64,000 nt of DNA from Prosthecobacter dejongeii. GTDB taxonomy: Bacteria > Verrucomicrobiota > Verrucomicrobiia > Verrucomicrobiales > Verrucomicrobiaceae. The stretch is from the NCBI RefSeq assembly GCF_014203045.1, contig NZ_JACHIF010000003.1, positions 248,001 through 312,000 on the forward strand, read 5' to 3'. Position 1 is the stretch's first letter; each line of letters opens with the position of its first letter. This document shows positions 1 to 64,000 of this stretch, one piece after another. The notes below the pieces were generated by a model. That model was not told where the DNA came from. It saw only the letters and a program-made list of their open reading frames with translations, and searched no databases. Both the position numbers and the translations under genes were made by a program.

Positions 1-45
1 AACCAAGGCGACAACCCCGCAAGAGCAAAGGATGAAATCCGGCAG

Positions 46-211
46 TACAGTATTCATCACTCTCCGAGTGATGCGATCCAGGGAACCGTACCTCATTCCA
101 ACCTTATCTCCGTCCCCCAGTGCATCTTCATTCGTGATCTCCCAAGCCCATCACTCGGAGAGTGATGAATACTGTACCTCATCTCTCGGAGGGAGATGGA
201 TACTGTACATC
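46..211. repeat. Cluster of three related palindromic repeat units
   Basis: Bases 46-73 and 149-176 form a perfect 28-base inverted repeat; each arm holds a small palindrome (CATCACTC / GAGTGATG) and, on its outer side, the word TACTGTA or its complement. A third, diverged unit follows directly at 180-211 in the same orientation as the second: its palindrome is CATCTC / GAGATG and it again ends in ATACTGTAC. The stem differs from the second unit by changes on both sides that keep pairing. Related cores (CATCACTCTCCGAGTGATG) recur at about 61313 and 61788. No gene can be assigned here; the last unit overlaps the 3' end of the acetyltransferase gene. Confidence 0.75.
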
Positions 212-681
212 ACCACATCCAGCCAGCGGCCAAATTTGTATCCGGCCTCGCGGAGGTGCGCGCAGGGGGTGAAGCCCTGCCGCTGATGCAGGCGGATGCT
301 GGCGGCGTTGTCGGCATCAATGACGCCGATCATGAGGTGATGCCCCTGGGCCTGCGCCGTGGTCACGAGTCGTTCTAAAAAAAGTGTGCCCAAACCCTGG
401 CCGCGAAAGCGCACATCCAGGTAGATGGAGTGCTCCACCGTGAACCGATACCCCGGATGCGAACGAAACGGGCCATAGCTGGCGAAGCCCATCAGCACCC
501 CTTCGTCATTGATCAGGCCCAGCACCGGAAAACCAGCTTTTTGTTTGGCGGCGAACCAGGCCTCCATGAAGGCCACAGATCGCGGCTCATCTTCATAAAG
601 AGCCGTCGAGTTGGCGATGGCCTCGTTGAAAATGGCGCGGATGGCTTCCAGGTGCTGAGGGCCGCAGTCGATCCAGGTCAT
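151..681 (-). CDS. GNAT N-acetyltransferase, phosphinothricin acetyltransferase-like
   Basis: A 176-residue single-domain GCN5-related acetyltransferase. The acetyl-CoA pyrophosphate loop is RFRGQGLGTLF (residues about 91-101), followed by the helix and the late motif DADNAASIRLHQRQGF typical of the Pat/Bar/YncA group, which acetylate small amines such as phosphinothricin, methionine sulfoximine or methionine sulfone. The true substrate cannot be read from sequence. It starts 8 bases after the stop of the second GNAT gene, so the two are probably co-transcribed. The last residues are encoded inside the repeat cluster at 149-211, so the C-terminal tail (DEVQYSSLSE) may be repeat-derived and not conserved. 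Confidence 0.85.
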   Translation of the reverse strand: MTWIDCGPQHLEAIRAIFNEAIANSTALYEDEPRSVAFMEAWFAAKQKAGFPVLGLINDEGVLMGFASYGPFRSHPGYRFTVEHSIYLDVRFRGQGLGTLFLERLVTTAQAQGHHLMIGVIDADNAASIRLHQRQGFTPCAHLREAGYKFGRWLDVVMYSIHLPPRDEVQYSSLSE

Positions 682-689
682 GCTTTCGG

Positions 690-1181
690 TTAGGTGGAAA
701 GTTTCGCCATGGCCGTTAGAGCAGGGCCTGTCACGCGCATGATGCGCCAGTCGCTTTTCATCTCAGCGCCCAGGCTTTCGTAAAAGCGGATGGCCGGCGT
801 GTTCCAGTCCAGCACCGTCCACTCATAGCGCCCACAGCCCCGCTCATAGGCAATGCGGGCCACGGCGGTGATCAGCGCCTTGCCCAGACCACAGCCGCGA
901 TGCGCGGGCTGCACGTAAAGATCTTCCAGGTGCAGGCCCGGCCGAGCCAGGAAGGTGGAGTAGTTTTGGAAATACAGCGCAAAGCCCACGGCCTTTCCAT
1001 CCACGCAACCCATCAGCGCCTCGGCGCTGGGGTTCGGGCAAAACAGCGTCTCCAGCAGGCTTTCCACCGTGGCCACCACCTCATGCGTCAGTTTTTCATA
1101 CTCGGCCAGTTCGTGGATCAGCGCCAGGATGGTGGGCACATCGGCTTCAGTAGCGGCGCGGGTGGTGAGTGTGGCTGGCAT
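690..1181 (-). CDS. GNAT N-acetyltransferase, diamine acetyltransferase-like
   Basis: A 163-residue cytoplasmic GNAT protein. It resembles the spermidine/spermine (diamine) acetyltransferase subgroup: N-terminal RAATEADVPTILALIHELAEYEK, central FALYFQNYSTF with LEDLYVQPAHRG, acetyl-CoA loop HRGCGLGKAL near residues 94-103, and the C-terminal WNTPAIRFYESLGA motif. The family transfers acetyl groups from acetyl-CoA to polyamines, thialysine or similar amines; the substrate here is unknown. First gene of a likely two-gene unit with the downstream acetyltransferase, and divergent from the phosphohexose mutase gene, with 148 bases between the starts. Confidence 0.85.
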   Translation of the reverse strand: MPATLTTRAATEADVPTILALIHELAEYEKLTHEVVATVESLLETLFCPNPSAEALMGCVDGKAVGFALYFQNYSTFLARPGLHLEDLYVQPAHRGCGLGKALITAVARIAYERGCGRYEWTVLDWNTPAIRFYESLGAEMKSDWRIMRVTGPALTAMAKLST

Positions 1182-1329
1182 GAGGATAAAGGTTCGCCCA
1201 GAGTGTGAGCGCGGGCGATTCGCCTGCCAAGCCTGAATTGGCCGTATCCTTCACCCCACTTTCCATCGCAGGTAAATTCACTCTGCAACGCATTGCCAAA
1301 CGAGGGCATCCCGCTATCCTCGCCACACC

Positions 1330-3294
1330 ATGTCCCTTGAAGCCACTCTCCAGTCCGCCGCCGATTCCGGTAAGCTCCTGCCCTCCAGCCTTGAAAACAT
1401 CCAGGCGCTTCTCTCTGCCAGTGAAAATCCGGTCTATCGCTCCAGCATTGAAGAGCTGGCGAACTCGGCCCAGTGGGATGAGCTGAACGACCGCTTTTTC
1501 CAGGCCCTCAAATTTGGCACCGGTGGCCTGCGCGGACGCACGGTGGGTAAAGTGGTGACGGCTGCGGAACGCGGTGACGCCGCTGCAGATCAGCGCCCAG
1601 ACCATCCCTGTGTGGGCACGAACGCGATGAACTACTACAACGTGGGCCGTGCCACACGCGGCCTCGTGGCCTATGCAAAGACCTACCGCGCCACCGCAGG
1701 CCTGACGGGCAAGCCGAGCATCGTCTTCAGCCATGACACCCGCCATTTCTCCGCCGAATTCGCCCAGAAGTGTGCCCAGATCGCCATAGATAACGGGGCG
1801 GATGTTTACCTTTTCGATGGCTGCCGCGCCACGCCCGAAATGTCCTTTGCCGTGCGCCATCTGCGTGCCGATGCAGGCGTGATGATCACGGCCTCGCACA
1901 ACCCCGCCCACGACAACGGTTTCAAGGTCAATTACAGCGATGGCGCAGGCATTGTGGAACCCCATGCCACGGGCATCATCAAAGAGGTGAATGCCATCGT
2001 GGATGAGGCCTACAATCCGCTGCCGGAAGATCAGCAGGGCAAGCTAACCATGCTAGGCGAAGAGCTGGATGAGATCTACCTCAAGCGCGTAGAGACCATG
2101 ATGCTGCAGCCAGAGCTGCTGAAGAACGAGAAGGCCAAAAACCTCAAGATCGTTTACACCGCCCTTCACGGCGCAGGTGGCGTGCTGGTGCCCGTGCTGC
2201 TGAAGCGTCTCGGCTTCAATTTCTTCACCGTGCCTGAACAGGACGTGCGCGATGGCCGCTTCCCGACTGTGAAATCGCCGAATCCGGAGAATGCCCCGGC
2301 TTTGAAAATGGCCGTGGATCTCGCCAACAAGGAAGGCGCAGACATCGTCATCGGCACAGACCCAGACTGCGACCGCATGGGTGTGGGCGTCCGCAATGCG
2401 CAGGGCGAAATGGTGCTGCTCACCGGCAACCAGACCGGTTCCCTCATGGGCTGGTATCGCCTGAAGACGATGACGGATCTCGGCATCCTCAATGACGAGA
2501 CGCGGAAAAACGCCGTGTTCCTGAAGACCTACGTCACCAGCCCGATGCAAGACACCATCGCCGCTAAGTATGGTGTGCAGTGCATCAATACCCTCACCGG
2601 TTTCAAATGGATCAGCGCCAAGCTGGCGAAATACGAAGCCGCGCTGCCAGCGGAAATCCTGGCGAAGTACCGCGATCTGCCCGCCGCAGAATCCCGCGCC
2701 GCTCGTCTCCAGTACAGCAAGTTCCTCGTCTTCGGTGGTGAGGAAAGCTACGGCTACATGGGCGATGACTTCAGCCGTGACAAGGATGGCAACGGCGCCG
2801 TGGTCATGTTCGCCGAACTGGCAGCCTACGCCGCCTCTCGCGGCCTGACGGTGGTGGAACTGCTGGACGAGGTGTACAGCGAGGTCGGTTACTTCCTGGA
2901 AGTGAACCAGAGCAAGGTCTTTGAAGGGGCCAGTGGTGCCGCGCAGATCGCCAAACTGGCCGATACTTACGGCTCGAATCCTCCCACGGAAGTGGACGGC
3001 AGCGCCGTGGTCAACGTGCGCGATTTCCGCAAGGACGAGATCAGCGACGAAGAAGGCGAAGTGGTTTCCAAAGAGAAAATGCTCTTTGTGGACCTGGCCG
3101 ATGGCCGCAGCTTTGCCGTGCGTCCCTCCGGCACAGAGCCGAAGATCAAATACTACATGTTTGGCCGTCAGGTACCTGCGGCTGGGCAAAAGCTCACCGC
3201 AGATGAACTGGCAGCGGCGAAGACCCGCGTCTCCGCCTCGCTGGAAAGCATGTGGACCTGGCTGGAGAAGGACATTGACAGCCGCCTGGCCTGA
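1330..3294 (+). CDS. Phospho-sugar mutase (phosphoglucomutase/phosphomannomutase)
   Basis: A 654-residue alpha-D-phosphohexomutase, long like the PgcA/PGM2 branch. All four family signatures are present: the phosphoserine loop TASHNP (Ser about residue 189), the Mg-binding loop GTDPDCDRM (Asp about 344, 346, 348), the sugar-binding loop GGEESYGY (about 469-476) and the phosphate-binding loop RPSGTEPK (about 598-605). It should interconvert hexose 1- and 6-phosphates for glycogen, envelope sugar or central metabolism; the preferred sugar cannot be assigned. The ATG at 1330 gives the usual N-terminus, including the GTGGLRG motif of this subgroup. No obvious operon partner: a 110-base gap precedes the next gene. 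Confidence 0.92.
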   Translation: MSLEATLQSAADSGKLLPSSLENIQALLSASENPVYRSSIEELANSAQWDELNDRFFQALKFGTGGLRGRTVGKVVTAAERGDAAADQRPDHPCVGTNAMNYYNVGRATRGLVAYAKTYRATAGLTGKPSIVFSHDTRHFSAEFAQKCAQIAIDNGADVYLFDGCRATPEMSFAVRHLRADAGVMITASHNPAHDNGFKVNYSDGAGIVEPHATGIIKEVNAIVDEAYNPLPEDQQGKLTMLGEELDEIYLKRVETMMLQPELLKNEKAKNLKIVYTALHGAGGVLVPVLLKRLGFNFFTVPEQDVRDGRFPTVKSPNPENAPALKMAVDLANKEGADIVIGTDPDCDRMGVGVRNAQGEMVLLTGNQTGSLMGWYRLKTMTDLGILNDETRKNAVFLKTYVTSPMQDTIAAKYGVQCINTLTGFKWISAKLAKYEAALPAEILAKYRDLPAAESRAARLQYSKFLVFGGEESYGYMGDDFSRDKDGNGAVVMFAELAAYAASRGLTVVELLDEVYSEVGYFLEVNQSKVFEGASGAAQIAKLADTYGSNPPTEVDGSAVVNVRDFRKDEISDEEGEVVSKEKMLFVDLADGRSFAVRPSGTEPKIKYYMFGRQVPAAGQKLTADELAAAKTRVSASLESMWTWLEKDIDSRLA

Positions 3295-3404
3295 TTTCTG
3301 CCTCCCGCTTCATTCCATGCTTTCTTCCGCAGTCTGAGTTGCGACGTGACTCAGACCGCCGATAGTCGCGCGCCCTGGGAAAGTCACCCAGGGCATTCCT
3401 CTGC

Positions 3405-6400
3405 ATGAGCACTGCCCAAATGTCCCGACCACCCCTGCACCGGCGGCCAGAGAATGTGCCGCAGGCGCCGTTGAGTTGGCTGAAGCCCAAGCACTGGTGG
3501 CAACTGTGGAAAGGGGAGGATAGCTCCATCCTCACCACCTCCACGCGCAATTCCATGCTGCCCGTGTTGATCGAGGTCTTTGCAGGCTTTTCCAAGCTGG
3601 ATGGCGAGGTGGAGGAAGGGGAAATCGAGTCCTCACTGGGCTACCTGCGGTACGACTACAGCGGGGCCATCTATGCGGACATGCGCCGCCTTTATTTTGA
3701 GGCCCTCCAGCAGCCGCAGGACCTGGCCCAGCGCGCGAAGGAACTGAGCAATGAGCTCACCATGGAGCAGAAGATCCTGCTCTGCGTGCAGCTCTACCTC
3801 CTCATCTCCAGCTCACTGACGAATCAGCGGCAGATGGTGGAGTTCTACCTCTTCATGACCAATCTGGGCATCGCCGCCCAGGCCATTGACATCGTTTATC
3901 AGCTCAATGCGGGGGACAAGCCTACCGAAGAAGACTTCACCAGCAAAAGCGGCCAGCCTTTGGAAACCCTGCGCGTGGGCTCCGGGGATGCTTGCGATGT
4001 GCTGCTGCGCTCACTCTCCGCCGACTGCTCCGTCGTCGCCTTCCGCTTTCAGAATCTGGTGCTGCTAAAGAACACCGGTGGCATCCCCATCCTGGTGCGC
4101 AGCCGCCGCCAGCCACCGGGGGATTTCTCCCGCCTGTATCCGGGCGAGCGCGTGGTGCTGGAGGACGTGACGCTGGACTACAACGACCTCATTTCCTACT
4201 TCAACTCAAAGAAGACGGTCACCGGCTCCCAGCTTTACCTCACCCTCACCGAGACAGGCGATGCCGAAATCGCCCAGCAGCGCGGTCGTGGGACGAATCT
4301 GCGCGTCAGTTTCGGCCTCGGTGTGACGGTGGAGGCCCTGCGCAGCACAGATGCCACCATCAATGGCGTGGCTTTGAAAGAGGGCACCATTGTCGAGGCC
4401 TCCATTGAGGACAGCATCATCGCCCAGGGAGAGATCGAAATCTCGCTCCGGGATCTGCGCGTGCGCGCCCAGGAGTTTGGCGGCCAGTTCCGCCTGGAAG
4501 GCAGCCGCAATACCTACCTCGTTTCTAACAAACCCGAGTTGCTGGATGAAGGGGACATTCTCCTCTCTGAAGACACCGAGGGGGAGATCCTCCTCCGCAT
4601 CGAGTGCAACTACTCGCAGAAAACCGGCGAGCTGGAGGTGCTGCGCAGTTCCCGCCCCATCTACGTCGGCCAGATCCCCGTGCGTGACCGCATCATGCTC
4701 AGTGATGGCGATACCATCACGCTGGGGGAAGGGCAGTTCCTGCGCTGTCATTTCAGTGACCGCATCATCGAGGAAGAGCGCAACACCATCCGCCAGATGG
4801 AGGTGCGCGAGCTGGCCCACCGCTTTGACGGGCGCGATACCGCGCTGGATGGCATCAGCTTCATCGCCCGCCGTGGGGAAATGATCTGCGTCATGGGCCC
4901 CAGCGGCTGTGGCAAAAGCACCCTGCTACGCGTGCTCGGCGGGCAGTTGAAAACTCGCGGTGGGGAAGTGTTGATGAACAGCCTTTCGCTGTACAACAAT
5001 CTCCACAATCTCACTCCCTACATCGCCTACATCCCGCAGGAAGATGCCTTTGACCCGCTGCTGAAGGTGCAGGAAAACCTGGACTTCTCCGTGGCCGTTC
5101 GCTGCCCACATTTGAAGACGGAAGAGCGGCGCAAACGGGTGGAGGCCAAACTGGCTGAACTGGGCCTGGCGGATATGCGCAAACGCCTGGCTGGAACCCC
5201 GCAGCAAAAGTATCTCTCTGGCGGTGAGCGCAAGCGTCTGAATGCCGGCCTGGACATGATCGGCATCTCCGATGTCTATCTCTTCGATGAGCCCACCTCC
5301 GGCCTGTCCTCCAAGGACAGTGAGCACGTGCTGGAGATCATCCGCAGCCTCGCGCGCAACAAGATCGTCCTCACCTCCATCCACCAGCCCAGCATGAGGC
5401 TGCTGCAGATGTTTGATAAAGCCCTGCTGCTGGATAAAGGCGGGAAGTTGGCCTACTTCGGCACGCCGCAGGGCATGATTGAGTATTTTTGGAAAGCCTA
5501 CAACGATGAGACTGGCCAGCGCGAAGCCGAGATGCCGGGTAATCTCACGCCCGACTTTGTCTTCGACGTTTTAGAGACACCCCTGCGCGACATCAGTGGC
5601 GACATCATCCAGGAACGCAGTGCCGATGGCCACCTCGTCGCCGCGCGGCGTTTCCCGCCGAATTTCTGGCGAGACCGCTACCAGAGCCACCTCATGCTGG
5701 AGAGCATGGCGAAGGCCCAGGCCTTTCCCGGCAGCACGAATCTCATCGCCCGTCCACGAGAGGATACCCACACCACGGGCCGCTCACGGACCATGCCCAA
5801 GCCGCCCAAACACACGCTGCGGGAAGAGAGCATCCTCTTTTACACCCTGCTGAAGCGTGCCTTTCTCAGCAAGCTGCGCAATCGTACCAATCTCCTCACC
5901 ACCTTGCTGGAGGCGCCTCTGCTCGGCTTCCTCATCTCCAGCGTGCTGAAATACAGCGAGGAGGAAAGTTACACCTACGCCACCGCCTTCCACATCCCCA
6001 CCTACCTCTTCATGAGTCTGGTGGTGGCCATGTTCCTGGGCCTAACGAACAGTGCGGATGAGATCATCCGCGACCGTCACACCCTCAGTCGAGAGCGTAA
6101 CCATAACCTACGTACGTTTTATTACCTCAGTGGCAAGATCATCTCCTTGAGCACCTTCGCGCTCATCCAGTGCTTCATCTACCTGCTCATCGGTAACAAC
6201 GTGCTGGAGATACGAGACATGTTCTTTGTCCACCTCTGGTGGATGTTTGTCACCGCTCTAACTGGCATCTGTCTAGGCCTGGTCATCTCCAGCGTGGTCA
6301 CGGATAACCGTACCGCCATCAATGCCATCCCGCTCATCCTCATCCCGCAGATCATCCTCGGCGGGGCACTCATCAAGTATGAGGAGATGAATAAAAACCT

Positions 6401-7043
6401 CGATTTCGTTTACTCCATGCAGCGCTGGCTGGACAAAGCCGGCGTGACGGAGGAGAGCGAGCCGAGCAAGCTCAAGGTCCCCTTCATCTGCCAGTTCATG
6501 CCTCTGCGCTGGAGCTATGAAGCCATGCTGATCTCTCAGGCGAAATTGAATCCCCTCACGGCTGCGCAAGACCAGCTCGAGGCGCGCATTCAAGAACTGG
6601 TGAATCTGCCCAAGGACATCAAGATGACCTCCGACCAGCAGCGGGATCTGGATGCGGCCAAACAAGGCCTGGCCGTGGTCTCCGGTCTCTATGCCAAAAC
6701 GGAACGCGAAGCCGCTGCCAAACTGCGCGAAATTCGCGATGCCACCATGCGCGGCAGGGTCACGCCCAAGCTGCTACAAAGCGCCCTGGAGCAGGAAGAT
6801 GGTGTCAGTGCGGAAGAGATCTATGTGAACCGCAAGGTGCTGGACCTCGTCACCAAAGCAGAAATGGAGCGCACCGATTACCGCCGTAAAATCCAGCCCA
6901 ATGTGTTCTTCGGCACGGTGAAACGCTACTTCGGCACAGACTTCGATACCCTGTGGATCAATGCCATGGTCATCTTCATGACCCTCGCCGTCTTGATCAC
7001 CGTCATCGAGATCTCCCTGCGCCGTCAACTCACCCGCGTTTGA
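3405..7043 (+). CDS. ABCG-type ABC transporter with TerB-like and FHA-like N-terminal regions
   Basis: A 1212-residue single-chain half transporter. An N-terminal helical region (about residues 45-165) resembles TerB/DnaJ-type acidic helical domains. Residues about 175-470 contain two glycine/serine-rich beta segments of FHA-like character (for example LRVGSGDACDVLLRSLS and IPVRDRIMLSDGDTITLGEG). The nucleotide-binding domain follows: Walker A GPSGCGKST near 498, signature LSGGERKR near 604, Walker B VYLFDEPTSGL and H-loop TSIHQPS. About six membrane segments of the ABC-2/ABCG type lie between about 820 and 1020, then a helical charged insert and a last membrane segment near the C-terminus. 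ABCG half transporters act as dimers. Substrate unknown; FHA domains bind phosphothreonine, so phosphorylation control is plausible. Confidence 0.85.
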   Translation: MSTAQMSRPPLHRRPENVPQAPLSWLKPKHWWQLWKGEDSSILTTSTRNSMLPVLIEVFAGFSKLDGEVEEGEIESSLGYLRYDYSGAIYADMRRLYFEALQQPQDLAQRAKELSNELTMEQKILLCVQLYLLISSSLTNQRQMVEFYLFMTNLGIAAQAIDIVYQLNAGDKPTEEDFTSKSGQPLETLRVGSGDACDVLLRSLSADCSVVAFRFQNLVLLKNTGGIPILVRSRRQPPGDFSRLYPGERVVLEDVTLDYNDLISYFNSKKTVTGSQLYLTLTETGDAEIAQQRGRGTNLRVSFGLGVTVEALRSTDATINGVALKEGTIVEASIEDSIIAQGEIEISLRDLRVRAQEFGGQFRLEGSRNTYLVSNKPELLDEGDILLSEDTEGEILLRIECNYSQKTGELEVLRSSRPIYVGQIPVRDRIMLSDGDTITLGEGQFLRCHFSDRIIEEERNTIRQMEVRELAHRFDGRDTALDGISFIARRGEMICVMGPSGCGKSTLLRVLGGQLKTRGGEVLMNSLSLYNNLHNLTPYIAYIPQEDAFDPLLKVQENLDFSVAVRCPHLKTEERRKRVEAKLAELGLADMRKRLAGTPQQKYLSGGERKRLNAGLDMIGISDVYLFDEPTSGLSSKDSEHVLEIIRSLARNKIVLTSIHQPSMRLLQMFDKALLLDKGGKLAYFGTPQGMIEYFWKAYNDETGQREAEMPGNLTPDFVFDVLETPLRDISGDIIQERSADGHLVAARRFPPNFWRDRYQSHLMLESMAKAQAFPGSTNLIARPREDTHTTGRSRTMPKPPKHTLREESILFYTLLKRAFLSKLRNRTNLLTTLLEAPLLGFLISSVLKYSEEESYTYATAFHIPTYLFMSLVVAMFLGLTNSADEIIRDRHTLSRERNHNLRTFYYLSGKIISLSTFALIQCFIYLLIGNNVLEIRDMFFVHLWWMFVTALTGICLGLVISSVVTDNRTAINAIPLILIPQIILGGALIKYEEMNKNLDFVYSMQRWLDKAGVTEESEPSKLKVPFICQFMPLRWSYEAMLISQAKLNPLTAAQDQLEARIQELVNLPKDIKMTSDQQRDLDAAKQGLAVVSGLYAKTEREAAAKLREIRDATMRGRVTPKLLQSALEQEDGVSAEEIYVNRKVLDLVTKAEMERTDYRRKIQPNVFFGTVKRYFGTDFDTLWINAMVIFMTLAVLITVIEISLRRQLTRV

Positions 7044-7052
7044 GGAGGGTGG

Positions 7053-7085
7053 GTGTTGCGTTGCACGTGTTGCGCCACGCAACAC
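7053..7085. other. Hairpin after the ABCG gene
   Basis: Nine-base arms GTGTTGCGT and ACGCAACAC are separated by 15 bases, starting 10 bases after the transporter stop codon. No uridine tract follows, so it is not a textbook intrinsic terminator; it could stabilise the mRNA 3' end or be a protein-binding palindrome. Confidence 0.35.
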
Positions 7086-7171
7086 AGATTCGTCGTTTTG
7101 ATCGCTGAGGAGAGGTGGTTTGTTTTTGTAATCTATTGATTGCCAGTGGATTGAGGATCGATGGGCACGGT

Positions 7172-7187
7172 TGGCATCGCAAATGCC
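7172..7187 (+). promoter_or_regulatory. Candidate sigma54 (-24/-12) promoter
   Basis: The sequence TGGCATC-GCAA-ATGCC has the invariant GG and GC dinucleotides exactly ten bases apart and matches 8 of 12 scored positions of TGGCACG-N4-TTGCW. It would place transcription start near 7198, about 30 bases before the ATG chosen for the outer-membrane protein. Alone it is weak evidence in GC-rich DNA; it gains weight from the similar sites before the neighbouring pathway genes. Confidence 0.35.
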
Positions 7188-7226
7188 ATGAGGAGTCACT
7201 GCTTCACCGGAAGCATCCCGACTCCC

Positions 7227-8171
7227 ATGAAAACATCCCTCCCACCTGCTCTCAAGAGCACCCTCGCGCTCCTCGCTTTAGGGGCCTGTTTGGCCCTCAC
7301 TCCCAGCCCGCTTCATGCGGGTGATAAAGCCGTCATTTCTCCCATTGTCGAGCCTCCACCCTCCCCGTGGGTGCATGCCTTGCTGAAGGTGGATTTTTCA
7401 GATCACTACATCACACCGCGCGGTCTGAATGTGGAGAATCAGGGCCTCATCGTGCAGCCATTGTTTTTGGTGTTTTGGAATCTGTATTCAAATCCAGATG
7501 GCTTTCTCAATGACGTCACCCTCACCACTGGTGTGTGGAGTTCCATCCACAGTCGCGAGTCCGGCCCAGATGAAGGCAACTGGAATGAGTTCGATCCCAT
7601 CGCAGGACTCGCCTTCAAGTTCGCCAAATACTGGCAGTTCGATGTCAACTACACCGCCTTTGAGAGCATGGTGTCTGCCTACCCCACCTCCCAGCATCTG
7701 GAGCTGAAGTTGTCTTTCAACGATGCCGCCTACACGGGTAACAAGGTCTTCTCCATCAATCCCTACATCGCCTTTTGGAAGGAATTGAAGAACAAGGCCA
7801 CAGTGGCCTTCAATCCCGCCACTTCCAGCGAAAGCCATTACTTCACCATCGGGATGACACCGACGATTGACCTGAAGAAGGTGAAGTTCGAGTTCCCCAC
7901 CTTCCTCAATTACTCGGACAATGACTTTTACCAGCAGTTCGACGGCACTGGCGGCGGCTCCGGTGTGGCATTGATCCGCACCGGGGTGGTGGCCACGGTG
8001 CCGCTGACCTTCGTGCCGAAAAGCCTGGGCTTCTGGTCCGTCTATGCCGGCGTGAAATACTATCACCTGAACAATCCCGGCCTGCTGGATGGTAACCAGG
8101 TGCTGGGTGCCGATGGCAGCCGGAAACGCGACCTCGTGCAGTTTCACGGCGGTATCTCCATCTTCTTTTAA
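7227..8171 (+). CDS. Secreted beta-rich protein, probable outer-membrane channel
   Basis: A 314-residue protein with a clear Sec signal peptide (MKTSLPPALKSTLALLALGA..., cleavage near PLHAG). The rest has alternating polar/aromatic beta strands (YWQFDVNYTAF, HLELKLSF, HYFTIGMTPTIDL) and ends in IFF, a terminal aromatic residue typical of outer-membrane beta-barrels. I do not recognise a named family. The upstream in-frame ATG at 7161 would spoil the signal peptide and overlap the candidate promoter, so 7227 is preferred. It opens the cluster of hydrolase and permease genes, suggesting it admits their substrate through the outer membrane; that is inference from context. Confidence 0.7.
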   Translation: MKTSLPPALKSTLALLALGACLALTPSPLHAGDKAVISPIVEPPPSPWVHALLKVDFSDHYITPRGLNVENQGLIVQPLFLVFWNLYSNPDGFLNDVTLTTGVWSSIHSRESGPDEGNWNEFDPIAGLAFKFAKYWQFDVNYTAFESMVSAYPTSQHLELKLSFNDAAYTGNKVFSINPYIAFWKELKNKATVAFNPATSSESHYFTIGMTPTIDLKKVKFEFPTFLNYSDNDFYQQFDGTGGGSGVALIRTGVVATVPLTFVPKSLGFWSVYAGVKYYHLNNPGLLDGNQVLGADGSRKRDLVQFHGGISIFF

Positions 8172-8175
8172 AACC

Positions 8176-8191
8176 CGGCACGCTATCCGCG
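8176..8191 (+). promoter_or_regulatory. Candidate sigma54 promoter before the first hydrolase
   Basis: CGGCACG-CTAT-CCGCG keeps GG-N10-GC and a perfect GGCACG -24 element, but the -12 element is poor (8 of 12 positions). It lies wholly between the stop of the outer-membrane gene (8171) and the start at 8216. Confidence 0.3.
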
Positions 8192-8215
8192 CTGAAGCCT
8201 CCTGACCGTAACCCC

Positions 8216-8899
8216 ATGATCATGGCTATGAATGACCCCATCCACATCGAGGCAGAACCTTACACCTTTGAGTTAGTGCCTGCCAAATGTGCCCTGCTCA
8301 TCATTGACATGCAGCGTGACTTTTTGGAACCCGGCGGCTTTGGCGAGATGCTGGGAAATGATGTCTCCCAGCTCCGTCAGGCCATCGTGCCTAACCAAAA
8401 GCTGCTTTCAGCCTGGCGGGCAGCAGGGTTGCAGGTCCTGCACACCCGTGAGGGGCATCGCCCCGATCTGGCGGATCTGCCACCGGCTAAAAAAGTGCGC
8501 GGTCACGGGGCCAAGACCATCGGCGATACCGGGCCCATGGGGCGCATCCTCATCCGTGGTGAAGAAGGACATGACATCATCCCTGAGCTCTATCCGCTCC
8601 GGGGGGAGCCGGTCATAGATAAACCGGGGAAAGGGGCCTTCTTCGCCACGGACCTTCATGCCATTCTGCAAAATCTGGGCATCACCCAGTTGGTCGTAAC
8701 AGGGGTCACCACGGAGGTGTGTGTCAATACCACCGTCCGCGAGGCCAATGACCGCGGTTACGAATGTCTCGTGCCGGAGGACTGCGTGGCCTCCTACTTC
8801 CCCATCTTCCAGGAGATGGGGCTGAAAATGATCAAAGCCCAGGGGGGCATCTTTGGCTGGGTCACAGACTCTTCCAAGATCATTCCCGCTCTGGCCTAA
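8216..8899 (+). CDS. Isochorismatase-family cysteine hydrolase, candidate triuret hydrolase
   Basis: A 227-residue cysteine hydrolase. The catalytic triad is visible: Asp31 in LLIIDMQRDF, Lys136 in VIDKPGKGAFF and Cys169 in GVTTEVCV, with the cis-peptide region GVTT before the cysteine. It is clearly a paralogue of the BiuH-like gene at 10642 (shared [11 protein letters not shown]-type and IIPELYPL motifs) but differs where substrate is read, for example KKVRGHGAKTIGDTGP versus [17 protein letters not shown], and in its longer C-terminal SYFPIFQ segment. Biuret hydrolases and triuret hydrolase (TrtA) are sister enzymes that often sit together, so triuret is the leading candidate substrate; a ureidoacrylate (RutB-like) or other ureide hydrolase is possible. 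ATGs at 8216, 8222 and 8228 are all usable starts. Confidence 0.7.
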   Translation: MIMAMNDPIHIEAEPYTFELVPAKCALLIIDMQRDFLEPGGFGEMLGNDVSQLRQAIVPNQKLLSAWRAAGLQVLHTREGHRPDLADLPPAKKVRGHGAKTIGDTGPMGRILIRGEEGHDIIPELYPLRGEPVIDKPGKGAFFATDLHAILQNLGITQLVVTGVTTEVCVNTTVREANDRGYECLVPEDCVASYFPIFQEMGLKMIKAQGGIFGWVTDSSKIIPALA

Positions 8900-8942
8900 C
8901 GGCTGATGATATCAATGATTCTCAAACACCTCTGCTTCTGCC

Positions 8943-10532
8943 ATGACTGCTTCTGATACCAAACCTAAAATCTGGACCCCCGGAGACTGGAATGCCTTTT
9001 TCGGCTTCGGGACCAATATTCTTGTCAACCTGCTCACCCTCACAGCGCTGCTGCGTTTTGTGCTGAAGATGCCGGATGAAATTGTCTTTGGCCGCATCTT
9101 GCCCGCCACCGGTCTCATGCTCTGCCTCAGCACGCTGTATTACGCCTGGTTAGCCTACAAACTGGCGCTGAAGACGGGGCGCAATGATGTCTGTGCGCTG
9201 CCTTCCGGCACCAGTGTGCCGCACATGTTTGTCGTGGTCTTCGTCATCATGCTGCCCATCTCTTTGCAGACGGGAGATCCCATCAAAGGGTGGGAGGCCG
9301 GGCTGACCTGGGTTTTCATCCAAAGCTTCGTCTTGATGATCGGCGGTTTCATTGCGCCCGTCATTCGCAAGATCACGCCACGGGCCGCGCTACTCGGCAC
9401 GCTGGCGGGGGTTTCCATCAGCTTCATCTCCATGCGCCCTGCTTTGGAGATGTTCACCACGCCTGTCATTGGGGTGGTCTGCTTCGCCATCATTTTGCTG
9501 AGCTGGTTCGGCGGCGTGCGTTATTACAAAGGCATCCCTGCGGGCCTCATCGCCATCGCCGTGGGCAGTGTCATCGCTTGGGGATCAAATCTTTTTGGTC
9601 TGAATTATGGGGACATGACGTTGGCGAAGCTGACGGGCTCTTTTAGCAACTTCGGTTTCTCCATCCCGCTGCCTGCTTTTGGCCACATCTTTTCTGGGTT
9701 TGAGTTCCTCGGCGTGATCCTCGTCACGGCCATTCCTTTTGGGATCTATGATTTGGTGGAGGCCCTGGACAATGTGGAAAGCGCAGCGGTGGCGGGAGAT
9801 GATTTCCCCACCACGCGGGTGCTCACCGCAGACGGTGTCATCAGCCTCATCGGGTGCAGCTTGGGCAATCCCTTCATCAATGCCGTTTACATCGGTCATC
9901 CGGGTTGGAAGTCCATGGGCGGGCGCATTGGTTACTCGGCAGCCACGGGGGTGGTGGTGATTATCTTCTGCACCTTTGGCATCATCTCGCTGATGTCATC
10001 TTTGATCCCCATCGTGGCCATCTCACCCATCCTGCTCTACATTGGCATGTTGATCGGGGCGCAGGCCTTCCAGGAAACGCCAAAGAGCCATGCGCCTGCG
10101 GTCATCCTGGCCCTCACGCCTCACTTGGCGGCCTGGGGCAAGCTGCTGATTGATAATTCCCTGGGAGCCGCAGGCACGAATGCAGCGGCCGTAGGTCTGG
10201 ATAAGTTAGGCCAGGTGGGGGTGCTCTATCACGGTCTGGAGGTGCTGGGCGGTGGGGCGATTTTGAGTGGGGTGATCCTGCCTGCCATCGCGGTGTTCGT
10301 CATTGATCGAAAGTTCGCCATCGGGTCCTACTTCGCTTTGACTGGGGCCTTGCTCACCTTCTTCGGCCTCATGCATGGGGAGAAGATCGGCATCGGCGAA
10401 TCTCCCGTGATCGCTTGCAGCTACGTCCTGGTGGCGCTGGTGCTAGCCGGCTGCGCTAAGTTTGCCGTGGTGGCTCCAAAACCTGCCGAGGAGGAAGAAC
10501 TGCACGGGCATCTTCCCATGGCCACAGACTGA
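8943..10532 (+). CDS. NCS2/AzgA-like inner-membrane permease
   Basis: A 529-residue, strongly hydrophobic protein with about 12-13 membrane segments. The N-terminal FFGFGTNILVNLLTL, the ALPSGTSVPHMF segment and the FGIYDLVEALDNVESAAVAGD region fit the nucleobase-cation symporter 2 / AzgA-like class, whose members import purines, uracil, xanthine or similar ureides with protons. It lies between two amidohydrolase genes that act on linear ureides, so the likely cargo is biuret, triuret or a related imide-type nitrogen compound; this is inference. The C-terminal tail is acidic and cytoplasmic. The gap of 43 bases to the upstream hydrolase suggests co-transcription. Confidence 0.75.
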   Translation: MTASDTKPKIWTPGDWNAFFGFGTNILVNLLTLTALLRFVLKMPDEIVFGRILPATGLMLCLSTLYYAWLAYKLALKTGRNDVCALPSGTSVPHMFVVVFVIMLPISLQTGDPIKGWEAGLTWVFIQSFVLMIGGFIAPVIRKITPRAALLGTLAGVSISFISMRPALEMFTTPVIGVVCFAIILLSWFGGVRYYKGIPAGLIAIAVGSVIAWGSNLFGLNYGDMTLAKLTGSFSNFGFSIPLPAFGHIFSGFEFLGVILVTAIPFGIYDLVEALDNVESAAVAGDDFPTTRVLTADGVISLIGCSLGNPFINAVYIGHPGWKSMGGRIGYSAATGVVVIIFCTFGIISLMSSLIPIVAISPILLYIGMLIGAQAFQETPKSHAPAVILALTPHLAAWGKLLIDNSLGAAGTNAAAVGLDKLGQVGVLYHGLEVLGGGAILSGVILPAIAVFVIDRKFAIGSYFALTGALLTFFGLMHGEKIGIGESPVIACSYVLVALVLAGCAKFAVVAPKPAEEEELHGHLPMATD

Positions 10533-10556
10533 TTTCTTCAGGTGTTGGTGAGAGAG

Positions 10557-10597
10557 TCGGGTGGTTCTGCGGTCTGGTTAACCGCTGGGCCACCCGA
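10557..10597. other. Intergenic nested hairpin between permease and biuret hydrolase genes
   Basis: Outer arms TCGGGTGG and CCACCCGA enclose a second stem GCGGT / ACCGC. There is no following T tract. It sits immediately upstream of the candidate sigma54 site for the biuret hydrolase gene, so it may end or process the permease transcript, or serve as an activator-binding palindrome. Confidence 0.4.
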
Positions 10598-10600
10598 ACT

Positions 10601-10616
10601 TGGTTCACTCTTTGCT
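10601..10616 (+). promoter_or_regulatory. Candidate sigma54 promoter of the biuret hydrolase gene
   Basis: TGGTTCA-CTCT-TTGCT has GG-N10-GC spacing and a perfect TTGCT -12 element (9 of 12 positions). Predicted start of transcription is near 10627, 15 bases before the ATG at 10642. Confidence 0.35.
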
Positions 10617-10641
10617 ACAGAATTTTAAAACAATCCTTCTC

Positions 10642-11322
10642 ATGCCTTACGTCGAAGCTGATCCTTATCCCTGGCCCTACAATGGTGACCTGCGGCCCGC
10701 GAATACCGCGTTTCTGGTCATTGACATGCAGACTGACTTTTGTGGCCCCGGTGGCTACGTGGATAAAATGGGGTACGACCTCAGCCTCACTCGTGCGCCC
10801 ATCGAGCCCATCAAGCGCGTCTTTGAAGCGGCCCGTGCTCAGGGTTACCACGTCATGCACACCCGTGAGGGCCACCGGCCAGATCTCTCAGACCTCCCGG
10901 CTAACAAACGATGGCGCAGCCAACGCATCGGCGCAGGCATCGGCGATGCTGGGCCCTGTGGGCGCATCCTCACACGTGGCGAACCAGGCTGGGACATCAT
11001 CCCGGAGCTTTACCCCCTACCGGGAGAGGCCATCATTGATAAGCCCGGCAAAGGCTCCTTTTACGGCACGGATCTCGACATGCTTCTGCGGCAAAAAGGC
11101 ATCCAAAACATCGTCCTCGCAGGGATCACCACAGATGTCTGTGTGCACACCACCATGCGTGAAGCCAATGACCGTGGCTTTGAATGCCTCATGCTTTCGG
11201 ACTGCACTGGTGCCACCGATCATGGCAACCATCTTGCTGCACTGAAAATGATCAAAATGCAGGGCGGGGTCTTCGGAGCCGTGAGTGACTCCGCCGCCTT
11301 CATCCGCGCGATCACTTCTTAA
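10642..11322 (+). CDS. biuH: Biuret amidohydrolase (BiuH-like cysteine hydrolase)
   Basis: A 226-residue isochorismatase-family hydrolase that should cut biuret to allophanate plus ammonia in the cytoplasm. It follows the Rhizobium BiuH pattern closely from memory of that protein: [11 protein letters not shown]-type N-terminus, [17 protein letters not shown], and [15 protein letters not shown]. Asp28, Lys134 and Cys167 fall at a constant offset of eight from the published BiuH triad Asp36/Lys142/Cys175. The ATG at 10642 is preferred to an upstream TTG (10600) because it matches the family start and clears the candidate promoter. The next two steps of the pathway fit the context: a permease upstream and an allophanate hydrolase at 23638. 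Confidence 0.85.
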
Positions 11323-11393
11323 TCCCTCTTCCATTACCGTTACTCTCCATTGATAACCGCAGGCATCCCGGCTTTCCCACCGAGTCTTCCATT

Positions 11394-11801
11394 GTGAATC
11401 CAGACGATCCTTCTTCCCCGCCGAGCTTCACCTTCCCTCACTTTGAGCTGAAGGACATCTTCAATATTTTAGCTCAGGAGGAAGACATCCCCTGGAGTTA
11501 CTTTCGTGATGGGGTGGATATCTATCGCTTCTATGGAGATGGCATCACGGGGCCTACGGCGGCGCTCATTCGTTTCCGCAAAGAAGCGCGTGTCCCCATG
11601 CATCTGCATGAAGGGTGGGAGCACATCCTGGTCCTGGCTGGTAGCCAGCGGGATCAAAATGGCATCATCCATGCAGGCTCCTTACGCATCCACCCCCCCG
11701 GCACGTATCACAGCGTGGTGAGTGAGGCCGGGTGCATCGTGCTGGCGATTTATGAGAAACCCGTGCGCTTCATGGAGCGGCCTCTCAAGCCAGACGAATG
11801 A
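11394..11801 (+). CDS. Cupin-domain protein
   Basis: A 135-residue small beta-barrel protein with a single cupin fold: RVPMHLHEGWEHILVLAGSQ supplies the His-x-His...Glu...His metal ligands and GSLRIHPPGTYHSV the second cupin motif. It resembles ChrR-type cupins, which bind Zn, Mn or Fe and serve as sensors or small-molecule enzymes. The start is a GTG at 11394, 71 bases after the biuret hydrolase stop. Placement at the end of the ureide cluster suggests an accessory role, perhaps on a pathway intermediate or as a sensor, but no function can be read directly. Confidence 0.75.
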   Translation: MNPDDPSSPPSFTFPHFELKDIFNILAQEEDIPWSYFRDGVDIYRFYGDGITGPTAALIRFRKEARVPMHLHEGWEHILVLAGSQRDQNGIIHAGSLRIHPPGTYHSVVSEAGCIVLAIYEKPVRFMERPLKPDE

Positions 11802-11878
11802 GTCCCACATAAGAAAAAAGTTCATGGCTGGAAACCGCGCTGGCATGCGTGGCCTCCGGTGGCTAGTTTTCGCTTTCT

Positions 11879-13459
11879 ATGAAGAAGCGAGCTGCCACCA
11901 AGTCTCCGCGCCCTCCCAAGCGCGAAAGCCTGCCTGAAATCGTCACCGATTCTTATGAAGAGCATTTCCGGCTGCTGGTGGAAAACATCGGAGACGTGCT
12001 CTGGTTTCGTGAGGTGGACCCGCCGCGTTTTTCATACGTCAGCCCAGCTTTTGAGCGCATTTGGGGGGTGAGATTGGCGGAGCTCAGGGAGCAACCTCAG
12101 CTTTGGGAAGAGTCCATCTATCCCGATGATCAAAAGGCGGTGCGTGCCGCACTGCGGCGTTGGTTCACGGGCAAAACGGAGAATTACGAAGTGCATTACC
12201 GCGTGCAGGGCAGGGACGGTAAAGTCCGCTGGCTGGCAGACCGGGGCATCATTCTCTCTCGCAAAAATGGACGTCCGCACCAGATCGGCGGTATCGCGCG
12301 CGACATCACGGAACGTGAAGCTGCGGAGGCCATGAACCGCCGCATGGCCGCCGTGGTAGAGACCACGGATGACTCCATCATCACCATGAATCTGGACGGT
12401 GAGATTGATACCTGGAATGCCGGTGCTGAACGCATCTTTGGTTATACCCAGGAGGAGGCCGTGGGCCGGACGATGTCCTTTCTGCGGCCACCCCAGGCTG
12501 AAGATGACGAGGCGGTCTTTAAGCGCATGATCGCTCGCGGGTTGCGCATTGATCATTACGAAACGCAGCGCCGTCATAAAAATGGAGCCATCCTGGATGT
12601 CTCGTTGACCATTTCCCCCATCCGCGATGCCCATGGCCGACTGGCTGGGTTCTCCAAGATCTCTCGCGACATCACCGAACGTAAACAGGCGGAGCAGACC
12701 ATTCTACGCTTGAATGCCGAGCTGGAGCGCCGGGTGGAAGAACGTACGGCGGAACTGCGTGGCCAGATCGCCGCACGGCGGCAGCTTGAGGAGGAAATCC
12801 TGCGCATCAGTGAGCGTGAGCAGCGCCGCATCGGCCAAGATTTGCATGATGACCTCGGCCAGCAACTGGCCGGGGCCTGGATGATGGCCGACGTTCTCGC
12901 GCGTACCTTGGCGGCCAATGGAGCCCGTGAGCAAGAGGCCGCGCTGAAGCTGAGCACCCTCCTGGGCAAATCACTGAACCACACCCGCGCTCTCGCGCGT
13001 GGCCTGCATCCCGTCGCTCCAGAGCAGGGCGGGTTAGGCGCGGCGTTAAAAAACTTGGCGGAACGTTCGGCGGATTTGTTTGGCATCACCTGCCAGTTTG
13101 AATCGCGCGCCGTCATCATGCTGGAGGATCAGCGCAGCGCCATCCACCTTTACCGCATCGCCCAGGAGGCCATCAACAATGCCGTGCGCCATGGGCGGGC
13201 TCAAAACGTGCGCATTCGCCTCTCCCGGCGCGGGGGCAAGGCAGCCTTGTCTGTGATTGATGACGGCCTCGGCATCAAGGAACCAGCGGCCATGCATGAA
13301 GGCATGGGCCTGCGCATCATGCGCTACCGCTCGGAAATGATCTTCGGAACGCTCGAAATTGTGAAAGCTCCAAAACGCGGCACTTGTGTGACCTGCGTTT
13401 TCCCACTGCCGCCCGCTTCCAAACCCACCTCTTCTTCAAATGGCCTCAAAAAGCTCTAA
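11879..13459 (+). CDS. PAS-domain sensor histidine kinase (NarL/DesK-type)
   Basis: A 526-residue kinase with no membrane segment, so a cytoplasmic sensor. Two PAS/PAC units cover about residues 20-140 and 150-270, each ending in a DITER/RDITERK PAC motif; a coiled coil follows, then the HisKA_3 dimerisation domain with phospho-acceptor His323 in QDLHDDLGQQLAG, and a HATPase_c domain (NAVRHGRA, DDGLGI, GMGLRIM). This is the architecture of kinases that pair with LuxR/NarL regulators, and the next gene is such a regulator, overlapping by 20 bases. PAS ligand (flavin, haem or none) cannot be told. The position 77 bases after the cupin gene may link it to the nitrogen cluster. Confidence 0.9.
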   Translation: MKKRAATKSPRPPKRESLPEIVTDSYEEHFRLLVENIGDVLWFREVDPPRFSYVSPAFERIWGVRLAELREQPQLWEESIYPDDQKAVRAALRRWFTGKTENYEVHYRVQGRDGKVRWLADRGIILSRKNGRPHQIGGIARDITEREAAEAMNRRMAAVVETTDDSIITMNLDGEIDTWNAGAERIFGYTQEEAVGRTMSFLRPPQAEDDEAVFKRMIARGLRIDHYETQRRHKNGAILDVSLTISPIRDAHGRLAGFSKISRDITERKQAEQTILRLNAELERRVEERTAELRGQIAARRQLEEEILRISEREQRRIGQDLHDDLGQQLAGAWMMADVLARTLAANGAREQEAALKLSTLLGKSLNHTRALARGLHPVAPEQGGLGAALKNLAERSADLFGITCQFESRAVIMLEDQRSAIHLYRIAQEAINNAVRHGRAQNVRIRLSRRGGKAALSVIDDGLGIKEPAAMHEGMGLRIMRYRSEMIFGTLEIVKAPKRGTCVTCVFPLPPASKPTSSSNGLKKL

Positions 13460-14120
13460 CACGCCAGCCGCTCCCCAACGTGTGTTGATCGTGGATGATC
13501 ATCCCGTCTTCCGGGCGGGTCTCACGGGTCTCGTGGGCATGGAGCCCGACCTTGCCGTCTGTGGTGAGGCGCACGATGCTGGGCAGGCCATGGCCGCCAT
13601 CGCGAAGCTGAATCCAGACCTCGTGATGATGGACATGAGCCTGCCGGATAAGAGCGGCCTGGAGACGCTGAAAGACGTCCGTGCTGCCTACCCGCACATC
13701 CCCGTTTTGATGATCTCCATGCATGACGAGACGCTGTATGCGGAGCGCGTCATCCGGGCCGGAGGGCGTGGTTACATCATGAAGCAGGAAGGACCGGAGA
13801 AAGTCATCCAGGCCATCCGTAAAGTTTTGGCAGGGGGGATATCGGTGAGTGAACGTATTTCCACGCTCATCCTGGATGCTTTGGCCAGCTCCCTGCACCC
13901 CAAGCAGGAAGGCGCATCGGTTACTAAATTGACCGATCGCGAATTTGAGGTCTATCGCCTGATCGGGCAGGGGAAGGAGCCGCAAGAGGTCGCGCGTTCA
14001 CTTCATCTCAGTGTCAAAACCGTGGACACTCACCGCAGCCAGATCAAAAAGAAACTGGGGCTGAAAAACAACACCGAGCTGGTCCACCACGCCACCCGCT
14101 GGGCTGCGGAACAGGGGTGA
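13440..14120 (+). CDS. LuxR/NarL-family response regulator
   Basis: A 226-residue regulator: receiver domain with the acidic pocket VDDHP, phospho-acceptor Asp in PDLVMMDMSLPDKSG, and a conserved Lys in YIMKQEG, then a GerE/LuxR helix-turn-helix (LTDREFEVYRLIGQGKEPQEVA...LSVKTVDTHRSQIKKKLGL). Its start codon lies inside the 3' end of the kinase gene, which indicates translational coupling and a cognate pair. Two palindromes but no T-rich terminator follow the stop codon. Target genes unknown. Confidence 0.9.
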   Translation: MASKSSNTPAAPQRVLIVDDHPVFRAGLTGLVGMEPDLAVCGEAHDAGQAMAAIAKLNPDLVMMDMSLPDKSGLETLKDVRAAYPHIPVLMISMHDETLYAERVIRAGGRGYIMKQEGPEKVIQAIRKVLAGGISVSERISTLILDALASSLHPKQEGASVTKLTDREFEVYRLIGQGKEPQEVARSLHLSVKTVDTHRSQIKKKLGLKNNTELVHHATRWAAEQG

Positions 14121-14146
14121 GGCGGAGTCGTCCCGCCGCTGAGGGG

Positions 14147-14257
14147 TTCTCAGCAAAATGCTGAGAATTAGCGCGAGAGGCTGCTCATTGGTCGCTGGGT
14201 CCTCTTAGCGCAGCATGGCCGTAATAAGAATGTGAGCCGCATATCTGCGGCCCACAT
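14147..14257. other. Two hairpins downstream of the LuxR regulator gene
   Basis: A perfect 9-base stem (TTCTCAGCA / TGCTGAGAA, loop AAA) lies at 14147-14167, and a 12-pair stem with one mismatch and a 4-base loop lies at 14230-14257 (GCCGCA / TGCGGC inner arms). Neither is followed by a T run. They probably mark the 3' end of the regulator transcript or the leader of the small gene that starts at 14297. Confidence 0.45.
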
Positions 14258-14296
14258 AACTTAACAGGTCACATTCACCCATCACATCCTGCCATT

Positions 14297-14440
14297 ATGA
14301 GAACCATGCTTGAACTTTCCAGGAACGCTGAATACGACATCATTGCGGCTGTTTTAATCGTTGGCCTCATCGTGGCCGCGAAGTATTGGATTCAAACTTC
14401 GAGTCGCGAAGAAAATAACGATCGCCTTAAAAATCGTTAG
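14297..14440 (+). CDS. Small single-pass membrane peptide (47 residues)
   Basis: This short frame encodes a 47-residue peptide: a polar N-terminus, one hydrophobic segment (IIAAVLIVGLIVAAKYWI, about residues 15-32) and a charged C-terminus rich in Glu, Asn, Asp, Arg and Lys. An ATG at 14306 is a second possible start. No good ribosome site is visible. Support for a real gene is its position: it occupies an otherwise gene-free stretch and is followed 37 bases later by a strong intrinsic terminator that no other gene explains. Small proteins of this shape often modulate membrane kinases or transporters; nothing more can be said. Confidence 0.45.
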   Translation: MRTMLELSRNAEYDIIAAVLIVGLIVAAKYWIQTSSREENNDRLKNR

Positions 14441-14476
14441 TCAAGGATTCGTCGCTTTTGGCGCCACCTTTGAAAC

Positions 14477-14518
14477 ATCGGTCATCCTAGAAATGCTGTG
14501 GATGACCGATTTTTTTTT
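14477..14518 (+). terminator. Strong intrinsic terminator
   Basis: A perfect 11-base stem (ATCGGTCATCC / GGATGACCGAT) with a 12-base loop is followed directly by eight T residues. It ends the transcript of the small peptide gene, and possibly of the regulator gene before it. Confidence 0.9.
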
Positions 14519-14669
14519 GCATGTTCCATGGACATTCTTTGGATGCCAGTGCTAGCAGTTATGACATCATTTCTGAGAGAGCTCACTGTATGAATGTGAC
14601 GAAAAAGCATTGAAAAACGACAACCCTGCTCCTGCGTACATCGTAACAGTTACCGCAAAAATCCACTGA

Positions 14670-16922
14670 ATGCCTGCGCTTTCTCCTTCTGGCAACTCAC
14701 CTGCTGACATTACTACACGCCCTCTTTCAGTGAACACGTTGGCGCAGCTCAGCGCCATCACTGGAACGGATTATGATCATGAACGGGCAAAAATCGCGGT
14801 GCAAAACGCGGCGAGGGAAGACCTGGAGCCTCTAGGCCAGTTGGTCAGCGCAGCGGCTGAGGTGTACATCCACGTGTCTCCCGTGCGCTTACCCCTGACG
14901 GAGCTGGTCTGGCAGGCCCACAATGACACCCCGGTGATCATTTGGTGTGAGAAGGATGGGGGCTGGATCGTCATCACCTATGCGGGCTGGTTCAGCCTCC
15001 GCGTTGCGGAGGGAGACCACCCCACGGCCCGCCGCAGCATCACGCGGAAAGAGCTAGCGGCTAAGCTAGGCCTCAGCGGGATCAAAGAAATCGTGGAAGC
15101 TGGCATCGTCCATCCAGAGCGCACCGCTCATGACATGAGCGTGCACGCAGCCCAGGCCCGTCATGAGCAGATGTATGGCAGCAATGGGGCGGGCCAGCAC
15201 CGGAATGGCCATGGCAATGGGCATGCACATGCGCACCTGCACCTCAGCCCGGTCACGCGTTTCTTCCGGCTTTTAAAAGCTGAGCGGCAGGAGATTGTCA
15301 CCCTGCTCATCTTTTCCATCTTCTCCGGGATCCTTTACCTCGCCGCCCCTTTGGCGGTGGATGCAGTGGTGAGTAATCTCGCTTTCGGCGGGCAGTCGCA
15401 GCCTTACTTTCAGGCTTTGGTCATCGTGGGCGTAGCCTTGATGGCTGCCCTGTCTCTCCAGGCCTTGATCACAGGTCTGCAATATTACATTTCAGACATC
15501 ATCCAGCGGCGCATTTTTGTGCGGGCGGCGGCAGACCTCGCTTACCGCTTACCCCGCGTGCGGGCAGAGTCTCTGGAAGGCGTCCACGCTCCTGAGTTGG
15601 TGAATCGTTTCTTAGATGTGGTCACCGCGCAGAAAAGCACTGCCTTGCTCCTGCTGGATGGGGTGAATTTGACCCTCGGCAGCCTCATCGGCATGGTGCT
15701 TCTGGCTTTGTATCACCCGGTGCTGTTGATGTTTGTGGCCATCTTGCTCCTGCTCATCGTGCTGGTGCTCTGGCTGTGTGGGCGTGGTGCGGTGGAGACC
15801 AGCATCGCAGAATCCCGCACGAAGTATGACCTCGTGAATTGGTTTGAGGAGATCGCCGCTTACCCCTTTCTTTTCAAAGGTCCCGGGGGTTATCAGCTCG
15901 CCTATGAGCGCTCGAACCATCTCGCTTCCGAGTATGTCATGCGTCGCTCCGCGCACTTTCGGGTGGTCATGCGGCAGATCATCGGCCTGCTCATTCTTTC
16001 CGTCCTGGCGGGGGCTACCTTGCTCGTGCTGGGGGGGTGGTTGGTCGTCAGCCAGCAGATCACCCTCGGCCAGTTGGTGGCCAGTGAGCTCATCATGAGT
16101 GCCATCGTGGCTTCTCTGGCCAAGATGGGAAAAAAGCTGGAAGCCTGGTACGATGCCATGGCTGCCATGGACAAGCTGGGGCACATTTTTGATTTGGAGA
16201 TCGAACGCGAAACGGGAGAGCAGCCGGTGAAGAAAGAAGGCGGCGCCTCCGTCGTGGCGGACAGTCTCACTTTTGGTTATAACGAACATTCGCCTCTGTT
16301 TCATCTCCGCACCTTCACCATCCAGCCCGGCGCACGGGCAGCCATCGTCGGCCCGCACGGTGCTGGGGCCAGTTCTTTGCTGGATATCCTCTTCTCCCTG
16401 CGCACCCCCACCTCGGGTCATGTCTGCATTGATGGGCTGGACCTGCGAAGCTGGTATCTGGAGGCCCTGCGGGACCACGTGCAGCTCCTGCGCCGGGATG
16501 AAATCGTGGACGCCACAGTCGTGGAAAACCTACGCCTTGGGCGGGCGGATATCGGCATGGATGAAATCCGCGAGGCGCTCGTGCGTGTGGGCTTGCTGGA
16601 CAGGCTCCTCGCCCGTCCTGAAGGCTTGAATCTCCGCCTTAAGATCGGCGGTGCCCCTCTCTCTGGCAATGAACGCACGCGCCTACTGCTGGCTCGCTCA
16701 CTCGTCCAGCGCCCGCGTCTCCTTCTCGTTGACGAGCTGTTTGACAGTTTGGATCCCGAGTCCTTCAAGACACTCTCCGCAGCCATCTTGGATAAATCCC
16801 TGCCCTGGACGGTCGTCCTCACCACGCGGGATCACGATGTCACCCAGCTCTGTGACCAAGTCATCCAGCTCGCCCCCTGTAACCTGACCGATGGCACCGC
16901 TTCGACCCAGCTCAAAGGCTAA
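14670..16922 (+). CDS. ABC exporter (membrane plus ATPase fused) with degenerate Walker A
   Basis: A 750-residue protein of the type I secretion exporter shape. Residues about 1-170 are a soluble domain in the position of the peptidase or C39-like region but without a recognisable Cys/His pair in that layout, followed by a His/Gly-rich linker (about 175-192). Five to six membrane segments span about 210-500, and the nucleotide-binding domain spans about 525-740. The Walker A motif reads GPHGAGAS, with Ala567 where the catalytic lysine should be; the signature reads LSGNE instead of LSGGQ, and the H-loop histidine is replaced (LTTRDHD). Walker B (LLLVDELFDSLD) looks intact. It therefore may bind but not hydrolyse ATP normally. 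HlyD- and TolC-like genes follow at once, so it is part of an envelope-spanning exporter. Confidence 0.85.
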   Translation: MPALSPSGNSPADITTRPLSVNTLAQLSAITGTDYDHERAKIAVQNAAREDLEPLGQLVSAAAEVYIHVSPVRLPLTELVWQAHNDTPVIIWCEKDGGWIVITYAGWFSLRVAEGDHPTARRSITRKELAAKLGLSGIKEIVEAGIVHPERTAHDMSVHAAQARHEQMYGSNGAGQHRNGHGNGHAHAHLHLSPVTRFFRLLKAERQEIVTLLIFSIFSGILYLAAPLAVDAVVSNLAFGGQSQPYFQALVIVGVALMAALSLQALITGLQYYISDIIQRRIFVRAAADLAYRLPRVRAESLEGVHAPELVNRFLDVVTAQKSTALLLLDGVNLTLGSLIGMVLLALYHPVLLMFVAILLLLIVLVLWLCGRGAVETSIAESRTKYDLVNWFEEIAAYPFLFKGPGGYQLAYERSNHLASEYVMRRSAHFRVVMRQIIGLLILSVLAGATLLVLGGWLVVSQQITLGQLVASELIMSAIVASLAKMGKKLEAWYDAMAAMDKLGHIFDLEIERETGEQPVKKEGGASVVADSLTFGYNEHSPLFHLRTFTIQPGARAAIVGPHGAGASSLLDILFSLRTPTSGHVCIDGLDLRSWYLEALRDHVQLLRRDEIVDATVVENLRLGRADIGMDEIREALVRVGLLDRLLARPEGLNLRLKIGGAPLSGNERTRLLLARSLVQRPRLLLVDELFDSLDPESFKTLSAAILDKSLPWTVVLTTRDHDVTQLCDQVIQLAPCNLTDGTASTQLKG

Positions 16923-16934
16923 GCCCGACCTGCT

Positions 16935-18221
16935 ATGACTGACTTTGCCACCTCTCCGCAACTGCCCGCGCTCTCACTCGCAGGAGCCACACGTTACACG
17001 CGTTTGTTCAGTCGTTTGCTGGTCTTGGGCTTCATCGCTTTTGTCCTAGGCTGCTTCTTTTTGCCTTGGCGCCAGTTCGTTTCCGGCAGTGGCCGAGTCA
17101 TCGCCTTCAATCCGCTCGACCGCCGCATCAACATTGAGGCCCAGGTCTCTGGCCGGGTCAAGCACCTGCATGTGGTCGAAGGGCAGCGCGTGAAAAAAGG
17201 CGACCTCGTGGTGGAAATCCAGGACAACGACCCCGACCTCATCGCCAATCTCCGGGCTCAGCGCGAGGCGATAGACAGTCGGCGAAACTTTGCGTTAGGC
17301 CGGGTGGAGTCGCTCATCGCCCAAATCACCCAGCAAGAGCTGGCCAAGGCGCAAGCCATTGATGGGGCTGAGCAGCGCGTGGCGGCCGCCAAAATCGCCG
17401 CTGAAACCGCAGCGCTGAATTACTCCCGAACTCATGCCTTGTTTGAAAAAGGACTTTCATCCCAGCGTGAACATGAACTGGCCACCCTCCAGCGCGACTC
17501 CACGACTGCCGACTTAAAGTCTGCTGAGGCTGCCCTAAAGCGCACCAGCAATGACTTTGACGCCACCATTTCTTCCATCCACGCGCAGAAGGGATCTGCC
17601 CATAGCGATGTCGCCACAGCGGATCGTGATCTCTCCGTGATAGACGTGCAGATCAACCAATCGCAGCGGCAAATCGTCGAGTCTCCGCGAGATGGCATCG
17701 TCCTCCAGGTGGCTGCCACGGATGGCACTTACCTCCGTCCCGGTTCATTGATCTGCGTCATCATTCCAGAAACGGACAGTCGTTTTGTTGAAATCTGGGT
17801 CAGTGGCAATGACATGCCGCTCATCCATGCTCGCAAAGAGGAAGGTGGGGTGGTGACACCCGGTAGCTCCGTCCGTCTCGCTTTTGAAGGCTGGCCTGCC
17901 GTGCAGATGATCGGCTGGCCTCAGCTCGCCATCGGTACCTTTGGTGGGGAGGTCGTTTTTGTGGATGCGACGGATGATGGGTTAGGCCGTTTCCGTGTGG
18001 TCATCGGCCCTTCAGATGATGTGGTGAACCGAGGGGATGGCCAGGGCCCCGTGAAAGTGGGCTGGCCGGATAAGCAGCGCTGGCTACGCCAGGGGGTGCG
18101 TGCGAATGCTTGGGTCATGCTGAATGAAGTGCCCCTGTGGTTTGAACTGTGGCGTCAGATCAATGGCTTCCCGCCTCTGATCTCCAATGCCGAAGGAAAA
18201 CTCGACTCCACCAAAAAATGA
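16935..18221 (+). CDS. HlyD-family membrane fusion (periplasmic adaptor) protein
   Basis: A 428-residue adaptor: one N-terminal membrane anchor (LLVLGFIAFVLGCFFLPW, about 30-48), a biotinyl-lipoyl-like half motif (VSGRVKHLHVVEGQRVKKGD), a long alpha-helical hairpin rich in Ala, Gln and Glu (about 100-235), then the second lipoyl half (SPRDGIVLQVAATDGTYLRPG) and a beta-barrel region. This protein class bridges an inner-membrane ABC exporter to a TolC-type outer-membrane channel. It starts 12 bases after the ABC gene and its stop overlaps the start of the TolC-like gene by 4 bases (ATGA), so the three are one operon. Confidence 0.9.
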   Translation: MTDFATSPQLPALSLAGATRYTRLFSRLLVLGFIAFVLGCFFLPWRQFVSGSGRVIAFNPLDRRINIEAQVSGRVKHLHVVEGQRVKKGDLVVEIQDNDPDLIANLRAQREAIDSRRNFALGRVESLIAQITQQELAKAQAIDGAEQRVAAAKIAAETAALNYSRTHALFEKGLSSQREHELATLQRDSTTADLKSAEAALKRTSNDFDATISSIHAQKGSAHSDVATADRDLSVIDVQINQSQRQIVESPRDGIVLQVAATDGTYLRPGSLICVIIPETDSRFVEIWVSGNDMPLIHARKEEGGVVTPGSSVRLAFEGWPAVQMIGWPQLAIGTFGGEVVFVDATDDGLGRFRVVIGPSDDVVNRGDGQGPVKVGWPDKQRWLRQGVRANAWVMLNEVPLWFELWRQINGFPPLISNAEGKLDSTKK

Positions 18222-19666
18222 AGATGCTCCTCCCGCTCTCTTTATCGGTGGGGCGGTGCTTAGCCGTCGCCACCGCCGCCCTCGCTTGGCTAGTCCTGCC
18301 TGCGGCCTCTGCCGCCCCGAAGCCTCTGCTGCTTTCAGAAGTGCTGGCCAGCGTGCAGACCCAGTATCCGCCATACTTGGCAGCATTGATCGAGCAAGAC
18401 ATCGCCAACGGTCGCGCCCGTCAGGCCCTGGGTGCTTTTGATCTCAACATCAACGTCGGTGGTGCCTTTAAGCCAGCGGGATATTACGATGGGCAGACGG
18501 GGTATGCCGTGCTGGACCAGCCCTTGCCCTTTTGGGGGGGCAATGTGTACGGGGGCTATCGCCTCAGCAGTGGCTTTTTGCCGAACTATAACAAGGAGCG
18601 CACCAGCACAGATGGTGAGGCCGTCCTGGGCTTTCGCATGCCCCTGCTGCGTGACGGTACCATTGACCGTCGCCGGGCCACTTTTTGGCAGTCCCAGATA
18701 GACCAGGAGTTGGCAGATCCCCTGATCCTGCGGCAGTATCTGGACTTCATCCGCGCAGCCACGGTTTCTTATTATAGCTGGGTCGCAGCCGGGCAGCGGC
18801 TCAACATCACAGAGGAGCTGCTGCGCATCGCTAAAAATCGTGACTCAGGCATCGCGGAGCAGGTCAAACGCGGAGCCTCCGCACCCATCGTCCAGATTGA
18901 TAACCAGCGCCTCGTCGTCAGTCGTGAGATCGCCGTGGTGCAGGCCCTACGGCGTTTTCAATCTTCCGCCATTGAGCTCTCGCTTTTCCATCGTTCTCGT
19001 GAGCTGGCAGAGCCCATCATCAGCCCGCGCGAGCGTGTGCCTGCCGCCTTCCCTCCGCATCCCCGGCCCGATGAAACGCAAGTCACTGCAGCCATTGCCA
19101 AGGCAGCCATTTTCCGCCCGGAAATCCGCCGCATTGAGTTGACGATCGAAAAGAATGAGATTGATCGCAAGCTCGCCAAAAACAACCTCATGCCCTACCT
19201 GGACGTTGGCGTGGAGGCCGCGCAGGCCACGGGTGGCACTTTGCCCAAAGACATCGAGCGGACTGAGATCGAGGCCAAAATCGAGTTCAAGATGCCGCTG
19301 CAAAGGCGCGAGGCCAAGGGACGACTGGAGGTGGCCGAGTCCCTCATCCAGCGCCTGAACAATGAGAAGCAGTTCGCCCGTGACCGCATCGCCGCAGACG
19401 TGCGGGACAGCCATAGCGCCATCATCGCGGCCTATGACGCCTTGCTCCAGACCCGTAAAAATGTGGATCTCTCTCAGCAGCTTGAAGACGCTGAAAACGA
19501 ACGTCTCAAACAAGGTGCCACCGATCTGCTCGCTCTACAGATCCGTGAGCAGGCCACCTTCGATGCCAAGGTGCTGGAGGTGGAGGCACAGGCGGAGTAC
19601 TTCCGTGCCCTGGCAAACTACCGCGCCGCCACCGCTGCGGATGCGCCGCCTAGCCTGGCCCGTTAA
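18218..19666 (+). CDS. TolC-like outer-membrane efflux protein
   Basis: A 482-residue protein with a Sec signal peptide (MKMLLPLSLSVGRCLAVATAALAWLVLPAASA) and long amphipathic helices with repeated Ala/Glu/Gln/Arg residues, as in the outer-membrane efflux (OEP) family. The ATG at 18218 overlaps the HlyD stop codon and gives a proper signal peptide; an upstream GTG at 18149 would add 23 charged residues ahead of it and is rejected. With the two preceding genes it completes a tripartite exporter across both membranes. Cargo is unknown; no toxin or bacteriocin-like gene is adjacent. Confidence 0.85.
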   Translation: MKMLLPLSLSVGRCLAVATAALAWLVLPAASAAPKPLLLSEVLASVQTQYPPYLAALIEQDIANGRARQALGAFDLNINVGGAFKPAGYYDGQTGYAVLDQPLPFWGGNVYGGYRLSSGFLPNYNKERTSTDGEAVLGFRMPLLRDGTIDRRRATFWQSQIDQELADPLILRQYLDFIRAATVSYYSWVAAGQRLNITEELLRIAKNRDSGIAEQVKRGASAPIVQIDNQRLVVSREIAVVQALRRFQSSAIELSLFHRSRELAEPIISPRERVPAAFPPHPRPDETQVTAAIAKAAIFRPEIRRIELTIEKNEIDRKLAKNNLMPYLDVGVEAAQATGGTLPKDIERTEIEAKIEFKMPLQRREAKGRLEVAESLIQRLNNEKQFARDRIAADVRDSHSAIIAAYDALLQTRKNVDLSQQLEDAENERLKQGATDLLALQIREQATFDAKVLEVEAQAEYFRALANYRAATAADAPPSLAR

Positions 19667-19737
19667 GCTTGCCTCGCTCACTGAAGGCGGCTGGGCTGGC
19701 ATGATGGGTGCTTGATTGGGGAGGTGCCAACCTCACC

Positions 19738-22185
19738 ATGCCCCCCTCTGCCTGCCCTGACACACCCGTGAGGGCACCCGCCTATTTGGCGCTGGTGCTC
19801 GGCGTCACGGTGTCATGGCTGCTCACGGTCATGCTGTTGCAGACGCGTGAAGACGACCGGCAAGATGAAGTCCGCAGATTGGCCAAAGACCGCACCGAGG
19901 TCATTCGTGGGCAGATCCTACGTTCCATGGAGGTGCTGCATGGGATCGTCGCTTTTTTTGAGTCGCGGAAGGAAATCTCCCGGGCTGAATTTGGCACCTT
20001 TGTGGGTAGTTTTTTGACCCGGCAGCCAGAGTTGCAGGCCCTAGCCTGGGACCCGCGTGTGGAGGGGGCACAGCGCCAAAGCTGGGAACAGCGCGCCCGT
20101 GCGGAGGGCTTTCGAGAGTTTCGTTTTACGGAGGAAGAGAGCGAAGGGAAAATCGTCACCGCTCGCTCTACAGAGGAATACTTCCCCGTGTTTTACCTGG
20201 AGAGCTTGCAAAAGAATGCGCCCGCGCTGGGCTTCAATGTCAAGGCCGAGCCCCGACGCCGCGCCGCCCTGGAGCAGGCCCGTGACAGCGGCAATGCCCA
20301 GGCCACCGCGCCCATCCGGTTGGCTCAGGAGCAGGGATCTCAGCGTGGGTTTGTGGTGTTTGAGCCGCTTTATCAGGGCGTGCCTACCACGGTGGATGAA
20401 CGTCGAAAGCAGCTCACCGGCTTTGCCACAGCAGTCTTCCGCATCGGAGATCTGATTGATCTCTCACTTGCGGAGGCACGTGACAGTGGTGTGGCCTTGT
20501 CTCTGCGGGATGCGGGAGATAGCACCCTGCTGTACCATCAGGAAGGCGCACGTCTTCAGGGCTACCCCACCTGGACCACGGAGGTGGATGTGGCGGGGCG
20601 GCAGTGGCGGCTTTTGTTTGAACCCACTCAGGGATTCCTCAGTCGGCGGTCAGATCTCATGCCCTGGATCACCCTCACGGGTGGCCTGGTGATCACCTTG
20701 CTCCTGACCTCCTACTTGTGGAAAACCGCCAGCCAAACAGCGGTGGTGAATCGGGCACGAAAAGAGCTGCTGGCCGAGGTGTCTGTGCGCAAACAGGCCG
20801 AGGCGACAGCGGAGGCGGCCAGCCGGGCGAAGTCGGAGTTTCTGGCGAACATGAGTCATGAAATCCGTACCCCCATGAATGCCATCTTGGGCTATGCGCA
20901 GATCCTGGCGCGGGATGCCGCCCTGCCACGTTTTCATCGCGATGCCGTGGCTACCATCCTGAACAGCGGAGACCATCTGCTGCACCTCATTCAAGAGATC
21001 CTGGACCTGTCCAAAATAGATGCTGGGCGCATGGAGGTGGAAAAAACGAACTTCGACCTGGCGGCGCTAGTTCGCGAATTGACCGCCATGTTTCAGCATC
21101 CCTGTGAGGAAAAACAGATCGGCTTTCGCATCGAGGCGGCTGAGCTTGAGAAAGCCACGCCCGTTCATGGCGATGAAGGCAAGCTGCGCCAAGTGCTCAT
21201 CAATCTTTTGGCCAATGCCGTGAAGTTTACCGCCAGCGGGCGCATCATTCTACGGGTGCTGCCGTTGGAAAAGGAAGCCTGGCGTTTTGAGGTGGAAGAC
21301 ACCGGCATCGGCATTCCCGAAGAGGCCCAACAACGCATCTTCGAGCCCTTCCAGCAGGAGGCTGGCGCCCGTGGTGGCGCGGGGCTGGGGCTGGCCATCG
21401 CCCGCCGTCAGGTGGAGATTTTGGGCGGGCGCATGGGATTGCATTCGCAGTTAGGCCGTGGCTCCTGCTTCCATGTGGAGCTCACTCTTCCCAGCGTGGC
21501 TGCGCATGGGGTTTCACGGGCTTCTGTGCGGGAACTGGTGAGCCTGGCCAAAGGCTGTGCCGTGCGGGCTTTGGTGGTGGATGACATTCGTGAAAATCGG
21601 GAGGTCTTAGCCTCCATGCTCACCTTGATCGGCTGTGAGGTCGTCCTGGCAGAGCACGGACGCCAGGCGGTGGAAGTGGTGCAGGTCTCCCGCCCGCAGA
21701 TTGTTTTCATGGATATCCGCATGCCTCAGTTCGATGGGTTGCAGGCCACCCGCCGCATTTTGGAAGAGTTCAACACCACCGAGATTAAAATCGTCGCCAC
21801 TTCCGCCTCCGCCCTGGCTCATGAGAGGGAGCTTTGTCTGAAAGCGGGGTGCGACGACTTCGTGGCGAAACCTTTCCGGGCAGAGCGCATTTACGGGTGT
21901 CTGCGTCATTTGTTAGGCGTGGACTTTGAGTATAAGGGGGAGCAACCCGACGCCGAGGCAGGCGAGTCCATTGATCTCAGCCAGATAACCTTGCCAGAGG
22001 AGTTGGCTGCCCGGCTTACGATGGCCGCAGAACTGCACAGCGCCACCGTCTTGAAAAGCTGCCTGGCCGAACTGGAGCAACTCGGCACGGCGGGCCAGCG
22101 GCTGGCACAGCACTTGCGCGGCTTTCTGGCCAGTTATGACATGAAAACCATCCAGCGCATCATCGCCCAGATCTCCATCTCATGA
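19738..22185 (+). CDS. CHASE-domain hybrid sensor histidine kinase
   Basis: An 815-residue membrane kinase: membrane segment near the N-terminus, a periplasmic CHASE domain (about residues 60-290, with FLTRQPELQALAWDPRV and the GFREFRF region), a second membrane segment (PWITLTGGLVITLLLTSYLW), HisKA with His374 in ANMSHEIRTPM, HATPase_c (NLLANAVKFT, DTGIGI, GLGLAIARR) and a C-terminal receiver with phospho-acceptor Asp659 in VFMDIRMP. CHASE domains sense small extracellular molecules such as adenine derivatives or peptides. A GTG at 19708 is an alternative start. The stop overlaps the start of the sigma54 regulator gene by 4 bases, so they form a pair. The 71-base gap to the TolC-like gene allows one transcript with the exporter. 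Confidence 0.9.
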   Translation: MPPSACPDTPVRAPAYLALVLGVTVSWLLTVMLLQTREDDRQDEVRRLAKDRTEVIRGQILRSMEVLHGIVAFFESRKEISRAEFGTFVGSFLTRQPELQALAWDPRVEGAQRQSWEQRARAEGFREFRFTEEESEGKIVTARSTEEYFPVFYLESLQKNAPALGFNVKAEPRRRAALEQARDSGNAQATAPIRLAQEQGSQRGFVVFEPLYQGVPTTVDERRKQLTGFATAVFRIGDLIDLSLAEARDSGVALSLRDAGDSTLLYHQEGARLQGYPTWTTEVDVAGRQWRLLFEPTQGFLSRRSDLMPWITLTGGLVITLLLTSYLWKTASQTAVVNRARKELLAEVSVRKQAEATAEAASRAKSEFLANMSHEIRTPMNAILGYAQILARDAALPRFHRDAVATILNSGDHLLHLIQEILDLSKIDAGRMEVEKTNFDLAALVRELTAMFQHPCEEKQIGFRIEAAELEKATPVHGDEGKLRQVLINLLANAVKFTASGRIILRVLPLEKEAWRFEVEDTGIGIPEEAQQRIFEPFQQEAGARGGAGLGLAIARRQVEILGGRMGLHSQLGRGSCFHVELTLPSVAAHGVSRASVRELVSLAKGCAVRALVVDDIRENREVLASMLTLIGCEVVLAEHGRQAVEVVQVSRPQIVFMDIRMPQFDGLQATRRILEEFNTTEIKIVATSASALAHERELCLKAGCDDFVAKPFRAERIYGCLRHLLGVDFEYKGEQPDAEAGESIDLSQITLPEELAARLTMAAELHSATVLKSCLAELEQLGTAGQRLAQHLRGFLASYDMKTIQRIIAQISIS

Positions 22186-23633
22186 ATCGTCCCCGCATCC
22201 TCATTGCCGATGACACTCCGGCCAGTCTGTCCCTGCTCAGTCACGTGCTGGAGCCGCAAGGCTATGAAATCCTCGCCGTTTCCAGTGGCAAAGATGCGCT
22301 GAAACTGGCGGAGCGTGCCCAGCCAGATCTCATCCTGCTGGACGTGATGATGCCGGGGCATGATGGCTTCCATGTCTGCCGCACGCTCAAGGCGGATGAA
22401 GCCACGCGGGATGTGCCTGTCATCTTCATCACCAGTCGGAATGAGACCGCTAGCGTGCTGAATGGGTTTCGCATGGGGGCGGTGGACTACATCGTTAAAC
22501 CATTCCAGGCTGAGGAAGTGGTGACCCGCGTGGCCACCCACCTGAAGATCAGCCGACTCACCCGCGAACTGCAACAGCGCAATGCCGAGCTGGAGGCGGA
22601 GGTCTCCCGCCGGGTCGCCGCTGAGACCTCGCGGGATAAGGCCACGCAAAAGCTTTCCACCCTGGCTTCCCGTGAGGCGCAACGCTGGGGCCTGGATGGC
22701 TTTGTCGGTGAAAGCCCACACATGAAACGCATCCTGGCGGACATCGAGCGGCTGCGTCAGTTTAGCAAAACCAGCGTGCTCATCACCGGGGAGAGTGGCA
22801 CGGGCAAGGAACTCGTGGCACGTGCCCTGCACCATCACAGCTCGCGCGCGGGGGAAGCCTTCATCCCGGTGAACTGCGTGGCCGTGCCGGCGGATCTTTT
22901 GGAATCGCTTTTCTTTGGTCACGTCAAAGGGGCCTTCACCGGGGCCACGGCAGATCGCAAAGGTTACTTCGAATTGGCCGATGGCGGCACACTGTTCCTA
23001 GATGAAATCGGTGACATGCCTGCCGCTCTTCAGGCGAAGCTGCTGCGTGTGCTGGAGGATGGCGAGGTGACGCCCGTGGGCTCTACCAAATCCCATCGCG
23101 TGGATGTGCGCGTGCTCAGTGCCACGAATGCGGACCTCGCCGCGAAGATCCTCACGGGAGACTTCCGCCAGGACCTGTATTACCGGCTCGCACGCTACAC
23201 CGTGGAGACGGCCCCCCTGCGGGAAAGGCGTGAGGATTTGCCCTTGCTGGCAGGCCATTTTTTAAAGGTGTTCGCGGCGGAGATGGGCATGACAGCCCCT
23301 GCTTTGGATGCCTCTGCCCTCGCCCTATTGAGCCACCATTCCTTCCCGGGAAATGTGCGGGAACTCAAGAATGCCATGGAGCGTGCTTTGATACTCAGCG
23401 GCGGCCAAACGGTGAAACGCGAGCACTTGCAGTTGTTTGAAGCCGCACCCGCCCCCGTGGCTAAAGCGCCTGCGCGCACCGCTGCTGACACCGTGCCTTT
23501 GGATCTCGGGGCTGCCGAACATACTTTGATTCAACGCGCTCTTGAGCAAACGGGCGGCAATGTGACGGAGGCCGCGCGGCTGCTGAATGTGAATCGCAGC
23601 CGCATCTACCGCCGCATGCCGGTGAGTAAATGA
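22182..23633 (+). CDS. Sigma54-dependent response regulator (NtrC family)
   Basis: A 483-residue three-domain activator. The receiver has Asp54 in LILLDVMMPGHDG; the AAA+ domain has Walker A GESGTGKE, an intact sigma54-contacting GAFTGA loop (about residues 250-255), Walker B GGTLFLDEIGD and an arginine-finger region; a Fis-type helix-turn-helix ends the protein (GGNVTEAARLLNVNRSRIYRRM). It should drive transcription from -24/-12 promoters when phosphorylated by the preceding hybrid kinase. Its stop lies only 4 bases from the convergent allophanate hydrolase gene. Candidate sigma54 promoters precede four nitrogen-scavenging genes of this window, making it a possible, unproven, local activator. 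Confidence 0.93.
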   Translation: MNRPRILIADDTPASLSLLSHVLEPQGYEILAVSSGKDALKLAERAQPDLILLDVMMPGHDGFHVCRTLKADEATRDVPVIFITSRNETASVLNGFRMGAVDYIVKPFQAEEVVTRVATHLKISRLTRELQQRNAELEAEVSRRVAAETSRDKATQKLSTLASREAQRWGLDGFVGESPHMKRILADIERLRQFSKTSVLITGESGTGKELVARALHHHSSRAGEAFIPVNCVAVPADLLESLFFGHVKGAFTGATADRKGYFELADGGTLFLDEIGDMPAALQAKLLRVLEDGEVTPVGSTKSHRVDVRVLSATNADLAAKILTGDFRQDLYYRLARYTVETAPLRERREDLPLLAGHFLKVFAAEMGMTAPALDASALALLSHHSFPGNVRELKNAMERALILSGGQTVKREHLQLFEAAPAPVAKAPARTAADTVPLDLGAAEHTLIQRALEQTGGNVTEAARLLNVNRSRIYRRMPVSK

Positions 23634-23637
23634 CCCC

Positions 23638-25431
23638 TCAGCCCTGCGCCTGAATCCAGGCCCGCCAGCCACCGTGGTGGGTGATGTCCTGTGGCGCTGA
23701 GACCGCGCTGGGTTCACAGAGGAAGCCGCACACGCGCTGCCCACCGGCCAGCTCCACCCAGCCGAGGCCCAGCGGCGGTTTGATGCTGTTAAAAAAGGCT
23801 CCCAGAGCGGCCTCCGGCATGTCCCAGACCTCCAGCGCGATGGCGCGGCCACCTTCCGCAGAGCGGATGAGGCCCGGGCGCGGCGGCACACTGCCCTCAC
23901 CGGGCAGATGATACAGTTGGTAGCACGGCGCCGTCTCCGTGCGGCTGCGCAGATGGGCGCCACAGGCCAGCAGACCGGGATTGAGTGGCAGCCCCTCCAT
24001 GTGGGCTCCACACACCGCCACGGGCATCCAGCCCGGTGTAGCCGCCGTTTCCACCGCCGGTGGCACGGGCGTCTCTGTCGCGCCCAGTTTCACTCCCGTG
24101 GCCTGATGCAGAAAACTGCCGATGCTGAGGAGCCGCAGGTCATGAAAGGCGGGGGCGATGAGTGTCACCCCCCAGGCACGGCCATTGGGCAGAAAACCGG
24201 CGGGCACCGCGTAACCGCAGAGGTCCAGCAGGTTCATGAAATTCGTGTACGTGCCCAGGTTCGTATTGTAGGCGATCGGCTCCGCCTCGATCTCCTCCCG
24301 CGTGTAGCTGCGGGGAGCCGTGGGCGTGAGGATGACATCCACATACTGCCACACCGCCTCACTCTGCCTGCGCAGCGTGGCGAGCTGGTACATCGCGCGG
24401 AAGGTATCTGCAGCGCTGGGTTTGACACCTCCAGAAATGATCGTGCGTGTGACGGGTAAAAACGCCTCGGGCTGGCTCTCTAATAACGCTGCCGTGGCCA
24501 CGTAGCGCTCAGCCACCCACGGCCCACCATACAGGAGACGCGCAGCCTCCATGAAGGGCTCAAAGTCCACCTCCACCGCGATGCCCCCTAGGGCGCGCAG
24601 ACGTGTGATGCTATTTTCATAAAGTTCGTTAGCCGATTCTTCTCCAAAGTAGTGTCTTTGGTTTTCAGGCAGCACGCCAAAACGAAAGCCAGATCCAGGT
24701 GCCCAAGTCGGCACTGCTGCGGCAAAAGGACGGGCGAGCGTATCGCTCGCATCAAAGGCACGGGCGACCTCAAAGACCTTCGCGGCATCCTCGGAGGTCA
24801 GTGCAAAGATGGACACGCAGTCTAGGCTGCGGCAGGCGGGCACCACACCCGTGGTACTCAGCACCCCGCGCGTCGGTTTCAGGCCCACGATGTTGTTAAA
24901 AGCCGCAGGCACCCGGCCAGACCCCGCCGTATCCGTACCGAGCGCAAAACTGACAAGCCCGAGAGCCACTGCCACGGCGGAGCCTGAGCTGGACCCTCCT
25001 GAAATCACACCGGGGCTGATGGCGTTTTCAGGGCTGCCATACGGACTGCGCGTGCCGACGAGGCCGGTGGCGAATTGATCAAGATTTGTCTTCCCCATAG
25101 GGATGGCGCCCGCATCTATCAAGGCCTGCACTACGGAAGCTGACTTTTCAGGCGTGTAGGCAAAGGCCGGGCACGCTGCTGTGGTGGGTGTCCCTGCGAG
25201 GTCAATGTTATCCTTGATGGCAAAGGGGATGCCATAGAGAGGCAGGCTATCTGGCGAATGCCCTTCCAGCAGGTCCAGGTAAGGCTGGATCTCATGCCGA
25301 TCCATGAGGTGGATCCAGATGGCAGGATCTGCGGCGGCCGCTTGGGCCAGCAGGTTATCCACCAGTTGGCTGGGCGTGAGATGGCCTGCGCGGTAGGCCG
25401 TATGAAGGGTGGCTAGAGTAGGAGCTGTCAT
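23638..25431 (-). CDS. atzF: Allophanate hydrolase (AtzF type)
   Basis: A 597-residue enzyme that hydrolyses allophanate to ammonia and CO2, last step of biuret, cyanurate and urea-carboxylase pathways. The amidase-signature domain (about 1-440) carries the triad Lys73 (FAIKDNIDL), Ser147 (GGSSSGS) and Ser171 (GTDTAGSGRVP); the extra C-terminal domain (about 450-597), with YQLYHLPGEGSVPPRPGL and LGLGWVELAGG, is diagnostic for allophanate hydrolase over other amidases. The frame is open to 25599, but the ATG at 25431 gives the family length of about 600 and lies downstream of a good candidate sigma54 promoter. There is no urea carboxylase gene beside it, so allophanate probably comes from the biuret hydrolase encoded at 10642. 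Confidence 0.9.
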   Translation of the reverse strand: MTAPTLATLHTAYRAGHLTPSQLVDNLLAQAAAADPAIWIHLMDRHEIQPYLDLLEGHSPDSLPLYGIPFAIKDNIDLAGTPTTAACPAFAYTPEKSASVVQALIDAGAIPMGKTNLDQFATGLVGTRSPYGSPENAISPGVISGGSSSGSAVAVALGLVSFALGTDTAGSGRVPAAFNNIVGLKPTRGVLSTTGVVPACRSLDCVSIFALTSEDAAKVFEVARAFDASDTLARPFAAAVPTWAPGSGFRFGVLPENQRHYFGEESANELYENSITRLRALGGIAVEVDFEPFMEAARLLYGGPWVAERYVATAALLESQPEAFLPVTRTIISGGVKPSAADTFRAMYQLATLRRQSEAVWQYVDVILTPTAPRSYTREEIEAEPIAYNTNLGTYTNFMNLLDLCGYAVPAGFLPNGRAWGVTLIAPAFHDLRLLSIGSFLHQATGVKLGATETPVPPAVETAATPGWMPVAVCGAHMEGLPLNPGLLACGAHLRSRTETAPCYQLYHLPGEGSVPPRPGLIRSAEGGRAIALEVWDMPEAALGAFFNSIKPPLGLGWVELAGGQRVCGFLCEPSAVSAPQDITHHGGWRAWIQAQG

Positions 25432-25485
25432 GGAGGTCGCAGGGCGCGTGCAGGCAGTCACCATCACGCCGTTAAGCAGTCCTCC

Positions 25486-25501
25486 AGCAGTGCCCATGCC
25501 A
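25486..25501 (-). promoter_or_regulatory. Candidate sigma54 promoter of allophanate hydrolase
   Basis: On the minus strand the sequence is TGGCATG-GGCA-CTGCT, with GG-N10-GC and 10 of 12 positions of the consensus, the best match found in the window. Predicted transcription start is near 25475, about 44 bases before the chosen ATG, and it argues against the longer upstream reading frame. Confidence 0.45.
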
Positions 25502-25553
25502 GCCCCGTGAAGTGGCGGGTCACTGGGGTTTCTCGGTGGCGCTTCGACCTCAG

Positions 25554-25606
25554 AAAACGAAAAGACTGTTGCAGGTGTGCTGCTGTGCGACATCTGCAAC
25601 AGTCTT
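25554..25606 (-). terminator. Intrinsic terminator of the oxidoreductase beta gene
   Basis: A perfect 13-base stem (AAGACTGTTGCAG / CTGCAACAGTCTT) with a 19-base loop is followed on the minus strand by a T-rich tract (TTCGTTTTC). It lies 20 bases after the stop of the minus-strand gene at 25626 and separates it from the allophanate hydrolase promoter. Confidence 0.85.
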
Positions 25607-25625
25607 CAGGAAAAAATCGGTCTCT

Positions 25626-26543
25626 TCAGCGCATGGTTTCCAGGCGCTTTTTCAGGATCTCTTTCTGGCTCAGCCCTGCCAGCTTCGCCTGGGTGGAATC
25701 AATCCACTTTTGCTCCAGCGCATTTTTGGTTGGGCGCTCCACTTGGTAATAAACACCGAATTTACCGGGCGAAGGTTCATCCGCCATTTTGAAAGCGGCG
25801 ACATCATCCGTGACGTCATGCTGCGTCTCGTCAATGATGTCATACACACCGCCTTTGCGAGGGGTGCTATCATCAAAGGAGCCGGAGTAAAACATCACAC
25901 ACTCGCTCAGGCATTCCACCACGCTGAAGCCATCGTGCAAGATGGCCCGTTCAAAGGTATCCATCATGTGTTTCACTTGCGCAGCGTGGGTGCGGGCGAT
26001 GAAGGTGGCACCGCTGGCCAGCAGTTGCTTCATCGGGTTGATAGGGCGGTCAATGCTGCCGCTCGGGTCGGTCTTGGACTTGAAGCCCTGGGGGCTCGTG
26101 GGGCTGGTCTGCTTTTTGGTTAGGCCATACACGAAGTTATCCATGATGACGTAAGTCAGCTTCACGTTTTTCCGTGCCGCATGGTTGAGGTGATTGCCAC
26201 CAATGGAAAAACCATCTCCATCCCCACCGAAGACAAACACATGCACGTCAGGTCGGCTCAGAGAAATCCCCGTGGCCAGGGGCAAAGCACGACCATGGAT
26301 GAAGTGAATGCCGTGACTATTGACGAAATAGGGGAAGCGTGAGGAACAGCCGATACCGGCCACGCAGACGATCTTCTCATGGGGATACTGGAGTTTTTCC
26401 AGCACCTTGTAAAAGGCGGCAAGCACCGCAAAGTCACCACAGCCAGGGCACCAGGTCGGGTGATCAGCCGTGAGGATTTTTTTGGTTAACTTGTCAGCAG
26501 CAGGGGCAGCGGAAGCCGTAGCCTCCAGGGTGGCAGAGGACAT
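25626..26543 (-). CDS. 2-oxoacid:ferredoxin oxidoreductase, beta subunit
   Basis: A 305-residue thiamine-diphosphate subunit. It shows the cluster-binding CPGCGDF motif near residue 32, GIGCSSRFPYF, and the ThDP/Mg motif GDGDGFSIGGNHLNHAARKN, with YGLTKKQTSPTS following, all typical of KorB/PorB-like beta subunits that decarboxylate 2-oxoglutarate or pyruvate and reduce ferredoxin. The alpha subunit gene normally lies immediately upstream, but the next minus-strand gene here is dGTPase, 98 bases away, and no alpha subunit is in the window. The protein could pair with an alpha subunit encoded elsewhere. The substrate (2-oxoglutarate or pyruvate) is not certain. Confidence 0.88.
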   Translation of the reverse strand: MSSATLEATASAAPAADKLTKKILTADHPTWCPGCGDFAVLAAFYKVLEKLQYPHEKIVCVAGIGCSSRFPYFVNSHGIHFIHGRALPLATGISLSRPDVHVFVFGGDGDGFSIGGNHLNHAARKNVKLTYVIMDNFVYGLTKKQTSPTSPQGFKSKTDPSGSIDRPINPMKQLLASGATFIARTHAAQVKHMMDTFERAILHDGFSVVECLSECVMFYSGSFDDSTPRKGGVYDIIDETQHDVTDDVAAFKMADEPSPGKFGVYYQVERPTKNALEQKWIDSTQAKLAGLSQKEILKKRLETMR

Positions 26544-26641
26544 GTGGGTTGGTTAGGTTGGAATACTCAGGCTAAACGAATTCCGGATTCCCGGTCAATC
26601 AAGAACGTGTGCCTTTGATGAATATCCTCCTAACCAAGAGC

Positions 26642-27913
26642 TTACACAAAATCCGTGATGGAGCCAAAATCCGCATCGAAAAGCCGGCGGTAAGTGCGGA
26701 AGGCAAAGCTATCTGTCATGCTGGCCACCCAGTCGCAGACCAGCCGCGCCCGCGTGCTGGTATCTGGAGCTTTTTCAATCTCGGCCTCCAGCGTGACAGG
26801 CATCAGGTGCAGGCCACTGTCTGTGGTCTTCTCTACATAACGATCACGCAGCACCTCAAACAGGCGCGTCAAAATGAAGTCAGCCTTGTAGTCGAGCTGC
26901 TGGAGCTGAGGACTTTTGAAAACGAGATCAAAAGCGATCTTTTTATTCAGCCTGGACTCCGCCTGCGTGGCAGGATCAATCTCCAACCGGAACTGATGCC
27001 GCCGGGTCATGGCGCTGAGAAACGTGCTGTTAGGCACCAGCGTCACGGCGCGGATGTAGCGGCCGATGGCGCTGTTGAGTTTCTTTTCCACATGACCCTC
27101 GCGGATGGCTGCACAGAGCTTTTGCAGGTGGATCTGGCCCGTCTCATCCAGCTCTTGCCGCTGCGCCCAGCGCTCCAGCGTGGCCACATTGATGAACCCG
27201 GCATGGATGCCATCGGCGATGTCATTGAGGGAGTAGGCGGTGTCATCGGCCCAGTCCATGATCTGGCATTCGATGCTGCGGAATTGGTTACGCACTTTCC
27301 CCGGGGTTAGCTCAGGCGGGAAGGCCTGCTGGCCCAGGGTGAAGTCCAGCCAGCTTTCCTGGTCGTTGTAGAGGTAGTGGTTTTTTGCGCCCACCACTTC
27401 CGCCTGGAGCGTCTTATATTTTAACACGCTATCCAGCACCGCACGCGAGGGGTTCATGCCTTCACGTCCTTCGTTGAACAATGTCTGCGTGAGGATGCGC
27501 AGTGTCTGGGCATTCCCCTCAAAGCCGCCGTAGGGCTGCATCAGCCGGTGCAAGGTACGCTCCCCCGTGTGGCCGAAAGGCGGGTGCCCCAGGTCATGGG
27601 ATAGGCAGGCACATTCGACGAGGTCGGGATCAATGAAACAATCGTCTTCCAGGTCCGGGCTCTGCTGGAGCAGGTAGGCGGAAATGGAGCGGCCGATCTG
27701 GGCCACCTCGATACTGTGCGTCAGCCGCGTGCGGTAAAAGTCATACTCGCCCGACAGGAAGACCTGCGTCTTGTTTTGCAGCCGCCGAAAGGCACTGCTG
27801 TGGATGATGCGGTCGCGATCAATCTGAAAGGCATTGCGATACTCGCTCGCGTGCGTGGGGCGCGGTGTCAGCGTTTCAGAATCAAAGGCGTTGTAAAACC
27901 GATTGGCAGGCAT
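26642..27913 (-). CDS. dgt: Deoxyguanosinetriphosphate triphosphohydrolase (dGTPase)
   Basis: A 423-residue HD-superfamily enzyme that removes triphosphate from dGTP or other dNTPs, controlling nucleotide pools. The metal ligands are visible in order: RTRLTHSIEVAQI (first His), CLSHDLGHPPFGHTGE (His-Asp pair and following His) and the later DWADDTAYSLNDI aspartates. The N-terminal SSAFRRLQNKTQVF motif is also family-specific. Length fits the type 2 (non-enterobacterial) dGTPase-like group. It is preceded on the same strand by the lipoprotein gene (gap 67 bases) with no apparent functional link. Confidence 0.92.
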   Translation of the reverse strand: MPANRFYNAFDSETLTPRPTHASEYRNAFQIDRDRIIHSSAFRRLQNKTQVFLSGEYDFYRTRLTHSIEVAQIGRSISAYLLQQSPDLEDDCFIDPDLVECACLSHDLGHPPFGHTGERTLHRLMQPYGGFEGNAQTLRILTQTLFNEGREGMNPSRAVLDSVLKYKTLQAEVVGAKNHYLYNDQESWLDFTLGQQAFPPELTPGKVRNQFRSIECQIMDWADDTAYSLNDIADGIHAGFINVATLERWAQRQELDETGQIHLQKLCAAIREGHVEKKLNSAIGRYIRAVTLVPNSTFLSAMTRRHQFRLEIDPATQAESRLNKKIAFDLVFKSPQLQQLDYKADFILTRLFEVLRDRYVEKTTDSGLHLMPVTLEAEIEKAPDTSTRARLVCDWVASMTDSFAFRTYRRLFDADFGSITDFV

Positions 27914-27980
27914 GAAGGCGCAGAGTCCATGGTGCAGGTCCCGTGGTCAACCTCTAGGAAGCGACCCCGGAGCCGCCTCT

Positions 27981-28610
27981 TCAGATGCTGATGGTCGGCT
28001 GGCTGTCGTCCAGGTATTCAGGCTGCACTTCGGGCCGCAGGCGATTGCGCAGGCGGGGATCATCCAGCGCCTGGTCCACCGCATCTTGCAGGGCCCCGGA
28101 GACGAGATCCCGCAGCACTGGCACAGGGGAGCCACTGCCTGGCACGTAGGCACGCGCACTGCGCTCACCGGAATACACATGGCTGTGGATGATCTGTCCA
28201 GTGACGGCATCCAGCACCGTCACGCGGACGCGGGCATAGCCATAGGGCCGCACCAGCATCTGGCAGTAGAGATCCAGCACATCACCAGTCACCACGTAGC
28301 GTGCGCTGCGGGGTGGAGTCAGCATGCCGCGAGTCTGCAGCCCATGGCCAAACGCATTTGTGACCACCTGGCTCACAGGCACCCGCGTCTGCACATACTC
28401 CAGCGGCGTGCCGATCTGCGTGCGCACGGTACCCAGATCCATCTCTCCCGTGCCGCGCTGGTCAATGAAAGGCCGGGTGGCAAACTCGGGCTGCCCAGGT
28501 CTGACATGGCCTGGGCCAGGTACATAATCCAGACTCACCTGGGACGTGGTGCTGCAAGAAACCAGCGCAAACAAGGCCAGCAAGGTGGCTAGGGGAAACA
28601 GACGCTTCAT
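27981..28610 (-). CDS. Lipoprotein of unknown function (YajG-like)
   Basis: A 209-residue predicted lipoprotein. From the ATG at 28610 the N-terminus is MKRLFPLATLLALFALVSC, a signal peptide with lipobox LVSC; the longer frame from 28661 would put 17 residues in front and is rejected. The mature part begins STTSQVSLDYVPGPG and has a mixed alpha/beta pattern with AFGHGLQTRG and VTGDVLDLYCQ, resembling the uncharacterised YajG-type lipoproteins. Role unknown; envelope location is probable. A long inverted repeat lies between it and the divergent L,D-transpeptidase gene. Confidence 0.7.
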   Translation of the reverse strand: MKRLFPLATLLALFALVSCSTTSQVSLDYVPGPGHVRPGQPEFATRPFIDQRGTGEMDLGTVRTQIGTPLEYVQTRVPVSQVVTNAFGHGLQTRGMLTPPRSARYVVTGDVLDLYCQMLVRPYGYARVRVTVLDAVTGQIIHSHVYSGERSARAYVPGSGSPVPVLRDLVSGALQDAVDQALDDPRLRNRLRPEVQPEYLDDSQPTISI

Positions 28611-28690
28611 GATGTGTGCTACGAATAGCCTCAGCCGCAGGACTTTCAATCGGGCATCCACATCTTCATCACCTTGATTAGAAACAAACA

Positions 28691-28759
28691 GCCCTGCCGG
28701 ACTTGGCGCTCAGGAAAAAAACCCCCAAAACCTGAAGCCAATTAATTATCCGGCAGGGC
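28691..28759. other. Nested inverted repeat between divergent genes
   Basis: Outer 11-base arms GCCCTGCCGGA and TCCGGCAGGGC are perfect and 47 bases apart. Inside are smaller possible stems (TTGGC / GCCAA and CAGG / CCTG) enclosing an A- and C-rich loop. It starts 80 bases before the minus-strand lipoprotein ATG and ends 119 bases before the plus-strand ATG at 28879. It could be a structured leader RNA, a terminator-like element or a regulator-binding site. Confidence 0.5.
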
Positions 28760-28878
28760 CGATTTATGTTTATATTCGTTTCGAACTTATCGAGGCAATC
28801 TCAAAAATGATCGAACCTTCAAAATCAGCTTTCCGGTGGATACAATGTCATGACAACCCCCAGAGAGGTGGGCGGGCT

Positions 28879-29628
28879 ATGACGCAGAAGTTTTTTTCTT
28901 CCGTTCTTGTGCTCCTGACTCTCGCGGTGCTTTTGCCTGCTGCGGCTCGTGCGCAGATCGGCAGCAGCGTCCGCCAGGTCATCGTGGCGCAGGCTCCCGG
29001 GTGGAATTCCAATACGGCCACGCTCCAGGCCTATCAGCGGGCTTCGGCCAATAGCCCCTGGCAGCCTGTTTTTGCCCAGCCCGTCCCCATTTTGCTCGGG
29101 CGTGCCGGATTGGCCTGGGGCAGGGGAGTCTTCACCCCGCCGCGCAACGGCATCCCCATGAAGGTGGAAAAGGACTGGCGCGCACCCGCTGGCGTCTTCC
29201 AGCTAGGTTCGCTTTTCGGCTACGCGGCGCGCCCGCCTTCAGGGGCCAAGTGGCCCTACATCCAGGTGGGGCCGTGGGATGCGTATGTGGATGACTCCAA
29301 CAGCCCCTACTACAACCAGCACGTGCGGGTGGACCCCCGGCGTGTGCCCCCATGGTTCGAAAAACAGCGCATGCGCCTGGGCGATGCCGCATACAAATGG
29401 ATGCTGGAGATCCGCCACAATCAGGGGCCGGCAGCTCCTGGCTACGGCAGCGCCATCTTTTTCCACGTCCGCCGTGGCCCCACGAAACCCAGCGCTGGCT
29501 GCTCCACCATGGCGGTGGAGAATTTAGAAAAACTCATCCGCTGGCTGGATCCCCAGGCCTCCCCCCATTACGTGCTCCTGCCCAAGGCCGACTACGCCGC
29601 GCTGCGGGGACCCTGGCGCTTGCCGTGA
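28879..29628 (+). CDS. L,D-transpeptidase (YkuD-like) secreted protein
   Basis: A 249-residue exported protein: Sec signal peptide (MTQKFFSSVLVLLTLAVLLPAAARA), then a YkuD-like catalytic core. The hallmark is present as FFHVRRGPTKPSAGCSTM near residues 195-212: the histidine, then S-x-G-C with the nucleophilic cysteine. Such enzymes make 3-3 peptidoglycan cross-links or attach proteins to the wall; this shorter branch (ErfK/SrfK-like) is poorly characterised. The ATG at 28879 is preferred because upstream codons from 28807 precede the signal peptide. It stands alone, with a bidirectional terminator after it. Confidence 0.8.
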   Translation: MTQKFFSSVLVLLTLAVLLPAAARAQIGSSVRQVIVAQAPGWNSNTATLQAYQRASANSPWQPVFAQPVPILLGRAGLAWGRGVFTPPRNGIPMKVEKDWRAPAGVFQLGSLFGYAARPPSGAKWPYIQVGPWDAYVDDSNSPYYNQHVRVDPRRVPPWFEKQRMRLGDAAYKWMLEIRHNQGPAAPGYGSAIFFHVRRGPTKPSAGCSTMAVENLEKLIRWLDPQASPHYVLLPKADYAALRGPWRLP

Positions 29629-29640
29629 GGTGAGGCAACG

Positions 29641-29684
29641 AAAAAGCGGAAAGCAGGCGTCGCCCACTTTCCGCTTCAATTTTT
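29641..29684. terminator. Bidirectional intrinsic terminator
   Basis: Arms AAGCGGAAAG and CTTTCCGCTT (10 bases, 13-base loop) carry A residues before and CAATTTTT after. It separates the convergent L,D-transpeptidase (plus) and isomerase (minus) genes and can serve both. Confidence 0.85.
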
Positions 29685-29703
29685 AAGTTATGGGGCAGCG
29701 ATC

Positions 29704-30561
29704 TTACTTGGCCGCTGGCTTCCAGTTCTTCACGAACTCCAGGCTCTGCTTGATCTCAGGCAGGCTGGTTTCCCAGTTGTGCTCATACTCCACATGCAGC
29801 GGGCCGGGGTAACCCTGGGCATGGTATTCGGCCAAGATGGCAGGAATGTCTGACTTGCCCGTGCCGAAGGGCAGATCGTGAGCCTTGGGATTGCCAAATT
29901 CAGTCAGGTCCTTCATGTGGCTGTCAAAGATGCGGCCCTTGAGGATGCGGATGCAATCCACCGGATTCAGCCCACTGCGCACCCAGTGGCCCACATCGGC
30001 GCAGGCACCCATGCGGGGATCCCGATCTTTCACCAGTTCCAGCACATAGTTCGGGTCCCAGAACAGATAAGCACGGTCCAGTGGACGCTTTGGATGATTA
30101 TGAATCGCCATCTTGATGTCGAACTCCTTCACCAGAGCTTCGATGCCATCCAGGCCTTTGACGTCTGGCTCAGTGATGACAATGCCGATGCCCATGGTTT
30201 TGCAAAATTCGAAGACTTTGCGGTCTGCCGCAGCGTCGGCACCCAGTTTGATCACGCCGTAACCCACCGCCGTCACGCCCTGCTCCGCCAGCTTGGCCTT
30301 CACAGCTTCGATGACTTCAGGAGGGGACTCGTGGTTGAAGACCTGGTCGGGCTTCTCTGGGGAGAGTTTCTGCTTCGGGTAAAACTCGATCGTTTTCCCC
30401 CCAGCGGCAGCGGTTTTTTCGATGGCTTCCATCACGGAAAACAGGCGGAAGCTGTAAGCCTGGCAGCCAGCGTAAAACTGGCCGACCTTGGCGGTTTCGG
30501 GGATCGTCGCAGCGAAGCCCGCGACGGCGAGAAGGAGGAGTGGCAGAAGGAATTTCTTCAT
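29704..30561 (-). CDS. Secreted sugar phosphate isomerase/epimerase-like protein
   Basis: A 285-residue xylose-isomerase-like TIM-barrel protein with a Sec signal peptide (MKKFLLPLLLLAVAGFAAT). Typical barrel motifs are seen: KTIEFYP, GYGVIKLG, MAIHNHPKRP, ACADVGHWVRSG, FDSHMKDLTEF and LHVEYEHNWE, which supply the metal-binding His, Asp, His and Glu. Homologues act on sugars or inositol-type polyols; those with signal peptides are common in Verrucomicrobia and Planctomycetes. A much longer open frame (to 31554) is only an antisense artefact of the divergent gene. Divergent from the DUF6807 gene, 114 bases apart, with which it commonly associates. Confidence 0.85.
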   Translation of the reverse strand: MKKFLLPLLLLAVAGFAATIPETAKVGQFYAGCQAYSFRLFSVMEAIEKTAAAGGKTIEFYPKQKLSPEKPDQVFNHESPPEVIEAVKAKLAEQGVTAVGYGVIKLGADAAADRKVFEFCKTMGIGIVITEPDVKGLDGIEALVKEFDIKMAIHNHPKRPLDRAYLFWDPNYVLELVKDRDPRMGACADVGHWVRSGLNPVDCIRILKGRIFDSHMKDLTEFGNPKAHDLPFGTGKSDIPAILAEYHAQGYPGPLHVEYEHNWETSLPEIKQSLEFVKNWKPAAK

Positions 30562-30675
30562 GGGCAGAATGGAACGGGGTTGGTCAAGGCTTCTTGCGCT
30601 GGAGAGTAGCTCCAGGCAAAAGCCTTTCCGCATTGTGCCGACAAGATGCGCGAGGGCGAATGCGTTTTTTCCCTC

Positions 30676-31647
30676 ATGCGTATTCCCTGCCTGCTGATCC
30701 TGCTTGCCGCTCCCGTTTGGGGCCAGCTCCCTTCGGCCAAACCGGTGCCGCGTGTGCAGGCGGTGCCCTTGCCGCACCACATCACCTCCTTTCAGCTCGA
30801 TGGGCGAGAGCTCACCGCCTGTCATTATGATCCGCAGGACATGCGGCCTTTTTGGTATCCCATCCGCGCTTCGCGAGACATCAGCCTGACCCGCATGGGG
30901 CATCCGCATGATCCTTTGACTCACAGCCACCACAACAGCGTGTGGGTCACGCATAACAGCCTCAATGGCCTGGATTTCTGGGGTGACTACGCCAAGAAAC
31001 AGGGCCGCATCATCAATGTGGAAGTCTCGCGAGAAGGTTATGAGGACAGTGATGATTACGCCAGCATGCGCATGGTGAATCACTGGATCAACGAGGCGGA
31101 CCAATCCGTGCAGTTGATCGAGGTCCGCCGCACCGAGGTGCGCCCGGTGGATGGGGCCAAGAGCTGGTTTCTCATCATGGATCTGGAGTATGCCCCGCCC
31201 AAAGGCAAGACCGCCACCTTTGGTGCTTCCGGCTTTGGCCTCGTGGCCGTGCGGGTGGCAAAGAGCCTGGGCGTGCACGATGGCGGCGGTCGGCTTTTGA
31301 ATTCGGAAGGTCAGGTCAATGAAAAGGGCATGTTTCGCCTGCCTGCCCGCTGGGTGGACTACAGTGGCCGGATCACCAATGAGGAAACCGGTTTCGCGGG
31401 AATGACGCTGATGAACCACCCCATGAACCCGCACAACCCTACCGCCTATCATGTGCGCGATGATGGCTGGATGGGCGCCTGCCTCAGCCTGGATACCCCC
31501 CTGGACGTGACCGAGGCAAAAAAGCTGCGCGTGCGTTATGGCCTGTGGGTGCATGACGGACTGCCAACTCCAGAAGCCATTGAAGCCCAGTGGAAAAATT
31601 TCACCACGCTGCCCGTAGCGGATCTAGGGGATAAAAAGCCCCGTTAA
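30676..31647 (+). CDS. Secreted DUF6807 (PmoA-like) protein
   Basis: A 323-residue protein with a signal peptide (MRIPCLLILLAAPVWG). The body, with THSHHNSVWVTHNSLNGLDFWG, GMTLMNHPMNPHNP and CLSLDTPL motifs, belongs to the DUF6807/PmoA family named by weak similarity to a methane oxygenase but not known to oxidise methane. The conserved histidines suggest metal or carbohydrate binding, and the family usually neighbours sugar oxidoreductases and isomerases, as here. The upstream frame start at 30646 would add ten residues before the signal peptide and is not chosen. Confidence 0.75.
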   Translation: MRIPCLLILLAAPVWGQLPSAKPVPRVQAVPLPHHITSFQLDGRELTACHYDPQDMRPFWYPIRASRDISLTRMGHPHDPLTHSHHNSVWVTHNSLNGLDFWGDYAKKQGRIINVEVSREGYEDSDDYASMRMVNHWINEADQSVQLIEVRRTEVRPVDGAKSWFLIMDLEYAPPKGKTATFGASGFGLVAVRVAKSLGVHDGGGRLLNSEGQVNEKGMFRLPARWVDYSGRITNEETGFAGMTLMNHPMNPHNPTAYHVRDDGWMGACLSLDTPLDVTEAKKLRVRYGLWVHDGLPTPEAIEAQWKNFTTLPVADLGDKKPR

Positions 31648-31734
31648 CCCCCTAATCTGAAGGCTGGCGTGTAAGAGGGTGAGAAGGGGCCTTGTTCTCA
31701 TCGGCGTTCCGGATACTCTCCCCCACTAACGCTC

Positions 31735-32376
31735 ATGTCCACCAAAGCGACCCGCATCCTGCTAGCCGATGATCACTCCGTTGTTCGCAACGGCTTCCGC
31801 CTGATTTTGGAGGCCCAGTGGGACATGGAGGTAGTGGGCCAGGCCTCCAATGGTCGCGAGGCGGTGGAACTGGCCGAAGCCCTCCAGCCCGATGTGGCCG
31901 TGATGGATGTGACCATGCCTGAACTCAATGGCATCGAGGCCACCCGGCGCATGGAAAAGGCATCCCCAAAGACCCGTGTGCTGGCGCTTTCCATGCACAA
32001 GGATGCCGTCTATGTGCGGGAAATCCTGCGCGCTGGGGCACGCGGTTACTTGCTGAAAGATTGCAGTGAGGCAGACTTCCTCACCGCTGTGCGGGCCGTC
32101 GCTGTGGGGAAAGGTTACCTCAGCCCAGAGGTGTCAGATGCCGTGCTGGATGACTACCGCAAGCATGTCACCAATCCCATCGATCTCCTCTCCACTCGCG
32201 AGCGTGAAGTCCTCCAGATGATCGCGGAGAGTAAGACGAACAAGGACATCGCCAATGCCCTCAACCTCAGCGTTTACACGGTGGAGGCTCATCGAGGCCG
32301 CATCATGGAAAAGCTGAACCTCCACTCCGTCGGGGAACTGGTGCGCTTTGCCCTGCGCAATGGGCTCATTGACTGA
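31735..32376 (+). CDS. LuxR/NarL-family response regulator
   Basis: A 213-residue regulator: receiver with ADDHSVVRNGF, phospho-acceptor Asp in PDVAVMDVTMPELNG and Lys in YLLKDCSE, then a LuxR helix-turn-helix (STREREVLQMIAESKTNKDIANALNLSVYTVEAHRGRIMEKL). It starts 88 bases after the DUF6807 gene and ends 8 bases before a HisKA_3 kinase gene, its evident partner. The regulator-before-kinase order is opposite to the pair at 11879-14120. Targets unknown. Confidence 0.92.
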   Translation: MSTKATRILLADDHSVVRNGFRLILEAQWDMEVVGQASNGREAVELAEALQPDVAVMDVTMPELNGIEATRRMEKASPKTRVLALSMHKDAVYVREILRAGARGYLLKDCSEADFLTAVRAVAVGKGYLSPEVSDAVLDDYRKHVTNPIDLLSTREREVLQMIAESKTNKDIANALNLSVYTVEAHRGRIMEKLNLHSVGELVRFALRNGLID

Positions 32377-32384
32377 GCGCCTCC

Positions 32385-33698
32385 ATGACCCGCTTCATCT
32401 TACCCTTCAATCGGCGGATCGGTGAACGTTCCGTCCTGTGGGGGCTCATCATCGGGTTCGGCCTCGTCGTCATCCTTTTGGGAATCGCTGGACTCGTCGC
32501 AGTGCGCGATAGTCACGCCATTCGTAAAAATGCTGCACGGCTTGTGCAGGAGCAGCTTCTCGTTGCCCGTCTGTTGCATGAAGTGCAGGCGGAAGAAGAT
32601 GCCCTGGCCCTCATCGTTCACCGCATCGTCAGGGAAGTGGGCATGGAAGACCGTGTGGCGCGGATTGAGGATCTCAAAAAGGCGGACAAAGCTGTGGCCA
32701 AGCTGGCCCATGAAGCTCGTTTGACCGCTCATGCTCAGGATTGGCAATCGCTCGCTCAAGCCACCCAGCTCTTCTCTGAAAAAGCGCGCACTTCACTAGA
32801 GCACGGTGGCGCCACCTCCCGCACTCACATGGAGGAGCTCATCTCCAGCCATGAAGTGGTGGTGAAACTCATCCATGATCTCATCCTGCACAGCACCAAG
32901 CATCTGGCGGAGGTGGATCAGCAGATCGGCCTGCAACTCCAGGACTTGGCAGATGAATCGGCCGTCTTGCTCGGCTCCAGCCTTTTGCTCTCGGGTTTGT
33001 GTGCCGCAGGAACCATTCTTTTTGTTAGGCACAGCATCCGCCGCATCGAGTGGCAGCAGGATGAACTCAGCCGTGTCTCCTGGCACATGCTGCAAACGCA
33101 GGAGGAAACCGCCCGGCGTTTTTCTCATGAACTGCATGATGAACTGGGCCAGTCCCTAGCTGCGGTACGCTCTAACCTCGTCCGGCGCGTGGATGAAAAC
33201 TTTGAAGACCGCCGCGCAGACTGTGTGGTGCTGGTGGACCAGTCCATTGCCAACGTGCGCGAACTTTCCCAACTGCTGCGTCCCGTGATCTTGGACGACT
33301 TCGGCCTGGATGCCGGGCTGCGCTGGCTGACGGAAAAGTTTGCTCAGCGTGCCCAGGTGGAAATGACCTATGACTCCCAACTTGAAACCCGCCTGCACAG
33401 CGACCTCGAGACCCATCTTTTCCGCATTGCCCAAGAAGCCCTGACCAACATCGCTCGCCACTCCAAAGCCACCCAAGTCAAAGTCACTCTGACGACCGAG
33501 TTGGATCAGGTGCAGCTTATCGTCGAAGACAATGGCGGGGGGCTGTCCATCAACCGAGAGCACTCCCGTCAAAGTCTTGGGCTCACCGGCATGCGGGCGC
33601 GTGCGAGAGAGTGTGGGGGCAGCCTGGAACTGCAAGCCGTGCGCCCCCATGGCCTGCGGATCTTCGTCACCACCCCCATGCGACTAGCGCAGGATTGA
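32385..33698 (+). CDS. Membrane sensor histidine kinase (HisKA_3 type)
   Basis: A 437-residue kinase with two membrane segments (about residues 18-42 and 198-220) bracketing a helical, periplasmic sensor region of about 155 residues that resembles the four-helix MCP-like/NarX-type sensor. The transmitter has His251 in SHELHDELGQSLAAV and a HATPase_c domain ending in LGLTGMRARARECGG. It matches the adjacent LuxR regulator, 8 bases upstream, and they are surely co-transcribed. The signal is unknown. Confidence 0.9.
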   Translation: MTRFILPFNRRIGERSVLWGLIIGFGLVVILLGIAGLVAVRDSHAIRKNAARLVQEQLLVARLLHEVQAEEDALALIVHRIVREVGMEDRVARIEDLKKADKAVAKLAHEARLTAHAQDWQSLAQATQLFSEKARTSLEHGGATSRTHMEELISSHEVVVKLIHDLILHSTKHLAEVDQQIGLQLQDLADESAVLLGSSLLLSGLCAAGTILFVRHSIRRIEWQQDELSRVSWHMLQTQEETARRFSHELHDELGQSLAAVRSNLVRRVDENFEDRRADCVVLVDQSIANVRELSQLLRPVILDDFGLDAGLRWLTEKFAQRAQVEMTYDSQLETRLHSDLETHLFRIAQEALTNIARHSKATQVKVTLTTELDQVQLIVEDNGGGLSINREHSRQSLGLTGMRARARECGGSLELQAVRPHGLRIFVTTPMRLAQD

Positions 33699-33770
33699 TC
33701 GCATCATGCACTAGGGGGTGGGCTGGCAAGAGAGCACGTGGAAATACTTTGGCTTCGCCTCCTCGAAAAC

Positions 33771-34949
33771 CTACACCTTGACCCAGCCTTTGGCCTTGCT
33801 GCTTTCCAGGATCGCTTCGCACAGCTTCACTTCGTGGTGGCCATCGGCAGCGGTGGCGAAGAGGGCAGGAGTCTTTTTACCACTGGCGATGTGTTCATAG
33901 ACCGCACGGTAGTGCATCTTGTGGGCATCGCTGAAACCTTCGGCATGGCCGCCAGGGTAATCGGTGAAGTTCGCCACGTCTTCGAGGAAGCCTGGGGTAC
34001 CGCGTTGCAAAATTTGGTTAGGCTGATCCCGATGCCCGACGATGATTTCGTTCGGCTGCTGGAGGTCCCACTGCACGCTGCCTTTCGTCCCATAGATGCC
34101 CAGGGCCAGGCTGCACTTCCACCCGGCGGCGACTTGGGAGATGCTGGCATTGGCGTGCACGCCGTTGGCATGGCCATGCTTGGACTTGCCGAATTTCAGC
34201 AGCACACTGCCGAAGTCCTCGGTATCCACTTTGTAAGGGACCATGGTTTTCGGGTCCACTTTGGCAAAGGTCTTCACCTCGCCTTTCGGACGCAGGCGGG
34301 TTTTGTGGAAGGTTTCGATGTGGGCAAAGACGCTTTCCGCCTTGGCACCGAGGATGAAACTGACGGCGTCAATCCAGTGCGTGCCGATGTCTCCCACAGC
34401 CCGCAGTTTGCCGCCTTCACTGGCCATGACGCGCCAGTTGTAGTCGGTCAGGTGCAGCAGCCAGTCTTGGAAAAAGTGGCCCTGCACGTGGATGATTTCC
34501 CCCAGGTCTCCGCGCTCCACCAGGGCGCGCATTTGCAGCACGGCAGGGAAAAAACGGCACATGTAGTTCACCGCAAAGACCGGCCCGGCCTTGCCGCCTT
34601 TTTTCACCGCGTCCACCACCAGGGCGGTCTCAGCCGTGGTCATGCCGAGCGGCTTTTCGCAGATGACGTGTTTGCCCATGGCCAGGGCACCCAGGCACTG
34701 CTCCACATGCGCTTTGTTGGGCGAGGTGATGTGCACGACGTCCACATTCGGGCTGGCAAACATAGCCTCGTGGTCGTAATCGCCATAGGCTTCTTCGATG
34801 CCCCACATCTCAGCCGTTTTTCGCGCACTTTTAGAGGAGGCACAGATGGCGGTAACCTGGATGCCCAGACGTTTCAGCGCCTCAATGTGCACTGGGCCGA
34901 TGAAGCCGGTGCCGATGATGCCTGCGCGGAGATGGTGGAGGGGTGTCAT
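33771..34949 (-). CDS. Gfo/Idh/MocA-family NAD(P)-dependent oxidoreductase
   Basis: A 392-residue dehydrogenase: N-terminal Rossmann domain with the dinucleotide loop AGIIGTGFIGPVH, the family motif ICEKPLGMT (Lys in E-K-P) around residue 96-104, and a C-terminal alpha/beta domain with the DIGTHWIDAVSFIL catalytic segment (Asp and His). Family members oxidise or reduce sugars, inositols and other polyols. Isolated on this strand; the divergent and convergent neighbours are not obviously related, although the sugar isomerase genes lie 3 kb away. Confidence 0.92.
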   Translation of the reverse strand: MTPLHHLRAGIIGTGFIGPVHIEALKRLGIQVTAICASSKSARKTAEMWGIEEAYGDYDHEAMFASPNVDVVHITSPNKAHVEQCLGALAMGKHVICEKPLGMTTAETALVVDAVKKGGKAGPVFAVNYMCRFFPAVLQMRALVERGDLGEIIHVQGHFFQDWLLHLTDYNWRVMASEGGKLRAVGDIGTHWIDAVSFILGAKAESVFAHIETFHKTRLRPKGEVKTFAKVDPKTMVPYKVDTEDFGSVLLKFGKSKHGHANGVHANASISQVAAGWKCSLALGIYGTKGSVQWDLQQPNEIIVGHRDQPNQILQRGTPGFLEDVANFTDYPGGHAEGFSDAHKMHYRAVYEHIASGKKTPALFATAADGHHEVKLCEAILESSKAKGWVKV

Positions 34950-35024
34950 GCCCCACGCTGCCCCAGAGAGGCGGGGCTGCGCAAGCCTGGGTTTTAGCCA
35001 ATGACAGGCGTAGAGAAGGCTGCG

Positions 35025-35444
35025 TCACGCAGCAGCGGCCCACTCTTTCTGCACCACGGGCCGTTCCGCACTGGGCACGGGCCAGGAGCGGATGACCTCT
35101 GGCTCAAAGTCAGGCAGATCTTCGCGGATGCGGTCAGGATCAATCACCAGCACATGCGCATCTGGGTAAACCTCACGCGCAGCGCAGGCGATGCGCTGAT
35201 CTCTCACGATGAACACGGCCGCCATGACGCCAAACGAAGGCAGCATGTCTTCATGCAATGGCATGAAGCGGATGTCTTCACGGTCCACCATGGTCCCCTC
35301 ATGGGCGCTGGCGATGTAAACATACCCCAGGGCCGTCATGCGACGCGCCAAGCTGACAATGATTTCCTGCTCTGCCGCAGTGGTGGAGGCTGGCAGCATG
35401 AAGAGGAAGTTATGAAGCTGGGGGAGGTGAGGCAGGGCATTCAT
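35025..35444 (-). CDS. Hypothetical protein
   Basis: A 139-residue protein from the ATG at 35444. It has no signal peptide or membrane segment. The pattern of short beta strands and helices (LPQLHNFLFMLP, EQEIIVSLARRMTALGYVYIASAHEG, FGVMAAVFIVRDQRIACAAREVYPDAHVLVID) suggests a small Rossmann-like fold of the kind seen in fragments of glycosyltransferase-like proteins, but I recognise no family. Codon use matches neighbours and it fills the space between the oxidoreductase and a repeat block. An upstream in-frame extension to 35486 enters the repeat and is less likely. Confidence 0.55.
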   Translation of the reverse strand: MNALPHLPQLHNFLFMLPASTTAAEQEIIVSLARRMTALGYVYIASAHEGTMVDREDIRFMPLHEDMLPSFGVMAAVFIVRDQRIACAAREVYPDAHVLVIDPDRIREDLPDFEPEVIRSWPVPSAERPVVQKEWAAAA

Positions 35445-35654
35445 GAGGAGGAAAGGGTAAGTGTTGCATTGCAAGCCCCGTGCCACACGCGCCGAAGACC
35501 CTTTTCCCCGGGGGAAAGGGCCTTCACTCCCCGTGCCTCACCGTGCAAGACTCCACCCCCTCTGGCAGAGTGCCCAGTGGGGCTTCGGCGTCCTGCCCCA
35601 TTGTGTGACCGATGTCCTGAAACAGCACCCTCTCGGAGTTGAGGGAAAAGCATC

Positions 35655-35965
35655 TTTTTATCAAAAAGGGCACCCTTTTGCGACCGGACTTTCTGCGTGC
35701 TGCAACCACCCCCTCACCTTGACCTTTCGCTTCGCGGCTTCGCACCCCCCAATTCTTGGGGGAGAGGGAACGCGCTTTGCGATCTCGGGATTGAAGAGCG
35801 AACGACAGGTGTTTAGTCTTCAGCCAGCGGAGGCAAAAAGACGTTCCCCCTCTCCCCGCTTGCGGGGAGCAGGGCCGGGGTGAGGGGCGGTGGAGTGATC
35901 TCGGGGGCGGAAGATAGAAGCGTCGTTCAGGAAAAAGCGCCCCCCCTTGCGAACAAGGCTTTGGG
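35655..35965 (+). repeat. Composite dispersed repeat, copy A
   Basis: This gene-free block contains, in order, a TTTCTGCGTGCTGC segment with CCACCCCCTCACCTT, a GAGAGGGAACGCGCTTTG segment, and a hairpin CCCCGCTTGCGGGG with CAGGGCCGGGGTGAGGGG. The same segments in the same order occur, reversed, at about 63600-63999, and the block starts to repeat its own beginning near 35925 (CCTTGCGAACAAGG). The whole gap 35445-36053 holds no convincing gene; the open frames across it are repeat-derived. Confidence 0.8.
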
Positions 35966-36053
35966 TGCTGCGCCCCCTCTTCTGGATCTACCAGCGATCC
36001 CCCATCGCCTTCATTCAATCCCGCCGAGCTATCGCTTTAAATCACACTTTCCG

Positions 36054-37535
36054 TTAGGCCATGTCATCCAGCGGATAAATCGGGCGGGTGACTTTCTGAA
36101 AGGGCAAGGTGCTGAGGTGGCTGGTGCACGGGCCTGCTGTATGCACCCAGATCATGCGCGTGGCGATGGGATCATAGGCGCGCCGATGCGCCACGGCGGC
36201 CTTCACCCCGATGACGGAAAAGTCTTGGGGCTCCAGCCCCTGACTGCGCCACTGGCCGAGGTCAAAGGGCGGGGTCTTGATGCTGGTCAGCAGGATCGTT
36301 AGCTCCTTATGCCGCACCACCGCACACGGGCCCATGCTGAAGTGGCCACCGCTCATGGAGGCGAGGTGACTTTGCTCATCCTCCAGGGTAAATTCTCCCG
36401 TGCTGTGGGAGACCACTTCCACTTCGATCTCCACCGGCCCGGCATCCAGACGACTGCCTTTGCCACCGATGGAAACCATCACGCGGTCGCCGGTGCGGTA
36501 CTTGCTCACCGTGGCCACCGCCTCGGCATCGGCGATGCAGACGGCGCAGTTTGGCACGCGCCAGTGAATGAAGGCCCGCATCAGGCCGGTGCCATCTCCA
36601 GGGGCCCCGCCGCCGATGTTGTCGGAGGGTTCCACCACCACGGTCAGCCCTTCTGCAGGCGTGGTGAGACCACCGATGACCTCGCTCAGTGCTGGCTCGG
36701 TGGCATTGCCCAGGCTGCGCAGGGACCAGGCGGTATCGCACAGCTTTTTCAAATGCGCGCTGGCATCCACAGTCGCGGCGATGACAAAGCTCACGCCCGT
36801 ATCTGGCGTATCGGCAAAGGAAAAACCGGCCACCACGTTCACGGCCCAGATGCCCGGCTCCTGCTCCATCTCACGAGCCATGGCCTCTAGGCTCAGCATG
36901 GGCTCACTGGCGGTGCCAGTGCCCGTCGGCGGCCACATGAGGGGCGGGTGGGCGAACTGTTGGTTAGGCTGCTCGCCTCCCGTGAGGCAGCGCTGCATCA
37001 GCCTGGCGGCATCACAGGCGGCTTCACGGGCATCGGTGTGCGGATTTTGGCGATAGGCCACTAGGCAGTCAGACAGGGCCGCCATGCGCGCGGTGAAATT
37101 TGCATGCAGGTCAAAGACACCGAAGATGGGCAAATGCCCTGCCCCTGGCAGTGCCCGCAGCCGCTGCAGCAGCTCCCCCTCCACATCGTCATAGGACTGC
37201 GAGACCATGGCCCCGTGCAGTACCAGGAAAATACCATCCACCCCGGCGGTGAGATGCGGCCCGGCATGCTCTTGAAAATCGGCCCAAAAAGCCTCGATCA
37301 CCAGATCCTCGACCAGGGCGCTCGGCTGGGCGCGGTAGTCCACCATGGGTAGGATTTCCCAGCCAAATTCTACGGCCAGATCCAGCACCCCACCAAAGGG
37401 TGAGGCATCGCCTTTCAGCGCCAGCACTTCATCACCCCGGCGTAGGGTGAAGTCCTCCAGCGCGGTGGTGCCTTCGAGAAAAGTGTGCGTCTCGTGGAAA
37501 AGTCCGGCGAGCAAGATGCGAGGGGGGCGGCTCAT
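36054..37535 (-). CDS. M81-family (MlrC-like) metallopeptidase
   Basis: A 493-residue protein of the MlrC (microcystinase C) family. The conserved N-terminal AGLFHETHTF and the metal-binding GIFLVLHGAM and GVFDLHANFT motifs are present, as is the C-terminal region VVRHKELTILLTSIKTPPF. Despite the name, most members lie in small-molecule catabolic clusters and probably hydrolyse amide or peptide bonds of modified amino acids. The start is an ATG 85 bases after the stop of the aminotransferase gene on the same strand, so both may form one unit. Specific substrate unknown. Confidence 0.85.
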   Translation of the reverse strand: MSRPPRILLAGLFHETHTFLEGTTALEDFTLRRGDEVLALKGDASPFGGVLDLAVEFGWEILPMVDYRAQPSALVEDLVIEAFWADFQEHAGPHLTAGVDGIFLVLHGAMVSQSYDDVEGELLQRLRALPGAGHLPIFGVFDLHANFTARMAALSDCLVAYRQNPHTDAREAACDAARLMQRCLTGGEQPNQQFAHPPLMWPPTGTGTASEPMLSLEAMAREMEQEPGIWAVNVVAGFSFADTPDTGVSFVIAATVDASAHLKKLCDTAWSLRSLGNATEPALSEVIGGLTTPAEGLTVVVEPSDNIGGGAPGDGTGLMRAFIHWRVPNCAVCIADAEAVATVSKYRTGDRVMVSIGGKGSRLDAGPVEIEVEVVSHSTGEFTLEDEQSHLASMSGGHFSMGPCAVVRHKELTILLTSIKTPPFDLGQWRSQGLEPQDFSVIGVKAAVAHRRAYDPIATRMIWVHTAGPCTSHLSTLPFQKVTRPIYPLDDMA

Positions 37536-37620
37536 AAGGGGAAGACTACCAGGGTACAGACACGAGGTGGGAGCATTACCTCCAACTTTCGTGGCCCGTG
37601 CTCTCGGTGGCTGCTAACAT

Positions 37621-38958
37621 TCACGCATTCCACTCCGCTGCATGGCGGGCAAAGGCCTTCGAGGCCCGCTTCAGCGCCTCATCCACGTCTGCCTCGGTGT
37701 GGGCCAGGCTCAGGAACCACAGACCGCGTTCGATGGCGCGCACGCCTTCCTCTAACAAACAACGTCGCAAATGTGCCCAGCGCGGGGCATCCTGCCGCTG
37801 CACGTAATCACGGTAGCTGGTAACAGGACCTTCAGCGGCGCCGGGTTTCAGCATTGTGGTGTGAAAGACCAGCCCAGGGCCCTGCGGGCGCAGGGGGATG
37901 CCGTGTTCATCGGCCAGAGTGCGCAGGCCAGACATCATCTTTTGTCCCAGGCCGATGAGCTGATGCGGATGCGCATCCCCCAGGTCCAGGATTTGATCCA
38001 GGCACCATTTGGCTGCGGCGAGGCAGAGCGGGTTCGCATTGAGCGTGCCTGCATGCACCACTTGACCGTTGAGGATCTTGGCAAACGAGGCCTCCTTGCC
38101 CACCAGAGCGGCAAAGGGCACACCGCCACCGATGGCCTTGCCTAGGATGGTCAGGTCTGGTACCACCCCGTAATGCGTCTGTGCACACCCGGCACCGAAG
38201 CGAAAGCCCGTGATGGTTTCATCCGCGATCATCATCATACCGTCGCGATCACACAGCTCGCGGATGGTTTGCAGCAGGCCCTGCACGGGCTCCATGCAGC
38301 TCGTATTGCACAGCACGGGTTCAAAAACGATGGCGGCGATCTGCCCGCGATACTGGTCCACCCGGCGGCGCAGGTGCTCGATGTCATTCCAGCGCACGAC
38401 CACAAATTGCTCCAGCACCTCTGGGATCACGCCCCGGCTGGGGTGCAGGCGGGTCGGCTCCTCCTCCGTCCCCCACTGGTCCGGCGGCGGGGCAAAGCCC
38501 ACCAGCCCCTCATCCGCCCAGCCATGGTAATGACCTTCAAATTTCAGGATCAACTTCCGCCCTGTGTGAGCGCGGGCGAGGCGAAAGGCAGCCAGCACCA
38601 CCTCGGTGGCGGAGTTGTTAAAGCGCACACGCTCTGCCCCCGGGATCATCTTTTGCAGCCGCTCAGCGACCTCGATCTCCAGCTCGCATTGGGCCGCCCA
38701 GTGGGTGCCTTTTTTCGCCTGGGTGGCGATGGCCGCCGCCATGCCTGCGGGGGCGTGACCATACAGCAGGGCACCCTGGCCGGTTTGAAAGTCCACGTAC
38801 TCATTGCCATCCACATCCCATAGGCGACTGCCCTGGCCGTGGTCAAAGTAGAGCGGCACCGGCACCTCCATTTTCCGAATGCCGCTGTTGATGCCACCCG
38901 CGATGCTTTTTTGAGCGCGGGCAAAGAGGTCCGAGGAGCGAGGAAACGTGTACGACAT
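37621..38958 (-). CDS. Class III aminotransferase, GSA-aminomutase-like
   Basis: A 445-residue PLP enzyme that resembles glutamate-1-semialdehyde 2,1-aminomutase in layout. Visible features are NSATEVVLAAFRLARAHTGR, FEGHYHGWAD, FEPVLCNTSCMEP, the Asp-containing DETITGFRFG and the PLP lysine in LTILGKAIGGG. In true HemL the start is more constrained; the long 30-residue leader with ARAQKSIAGGINS and the neighbouring M81 gene suggest a catabolic aminotransferase rather than the haem-pathway enzyme. Substrate unassigned. Confidence 0.85.
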   Translation of the reverse strand: MSYTFPRSSDLFARAQKSIAGGINSGIRKMEVPVPLYFDHGQGSRLWDVDGNEYVDFQTGQGALLYGHAPAGMAAAIATQAKKGTHWAAQCELEIEVAERLQKMIPGAERVRFNNSATEVVLAAFRLARAHTGRKLILKFEGHYHGWADEGLVGFAPPPDQWGTEEEPTRLHPSRGVIPEVLEQFVVVRWNDIEHLRRRVDQYRGQIAAIVFEPVLCNTSCMEPVQGLLQTIRELCDRDGMMMIADETITGFRFGAGCAQTHYGVVPDLTILGKAIGGGVPFAALVGKEASFAKILNGQVVHAGTLNANPLCLAAAKWCLDQILDLGDAHPHQLIGLGQKMMSGLRTLADEHGIPLRPQGPGLVFHTTMLKPGAAEGPVTSYRDYVQRQDAPRWAHLRRCLLEEGVRAIERGLWFLSLAHTEADVDEALKRASKAFARHAAEWNA

Positions 38959-39030
38959 GAGCGGGAGATTACGGAGATGTCCGGTCAGATATTTTCAGAC
39001 GTAAATTCTATGTGAGATGCGGATGAGAGC

Positions 39031-40032
39031 TTGCCAGAGCGGTTCAGAAAAAGCGACACTCCAAAAATCACCAATCCCCCCACTTTTGTGTCTGCTCGTC
39101 CCCCCTCTACTCCCGATGCCGTCCTGCCTGAAGCCGTGGCCCAACAGACCCAGGCGAAGCTGAAAAGCCTCATCGAAGGCATCTCCCAGATCATCTTGGG
39201 CAAACAGGAAGTCATCCGTCTGGCGGTGACCTGCCTGCTGGCCCGTGGCCATCTTTTGTTTGAAGATCAACCCGGCGTGGGCAAAACCCTGCTCTCTCAG
39301 GCGCTCGCTCAGTCTTTGGGCCTGCAGTTCCGCCGTGTGCAGTTCACCAGTGACCTGCTGCCGGCGGATATTTTAGGGGCCTCCATTTATGATCGGGAAG
39401 CGGGCAGCTTTGTCTTCCATCCCGGCCCGGTCTTCACGCAGGTGCTGCTGGCAGATGAGATCAACCGCGCCACGCCGAAGACACAATCCGCCCTGCTGGA
39501 GGCCATGGAGGAAGGCCGTGTCACCTCAGACGGCATCACGCATTCCCTGCCGCAGCCGTTTTTTGTCATTGCCACGCAGAATCCCTCCTCCCAGATCGGC
39601 ACTTTCATGCTGCCGGAATCGCAGTTGGACCGTTTCCTCATGCGCCTCGCTCTGGGGGTGCCAGACCGCACTGCGGAGCGCGCCATTTTGCAGGGGCAGG
39701 ACCGCAGGGAAATGCTGAAGGCCATGCCTGAGATCTTGCCCTGGGCAGAGATGCAGCAGATGCAGCTCCAGGCGCGGCAGGTGCACGTCTCAGCGCCGTT
39801 GCTGGACTACGTGCAGGACGTCCTTGCCGCTAGCCGGGTAAACGGGCGCGGGCTTTCCCCACGCGGGGGTTTGGCCCTGCTGAATGCGGCCCGTGCCTGG
39901 GCCCTGCTCCAGGGGCGCACCCTGGTGCTGCCGGAGGATGTGCAGGACGTGGGCGCTGCCGTGATGTCTCACCGCCTGGAGGGCGATGGTGAGATGGCGC
40001 TGCGCCTGCTGGAGGAAACCCCCATTCCGTAA
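39031..40032 (+). CDS. MoxR-family AAA+ ATPase
   Basis: A 333-residue MoxR chaperone ATPase. Walker A is EDQPGVGKT (about 79-87), Walker B VLLADEINRA, then sensor 1 FFVIATQNP and the QLDRFLMRL sensor region; the C-terminal lid ends with a helical domain. MoxR proteins act with DUF58/VWA proteins in maturing or chaperoning envelope or metal-centre proteins. The start is taken as a TTG at 39031; a GTG at 39088 is the alternative, both within the flexible leader. It lies 23 bases before the DUF58-transglutaminase fusion gene, the usual operon partner. Confidence 0.88.
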   Translation: MPERFRKSDTPKITNPPTFVSARPPSTPDAVLPEAVAQQTQAKLKSLIEGISQIILGKQEVIRLAVTCLLARGHLLFEDQPGVGKTLLSQALAQSLGLQFRRVQFTSDLLPADILGASIYDREAGSFVFHPGPVFTQVLLADEINRATPKTQSALLEAMEEGRVTSDGITHSLPQPFFVIATQNPSSQIGTFMLPESQLDRFLMRLALGVPDRTAERAILQGQDRREMLKAMPEILPWAEMQQMQLQARQVHVSAPLLDYVQDVLAASRVNGRGLSPRGGLALLNAARAWALLQGRTLVLPEDVQDVGAAVMSHRLEGDGEMALRLLEETPIP

Positions 40033-40055
40033 ACCGCCCCCTTTCATTCCCCCCC

Positions 40056-43019
40056 ATGAGTCAGGCTGGCACCAGGCAGGATGAGCTCCCCGACCTCGGG
40101 TGGCTGGGCCGTGTTTTAGCGTGGTTGCCCTTTGGCCCGCGCTCCACCGTGGTCACCCGCCCCGGCACGCGCATCAGTTTCAGTTTGCACACACTTGCTT
40201 GGTTAGGTCTGTGTGCCGTCATGGGGTATGCCGGGGCTGTACAGGCAAACGGGGCGGCCTACCTACTGGCCTTTTCCACCCTGGCACTGGGCGTGCTCAG
40301 TTACGTCTATGCACGGGCAAATCTGCGCGGGCTGGAAGTCCGCGTGGGCGCCTCGCCGCTTTATCAGGCAGGCCAGGGGGAGGTGCTGCCGGTGGAACTG
40401 CGCGCCGCCTCTGGCATGACGCCGTGCGGTCTGGAGATCCTCGTCATCGGCGCGCTAAAAAGCACCTTTGTGGAGCAGATCCCCAGTGGCCAGTCCGTGC
40501 GGCTGCAGCTCCGCCTGCCTGCGGGTGCGGGGCCTGTGAAGCTGCTGCTGCGCAGTGCTTACCCGCTGGGCCTGCTGCGTGCCCAGCGCGTGGTGAATGT
40601 GGAACTCACGCGCCGGGCCCTGCCGCAGGCTTCAGGAAACTTACCCCTACCCACTCCTCAGCCGCAGCCTTCAAACAGCGCAGCGGGTCGCAGTGGGGGC
40701 CAGTCCATCCCCAGTCGTGAGGGCGATGACTTCGGCGGTCTGCGTGAATGGCAGCCGGGAGATTCCCCAAAGCACATTGACTGGCGCGCCGTCGCCCGGG
40801 GCCGCCCGCTGCTGGTGAAAACCTGGGCTCGAGGTGTGAATGAAACGGTGGCCATGGACTGGGATGCCCTGCCGCTGCCCGTGAGTGAGCGCGCCGGGCA
40901 GTTGGTGCGCTGGATCCAGATGTGCGAGCAGCAGGGCCACGCCTACTCGCTGAAGCTGCCTTCTCAGGTCATCCCCGCAGGCCAGGGGGAGACCCACGCA
41001 CGCCGCTGCTTCGCCGCTCTGGCTGAGATCCACACCGGTGGCCTGTCTGCTGCTGAAACCACCCGTCCGGTAAAGGTGCCCGCTAGCCATGAGCACCGGG
41101 CAGGCGTGCCACGTGGCCCCCTGGCCCTGCTCAGCGCCGTCCTCTTTTTCACCGCGCTTCCCCTGCAGGATCTCGTGGCCCTGCCGGTGCTGTTGCTACT
41201 GTTTTTGAGCCTGTCTTATCGCAGTCTTCTCACCCAGCCCGTGAAGCATCGTTGGTTACCCCTGGCGGTCATCGTCATCGGCATCGCCGGTGTGTATTTC
41301 AGTCAGGGAGACTTGATGAGCATGGAGGCAGGCATCGCTGTGCTGGTGGTGCTGACCGGCGGTAAAATGCTGGAATCTCGCACGCCTCATGACTTCCAGG
41401 TCATCGCCATCATCGGCTGGTTTCTCTGCCTCTGTGGCCTCATGGCGGATCAAAGCATCACCCGCTCCCTGCTCATGTTCACTGCTTACATCCTCATCGC
41501 AGGCTGCATGGTGCGTTTTCGCCGTGGGGTGCCGGGTGTGTGGGGCCCGGCGCGGCTCACGGGGCGGATTTTACTCCAGGCCCTGCCTCTGGTGGTGCTG
41601 CTTTTCCTCACCTTTCCCCGCGTGAGTTTGGACTACCTCGTCCGTCTCGGCTCTGGCCGCACCGCCGTCACAGGCGTGCCTTCCTCTTTAGATCCCGGCA
41701 AGGTCCTGCAAGTGGCCCGCAGCACCGAGACCGCCTTCCGCGTGGAGTTCCCCGATGGCAATATGCCGCCTAACAATCAACGTTACTGGCGCTGTGTGGT
41801 CCTGTGGGATTGCCAGGGGCTGAGCTGGAGCCGTGGCCTCACGCTCAGCTATGCGCCCAGTGGCAATCGCGAGCGCCAGGGGCAGGACATCCGCCAGATC
41901 ATCACGCTGGAGCCTCATGGCCAATACTGGCTGCCCGGCCTGGATTACCCCCTGCGCGGCTCCGGCGGAGGAAATAGTTACCAGCTCTCCTCCGAGCGCG
42001 TGCTGAACTCTCACGACACCGTGCGTAAGATGCGCCAGATCGAGGTGCACTCCCGCCCCCAGCTCACCTGGGAACCGCTGCCAGACTTTCAGCGAAATGC
42101 CGCCCTGCGTGTGCCCGTCCTTTCCGCCAGCCTGCGCGAGCTCGCCCAGGGCTGGCGGGCTGGTGCGGCCAATGATACCGAGGTGGTGCAGGCGGGGCTC
42201 AATTACCTGCGCACTCAGGGATTTGAATACACGCTGGAGCCCGGCTCCTATTTAGGCCCCACCGCTCTGGAGGACTTTTTCCTCCGTCGGCGCGTCGGGT
42301 TTTGTGAGCATTTCAGCGCCTCCTTTGCCACCCTCATGCGGGCCGCTGGCGTGCCCTCCCGGGTCGTCATGGGTTACCTGGGTGGGGAACTTTCCATGAC
42401 GGGCACGCACATGATCGTGCGGCAATCGGATGCGCATTCCTGGGCTGAAGTGTGGCTGGATGGCGCGGGCTGGATGCGGGTGGACCCCACCGCTGCTCTC
42501 GCTCCTGGGCGTCTAGACCTGGGACTGCAGAGTTTCCTGGGTGGTGAAGAGGCCCTGGAGCGGCAGCGCAATAGTTTCCTTTGGCGGTCCATGGAGCAGG
42601 CCCGTCAGATGTGGGAGCAGGTGAACTACCAGTGGTACAAGATGGTCATCAACTTCGATGGCGAGTCCCAGTTCGGCTGGTTGAGCTGGCTGGGGGCCAG
42701 TGGTTTAAAAAAGTCTTACCTCCTCATCATCAGTGCCTTTTTAGTCGTGCTGATGGCGGGGCTCATGGGCCTGTGGCTGCGCCGTCCCGCGCGGCAGACG
42801 GACCCCTGGCAGCAAACTTGGCGGCGTTTTTGCCGTCATCTTGAAGGCCTAGGCCTACCCGCAAGAAGGGAAAATGAAGGTCCCCTGGCCTATGCCCAGC
42901 GCCTTAGCAGCAGCAAGCCAGAGGTAGTGGCCCTGGCTCAGCAGTATGCCAGTGCACGCTACGGGGCGCAGGATAGCTCACCTAAGTCTTTTGAGAAAGC
43001 GTGGCGCGCTTTGCGCTAG
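40056..43019 (+). CDS. Fused DUF58 and TgpA-type transglutaminase membrane protein
   Basis: A 987-residue membrane protein. Residues about 40-75 hold two membrane segments; a DUF58 core follows with the signature REWQPGDSPKHIDWRAVARG (about 231-250). Several membrane segments (about 355-510) precede the DUF3488/TgpA periplasmic region, and the transglutaminase-like triad is Cys750 (GFCEHFS), His794 (DAHSWAEVW) and Asp810 (RVDPTAAL). One more membrane segment near 895 leads to a C-terminal cytoplasmic DUF4129-like tail. MoxR, DUF58 and TgpA proteins are usually separate genes; here the last two are one chain. It may act on envelope proteins or peptidoglycan. It follows the MoxR gene by 23 bases. 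Confidence 0.88.
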   Translation: MSQAGTRQDELPDLGWLGRVLAWLPFGPRSTVVTRPGTRISFSLHTLAWLGLCAVMGYAGAVQANGAAYLLAFSTLALGVLSYVYARANLRGLEVRVGASPLYQAGQGEVLPVELRAASGMTPCGLEILVIGALKSTFVEQIPSGQSVRLQLRLPAGAGPVKLLLRSAYPLGLLRAQRVVNVELTRRALPQASGNLPLPTPQPQPSNSAAGRSGGQSIPSREGDDFGGLREWQPGDSPKHIDWRAVARGRPLLVKTWARGVNETVAMDWDALPLPVSERAGQLVRWIQMCEQQGHAYSLKLPSQVIPAGQGETHARRCFAALAEIHTGGLSAAETTRPVKVPASHEHRAGVPRGPLALLSAVLFFTALPLQDLVALPVLLLLFLSLSYRSLLTQPVKHRWLPLAVIVIGIAGVYFSQGDLMSMEAGIAVLVVLTGGKMLESRTPHDFQVIAIIGWFLCLCGLMADQSITRSLLMFTAYILIAGCMVRFRRGVPGVWGPARLTGRILLQALPLVVLLFLTFPRVSLDYLVRLGSGRTAVTGVPSSLDPGKVLQVARSTETAFRVEFPDGNMPPNNQRYWRCVVLWDCQGLSWSRGLTLSYAPSGNRERQGQDIRQIITLEPHGQYWLPGLDYPLRGSGGGNSYQLSSERVLNSHDTVRKMRQIEVHSRPQLTWEPLPDFQRNAALRVPVLSASLRELAQGWRAGAANDTEVVQAGLNYLRTQGFEYTLEPGSYLGPTALEDFFLRRRVGFCEHFSASFATLMRAAGVPSRVVMGYLGGELSMTGTHMIVRQSDAHSWAEVWLDGAGWMRVDPTAALAPGRLDLGLQSFLGGEEALERQRNSFLWRSMEQARQMWEQVNYQWYKMVINFDGESQFGWLSWLGASGLKKSYLLIISAFLVVLMAGLMGLWLRRPARQTDPWQQTWRRFCRHLEGLGLPARRENEGPLAYAQRLSSSKPEVVALAQQYASARYGAQDSSPKSFEKAWRALR

Positions 43020-43051
43020 GGAGAGTCGAACGATCTCGGCGGCACCCGGAA

Positions 43052-43240
43052 TCAGATGTTTCCAGGTACCGCCGAGAGTTGCGACTGGTGCCCACCAACC
43101 CCCCCCGGAGCGGTGGATCTCCCAGAATTGTTTTCCGGATGCGGGCTCTGCATCGGATGCTCGGCATGGACTTTCAGCATAGCAGTCATCGCGCCAGCTA
43201 GGGCGAGAACGATGAATGAAAATGCTAAGTAGCGGCGCAT
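43052..43240 (-). CDS. Small secreted or membrane peptide (62 residues)
   Basis: From the ATG at 43240 this encodes a 62-residue peptide with a strong N-terminal hydrophobic stretch after two arginines (MRRYLAFSFIVLALAGAMTAM) and a Pro/Ser/Gly-rich polar tail. It looks like a signal peptide or single membrane anchor. The frame runs 93 codons open upstream, but the hydrophobic start favours 43240. No family recognised and no clear ribosome site, so it may be a chance frame. Confidence 0.4.
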   Translation of the reverse strand: MRRYLAFSFIVLALAGAMTAMLKVHAEHPMQSPHPENNSGRSTAPGGVGGHQSQLSAVPGNI

Positions 43241-43307
43241 GGCGAGGTGGAAAGTGTAGAACGATTCGAAAACCGTGTGTGGATCAAGTGGGGGATATTG
43301 ATGTATA

Positions 43308-43324
43308 TTCGTGATATTCACGAA
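43308..43324. promoter_or_regulatory. Palindromic candidate operator
   Basis: TTCGTGA-TAT-TCACGAA is a perfect 7-base inverted repeat with a 3-base centre. It lies in the AT-richer gap between the small minus-strand gene and the OmpR-family operon, 180 bases before the operon ATG. It could be an autoregulatory or other regulator site. Confidence 0.4.
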
Positions 43325-43504
43325 CGACTGCACTTTATCGAAACAAACCCCCGAAAGTCACCTTACCGTTTGGTAATGATGAATCAAAAATAGGCCGAAT
43401 TTTTCTGAAAGATTCTCTGAATCGTAGATGCTTACGCCCATTCGTCGCAAGCAGACACTTTCACCTCAGCTTCCCGTTTCTTTAGTACCCTCTAAACTTT
43501 TTTC

Positions 43505-44179
43505 ATGAATCTCCTGCTTGTCGAAGATGAACCTGAGCTCGCTCGCCAAGTGGCCGTGTGGATGGCGGATGGCGGCCACCGCTTGCAGTGGGAAAAGTCC
43601 GGTGCAGAGGCCCTGGCGGCGCTGAAGCAGCAGGGATATGACGTCATCATCCTGGATGTGGGGCTGCCAGACACGGATGGTTTCACCCTGGTGCAAAAGC
43701 TGCGCCGGGGCGGGCTGCGCACGCCAGTGCTCTTTCTCACCGCCCGGGCGGAGGTGTCTGACCGCGTGCGTGGCCTGGCCGCTGGAGGCGATGATTACCT
43801 GACCAAGCCGTTTGCGGTGGAGGAATTGATGGCCCGGCTGGAGGCGCTGCACCGCCGAGTGAATAATCATGTGCCCACCCACCGCATCCTCGGCAAATGC
43901 CGCCTGGACTTCGTGCGCCGCCGCGTGAGCTGCGGCGCGGAAAGCGTGGAGCTGCAACCTCGCGAGTGGTGCCTGCTGGAGGTGCTGATGAATCATGAGG
44001 GCCGCGTGCTGCCGAAAAAATTTCTGCTGGAGCAGGTGTGGGACATCCACTTTGACCCCGGCACCAATGTGGTGGATGCCATGGTCTGCCGACTGAGGCG
44101 TAAACTGGAAATGCCAGGCAGCGGCATCTTGGTCGAGACCATTCGAGGCAAAGGATATGTTTTCAAAACTCTGGCCTGA
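43505..44179 (+). CDS. OmpR/PhoB-family response regulator
   Basis: A 224-residue regulator: receiver with LLVEDEPELA, phospho-acceptor Asp in DVIILDVGLPDTDG and Lys in YLTKPFAVEEL, then a winged-helix effector domain (about 125-222) with QPREWCLLEVLMNHEGRVL and the recognition helix VVDAMVCRLRRKL, ending in ETIRGKGYVF. It is the first gene of a five-gene run; the next gene, its kinase, starts 23 bases before its stop. The same unit encodes an ECF sigma factor and a Spy-like periplasmic protein, suggesting an envelope or metal stress response. Confidence 0.93.
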   Translation: MNLLLVEDEPELARQVAVWMADGGHRLQWEKSGAEALAALKQQGYDVIILDVGLPDTDGFTLVQKLRRGGLRTPVLFLTARAEVSDRVRGLAAGGDDYLTKPFAVEELMARLEALHRRVNNHVPTHRILGKCRLDFVRRRVSCGAESVELQPREWCLLEVLMNHEGRVLPKKFLLEQVWDIHFDPGTNVVDAMVCRLRRKLEMPGSGILVETIRGKGYVFKTLA

Positions 44180-45548
44180 AAAACTCCCCTCACTCTGGCG
44201 TCTGGCCCTGCTCATGGGCCTCATTGTCATCGTGAACATTCTCTTGATCCTCACCTTCGTACGGATCGCCGTCAGCCAGGACATGCGCCAGGTGGATCGC
44301 AATCGTGTCACCGATGACCTCATCGAATACTCCGTGCTGTACACGAATGGCGGGCTCAATGGGATGAAAAAAGTCTTTCATGCCAGCCAGCACATTGACT
44401 GGAATGGCCTGCGCCTTACCACCGCTTTTGGCAAGGTCCTGCATGAGGAGATTCCCGCTGAAATGAAGGCCTTCACCTGGCCTGAGCAGACCGTGAAATT
44501 CCTGCTGGAGGCTGGCGATATGGACCTCATGGAAGTGACCTCCCCAGACCAAACCCTGCGCCTGCACGTGGGGGCCATCCGGCTGTGGGATGGGAACACG
44601 CTGTGGTTTGGCCGGTCAGATGCGCAGGCGCGGCGGCACCTAGCGAACATTGAGCGGCATCTCTGGTTCGCCGGCCTCACCGCTGCGCTCATCTCCTTCC
44701 TGCCCGTGGTGTGGTTCCTCAATGACGTGCTGCGGCCCATCCAGTCCTTCATCATCAGTGCTGAGCGCATGCGCGTGCCCGGCAGCAGTGCGCGGCTGCG
44801 CGCCCCCAGCGCCATCCCGGAACTGAAGGCCCTGGCCAGCGTGGTGAATACCGGGCTGGACCAGATCCGCGCACTCACGCGTGAGTTGCAGTCCACGAAT
44901 GATTTCCTCGCCCATGAGCTGCGCACCCCGCTGGCACGCGTGCGTGGGAACCTAGAGCACTTTCATGATCAAACCGACAATGTGATGGCCCGCGAGGCCG
45001 CCGCCCGCAGCCTGGAGGAAATTGACCGTGCCACCCAGCTTGTGCAGACCCTCCTCACCATTCGTGCGGGGGATCATGTGGCCCTGCGCCTGCATCGTCA
45101 GGTCACTTCATTGGATGGTCTTCTCAGCAGTTTGGTGGAGCTCTTTATCCCCGCAGCCGAAGATCGTCGGCTGACTCTTACCCTCGGCACTGGCCTCAGC
45201 CTCACCTTGAATGTGGACCGCGAACTGCTGACCCAGGCAGTCTCCAATCTGCTGGACAATGCCCTGGCCTACACCCATGCCGGCGGTGAGATCAAAGTGA
45301 GCTGGATGGGCGAAGGCACCGGGGCCATCATCACCGTGGAAGACACTGGCCCTGGCCTGCATCCAGAGGAATTGGAAGTCATCTGGGACCGCTACGTACG
45401 CGGCAGTGCCGCCCGGCCAAAGACTTCCGGCATGGGCCTGGGGCTCAGCCTCGTGCGCTCCATCGCCATGGCCCACGGAGGCAATGCGGGCGGGCAAAAT
45501 CGCGAAGGCGGCGGTGCCACGTTTTGGATCTACATTCCCGGCTCTTAA
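44157..45548 (+). CDS. Sensor histidine kinase (EnvZ/CpxA-like)
   Basis: A 463-residue kinase with two membrane segments (about 15-38 and 163-187) and a periplasmic loop of about 125 residues between them. A HAMP linker follows, then HisKA with His253 in FLAHELRTPLARV and HATPase_c (NLLDNALAYTHAGGE, DTGPGL, GMGLGLSLV). Co-encoded with the preceding OmpR regulator, which it overlaps by 23 bases. The ligand is unknown; the periplasmic sensor and the Spy-like protein encoded four genes on point to an envelope signal. Confidence 0.92.
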   Translation: MFSKLWPEKLPSLWRLALLMGLIVIVNILLILTFVRIAVSQDMRQVDRNRVTDDLIEYSVLYTNGGLNGMKKVFHASQHIDWNGLRLTTAFGKVLHEEIPAEMKAFTWPEQTVKFLLEAGDMDLMEVTSPDQTLRLHVGAIRLWDGNTLWFGRSDAQARRHLANIERHLWFAGLTAALISFLPVVWFLNDVLRPIQSFIISAERMRVPGSSARLRAPSAIPELKALASVVNTGLDQIRALTRELQSTNDFLAHELRTPLARVRGNLEHFHDQTDNVMAREAAARSLEEIDRATQLVQTLLTIRAGDHVALRLHRQVTSLDGLLSSLVELFIPAAEDRRLTLTLGTGLSLTLNVDRELLTQAVSNLLDNALAYTHAGGEIKVSWMGEGTGAIITVEDTGPGLHPEELEVIWDRYVRGSAARPKTSGMGLGLSLVRSIAMAHGGNAGGQNREGGGATFWIYIPGS

Positions 45549-45599
45549 AACAGCACTGTCATACAGACCGCAGGCCCAGGTCACCTAGAGGGCAAATGA

Positions 45600-46136
45600 A
45601 TGGAGCGCGAACTCGCCAACCAACTCGAAGCCCTGCATGCCGATGCCCACGGCTGGGCTCTGCATTGCTGCGCGGGGGACTTTTCACGGGCGGAGGAGGT
45701 GCTGCAAAACGCTTACCTGAAACTGGCCCAGGGCCGCACCCATCCTGCGGGCACCTCCACCTTCAAGACTTGGTGGTTCGGCGTCATCCGCTACACCGCG
45801 CACGAAGAATTTCGGCGGCTGCGCTGCCGCGAAACCCTGCTGGGCAAACTGTGGGCTCAATTCCAGGGAGAATCCCACGATCCACGCCCTTCACCCTCCC
45901 GGCAGGTGGAGCTGGACGAACAAACTTTGCAACTGCGTGCCGCTCTCTCTCAGTTGCCCCCACGCCAGGCCGAGGTGCTGCACCTCGTCTTCTACCAAGA
46001 CCTCACGTTGAGCGAGGCCGCCCTCGTCATGAAGGTGGGGCTGGGCTCCGTGCGGCAGCATTACGAACGTGGCAAGGCCCGCCTGCGCAGCCTCTTACAA
46101 ACCCCTGACTCCGACCATGAAACCCGTCTCCGATAA
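45600..46136 (+). CDS. ECF-type RNA polymerase sigma factor
   Basis: A 178-residue sigma factor: region 2 helices (residues about 18-85, with GDFSRAEEVLQNAYLKLAQG and TWWFGVIRYTAHEEFRRLR) and region 4 (about 115-170, with LPPRQAEVLHLVFYQDLTLSEAALVMKVGLG and VRQHYERGKARLR). A GAGGG ribosome site lies just before the ATG. The gene for a small membrane protein overlaps its 3' end by 20 bases, the usual arrangement of sigma and anti-sigma. It likely directs RNA polymerase to stress genes, perhaps including its own operon. Confidence 0.85.
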   Translation: MERELANQLEALHADAHGWALHCCAGDFSRAEEVLQNAYLKLAQGRTHPAGTSTFKTWWFGVIRYTAHEEFRRLRCRETLLGKLWAQFQGESHDPRPSPSRQVELDEQTLQLRAALSQLPPRQAEVLHLVFYQDLTLSEAALVMKVGLGSVRQHYERGKARLRSLLQTPDSDHETRLR

Positions 46137-46458
46137 CGATCTCCGCGCACGCTTCCAGGCCCAGCGCCAGGCCGAGCAAGAGCAGGCACCTGGGTGGTCG
46201 CCCCGGTTTCTTCAAGCTCCGGCGCGTGAGCAAAAACCCGCGCTGAATCTACGACTCTTCACCCTGCCTTTGGGAGCCGCCGCCCTGCTGGCCCTGGTCA
46301 CCTGGCTGGCCCTACCTGCCCGCACTCCACGCCTGGTCGAGGCCCTGCCAGTGCTGCTTGATCGCCCCTCTACGCCGCTCTTTGCCGGGCTGGAGACCCA
46401 CGCCGCCAGCCCCAGTGATTTCCTTCTTCCTGCCCACCTTCAAATCGAACTGCCATGA
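46117..46458 (+). CDS. Small membrane protein, probable anti-sigma factor
   Basis: A 113-residue protein with a soluble, Gln/Glu/Arg-rich N-terminus (about 1-45), one membrane segment (LRLFTLPLGAAALLALVTWLAL, about 44-66) and a short periplasmic tail. It lacks the His-x3-Cys-x2-Cys zinc motif of common anti-sigma factors. Its 20-base overlap with the ECF sigma gene and 4-base overlap with the Spy-like gene support the role of membrane-bound sigma regulator. The longer frame from 46069 is only the sigma gene in another frame. Confidence 0.6.
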   Translation: MKPVSDNDLRARFQAQRQAEQEQAPGWSPRFLQAPAREQKPALNLRLFTLPLGAAALLALVTWLALPARTPRLVEALPVLLDRPSTPLFAGLETHAASPSDFLLPAHLQIELP

Positions 46459-47288
46459 AACACTTTTTCCTGCTTCTTTTTTGCTTCACCTCCCCTCTCA
46501 TCGCCGGGCCAGAAAACTGGCTGGAGGCCGGTCTTTTGACCCCAGAAATGATCACCTCCGTCAAACCTGAACTGGGCCTAACCCAAGATCAGGAAGAAAA
46601 AATGACGACTTTGGTCAAGGATGTCATGGCGGAGGCTGAGCCCGTGGAAAAACAAGTGCGTGAGCATGAAAAGGAACTCACGCGCCTGCTCCGCCAGCCC
46701 ACCACCACAGCGGCAGAAGCGGAAGCGGCTTTGACCCCGCTGCTCGCAGCGGAAGCTGAGGTGAAGAAACTGCGCCTGCGCACCCTGCTGGCCCTGCGGG
46801 ATGTCCTCACCCCCGAGCAGCAGGCCAAGGCCGTGAACCTAGCCCCCAGCCGCCAGGGCAAACGCAGCAGTGCTGAAGCGCAGGTGAAGGAAAAAGCCCA
46901 ACGTCTCAAAACCGCCGTGGATGCCCTGGGCGTGCCCCCCACTCAGGCCATGCAGGCCCGTGGCCAGGCCATCGTCTCCCTCATGCGGGCAGGCGACTAC
47001 GGCGCTGCTGGCCAGGCGCTGGATGAACTCATCCTCGAAAGTGAACTGGATCAAACTGCCACGGTCCCCGCGCCGGACTTCAGCCAGTTCTCACCGGGCG
47101 ATACTGATCTGACTGTGCTGAAACAACGCTACACCGATGTGGAAGTCGCCGCTCAATCCATCGTTTCTATTCCTTTGGTTAGGCGCTTGATCGAAGCAAA
47201 GACCGCTCTTGAGGCCGCAAAAATCGCCGAAGATGCCGAGCAAGTGGGCCGCATCCTCACCTGGGCCGAGGAGATGCTGAAAAAGTAA
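46455..47288 (+). CDS. Spy/CpxP-like periplasmic stress protein
   Basis: A 277-residue exported protein: signal peptide MKHFFLLLFCFTSPLIA, then all-helical sequence with two LTxxQ motifs (LTQDQ at about 43 and LTPEQ at about 116) that define the Spy/CpxP family of periplasmic chaperones and metal-stress sensors. Beyond residue 130 the protein extends with further Glu/Ala/Lys helices, making it longer than Spy. Its start overlaps the preceding membrane protein gene by 4 bases. In the CnrX and CpxP precedents such proteins feed back to a sigma factor or kinase; here both are in one operon. Confidence 0.8.
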   Translation: MKHFFLLLFCFTSPLIAGPENWLEAGLLTPEMITSVKPELGLTQDQEEKMTTLVKDVMAEAEPVEKQVREHEKELTRLLRQPTTTAAEAEAALTPLLAAEAEVKKLRLRTLLALRDVLTPEQQAKAVNLAPSRQGKRSSAEAQVKEKAQRLKTAVDALGVPPTQAMQARGQAIVSLMRAGDYGAAGQALDELILESELDQTATVPAPDFSQFSPGDTDLTVLKQRYTDVEVAAQSIVSIPLVRRLIEAKTALEAAKIAEDAEQVGRILTWAEEMLKK

Positions 47289-47526
47289 CGTGCGTAGAGT
47301 ATGCTTCGAAACCCTCAAGGGCAGGAGGAACGGTGCCGAAGATCAGCGCCAAAAAAAACATGGTCTTCTGCCGATTAACTCCCGCTCCTCGGAGACATTC
47401 TTCCGCACCGTGCCTGTTTGGGAAGGGTTAGGATGAGGAACTGCCGAGATCTTTGATGTCTCGTAGTGCAGAAACTTCGTTTTTTGGGGAAGGGATCCCC
47501 TTCGTATCTTGGCAAAAGCAGACGGT

Positions 47527-48165
47527 CTAGCCTGCCTTTTCCATCAGCCCGTGTTGGATGCAGTACTGCACCAGTTCAGGCAGAGATTTGACCCGCAGCT
47601 TTTCCATCAAGCGCACCCGGTAGGTGCTGACGGTCTTGCTGCTAAGATTCAAATCCGAAGCGATTTCCTTGATCGCATCGCCATTGATCAGTTTGCGCAG
47701 CACTTGGAATTCGCGCTCAGACAGCGTGGTGTGTGGCTGTTCTTGGAAGTCTGACCGGACAAAAGCGGCTAGATTTTGTGCTAAATTCGGGCTGATGTAA
47801 TTTTGCCCCACCAGGATTTCTTTCACCGCCTTGAGGAACTCGCCCGTGCCGGCACTTTTGCACACATACCCTGCGGCTCCCGCTTTGAAAGCTCGTACTC
47901 CATAGACGGATTCATCGTGCCCACTGCACACGAGAACGGCGGGGGCATGTGGGCGTGCTTTCACTTCCGCCAGGAAATCCAGCCCGTTGCGACCAGGGAT
48001 GGTGACATCCAAAATGACGACATCCCAGTTTTGCGTGGCCATCATGTCCTGCGCTTCTTGGTAAGTGCCTGCCTCACCGAATTCGTAGGTGCCCAGCGTC
48101 ATCATCGCGTGCTTGAAAGCGTCGCGCATCAGTTGGTGATCATCAATAATGAGAATTCTCTTCAT
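47527..48165 (-). CDS. LuxR/NarL-family response regulator (orphan)
   Basis: A 212-residue regulator: IIDDHQLMRDAF, phospho-acceptor Asp in WDVVILDVTIPGRNG, Lys in YVCKSAGTGEF, and a LuxR helix-turn-helix (LSEREFQVLRKLINGDAIKEIASDLNLSSKTVSTYRVRLMEKL). No kinase gene is adjacent, unlike the other two LuxR regulators. The leader before it is AT-rich. The 238-base space before 47527 on the other side holds no gene. Confidence 0.9.
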   Translation of the reverse strand: MKRILIIDDHQLMRDAFKHAMMTLGTYEFGEAGTYQEAQDMMATQNWDVVILDVTIPGRNGLDFLAEVKARPHAPAVLVCSGHDESVYGVRAFKAGAAGYVCKSAGTGEFLKAVKEILVGQNYISPNLAQNLAAFVRSDFQEQPHTTLSEREFQVLRKLINGDAIKEIASDLNLSSKTVSTYRVRLMEKLRVKSLPELVQYCIQHGLMEKAG

Positions 48166-48236
48166 TCGTGACAGTTTTGGCGGGTATTTTTGTGAAATAC
48201 AGCAATAATTATGGATTCAGCAACTAAAGACCGACG

Positions 48237-49562
48237 TCATTCGTGGCGGAGGGCCTCCACGGGGTTCATTCGCGCAGCGCGGCGGGCTGGATAAATGCCG
48301 AAAGCGATGCCCGTAAAAACGGAGATGAGGAAAGCGAGGGCAGGGGACCAGACTTTCACGACCGTGGTCACCCCCGCGAAGTGCTCCACCGCGATGGGGA
48401 TGGAGACCCCGAGAATGACGCCCATCACCCCGCCTGCACCTGAAAGCAGAACGGTTTCAATGAGGAACTGCACCACGATGTCCGCCTGGCGCGCACCCAT
48501 GGCACGGCGGATGCCGATCTCCCGCGTGCGCTCCGTCACACTGGCCAGCATGATGTTCATGATGCCGATGCCCCCCACCAGCAGGGAGATGGCGGCGATG
48601 CTGCCCAGCACGATGCTGAAGATTTGCTTGGTGCGCTCCGCCTGCCGCAGCAGTTCCACGGGCACGATGATGCGCCAGTCTTCTTTTTTGTGGTTCTTAC
48701 CCAGTAGATGGCGGATGGCATTCGCGCGGCTTTCCACCTGGGTCACATCGTCCACCCTGACGATGGCTTCATGGAACTCCACCTTTTCCGCCTCAAAGCT
48801 GCCGCTGCGCATGCGAAAAAAAGTTTCCCCATACTGATCCATCAAGGTGGAAAAGGGGATCATCACCTGGGCGCTGCCCGCATTGCTGGCGCTGCTGCCG
48901 CCCTCTCCGCCGATGCGCTGCCCCTCATCTTCCATGATGCCCAGGATCTTGTAGTAATAGCCTTTCACCCGCACAGATTTGCCTTTGGGGGTGGAAAGTG
49001 GGAATAGCTTGGTCGCAGCCGTCTGGTTCAGCACGCAGACAGGCAGTTTTTCCTGAAGCTCCAGGTCGGTAAAAAAGCGCCCTTGAATCACCCGGCGATT
49101 CCGCATCTCCGGGTAAACGGGCAGCACGCCTAGGATCTGCCCATCCACACTGCGGTCCAGATTCCAGATGTTTTCACTCAGGATGCGGCTGGGTACCACC
49201 ACGCTGACGCCCGGTACTGTTTGGCGGATTTGCTGCATGTCCCGCGTGGTCAGGCCGTATTCCAGCACCATGCTGCGCGCCTCTGCGGAGGAGCCTTGGC
49301 CATCGGGGGGTTTCACACTTTCCAAAATGATGTTCTGGCTGCCCAGGCGGCGGATCTGCTCTTGCGCCTCATGGCTGGCCCCTTCTCCGATGGCCAACAT
49401 TGCCACCACCGAGGCCACGCCAAAGATGACCCCTAGAGCTGTGAGGAAAGAACGTAATTTGTTGAGCCAAATGCTCTTCATCCCTAGCGAGACAGTGCGC
49501 CACAGGTGCTGAGGCGAGGCGAAAAGGCGAAGAATGGGGTGGCGTGCGAGCAAAGACATCAA
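48237..49562 (-). CDS. MacB-type ABC transporter permease (FtsX domain)
   Basis: A 441-residue permease: N-terminal membrane segment (LRSFLTALGVIFGVASVVAMLAIGEGAS), a large periplasmic MacB-PCD domain (about 60-290), and three C-terminal membrane segments of the FtsX domain (about 310-440, with GIMNIMLASVTERTREIGIRRAMGA and FGIYPARRAARMNPVEALRHE). MacB-type exporters couple to a periplasmic adaptor and TolC. The matching ATPase gene is usually adjacent; here the next minus-strand gene is the PIN-domain gene, so a partner must lie elsewhere. Export substrate unknown. Confidence 0.88.
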   Translation of the reverse strand: MMSLLARHPILRLFASPQHLWRTVSLGMKSIWLNKLRSFLTALGVIFGVASVVAMLAIGEGASHEAQEQIRRLGSQNIILESVKPPDGQGSSAEARSMVLEYGLTTRDMQQIRQTVPGVSVVVPSRILSENIWNLDRSVDGQILGVLPVYPEMRNRRVIQGRFFTDLELQEKLPVCVLNQTAATKLFPLSTPKGKSVRVKGYYYKILGIMEDEGQRIGGEGGSSASNAGSAQVMIPFSTLMDQYGETFFRMRSGSFEAEKVEFHEAIVRVDDVTQVESRANAIRHLLGKNHKKEDWRIIVPVELLRQAERTKQIFSIVLGSIAAISLLVGGIGIMNIMLASVTERTREIGIRRAMGARQADIVVQFLIETVLLSGAGGVMGVILGVSIPIAVEHFAGVTTVVKVWSPALAFLISVFTGIAFGIYPARRAARMNPVEALRHE

Positions 49563-49652
49563 ACAGAGGGGGACCTATACCACGGACTGAAAAGCCCACT
49601 TCCTTCAAACCACCGTGCACAAATGCACGAAGAGGCAGCAGGCAGCCTTCCC

Positions 49653-50081
49653 TCAGTCCAGCCAATTTTCCACTTGTAGGTCAGGCAGGGATTTAAAGTC
49701 CTTGAGATTGCGCGTGAGCAAGATGGCGTCATGGGCAATACAGATGCCCGCGATTTTCAGGTCTTGTGTGCCGACCTGTGGAAAACTCTTGCGCAGGCGC
49801 AAGAAAACAGCCGCCGAGTTAGAATCAAAGGGAAGGATTGAGAGGTCCATCAACAATTCGAGGCTGTGCTGAAACTGCTGATAGCCGTGAATTTGTTTGG
49901 CGCTACCCGCCTTTTGTTTTCGAATAAAGGCCGACCAGCCTTCCGTCACTTCTTGAGCTGTAATGATGGTAGTAAAAACATCGGCTTCATGTTTCGAAAA
50001 CCGTTGTTTCAGTCTTTCTCCCCGTTCGGTGCCATGTACCAGCTCGGCAAAATGATTGGTATCGAGGATGGTAAAAGCCAC
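49653..50081 (-). CDS. PIN-domain ribonuclease, VapC-like toxin
   Basis: A 142-residue PIN protein. The acidic active-site residues are visible: Asp7 in ILDTNHFAEL, Glu in TAQEVTEGW, and Asp in GTQDLKIAGICIAHDAILLTRN, arranged as in VapC-type endoribonucleases. The start is a GTG at 50081, one base after the stop of the small upstream gene, so the two are translated together. VapC toxins cleave tRNA or rRNA and are held silent by the cognate antitoxin. It may also be a chromosomal housekeeping PIN protein. Confidence 0.85.
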   Translation of the reverse strand: MAFTILDTNHFAELVHGTERGERLKQRFSKHEADVFTTIITAQEVTEGWSAFIRKQKAGSAKQIHGYQQFQHSLELLMDLSILPFDSNSAAVFLRLRKSFPQVGTQDLKIAGICIAHDAILLTRNLKDFKSLPDLQVENWLD

Positions 50082-50082
50082 C

Positions 50083-50277
50083 TCACCAATCCTCCTGATT
50101 GGCTCTTTTCCTCCATTGACTGCCTAATTTTAGAGCTTCGGCGAGGTGGTTGTCCCCCTTGGCTGCTCCCGAAATCTTGCGCCAGCCTTTGGACTCAGGG
50201 CCGCTCATTTTGGCTTCGATTTCGGCGACTCGCAGTTGGAGCTCGCTGACTTTTTTTTCCAACGCAGGAGATTTCAT
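50083..50277 (-). CDS. Putative antitoxin of the PIN-domain gene
   Basis: A 64-residue protein with a coiled-coil N-terminus (KKVSELQLRVAEIEAKM) and a basic/aromatic C-terminus (KGWRKISGAA...SQWRKRANQEDW). It does not look like the common VapB, AbrB or RHH antitoxins, but its position directly before the PIN gene, one base from its start, is the classic antitoxin-toxin order. The C-terminal Trp/Arg segment may wrap the toxin, as antitoxin tails do. Confidence 0.6.
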   Translation of the reverse strand: MKSPALEKKVSELQLRVAEIEAKMSGPESKGWRKISGAAKGDNHLAEALKLGSQWRKRANQEDW

Positions 50278-50402
50278 GGTGGTAGGATAACCACAAGCTC
50301 TGTGTTTTCAAGCCTGCTCCGAGTCTGTCAAAGACCCGCGCTTTCGCCCAGCCTCGCATTCATCCTTGCGGCGGTCCGCAGCCCCCGTTAGATCGGCCAG
50401 CG

Positions 50403-51383
50403 ATGCGTCTGCTTTTTGCCCTTCTTCTTTTACCCTGGTTGGTTGGTTGTTCGGAATTAGCGGATCACCGTCAGGTACCCGCCAAGACGCTGGCTAAGAT
50501 GGATGCCAAGGCTTTGACCAAGGATCAATTTCTCCAGCAGATGAGCCGGGAAAACGTCCGCCCTTCCCGACCTGTGACCTTGCCATTCCGACTGGTCGGT
50601 GGGGTACCTGTCATGAAGGCTGCCATCAATGGCCAGGCCTTCACACCCATGATGTATGATACAGGGGCCTCACGCACCATCATCCAGGCAGGTACGGCGG
50701 TGTCACATGGCGTATCCGTCCTGAATGCGGAGGCCGCCACCGTTCAGTTGCAGGGCGTGGTGGGTAGGGAGGAGGGGCGCATCGGCCTGCTGAATCCGCT
50801 CGTCATTGGGGACTGGACGCTGAATGGTTACCCTTGCCTCGTTCGCACGTTTGAAAATCGCGTCGTCCATTCGGCCTTTCCTAAAAGTCTCCTTGGTTTT
50901 GATCTGGCGCATCGCCATTGCACCTACCTGACGCTGGATTACCGGACGCAGCACATCACCTTCGGTTTTGGCTCAGCCTTCAAGCCGCAGGCAAAGACGC
51001 GAAAGGCCCAGGCCCCGTTCACAGTGAAACAAGGCGTGCCTCATATCATCCTCAAATCCGGGGGTAAAAGCTGGGAAGCGATCGTGGATAGCGGCTCCTT
51101 CAATGGCATCGAAATCAGCGAAGAAGTGGCCAAACGCTTGGGGGTGCAGGACCAGGGGGAGACCATCCGCGGCATGTACCTCATGGGCGTCGGTGGCACG
51201 GTCAGCTCCCATCAAGCCAATTTGCGCACTGTGAAATTATCGGATTTGACGCTTATCGGAGACCGATTTGCCCAGGCAGAAGTGGACATCTCCCCAGGGC
51301 CACCCCGGGTAGGCAGCTTTTTCCTCAAGGACTACTGCGTCACCTTTGATCTGAAGCGCAAAGTTCTCCATCTGGAGTGGTGA
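50403..51383 (+). CDS. Two-lobed aspartic protease-like lipoprotein
   Basis: A 326-residue lipoprotein (signal MRLLFALLLLPWLVGC, lipobox LVGC). Two retropepsin-type active-site motifs are present: YDTGAS with Asp86 and VDSGSF with Asp229, about 140 residues apart, each in a beta-rich lobe, so one chain could form the full bilobal catalytic site. Bacterial members of this family are known but sparsely characterised. A Gly-rich region around residue 265 (YLMGVGGTVSSHQ) may be the flap. The location would be the periplasmic face of a membrane. Confidence 0.8.
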   Translation: MRLLFALLLLPWLVGCSELADHRQVPAKTLAKMDAKALTKDQFLQQMSRENVRPSRPVTLPFRLVGGVPVMKAAINGQAFTPMMYDTGASRTIIQAGTAVSHGVSVLNAEAATVQLQGVVGREEGRIGLLNPLVIGDWTLNGYPCLVRTFENRVVHSAFPKSLLGFDLAHRHCTYLTLDYRTQHITFGFGSAFKPQAKTRKAQAPFTVKQGVPHIILKSGGKSWEAIVDSGSFNGIEISEEVAKRLGVQDQGETIRGMYLMGVGGTVSSHQANLRTVKLSDLTLIGDRFAQAEVDISPGPPRVGSFFLKDYCVTFDLKRKVLHLEW

Positions 51384-51438
51384 CGACATTCAGGCTGTGC
51401 ATTCGTCTCAGAAACAGCTAAAAAATTCATTTCCAGAG

Positions 51439-51466
51439 TTGCAAAGCCCTCCCGGACTTCTATTCT
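51439..51466 (+). promoter_or_regulatory. Candidate sigma70-type promoter of the act operon
   Basis: TTGCAA (51439-51444) and TATTCT (51461-51466) lie 16 bases apart. This would put transcription start at about 51473, one base before the palindrome at 51474-51495, which therefore sits where a repressor would block initiation. Confidence 0.35.
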
Positions 51467-51473
51467 CTAACCT

Positions 51474-51495
51474 GCTTGTGAAATTTTTCACAAGC
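51474..51495. promoter_or_regulatory. Rex- or CRP-like palindromic operator
   Basis: Ten-base arms (GCTTGTGAAA / TTTCACAAGC) around a TT centre form a perfect palindrome. Its core fits the Rex operator TTGTGAA-N4-TTCACAA exactly, and also TGTGA-N6-TCACA of CRP. It lies 18 bases before the actA ATG. Rex senses the NADH/NAD ratio and controls respiratory genes, which fits alternative complex III; a CRP/FNR-family protein is the alternative. Confidence 0.55.
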
Positions 51496-51512
51496 GCATT
51501 CACCGAGATTTT

Positions 51513-52316
51513 ATGGGTAATTTCTTTCCGCGTTGGACCAATTGGCTGCCTCTCAAGCTGGCCGTCGGGGTCGCATTCATCGCTTTTGGGGTGAGTGTGG
51601 GCGTCGCGTACTATTTCACACCGAAGTACACACGGGTGGGATACGAGCCGACACAGCCTGTGCCATTCTCCCACAAGATTCACGCAGGCCAGCTCGGCCT
51701 GGATTGTCGTTACTGTCACTCCTTTGTGGAGAATTCCAGTCACGCCAACGTGCCGACCAATCAGACTTGCTTTAACTGCCATGGCCCGGGCAAAGGCAAC
51801 ATCAAATCGGCCAGTCCGAAATTGGAGTTGGTCGTCAAGGCTCACGAGACCAAGCAGCCGATCCCCTGGGTGAAGGTGCACAAGGCTCCTGACTATGTTT
51901 ATTTCAATCACAGCGCTCACTTGAATCGCGGCATCTCCTGCCAGTCCTGTCACGGACAGGTCAATGAGATGGAAATCGTGAAACATGCGGAGCCCCAGTC
52001 CATGGGCTGGTGTCTCGATTGCCACCGCAATCCTGAGCAGAAGTTGCGCCCGCTGGACCAGATCACAAACCTAAATTATAAGCCTGAGCAGCTTGATCGT
52101 GCTTCTTTCTATCAGAGCCTTATCGCTAAAGGCGTGAAGGCCGGCGAGATCGCCGAAACCATCCAGGAGGGCGGTAAAGCTGCCTCGGTTGAAGAGCTTG
52201 TCTCTCTGGCCTCCCTCACTTTTGGCAAGCAGGTGACCCAGCTCGAAGTGGGCAGCCAGCTCAAGAAGCACTGGCAGGTGCAACCACCTGAAAACTGCAC
52301 ATCCTGCCACCGCTAA
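51513..52316 (+). CDS. actA: Alternative complex III subunit ActA (multihaem cytochrome c)
   Basis: A 267-residue membrane-anchored cytochrome. One N-terminal membrane segment (about 12-34, LKLAVGVAFIAFGVSVGVAYYF) is followed by a periplasmic domain with five CxxCH haem-binding motifs (CRYCH, CFNCH, CQSCH, CLDCH, CTSCH), the ActA pentahaem set. It is the first gene of the ACIII operon and probably takes electrons towards an oxidase or soluble cytochrome. ACIII replaces cytochrome bc1 as quinol:electron-acceptor oxidoreductase. The ATG at 51513 is followed by a good anchor; 27 bases separate it from actB. Confidence 0.92.
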   Translation: MGNFFPRWTNWLPLKLAVGVAFIAFGVSVGVAYYFTPKYTRVGYEPTQPVPFSHKIHAGQLGLDCRYCHSFVENSSHANVPTNQTCFNCHGPGKGNIKSASPKLELVVKAHETKQPIPWVKVHKAPDYVYFNHSAHLNRGISCQSCHGQVNEMEIVKHAEPQSMGWCLDCHRNPEQKLRPLDQITNLNYKPEQLDRASFYQSLIAKGVKAGEIAETIQEGGKAASVEELVSLASLTFGKQVTQLEVGSQLKKHWQVQPPENCTSCHR

Positions 52317-52343
52317 CCCTGCGCCCCTTTTTTATCGCCCCTC

Positions 52344-55300
52344 ATGAAACGCATCTGGAATCACCCCGAAGAGCCTCAGACCGGCAAGCGCTACTGGCGC
52401 AGCACTGGCGAACTTGAGCAGCGCTCGGAGTTTCTGAACAAACTCGGTGTCGAGTTTCCCGCTGGTGACACTCTGAACGAGGAAGAGCGCGAGACCTCTC
52501 GCCGTGATTTCCTCAAGCTCATGGGGGCTTCCACGGCCATGATGGGTCTGGCATCCTGCCGCCGTCCGCTAACGAACATCCTGCCTTACACCGACCACGT
52601 GGAGTGGGTCGTTCCTGGCAAGCCTCTTCTTTACGCCACTGTCAAGCCGACTGCCACGGGTGCCATCCCAATCGTCGCCATCACCCATGAAGGCCGCCCC
52701 ACGCACCTTCAGGGAAATCCTCTTCACCCCCTCGGTGGTGGTTTGGACAGCTTCGCTCAGGCCTCCATCCTGGACGTGTATGATCCAGAGCGTTCCCAGG
52801 CCCCTCTGGCTGCTGGCAAAAAAACCTCCTGGGAGTCTGCCAATAAGATTCTGACGGCGGCTCTTGAAGCCTCCAAGAAAACCGCAGGTGCCGATCTGGC
52901 CCTTGTCATCGGCAGCACCACGTCTCCGACCACCCATCGCCTCCTGGGCGAAATCAAGGCGGCTTTGCCTCAGGTCAAGCTTATCGGTTACGAAGCTCTC
53001 GGCACTGAAGGTCTCGCCCAGTCCAACAAAGATGTGCTGGGTGCCGGTGTGAAGACCTTTGTGCGCTTCAGCAAGGCGCTGCGCATCCTTTCGCTTGATT
53101 GTGATTTCCTCGGTCTCGACCCTGTCGCAGGCGAGCCGATCAAGCAGTTCACCAAGCAGCGTTCCAAAGACGCTCCTGGCGGTGACATGAACCGTCTCTA
53201 CGCGCTGGAAAACCGTTACACCGTCACGGGTGGTATGGCCGACCACCGCAAGCCTCTGGCTGCCAGCCTCATCCCTGTTGCCGCAGCGGTCATCGCTTCG
53301 GAACTTGGGGAAGCCTCCGCCAAAGCTCTGGCAGACACAGCTTCCGAAGAGCTCAAGAAGTGGCTGGCTCCGGCCATCGCAGACTTGTTGGATAACAAAG
53401 GCAAGTCCGTTGTTCTCGCAGGTTCCCGCTACGGCGCTGAAGTTCACGCCCTCGTTGCCGCTATCAACAATGCCCTCGGCGCTTACGGTGAAACCGTTGG
53501 CCTGCTGCAGTCCACGGGCGAAGCTGAATTAGGCACCCTGACCGATCTCACCACGGCTTTGACCGCTGGCACGGTGAAGACTGTGATCTCCCTCACGCCT
53601 TCCAATCTTTTGTTCGATGCCCCAGACGCCGCATCTCTGGCCACAACGATCAAGGACAAGGCTGTTCAGTTGATCCATCTAGGTCACTTGGCTGACCTCA
53701 CCGCTTCGAAAGCTGCTCTGCACATCCCTTCAGCTCATTACCTGGAATCTTGGAGCGACGTCCGCGCTGCGGATGGCACTTACTCCATCGTCCAGCCGCT
53801 GATCCTGCCTCTCTATGACGGTGTCAGCGAAACCGAATTGCTTCTCGCCATCCTGGGCCGCAAGAAAATCGGCCCTGCGGAAGCTGCCAAGGTAGAAGCC
53901 GGTGCCCCTGCTCCGGAGGATCCTGCTTATCAGGCAGTGCGTGACACTTTCAGCATTGTTGCAGGTAGCTTGGATGAAGTGAAGTGGAACCTGACCCTGC
54001 GCGATGGTTTCCTCAAAGGCTCTTCCTACGTGAAGGCTGCCGGTGTGGTGAATGCCGCTGCCATCAGCACTTTGGTCGCTGCTGCCAAGATCGCCCCTGT
54101 CGCACCGACTGCTGACTCCCTCGAAGTCGTCCTTACGCCAGACTCAGGTGTCTATGACGGTCGTTATGTCAACAACGCTTGGTTGCAGGAAGCTCCAGAT
54201 CCAATCACCAAACTGACTTGGGACAACGCCGCCTGGATCGGTGCCGCCACTTTCCGTTCACTGGGTCTCAAAGAAGGCCAGAAGGTCCAAATCACTATTG
54301 GTGACACGGTCCTGAAAATCGCCGCCATCGAAGCTCCCGGCCACGTATCGAATTCGATTACGATCCCGGTCGGTTACGGCCAGGAAAACCTTGGTTTCAT
54401 CGGCTCGGGCGACTTCGATAAGCGCAAAGGTTTTGTCCGTGGTTTCAACGCCTACCCGCTGCGCAAGAAGCTGGGAGACTACGTCTTCACTGGCGCTAAG
54501 ATCGAGAAGCTCGAAGAATATTATGATCTGGCGGTGACCCAGGAGCACAACACGATGGAAGGCCGCGCCCTTTATCGTGAAGGCACCCTCGACACCTTCG
54601 CCAAGAAGCCTGACTTTGCCCAGACTACGGGTATGGACGGCCACATCCCGCAGAACATCTCCTTCTACAAAGGGCAGGTGGGCGTGCGCAGCGAGACGAA
54701 TCCCGAAGGCTTCGATTACGAGAAGCAGCATCAGTGGGGCATGTCGATCGACCTCAGCAAGTGCTTGGGTTGCAACGCCTGTAATATCGCTTGTACCTCC
54801 GAAAACAACATTCCCGTTGTCGGTAAAGACCAGGTCCGTAAAGGCCGTCTCATGCAGTGGATCCGTATGGACCGCTACTTCGCCAGCGCCACGTGGGGTG
54901 AGAGCAACGCGAAGTCGGACGACGTCAATATCGAGCCAACCGTCGAGCAGCTTGAAAATGCTGAGATGGTGCAGCAGCCCGTTGCCTGCCAGCAGTGCGA
55001 ATCCGCTCCTTGTGAAACCGTCTGCCCGGTGAATGCGACGGTGCACACCACGGATGGTCTGAACGCCATGGCTTATAACCGTTGCATCGGCACCCGTTAC
55101 TGCGCCAACAACTGTCCTTACACAGCTCGTCGTTTTAACTGGTTCGACTATAACAAGCGTCCTCTGGACGAGCTTTACTGGGGCCCGCTTTCCACCACTG
55201 AGAAGACCGGTGTGCGTGAATCCGTGCAGCTTCAGAAGAACCCGAACGTCACGGTTCGTATGCGTGGTGTCATCGAGAAGTGCACCTACTGCGTCCAGCG

Positions 55301-55601
55301 CCTGGAAGCAGCCAAGATCCAGCAGAAGCAGAAGCAGCGTGATTCGAAGAACTTCCGCATCCCGACGGATTCCGTCAAGGTGGCCTGTCAGGCTGCTTGC
55401 TCCACGGATGCCATCGTCTTCGGTGACCTTGCCGATCCGAAATCTGCTGTGGTGAAGTCGAAGGCTTCCCCTCGCAACTATCAGCTTCTCAAATACATCG
55501 GTACCCAGCCTCGCACGAGCTACCTGGCCCGTCTGCGCAATCCTAACAAAAACATGCCAGGCTGGAAAGACATTGCCGCCTGGAGCGCCCACCAAATCTA
55601 A
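52344..55601 (+). CDS. actB: Alternative complex III subunit ActB (molybdopterin-like plus Fe-S domains)
   Basis: A 1085-residue fused subunit. Residues about 48-70 hold a twin-arginine-type leader (SRRDFLKLMG) and a lipobox-like LASC. A large molybdopterin-oxidoreductase-like region without an obvious cofactor-binding pattern follows (about 80-760), then a ferredoxin-like region with four cysteine groups: CLGCNACNIAC near 807, CQQCESAPCETVC near 881, CIGTRYCANNC near 913 and CTYC/CQAAC near 979-1015; the threonine in the third group fits a 3Fe-4S site. ActB receives electrons from quinol via the membrane subunits and passes them to ActA. It is the largest gene of the act cluster. Confidence 0.93.
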   Translation: MKRIWNHPEEPQTGKRYWRSTGELEQRSEFLNKLGVEFPAGDTLNEEERETSRRDFLKLMGASTAMMGLASCRRPLTNILPYTDHVEWVVPGKPLLYATVKPTATGAIPIVAITHEGRPTHLQGNPLHPLGGGLDSFAQASILDVYDPERSQAPLAAGKKTSWESANKILTAALEASKKTAGADLALVIGSTTSPTTHRLLGEIKAALPQVKLIGYEALGTEGLAQSNKDVLGAGVKTFVRFSKALRILSLDCDFLGLDPVAGEPIKQFTKQRSKDAPGGDMNRLYALENRYTVTGGMADHRKPLAASLIPVAAAVIASELGEASAKALADTASEELKKWLAPAIADLLDNKGKSVVLAGSRYGAEVHALVAAINNALGAYGETVGLLQSTGEAELGTLTDLTTALTAGTVKTVISLTPSNLLFDAPDAASLATTIKDKAVQLIHLGHLADLTASKAALHIPSAHYLESWSDVRAADGTYSIVQPLILPLYDGVSETELLLAILGRKKIGPAEAAKVEAGAPAPEDPAYQAVRDTFSIVAGSLDEVKWNLTLRDGFLKGSSYVKAAGVVNAAAISTLVAAAKIAPVAPTADSLEVVLTPDSGVYDGRYVNNAWLQEAPDPITKLTWDNAAWIGAATFRSLGLKEGQKVQITIGDTVLKIAAIEAPGHVSNSITIPVGYGQENLGFIGSGDFDKRKGFVRGFNAYPLRKKLGDYVFTGAKIEKLEEYYDLAVTQEHNTMEGRALYREGTLDTFAKKPDFAQTTGMDGHIPQNISFYKGQVGVRSETNPEGFDYEKQHQWGMSIDLSKCLGCNACNIACTSENNIPVVGKDQVRKGRLMQWIRMDRYFASATWGESNAKSDDVNIEPTVEQLENAEMVQQPVACQQCESAPCETVCPVNATVHTTDGLNAMAYNRCIGTRYCANNCPYTARRFNWFDYNKRPLDELYWGPLSTTEKTGVRESVQLQKNPNVTVRMRGVIEKCTYCVQRLEAAKIQQKQKQRDSKNFRIPTDSVKVACQAACSTDAIVFGDLADPKSAVVKSKASPRNYQLLKYIGTQPRTSYLARLRNPNKNMPGWKDIAAWSAHQI

Positions 55602-55610
55602 GCCGGAACC

Positions 55611-57089
55611 ATGGAAGCCACCGCTACCACTCACTCAACGGAAGCCCACACTGGCCCCGCTCGCATCCTGGATCGCGAGCCTCTGGTGCTGAACAACCGT
55701 TCCTACTCCTGGATCACCAACCGCATTTGCGGGATCGTGGAAAACAAGCAGCCCATGCTATGGTGGGTGCTGTTTGTTCCTTCCGTCCTGCTGACGCTGC
55801 TCACGGTGTTCTGCTTCACTTACCTCATCTCCACCGGTGTCGGTGTTTGGGGTCAGAAGCAGCCTGTCGCTTGGGCTTGGGACATCACGAACTTCGTGTT
55901 CTGGATCGGTATCGGCCACGCTGGCACCCTTATCTCCGCCATTCTTTTCCTAACTCGTCAGAAGTGGCGTACGTCGGTGAACCGAGCGGCTGAGGCCATG
56001 ACCATCTTCGCGGTGATGTGCGCCGGTCTATTCCCGGCCTTCCACGTCGGTCGTGTTTGGATGGTGTGGTTCCTGGCTCCGATCCCGAATGCCAACGCCG
56101 TCTGGCAGAACTTTAAGTCGCCGCTTCTTTGGGACGTGTTCGCCGTGTCCACCTACTTCACGGTGTCCGCCGTGTTCTGGTTCCTCGGTTTGGTGCCTGA
56201 CTTGGCTACTCTCCGTGACCGCTGCAAGCCTGGCCTTCGCAAGACCCTTTACGGCATCTTCTCCCTGGGCTGGCGCGGTGCCAACCGTCACTGGAGCCAC
56301 TATGAAACGGCTTACATGCTGTTGGCCGCGCTCTCCACTCCGCTGGTGCTTTCCGTGCACTCCGTGGTGTCCTTCGACTTCGCCACCTCCATTGTTCCTG
56401 GCTGGCACACCACCATCTTCCCGCCTTACTTCGTGGCTGGTGCTATCTTCGGCGGCTTCGCCATGGTGCTCACGCTCATGATCCCGGTCTCGAAGATCTA
56501 TGGCCTGGGTGACCTCATCACGCCGAAGCACATTGATAACATGGCCAAGATCATCCTGCTCACAGGAACGATCGTCGGATACGCTTACTGCATGGAGTTC
56601 TTCATCGCTTACTACGGTGCGAACAAGTATGAGCTTCAGACCTTCCAGCTTCGCGGTCTTTACGGTCCTTCCACCTGGGCTTACTACTTCATGTTCGGGT
56701 TCAACGTGTTTGCTCCTCAGCTCTTCTGGTATCGCCCCTTCCGCCACAATCTCTGGGTCGTCATGTTTGTCTGCATGTGCGTGAATGCCGGCATGTGGTT
56801 TGAGCGTTACGTCATCATCGCCACCACGCTGGAGCGCCACCTCACCCCTGGTTCCTGGCGTGTGTATGAGGCGACTTGGGTGGATAAATACACCTTCCTT
56901 GGCACCTTCGGCCTGTTCATGATGCTGTTCTTGTTGTTCCTGCGTTTCCTGCCTGTCATCGCTATCGGTGAAGTCAAGGGCGTGCTGCCTCAGTCCAATC
57001 CTCATGCGAGCGATCACGACGAGAAGGGCATCCAGGAGGAGGACCTCATGAACTACTCCGACCGCCACGTGGCCAAGACCGTCGCCTGA
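55611..57089 (+). CDS. actC: Alternative complex III subunit ActC (NrfD-like quinone-binding membrane protein)
   Basis: A 492-residue integral membrane protein with about ten membrane segments, member of the NrfD/PsrC superfamily ([65 protein letters not shown]). It binds menaquinol or a similar quinone and delivers its electrons to the ActB clusters; a role in proton movement is debated. It starts 9 bases after the actB stop. Histidines, Asp and Arg in the membrane segments follow the family pattern. Confidence 0.93.
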
Positions 57090-57123
57090 TGCGGATTTCA
57101 AATTTCACCTTTTTAAATCCATC

Positions 57124-57723
57124 GTGAGCACCACCCTCAAAAGAGTACACGGCTTCCTCGCTGAATTCGACAGCGTTCAGGATCTCTATCATGCCGCCGA
57201 GCATGTCCGCGATGCTGGCTACCAGCGCTGGGATGTGCATACGCCGTTTCCGATTCACGGCATGGACCATGCCATGGGCGTGAAACGCTCCAAGCTGCCT
57301 TACTTCGTCTTTTTCGGCGGGATGACCGGCACTTGTGTGGCCTTTACCCTTCAGACCCTTACCCAGACCACTTTTTGGTCGGACATTGGTTTCGGATTCC
57401 TTCAGACCTTGGCTGAAACGTACCCCACCGTCGTGCAGGCCAAGCCCACTCACATCTGGACGCTGCCTGCGTTCTTCCCAGTGATGTTCGAGCTGACGAT
57501 TCTATTCTCCGCATTCACGGTGCTTTTCGGCCTGCTCTCCATGATCGGCCTGCCACGTTTGAATCACCCCCTGTTTGTCTCCAAGCGTTTCGCTAAGTTC
57601 TCCGATGATGGCTTCTTTGTCTGCATCGAAGCTCGCGATCCCAAGTTCTCCCAAGAAGGCACCAAGTCCTTTCTTGAGAAGCTCGGTGGCAAAAACATCG
57701 AACTGGTGGAAGACGATATCTAG
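57124..57723 (+). CDS. actD: Alternative complex III subunit ActD
   Basis: A 199-residue small membrane subunit: an N-terminal soluble part (about 1-55, GFLAEFDSVQDLYHAAEHVRDAGY and VHTPFPIHGMDHAMG), two membrane segments (about 57-80 and 115-147) and a C-terminal soluble domain. It matches ActD, a quinol:electron acceptor oxidoreductase subunit of poorly known role. Start is GTG at 57124, 34 bases after actC. It is the last act gene here: no ActE or ActF gene follows, and a strong terminator does. Confidence 0.88.
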   Translation: MSTTLKRVHGFLAEFDSVQDLYHAAEHVRDAGYQRWDVHTPFPIHGMDHAMGVKRSKLPYFVFFGGMTGTCVAFTLQTLTQTTFWSDIGFGFLQTLAETYPTVVQAKPTHIWTLPAFFPVMFELTILFSAFTVLFGLLSMIGLPRLNHPLFVSKRFAKFSDDGFFVCIEARDPKFSQEGTKSFLEKLGGKNIELVEDDI

Positions 57724-57753
57724 TCTAGCCGCCCTTTTATAATCACCTTCCTC

Positions 57754-57787
57754 GCAGCCCATCATTCGATGGGCTGTTTGGTTTTTG
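57754..57787 (+). terminator. Intrinsic terminator of the act operon
   Basis: Nine-base stem CAGCCCATC / GATGGGCTG with loop ATTC is followed by TTTGGTTTTT. It starts about 31 bases after the actD stop and ends the operon before ActE or ActF would appear. Confidence 0.85.
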
Positions 57788-57789
57788 GG

Positions 57790-58423
57790 TGCTGGAGTCT
57801 TTCGATTCAGCCCCTGTCCTTCCCCCATTCCTATTGCGGCCGGTTTTAGGTCGCCTTAGTCGTGCACTGGTTGTCAAAAACGTTGTCAGAAAAAGAGTGG
57901 GCATAAGCTTAGAATGGCCGCCAAGAGACAGTGCTGTCCCAAACTGCGTTAATGAACTCTGGTCTAAAAGTGCAGTAGCCATAAGGGGGAGGTTTTTGCG
58001 TCTCGATAGGGCGAGGCTGATACGTGCCGCTAGCACCAGTATGTTTTGGTGAAATGGTGCGCTTCGGGTGCAGGCTTGAATCTTCAGGGGGGCGGTAAGG
58101 TTTCCTCCCTCCAGTCATTCCGCCGCTGTCTTGGGATAGGTTGTAAGGCCAAACAAACAGCTCCTGGAGTTTCGCCAAGAGGCGAGACTCAGCTCATGAG
58201 ATCCCATCGCCATCGGGCCAACGCCTGTGTATTCCATGGGGACAGCTATCGCACGCGAGCAAAGACCGATTTCCAAAAGATTGTCCGAATGAAAAGGTGG
58301 ATGCTGTGGGATCAATGGCAAAGCAAAAACACAGGCTGCTCCTTTGAGGATAACTGCCAATCGAAAACCATTGCCTATCGTCCCGCTTCGCCGCCGCTTT
58401 TCGGGCAAGATTTTGGAAACGAC
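57790..58423 (+). other. Gene-free stretch between act operon and channel gene
   Basis: About 630 bases with lower GC than the flanking genes and no reading frame that looks like a protein; the frames at 57909-58178 and 58046-58501 have neither recognisable motifs nor codon bias. No hairpin or tRNA-like fold was found. It could hold decayed genes, for example former actE/actF, but no remnant can be recognised. Confidence 0.55.
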
Positions 58424-59170
58424 CTAATGCTGCAAGGTGGGGACGAACCACAGGGCCTGGTAGAGGAGGGCACCCGCGATGCCGCCCAGGATGGGGCCTA
58501 AGACGGGGATCCAGGCGTAGGCCCAGTCGCTGCTACCTTTGCCTGAGATGGGCAGGAGGGCGTGAGCCAGGCGGGGGGCAAGATCGCGCGCGGGGTTGAT
58601 GGCGTAGCCCGTGGGACCGCCGAGGGACAGGCCAATGGACCAGACGAGGATGCCCACCAGGGCAGGGGAGAAAGCTTTGTCAAAGCCAGTGCCGGGCACG
58701 AGGTTTTCTGGCGTCAGGATGGCGAGCAGGCCGATCACGAGCATGGCGCTGCCGATGGCTTCACAAAGGAGGTTGGAGATGGGGTGGCGGATGGCGGGTG
58801 TGGTGCAGAAAGCCGCGTGTTTGGCCCCGGCATCTGGCGTGACTTTCCAGTGCGGTAGGTAGGCTAGCCAGACGAGAACGGCCCCTAGAAAGCCCCCCAG
58901 CATCTGCGCGGCCAGGTAACTGGGAACCAAGGCCCAGTCGAACTTGCCAATGCTGGCCATGGCCAGGGTGACGGCGGGGTTCAGGTGCGCACCACTGATG
59001 GCACTGGTGCAATAAACGGCGATGGTGACAGCAAAGGCCCACCCAGCCGTGATGACGATCCAGCCGCCGTTGTTCCCCTTCGTCTGACCGAGCACGACGT
59101 TGGCGACGACGCCGTTTCCGAGGAGAACCAGGATAAGGGTGCCGAGGACTTCGGCAAGGAAGGAGGACAT
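58424..59170 (-). CDS. glpF: Major intrinsic protein, glycerol facilitator (GlpF-like)
   Basis: A 248-residue aquaporin-family channel with six membrane segments and two half-membrane loops. The two pore boxes are NPAVTLAMA (loop B) and INPARDLAPR (loop E); the Asp after the second NPA-R is a marker of glycerol-conducting aquaglyceroporins rather than AqpZ-type water channels. It would pass glycerol or other small neutral solutes. No glycerol kinase or dehydrogenase gene lies next to it, so its physiological solute is uncertain. Confidence 0.85.
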   Translation of the reverse strand: MSSFLAEVLGTLILVLLGNGVVANVVLGQTKGNNGGWIVITAGWAFAVTIAVYCTSAISGAHLNPAVTLAMASIGKFDWALVPSYLAAQMLGGFLGAVLVWLAYLPHWKVTPDAGAKHAAFCTTPAIRHPISNLLCEAIGSAMLVIGLLAILTPENLVPGTGFDKAFSPALVGILVWSIGLSLGGPTGYAINPARDLAPRLAHALLPISGKGSSDWAYAWIPVLGPILGGIAGALLYQALWFVPTLQH

Positions 59171-60333
59171 GGCAGGTGGAGGTTGGGATGGGGAAACGCG
59201 TATTTCCTACACCGTTCTATCGGGATACGAGATAAAGGACAAGCGCAGAAGCAGGGCTGGACCGGGAAAGCCCGTGACAAGTCTGACGCTGTGGTGATGC
59301 ATCTTTCGATGGTTCAATCGAGCTATCGCTTCTACAGCCTAACAAAAAGTAAGTTCATGAGAAGGCCTGGCAAAGGGGACACCTATGCATGGTTCAATAG
59401 CGATTTTCAGCCTCCGCACTCTCTTAGTAGTGCCCTTTGGGGGCCTTCATGAAACAGCCATCTTAGATCAAACATCCTGCCTGGGTCGGCTCGTCCAGCG
59501 TCCAGTTCAGGACGCACTTTCTTACGCTCTGCGCCTGCTGTGCCTGCCGAAATTGCATCTCATAGATGACCATAAGAGCCTCTCATAAAAAGAACCGAAC
59601 CGTGATGATTTTCAGAGGATTAATGGGGGTTTAGAAACTTAAGAAAAAAAGGAAAATAAAGCCTTTATTGCCTAGCAGATTTGAGCCTGTTTAATTTTCA
59701 TGCTCCTTTGGCTGTTTTTATGCTTCCATCTCCTTGCAAGTTGCAAAAATCCGATCCTATGGAGCTTGATGAGGGGTTTCCTCGCAAGGATCTTGACGAT
59801 TTTCTTCCTCAGGCCTGTTCAATGTAGGGGCTTTAGAGACGTGAGGGAGATGCGCAAACGCGTGACTGCCCTGTATTCAGGGGCTCTTAGCTCACGATTT
59901 TCTAGATTTATTTAAGCCGTCAGCAGCTTTTCAGGTGCAAAATCCCTGCAAGCAGAAGTTTTGAATGAGTTAAAAATCCAATAAAATTCATAAGTGGGAT
60001 ATTCAGGTTCTAAGCACGATCGTGCAAATCAAAAGACAGTACTAGGCATCTAGACCCCCCAGGTTGAGAACTGAAGGGGAAGAAAAACCAAGATCTCAAT
60101 CTTCTGAGAATCAAGGTTTTGCAGATTTAAACTGCAAGAGGAAAATCAGGAATTTTTCTGTTACTCGTTTTCAAAAGCTAGTATTAAACATGTATTAAAT
60201 ATAAGGAATGTATTTGTTTATTCTAGATAAACCTTAACATTATTCTTACATAAACGATTGTAAAGCGTGGCGATTATGGTGGTAATGTTGTATCCGGTTA
60301 TTGCAGTCATTGCAGAATCATCAACTCACCCTT
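59171..60333 (+). other. AT-rich intergenic region upstream of the PEP-CTERM gene
   Basis: About 1160 bases with no convincing gene. From about 59580 the sequence is clearly more AT-rich than the rest of the window, with T tracts and short direct repeats such as GTATTAAA (60180s-60200s) and no long coding frame. It likely contains the promoter of the PEP-CTERM gene and possibly an RNA, or foreign or decayed DNA. The frames here (59385-59588, 59700-59915) show no recognisable features. Confidence 0.6.
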
Positions 60334-61209
60334 ATGAAACCGCTCACATGCTCCCCTCGAGGCTGTGCCCGTTCTTCCTTCGTGAAGCTGGCCCTAGGTC
60401 TCGTTTTGGCCTCTTCAGGTCTGGTTCAGGCGCAAAGCTTGATCTCGTCTTCGGATTTTTTTAATCCTGACTTTGAGGCTCGCCGCCCCGGTGCAGGGGG
60501 TGTCATCGCCCTCACGGTAGATACCACGCTCTACAATCCCGGTTCACAGTCCGCAGGGAACGTCACCTGGACACATCAGTCCGGTGGCCTGGTGCAGGCA
60601 GGGATCTCACTCGTGGCGGATGTCCAGCTCGCTGCTTACACGCAGACGATTGGGAACTCGCTGGTCTTTGGGCGAGATTTGGATGTGAACCTGCTAAGTC
60701 TGCCCGATCTCGGGGGGCTGCTCACCGGCACGGTGAATAGCGTCACGGGAGCCAGTGCCATCAATAGTTGGGACTCCTCCGCCACGGTGGCTAACCTGTC
60801 CCTTAGTGAAGGGGTGCTGTATTCCGCCAGTTTCAATGTGGCCTCCGGTGCGGGGTTGAACCTCGCGGCGCTCAGTGCGGCGAATTTCTCCCTTCTGAGT
60901 GGCGGCATTCCCATTGAGAATATTAACGCGGTGGAAACGCTGAATGTGCTGAATCTGCTGACCATCGGCGGGGGATTGGCCACCATTGATTTCCAGTTCT
61001 ATGCGCCTGCCGGTGCGGATGACCTGACGTTTGAATTCGATGCCGCCACGGTCGCGAACGTGAACCTTCTGGGGACCATCACAGATAACCAGACGGTGCT
61101 GTCGTTTACCAACTTCTCCGTGGCTCCGGTACCTGAGCCCGGCAGTCTGGCCCTGGCCGCTGTGGGTTTCATGGTCATCCTACGCCGCCGCCGCCCTTGT
61201 GGGGTCTGA
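60334..61209 (+). CDS. PEP-CTERM-domain secreted protein
   Basis: A 291-residue surface protein: N-terminal signal region (FVKLALGLVLASSGLVQA), a Ser/Thr/Gly/Asn-rich beta body with many Leu-Asn repeats, and a C-terminal sorting signal VPEPGSLALAAVGFMVILRRRR, the Pro-Glu-Pro motif, hydrophobic stretch and Arg tail recognised by exosortase. Such proteins are matrix or envelope glycoproteins tied to exopolysaccharide. The ATG at 60334 is chosen over the upstream frame start at 60301 because it leads directly into the signal. The exosortase gene is not in the window. A perfect terminator follows. Confidence 0.85.
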   Translation: MKPLTCSPRGCARSSFVKLALGLVLASSGLVQAQSLISSSDFFNPDFEARRPGAGGVIALTVDTTLYNPGSQSAGNVTWTHQSGGLVQAGISLVADVQLAAYTQTIGNSLVFGRDLDVNLLSLPDLGGLLTGTVNSVTGASAINSWDSSATVANLSLSEGVLYSASFNVASGAGLNLAALSAANFSLLSGGIPIENINAVETLNVLNLLTIGGGLATIDFQFYAPAGADDLTFEFDAATVANVNLLGTITDNQTVLSFTNFSVAPVPEPGSLALAAVGFMVILRRRRPCGV

Positions 61210-61240
61210 GGGGAGGATCACTCTCTTGCTGAAGGAAAAT

Positions 61241-61280
61241 AAAAAGGTCAGGGAGAATTCTCCCTGACCTTTTTCTTTTT
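61241..61280. terminator. Bidirectional intrinsic terminator
   Basis: A perfect 34-base palindrome (arms of 17 bases, core GGTCAGGGAG / CTCCCTGACC) begins with five A and ends with five T, followed by CTTTTT. It is a textbook terminator usable on either strand, placed 32 bases after the PEP-CTERM stop. Confidence 0.92.
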
Positions 61281-61312
61281 GGGGAATCGGGCCGCGCCAG
61301 CCAGTACAGGAT

Positions 61313-61872
61313 GAATCACTCTCCGTGTGATGCGTCCACCCCAACTTATCTTGGACGGGCCCATTGGTCTTCCACCTCAAAAGCCTGCAAGCGCGACGCC
61401 CCCACGTTCCCAAAACCGTCCCGCGTACGGGACAAGACTACAACGCACGGAACCGCTCGCTTCGACGTCTGCATACCCCGCCCTGGAAGGGCGAAAGCGG
61501 GCAGCCGGGGGGGAAGGTGCGCAGCACCGAGAACCCCCGGTCTCGCGAATCACTCCAAACGCCTTTTAAGGAGGCGTCCTGGAGGGACGCGAGAAAGGCC
61601 CGCCAGCCCCTGGACCTCGGCTTGATTGGGGGGGGGGCACGCTTCTCGCGCCCCTCCAGGGCGCGGCGGGTGTGGACGCGTTATTTGTTAGGCGACCGGG
61701 GGTTCCCGCTCGCCAAGCCTCGCTCCACCCCCGGCTACCTTCCGTCGCCCCTCCAGGGCGGGCCGCACCCGCCAGGACAATATCCATCACTCTCCGAGTG
61801 ATGCGTCCGCTCCAAGACGTCTCGTCCGGCCCCATCGGTCTTCCACGTCAAAAGCCTGCGAGCACAGCACCG
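61313..61872 (+). repeat. Direct repeats flanking a GC-rich palindrome-rich block
   Basis: Two copies of about 85 bases (61313-61398 and 61788-61872) share ATCACTCTCCG, GTGATGCGTCC, CCCAT-GGTCTTCCAC and CAAAAGCCTGC. Between them lies GC-rich sequence with repeated CCCTCCAGG/CCTGGAGGG hairpin cores, a CCGGGGGT palindrome pair and a G9-10 run near 61628. The short core also occurs at the start of the window (57-73, 149-176). The open frames across the block are repeat-derived. It has the form of a mobile or dispersed intergenic element, without a transposase gene. Confidence 0.7.
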
Positions 61873-61946
61873 CTATTTCACTTCCCGTTAGACCACCAAG
61901 TGAAGTCTTCGTTGCCAGGGGCGGGCAGCGCGCCCAGTTTGGCGGC

Positions 61947-62570
61947 ATGATTTCTCCCGTTATCGTCGTGCATCCGCTGGCTCAGATCCACCTCACGGAG
62001 CTGCGCCGTCAGCACACGTCCTGCGGGCAGTTCCGCTGGCACTTGCAGCGCCTGGCAGAGATCCTTTTCACGGAGGCCACCCGCAGTCTGGCCACCGCCC
62101 CTGTCCGCGTGCAGACGCCGCTGGTGGAGACGGCGGGCAGTGCCTTTGCGCGGTCGGTGGTGCTGGTGCCCATCCTGCGCGCGGGACTGGGCCTGCAGGA
62201 GGCCATTTTACCCTTGGTGCCTGAGGCCACGGTGGCGCATGTGGGCATCGCGCGGGATGAAGCCACCGCTCTGCCCATGCCCTATTATGCCAAGCTGCCC
62301 GCCGTGCTGAAAGAGGCCGATGTCTTTTTGCTGGACCCCATGCTGGCCACGGGCGGCAGTGCGTGCAGTGCCGTCACCCAACTGAAAGAGGCCGGGGCCA
62401 CGCGCATCACACTCATCTGTGTGGTCAGTTGCCCCCAGGGCCTACAGGCTCTGGCCGCCCAGCACCCGGATGTCACTGTGGTCACCGCTGCGGTGGACCC
62501 AGGGCTGAATGAGCGCAGCTACATCGTCCCTGGTCTGGGGGATGCAGGAGATCGCTGCTTCGGCACCTGA
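61947..62570 (+). CDS. upp: Uracil phosphoribosyltransferase
   Basis: A 207-residue enzyme that joins uracil and PRPP to give UMP in pyrimidine salvage. Conserved features: RTxx-like N-terminus, VLVPILRAGLG, the PRPP loop LLDPMLATGGSA (about residues 128-139) and the uracil-binding C-terminus YIVPGLGDAGDRCFGT. Stand-alone gene with the repeat block directly upstream and the cNMP-binding protein gene 160 bases downstream. Confidence 0.93.
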   Translation: MISPVIVVHPLAQIHLTELRRQHTSCGQFRWHLQRLAEILFTEATRSLATAPVRVQTPLVETAGSAFARSVVLVPILRAGLGLQEAILPLVPEATVAHVGIARDEATALPMPYYAKLPAVLKEADVFLLDPMLATGGSACSAVTQLKEAGATRITLICVVSCPQGLQALAAQHPDVTVVTAAVDPGLNERSYIVPGLGDAGDRCFGT

Positions 62571-62730
62571 GCGAGCCTGTGGGCACGAGGTTGCCAAAAA
62601 AAAAGCGGGCATCCCCAGCCCAAATCCGCCCGCTAGCGTTCATCGCCCGTTCAGGGGACAAAAAAGTTGCGTTTGCATGGGGATTGCTCTGTTCATCTCC
62701 GCCGAGACGTGAAATAGTCTCCAGCATTCC

Positions 62731-63396
62731 ATGAAAGAGTATGCCTACATTCACGAGGAAGGCCAGTTGCCAGCACCGCTCAGTTCGGTGCCATTCCTCA
62801 ACAGTTTTACGGAGGATCAGTTGGACGAAGTGCTGAATTCCTCCAGCCTGCTCCAGTGTGATGCGGGTGATATCATCATTCGCGAGGGCACCATCGACTC
62901 TCGCATCTACATCCTGCTCAATGGCGAGCTGGAGGTGAAAGTGGCCGGTAAAAAAGTGGCCTCCATTGCTCGTGTGGGCGATGTTTTTGGCGAACTAGCC
63001 CTGGTGAATCAGGACAAGCGTGCCGCCTCTGTCATCGCCGGTAGTCGGGCCTTGTGCCTGGCGGTGGACCAGAAATTCCTCCAGGACATCCACCCGCGCG
63101 AGGAAGATCCGGCCTTCCACGCGGCCTTGTTTGAATTTGTCGCCCGTCTGGTGGCGAAGAAGCTGGATGCCACCTCCCGCCGCCTGGCAGAACTGGAAAA
63201 AGAACTGCGCGCCCTCAAAGGAGAGCCTGCTCCTGAGGCCCCCCAGGTCACGCTGGCGGAGACCCTGCCCCCTGTGCAGGTCAAAGCTACCCCGAAAACG
63301 GCGGCGAAGCCAGCCGCCAAGCCCACGGCAAAAGCGGCGAAATCCCGCGCCAAGGCCCCTCCCGCCAAGAAAAAGAAAGCGCTCGCCCGCCATTAA
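62731..63396 (+). CDS. Cyclic-nucleotide-binding domain protein with basic C-terminal tail
   Basis: A 221-residue protein. Residues about 18-145 form a cNMP-binding (Crp-like) beta-roll: GDIIIREGTIDSRIYILLNGELEV and the phosphate-binding cassette-like VFGELALVNQDKRAASVIA. A long helix with coiled-coil character follows (about 128-165, RLVAKKLDATSRRLAELEKEL), and the rest is a Pro/Ala/Lys-rich tail (about 165-221) with AKPAAKPTAKAAKS-type repeats, like histone H1 tails. There is no helix-turn-helix, so it is not a classical Crp transcription factor. Cyclic nucleotide binding and DNA compaction are both plausible but unproven. Confidence 0.75.
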   Translation: MKEYAYIHEEGQLPAPLSSVPFLNSFTEDQLDEVLNSSSLLQCDAGDIIIREGTIDSRIYILLNGELEVKVAGKKVASIARVGDVFGELALVNQDKRAASVIAGSRALCLAVDQKFLQDIHPREEDPAFHAALFEFVARLVAKKLDATSRRLAELEKELRALKGEPAPEAPQVTLAETLPPVQVKATPKTAAKPAAKPTAKAAKSRAKAPPAKKKKALARH

Positions 63397-63499
63397 ACTG
63401 CTACGTGGTTTCCGCCTAGCTGCATGGGTGGCCGTCCCACCTCAGCACCCGTCGCCAGTGCTGGGGAATGAGTGCGCTTTTGGTTAGAGCGGTTTGAAA

Positions 63500-64000
63500 A
63501 ATGATGTGGCCGCGTCGGTTCGGCGTGAATTTCTAGGCCGTTCATACCTCGTTCGCCCTCTCATCCCGAGCTTCCAAAGCGCGTTCCCTCTCCCCAGGAA
63601 CTGGGGGATGAGGCCAAGGTGAGGGGGTGGTCGCAGCACGCAGAACCTCGTTCGCAAGAAGGTGCCCTTTTCTCTCAAACGACTCCTCTGTACTCCAGCC
63701 CCGAGACCATTCCACAGCCCCTCACCCCTGGCCCTGCTCCCCGCAAGCGGGGCGAGGGGGGATGTCTTTTCGACTCCGTCCACGGAAGACCAAACCAACT
63801 TCCTTCGCTCGGAATCAGTCCTCGTTCGCCCTTGTATTCGGAGCTTCCAAAGCGCGTTCCCTCTCCCCACGCAAGCGCGTTCCCTCTCCCCGCGCTTGCG
63901 TGGGGAGAGGCCAAGGTGAGGGGGTGGTCGCAGCACGCAAAACCTCGTTCGCAAGAAGGTGCCTTTTCCAAAAACGACACCTTTGCCCTCCACCTCCAAG
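63500..64000 (-). repeat. Composite dispersed repeat, copies B and C
   Basis: This gene-free 3' end of the window holds the reverse complement of the block at 35655-35965. Two tandem units are seen, each with the order: CTTCTTGCGAACGAGGTT, GCGTGCTGCGACCACCCCC, GAGAGGGAACGCGCTT and, in the better one, CCCCGCTTGCGGGGAGCAGGG. Unit length is about 290 bases. The open frames here are repeat-derived, and the element continues beyond the window edge. The stretch 63397-63500 shows nothing. Confidence 0.75.

Follow-up and report, generated by a model that had tools for sequence, protein, structure and literature searches.

A conserved ABC-HlyD-TolC transporter family with a degenerate ATPase subunit

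Hydrolysis of ATP is the defining property of ABC exporters, and most of the case for ABC membrane domains powered by ion gradients comes from work on LmrA and MsbA, in part on truncated forms. It is reported that LmrA without its nucleotide-binding domain (NBD) conducts ions (PMC6155054) and that MsbA without its NBD catalyses pH-gradient-dependent efflux (PMC4979069). Natural departures from the canonical ATP site are exemplified by NBD1 of Pdr5, in which the Walker A lysine is replaced by cysteine and the H-loop histidine by tyrosine (PMC7756269). None of the literature matches listed describes an ATPase-degenerate family with the gene arrangement ABC-HlyD-TolC, such as that found in the window, the 64 kb stretch of Prosthecobacter dejongeii DNA analysed here.

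Operon and domain organization

The operon consists of the gene trio of a type I secretion system (ABC, HlyD and TolC), all with intact reading frames.

14670-16922, + strand: ABC half-exporter of 750 amino acids, ATPase-degenerate (ORF; PF00005, 68.3 bits; best fold match HlyB 8dck_A)
16935-18221, + strand: HlyD-family periplasmic adaptor of 428 amino acids (PF13437, PF16576)
18218-19666, + strand: TolC-family outer-membrane protein (PF02321, 80 bits; ATG start inferred, the listed ORF starting at GTG 18149)

A sequence-only reading had described an operon with overlapping stops. This holds for the HlyD/TolC junction, where a four-base overlap (ATG 18218-18220, TGA 18219-18221) makes a TolC start at 18218 likelier than the listed GTG at 18149, but not for the ABC and HlyD genes, which are separated by a 12-base gap. 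An HlyD gene is found in 38 of 42 orthologue loci and a TolC gene in 36 of 42, with each absence falling at a contig end, and the ABC and HlyD genes are present in the identical 39 of 44 genus genomes. Two-component genes adjoin the operon in some relatives only. A single shared LysR-type regulator was considered and rejected, the matches beside the operon (all under the cut-off) being NhaR-like in two Verrucomicrobial loci and OxyR-like in the three Sphingomonadales tested.

The ABC protein is divided as follows.

14727-15119, + strand: N-terminal domain, residues about 20-150, probably of C39-like fold (AF2 mean pLDDT 82.7; Foldseek)
15198-15245, + strand: His-rich linker of variable length, residues 177-192
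15249-16199, + strand: transmembrane domain (TMD), residues 194-510, forming the family's conserved core
16248-16889, + strand: nucleotide-binding-domain fold, residues 527-740

A six-TM domain followed by an exporter-fold NBD identifies the protein as a type IV ABC exporter (HlyB/PCAT/MsbA fold) by architecture, with PF00664 scoring 24.9 bits in a profile search, slightly below the cut-off of 28. The best fold match, HlyB 8dck_A (Z 29.4 over 649 residues, r.m.s.d. 7.9), ties with TmrAB 6rai_B (Z 29.0, 546 aligned, r.m.s.d. 3.2), and 997 of 997 aligned chains, these being Foldseek's own top matches, gave Z of 8 or more. The protein falls outside the LssB-type secretion exporters of TIGR03375, scoring 182.9 bits against a curated cut-off of 693.1. 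The N-terminal domain, on which the full-length model was uninformative in the fold search, was folded separately; its best Foldseek match was the C39-like domain of HlyB (3zua; E 1.8e-3, probability 1.00, TMq 0.46), and no match reached E 0.001 or better. A C39-like fold is a candidate assignment, with no peptidase role implied. The His-rich linker, flagged from sequence as an oddity at 15220-15245, proved to be recurrent: of 53 orthologue rows, 45 yielded the linker to a simple rule, and in these it has 2-8 His per 25 residues.

Degeneration of the ATPase and conservation of the membrane domain

Five motifs were scored: the Walker A Lys, the Q-loop Gln, the signature, the Walker B Asp/Glu and the H-loop His.

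16350-16373, + strand: Walker A GPHGAGAS, residues 561-568, with Ala567 in the lysine place (16368-16370)
16491-16496, + strand: Q-loop, with Arg608-Arg609 instead of Gln
16659-16673, + strand: signature LSGNE, residues 664-668 (LSGNQ in most close relatives)
16719-16736, + strand: Walker B LLLVDE, residues 684-689, intact
16824-16829, + strand: H-loop, with Thr719-Arg720 instead of His

Only Walker B is intact, which is short of the motif set of a functional ABC ATPase. The substitution of Ala567 for the Walker A lysine, the LSGNE signature and the intact Walker B had each been read correctly, as had the loss of the H-loop histidine, whose position is occupied by Arg720, beside Thr719, upon alignment with canonical exporters; the loss of the Q-loop glutamine had been overlooked.

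These losses are conserved among Verrucomicrobial orthologues. The same Ala is present in homologues that are 96% and 83% identical, and Lys occurs at this position in 0 of 50 rows (Ala in 36, Cys in five, Ser in five, Thr in two and Val in two), a count that omits one row with no NBD (L040) and two rows from a gene split by a frame change (L071), the NBD piece of which also has Ala in the lysine place. Arg608 is kept in 49/50 rows and Arg720 in 48/48, P-loop glycines 564 and 566 and Asp688 in 50/50, Glu or Asp at 689 in 48/50, Ser665 of the signature in 49/50 and the D-loop Asp in 46/50. The ratio dN/dS is 0.06-0.09 and, by domain against two relatives, 0.013 and 0.053 for the TMD and 0.048 and 0.091 for the NBD; the membrane domain and the operon are thus maintained by purifying selection.

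The same three-gene module is found on plasmids of Bacteroidota and Sphingomonadales with ATP sites that are broken differently, the residues affected varying between lineages; one homologue (L161) is encoded on pNL2 of Novosphingobium aromaticivorans DSM 12444. A first-look count, with four candidates scored per genome, gave at least 6/240. No row among 39 family sequences (all distinct, although several are close copies) has more than one of the five motifs, whereas four of four canonical exporters of the host genome have all five. The Q-loop test was generous, a Gln anywhere at 606-610 being accepted (two rows pass only on this account), and the signature pattern also accepts LSVG; an insertion sequence interrupts one row (L165). 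Outside Verrucomicrobiaceae the Walker A lysine is sometimes retained while other motifs are gone, and in Sphingomonadales members Walker B is lost too. Arg608, Arg720 and often the P-loop are not retained in the other phyla, but the membrane domain is. When 72,556 plasmid records were searched with the TMD alone, 22, 18 and 20 of them matched at E 1e-3, every one from a single set of 22; the 19 inspected all belong to the family, and the other three are from Riemerella, with a TMD score equal to that of the inspected Riemerella record. An Azospirillum candidate (L119), a weaker ABC match, does not belong to the family. In a TMD tree the family separates from the four canonical exporters, but the branches are very long and were flagged as unsafe; the tree divides Verrucomicrobia into two pieces because of one sequence (L156).

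In each of the three groups conservation is higher in the TMD than in the ATPase domain, with mean pairwise identities (TMD/NBD) of 0.741/0.661 in 28 same-genus rows, 0.707/0.562 in Sphingomonadales (13 rows) and 0.499/0.305 in Bacteroidota (four rows); the control, 30 orthologues of one canonical exporter, shows the reverse (0.784/0.857). Eleven polar or aromatic TMD residues, including Glu473, are invariant (39/39). Conserved positions are as follows.

15603-15635, + strand: first intracellular loop motif N312 R313 ... Q321 K322, 39/39
15714-15716, + strand: His349, end of TM3, 39/39
16086-16088, + strand: Glu473, TM6, 39/39; A, I, L and V in the four canonical exporters

Possible energy sources

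As far as alignments can tell, the ATPase motor is stripped of catalytic parts in every relative checked and the membrane part is tightly conserved, a combination suggesting that ATP hydrolysis is probably not what powers the machine. Of the two possibilities raised by the sequence-only reading, a second active ATPase or a different coupling, the latter is the better supported and the former found no support. We give roughly even weight to the proposal that this is a conserved tripartite transporter whose ATPase now has only a structural or gating role and in which transport draws on another source, most likely an ion gradient. The inner-membrane ABC-type protein, the HlyD adaptor and the TolC channel would form a trans-envelope transporter in which the ABC protein acts as a homodimer and hydrolyses no ATP. 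Its NBDs would have been kept for structure or gating, with the conserved intracellular loop holding them in place, and a proton or sodium gradient would drive transport by the membrane domain, with the invariant Glu473 of TM6 and nearby polar residues as coupling candidates by comparison with LmrA and MsbA membrane domains that lack the ATPase. In LmrA, Glu314 in TM6 is reported to be required for proton-coupled transport (PMC6155054), a residue that Glu473 may or may not match in position.

Several points count against a retired ATPase. Retention in the Verrucomicrobial clade of the P-loop glycines, the Walker B Asp, the signature Ser and, in most rows, the D-loop Asp suggests that nucleotide may still bind, dN/dS places the NBD itself under selection, and Lys still stands in the Walker A column of five of the 39 family rows. 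The conserved polar TMD residues, chiefly those of the N312-K322 loop, could be there for the structure, for contact with the adaptor or for the substrate rather than for ions. The closest experimental mimic, MsbA lacking the Walker A lysine, is reported to be transport-inactive in ATP-containing cells (PMC4979069).

A heterodimer or mixed oligomer, in which a canonical half-exporter lends the degenerate subunit one working site in the manner of heterodimeric exporters and, within a single chain, of Pdr5, seems unlikely. The conserved Ser665 could complete a partner's site, and Cys replaces the lysine in some relatives, as in Pdr5. However, the four other type IV exporters found in the genome by PF00005 and TIGR03375 searches all keep five motifs, with no complementary degenerate signature, and none of them sits in the operon; no complementary-site partner was found in this assembly, which is 96.4% complete, so that one may have been missed. 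Two long ABC frames of the host genome (L107 and L108) were set aside as ABC-2 permeases, and the remaining ABC frames match TIGR03375 only in their NBDs. In the annotated plasmid stretches no further ABC gene adjoins the trio, and Walker B, too, has gone in Sphingomonadales. Distribution likewise lends no support to the four canonical exporters as the catalytically complete partner envisaged earlier. They occur in 39, 40, 41 and 41 of 44 genus genomes (the second and third counts being matches above 50% identity, as in the raw tallies, 42 and 43, each of the two also picks up the paralogue of the other); in the five trio-less genomes the first and fourth are present in 5/5 and the second and third in 4/5. 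It is this near-universality that leaves the heterodimer some small probability.

It is similarly doubtful that the site has been rewired, with Arg608 and Arg720 replacing the lost charge in the Verrucomicrobial clade such that ATP would still bind and act as a gate, or undergo slow hydrolysis. The near-invariance of both arginines, the two glycines, Asp688 and the acidic residue at 689 would fit, but in other phyla the membrane domain persists although the arginines are gone and the P-loop often is too; a site destroyed there is not the core of the family.

We also regard as improbable a passive gated conduit or scaffold, in which a dead ABC protein anchors HlyD and TolC while a solute or ion runs down its gradient. 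CFTR is an ABC protein turned channel, the family as a whole does without the motor motifs, and a path for an anion or CO2 would be in keeping with the linkage to DAB inorganic-carbon genes, but a mere anchor hardly needs eleven invariant polar or aromatic membrane-domain residues.

The operon often lies near DAB genes (the DabA distance control covers two of the four canonical exporters), and the order DabB, DabA, ABC, HlyD, TolC is identical in two phyla, on a plasmid of Sphingobium (L116) and in a Verrucomicrobium (L011). A search of the 64 kb window for DAB, SulP or LysR relatives gave no match, and the nearest DabA on the contig is at a distance of 169 kb; the P. dejongeii genome therefore does not show this linkage. 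Among the best 40 of 123 plasmid records with DabA, only the Sphingobium plasmid is also a family record. That an ABC lineage has turned secondary-active or channel-like and partners the proton-driven DAB carbonic anhydrase in inorganic-carbon or pH handling is a speculation to which we attach low probability.

A sequencing error or decaying pseudogene, suggested by the split copies in one genome (L071/L037) and the IS3-cut copies on two plasmids, is refuted by the substitution shared with the 96% and 83% identical relatives, the absence of Lys from all 50 orthologue rows and the low dN/dS, and the original judgement that the change is not decay is upheld by these data together with retention of the operon as a unit.

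Comparison with known systems

The window protein resembles type I secretion ABC exporters (HlyB and the LssB/LapB group) in fold and in the ABC-HlyD-TolC trio and, weakly, in a possibly C39-like N-terminal fold, but differs in lacking ATPase motifs and in scoring far under the TIGR03375 cut-off. Like NBD1 of Pdr5 (PMC7756269), it has lost the Walker A Lys and the H-loop His; Pdr5, TM287/288, TmrAB and TAP retain one canonical site within the complex, whereas no canonical partner was found for the window protein. The SecA_DEAD-HlyD loci of Planctomycetes and Verrucomicrobia likewise combine HlyD and outer-membrane-protein genes resembling those of type I secretion with an unusual energy component, but were rejected as the same system, as no ABC gene is reported in those loci (PMC4452313) and one is present here. 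If the ATPase is indeed retired, some annotations of the form 'ABC transporter ATP-binding protein' would read differently. LmrA-MD and MsbA-MD are comparable in that they transport or conduct although no functional NBD is present (PMC6155054 and PMC4979069). These are laboratory truncations, whereas the loss in the present family is natural and conserved, with ion coupling as a candidate only; a natural family without ATPase motifs across three phyla would offer a direct test system for ion-driven membrane domains.

The operon and its ATPase motifs

The sequence-only reading had described a tripartite exporter whose ATPase lacks the Walker A lysine. Its three genes lie on the same strand, and the likely start of the last gives a 4-base overlap with the HlyD gene:

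14670-16922, shared strand, ABC half-exporter, 750 residues
16935-18221, same strand, HlyD adaptor
18218 (likely start)-19666, same strand, TolC-type outer-membrane protein

The ABC protein models as an HlyB-type exporter fold (mean pLDDT 78.3, pTM 0.55). The top structural match of this model is HlyB (8dck_A; Foldseek E 6.7e-28, Z 29.4, 649 residues, r.m.s.d. 7.9), and residues 1-150 bear a weak likeness to the HlyB C39-like domain. Named relatives point to a Prosthecobacter-like host in Verrucomicrobiaceae.

Walker A reads GPHGAGAS, with Ala567 replacing the lysine; Arg608-Arg609 occupy the Q-loop place and Thr719-Arg720 the H-loop place, the signature is LSGNE and Walker B is LLLVDE. Alignment of the homologues at Ala567 and the H-loop shows the lysine loss to be real and the original observation to be understated, as the Q-loop is affected too and ATPase motifs are lost throughout the family. 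Position 567 is occupied in 50 Verrucomicrobial orthologue rows, never by lysine (36 Ala, five Cys, five Ser, two Thr, two Val; two L071 rows, where a frame change breaks the gene in two, are excluded from this and the following counts), and Arg608 is found in 49/50 and Arg720 in 48/48. The P-loop glycines 564 and 566 and Asp688 are retained in 50/50 and Ser665 in 49/50; position 689 is Glu in 43/50 and Asp in 5/50.

Searching plasmids with the HlyD and ABC proteins (tblastn) located the trio in Sphingomonadales and in Persicobacter, Aureibacter and Riemerella (Bacteroidota), with ABC matches of 26-33% identity. Nineteen of the 22 plasmid family records were retrieved and inspected; the remaining three are Riemerella records with identical scores. 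The Persicobacter protein has the lysine (GYNNSGKN) and has lost Walker B, Riemerella keeps Walker A (GDTASGKS) with LLLKE at the Walker B place, and the Aureibacter and sphingomonad proteins have lost the whole P-loop; in two more distant Verrucomicrobia (L156, L158) the ATP site is broken in yet another pattern. Across 39 family rows the lysine column holds E13 A11 K5 C3 S3 D2 T1 V1, and 20 rows retain none of the five motifs and 19 retain one, whereas each of the host's four canonical exporters retains all five. PF00005 does not match a sphingomonad protein (L111) at E 0.01; it matches the Riemerella protein with 61.6 bits.

Selection and the membrane domain

The earlier proposal that this is not decay is upheld by dN/dS values for the ABC gene of 0.059 and 0.093 against two close homologues (G033 and G034, 96% and 83% identical), by retention of the trio and by the occurrence of the ABC and HlyD genes in an identical set of 39 of 44 genus genomes. 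Corresponding values are 0.013 and 0.053 for the transmembrane domain (TMD) and 0.048 and 0.091 for the nucleotide-binding domain (NBD). HlyD follows the ABC gene in 38/42 fetched orthologue loci and TolC in 36/42, all absences falling at contig ends. From sequence comparison, then, the hydrolytic motifs are lost, the remainder is under selection and the operon is a unit. Two plasmids (L163, Sphingobium TKS; L165, Sphingopyxis 113P3) carry a shortened ABC gene followed by IS3-family transposase genes, with no HlyD or TolC gene annotated at that place.

The TMD is the better conserved part: mean pairwise identity is 0.741 for the TMD and 0.661 for the NBD in 28 same-genus rows, 0.707 and 0.562 in Sphingomonadales (13 rows) and 0.499 and 0.305 in Bacteroidota (four rows), whereas the canonical control (30 same-genus orthologues of the host exporter L073) gives 0.784 and 0.857. 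A 27-row alignment has 22 invariant columns, 20 of them within the TMD part and the other two within the NBD. Eleven TMD residues are invariant in 39/39 rows (N312, R313, Q321, K322, H349, S382, K385, W391, Q436, E473, Y494), E473 being the eighth residue of the modelled TM6 helix (466-484); at ten of these places the family residue is missing from all four canonical exporters, and R313 is common to two. TMD-only searches of 72,556 plasmids (E 1e-3) returned 22, 18 and 20 records, all within one set of 22, so that the TMD marks a separate group; the TMD tree agrees, although very long branches underlie it.

Genomic neighbourhood

The neighbours of the trio include a DabA, DabB-like or SulP/carbonic-anhydrase relative in 15/42 Verrucomicrobial loci (flanks of at most 6 kb, often shorter) and 1/19 plasmid loci (L116). 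In a Verrucomicrobium (L011:1777-10900) and on that Sphingobium plasmid (L116:2-8136), from two phyla, DabB, DabA, ABC, HlyD and TolC follow one another in this order on one strand. Of 34 genus genomes carrying both genes, nine have DabA no more than 12 kb from the ABC gene, compared with 0/33 and 0/35 for two canonical exporters; two of the nine are partial DabA matches at contig ends, and related genomes are not independent. DAB is a CO2-hydrating system driven by proton-motive force, according to PMC13144422. Since in the host the closest DabA on the same contig lies 169 kb away, the association is a functional lead rather than a rule.

Upstream of the operon (11879-14120) are a PAS histidine kinase and a LuxR-type response regulator; homologues of one or both lie close to the operon in L003, L008, L009, L035, L121 and L122. 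A divergent LysR regulator directly precedes the ABC gene in 11/42 Verrucomicrobial loci (e.g. L004:4965-5906, L007:2832-3758); these two proteins fit NhaR best, below its cut-off, and OxyR-like LysR genes lie near the trio in three tested sphingomonad loci. Elsewhere in the window, a protein of 1212 residues (3405-7043) combines a central ABC_tran domain and an ABC-2 permease (White/ABCG-like; TIGR00955 below cut-off) with ~460 extra N-terminal residues, and isochorismatase-domain genes (8216-8899, 10600-11322) flank a 529-residue gene without a Pfam match.

Possible mechanism and precedents

The second active ATPase suggested earlier found no support: the host genome yielded four other type-IV exporters, all canonical (signatures LSGGQ, LSGGE, LSVGE and LSGGQ), none offering a complementary site, and nothing points to one of them as the partner. 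They occur in 39, 40, 41 and 41 of 44 genus genomes, trio-less ones included (the second and third counted at >50% identity, which keeps paralogues apart), so one could still serve as a shared partner. PMC7756269 reports that Pdr5 tolerates Lys-to-Cys and His-to-Tyr changes in one of its two sites.

We favour a homodimer that would not hydrolyse ATP, in which the NBD may be a structural or gating part and transport through the TMD would be powered by an ion gradient. The protein is an HlyB-like exporter with a natural, conserved loss of ATPase motifs; no earlier description of such a family was seen among the matches listed from open-licence PMC papers. PMC6155054 reports that the LmrA membrane domain by itself conducts ions and that Glu314 in TM6 is required for proton-coupled transport. 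In PMC4979069, NBD-less MsbA mediates ethidium efflux dependent on the pH gradient, and MsbA without the Walker A lysine is inactive in ATP-containing cells, a finding that could account for a dead NBD drifting from ATP binding.
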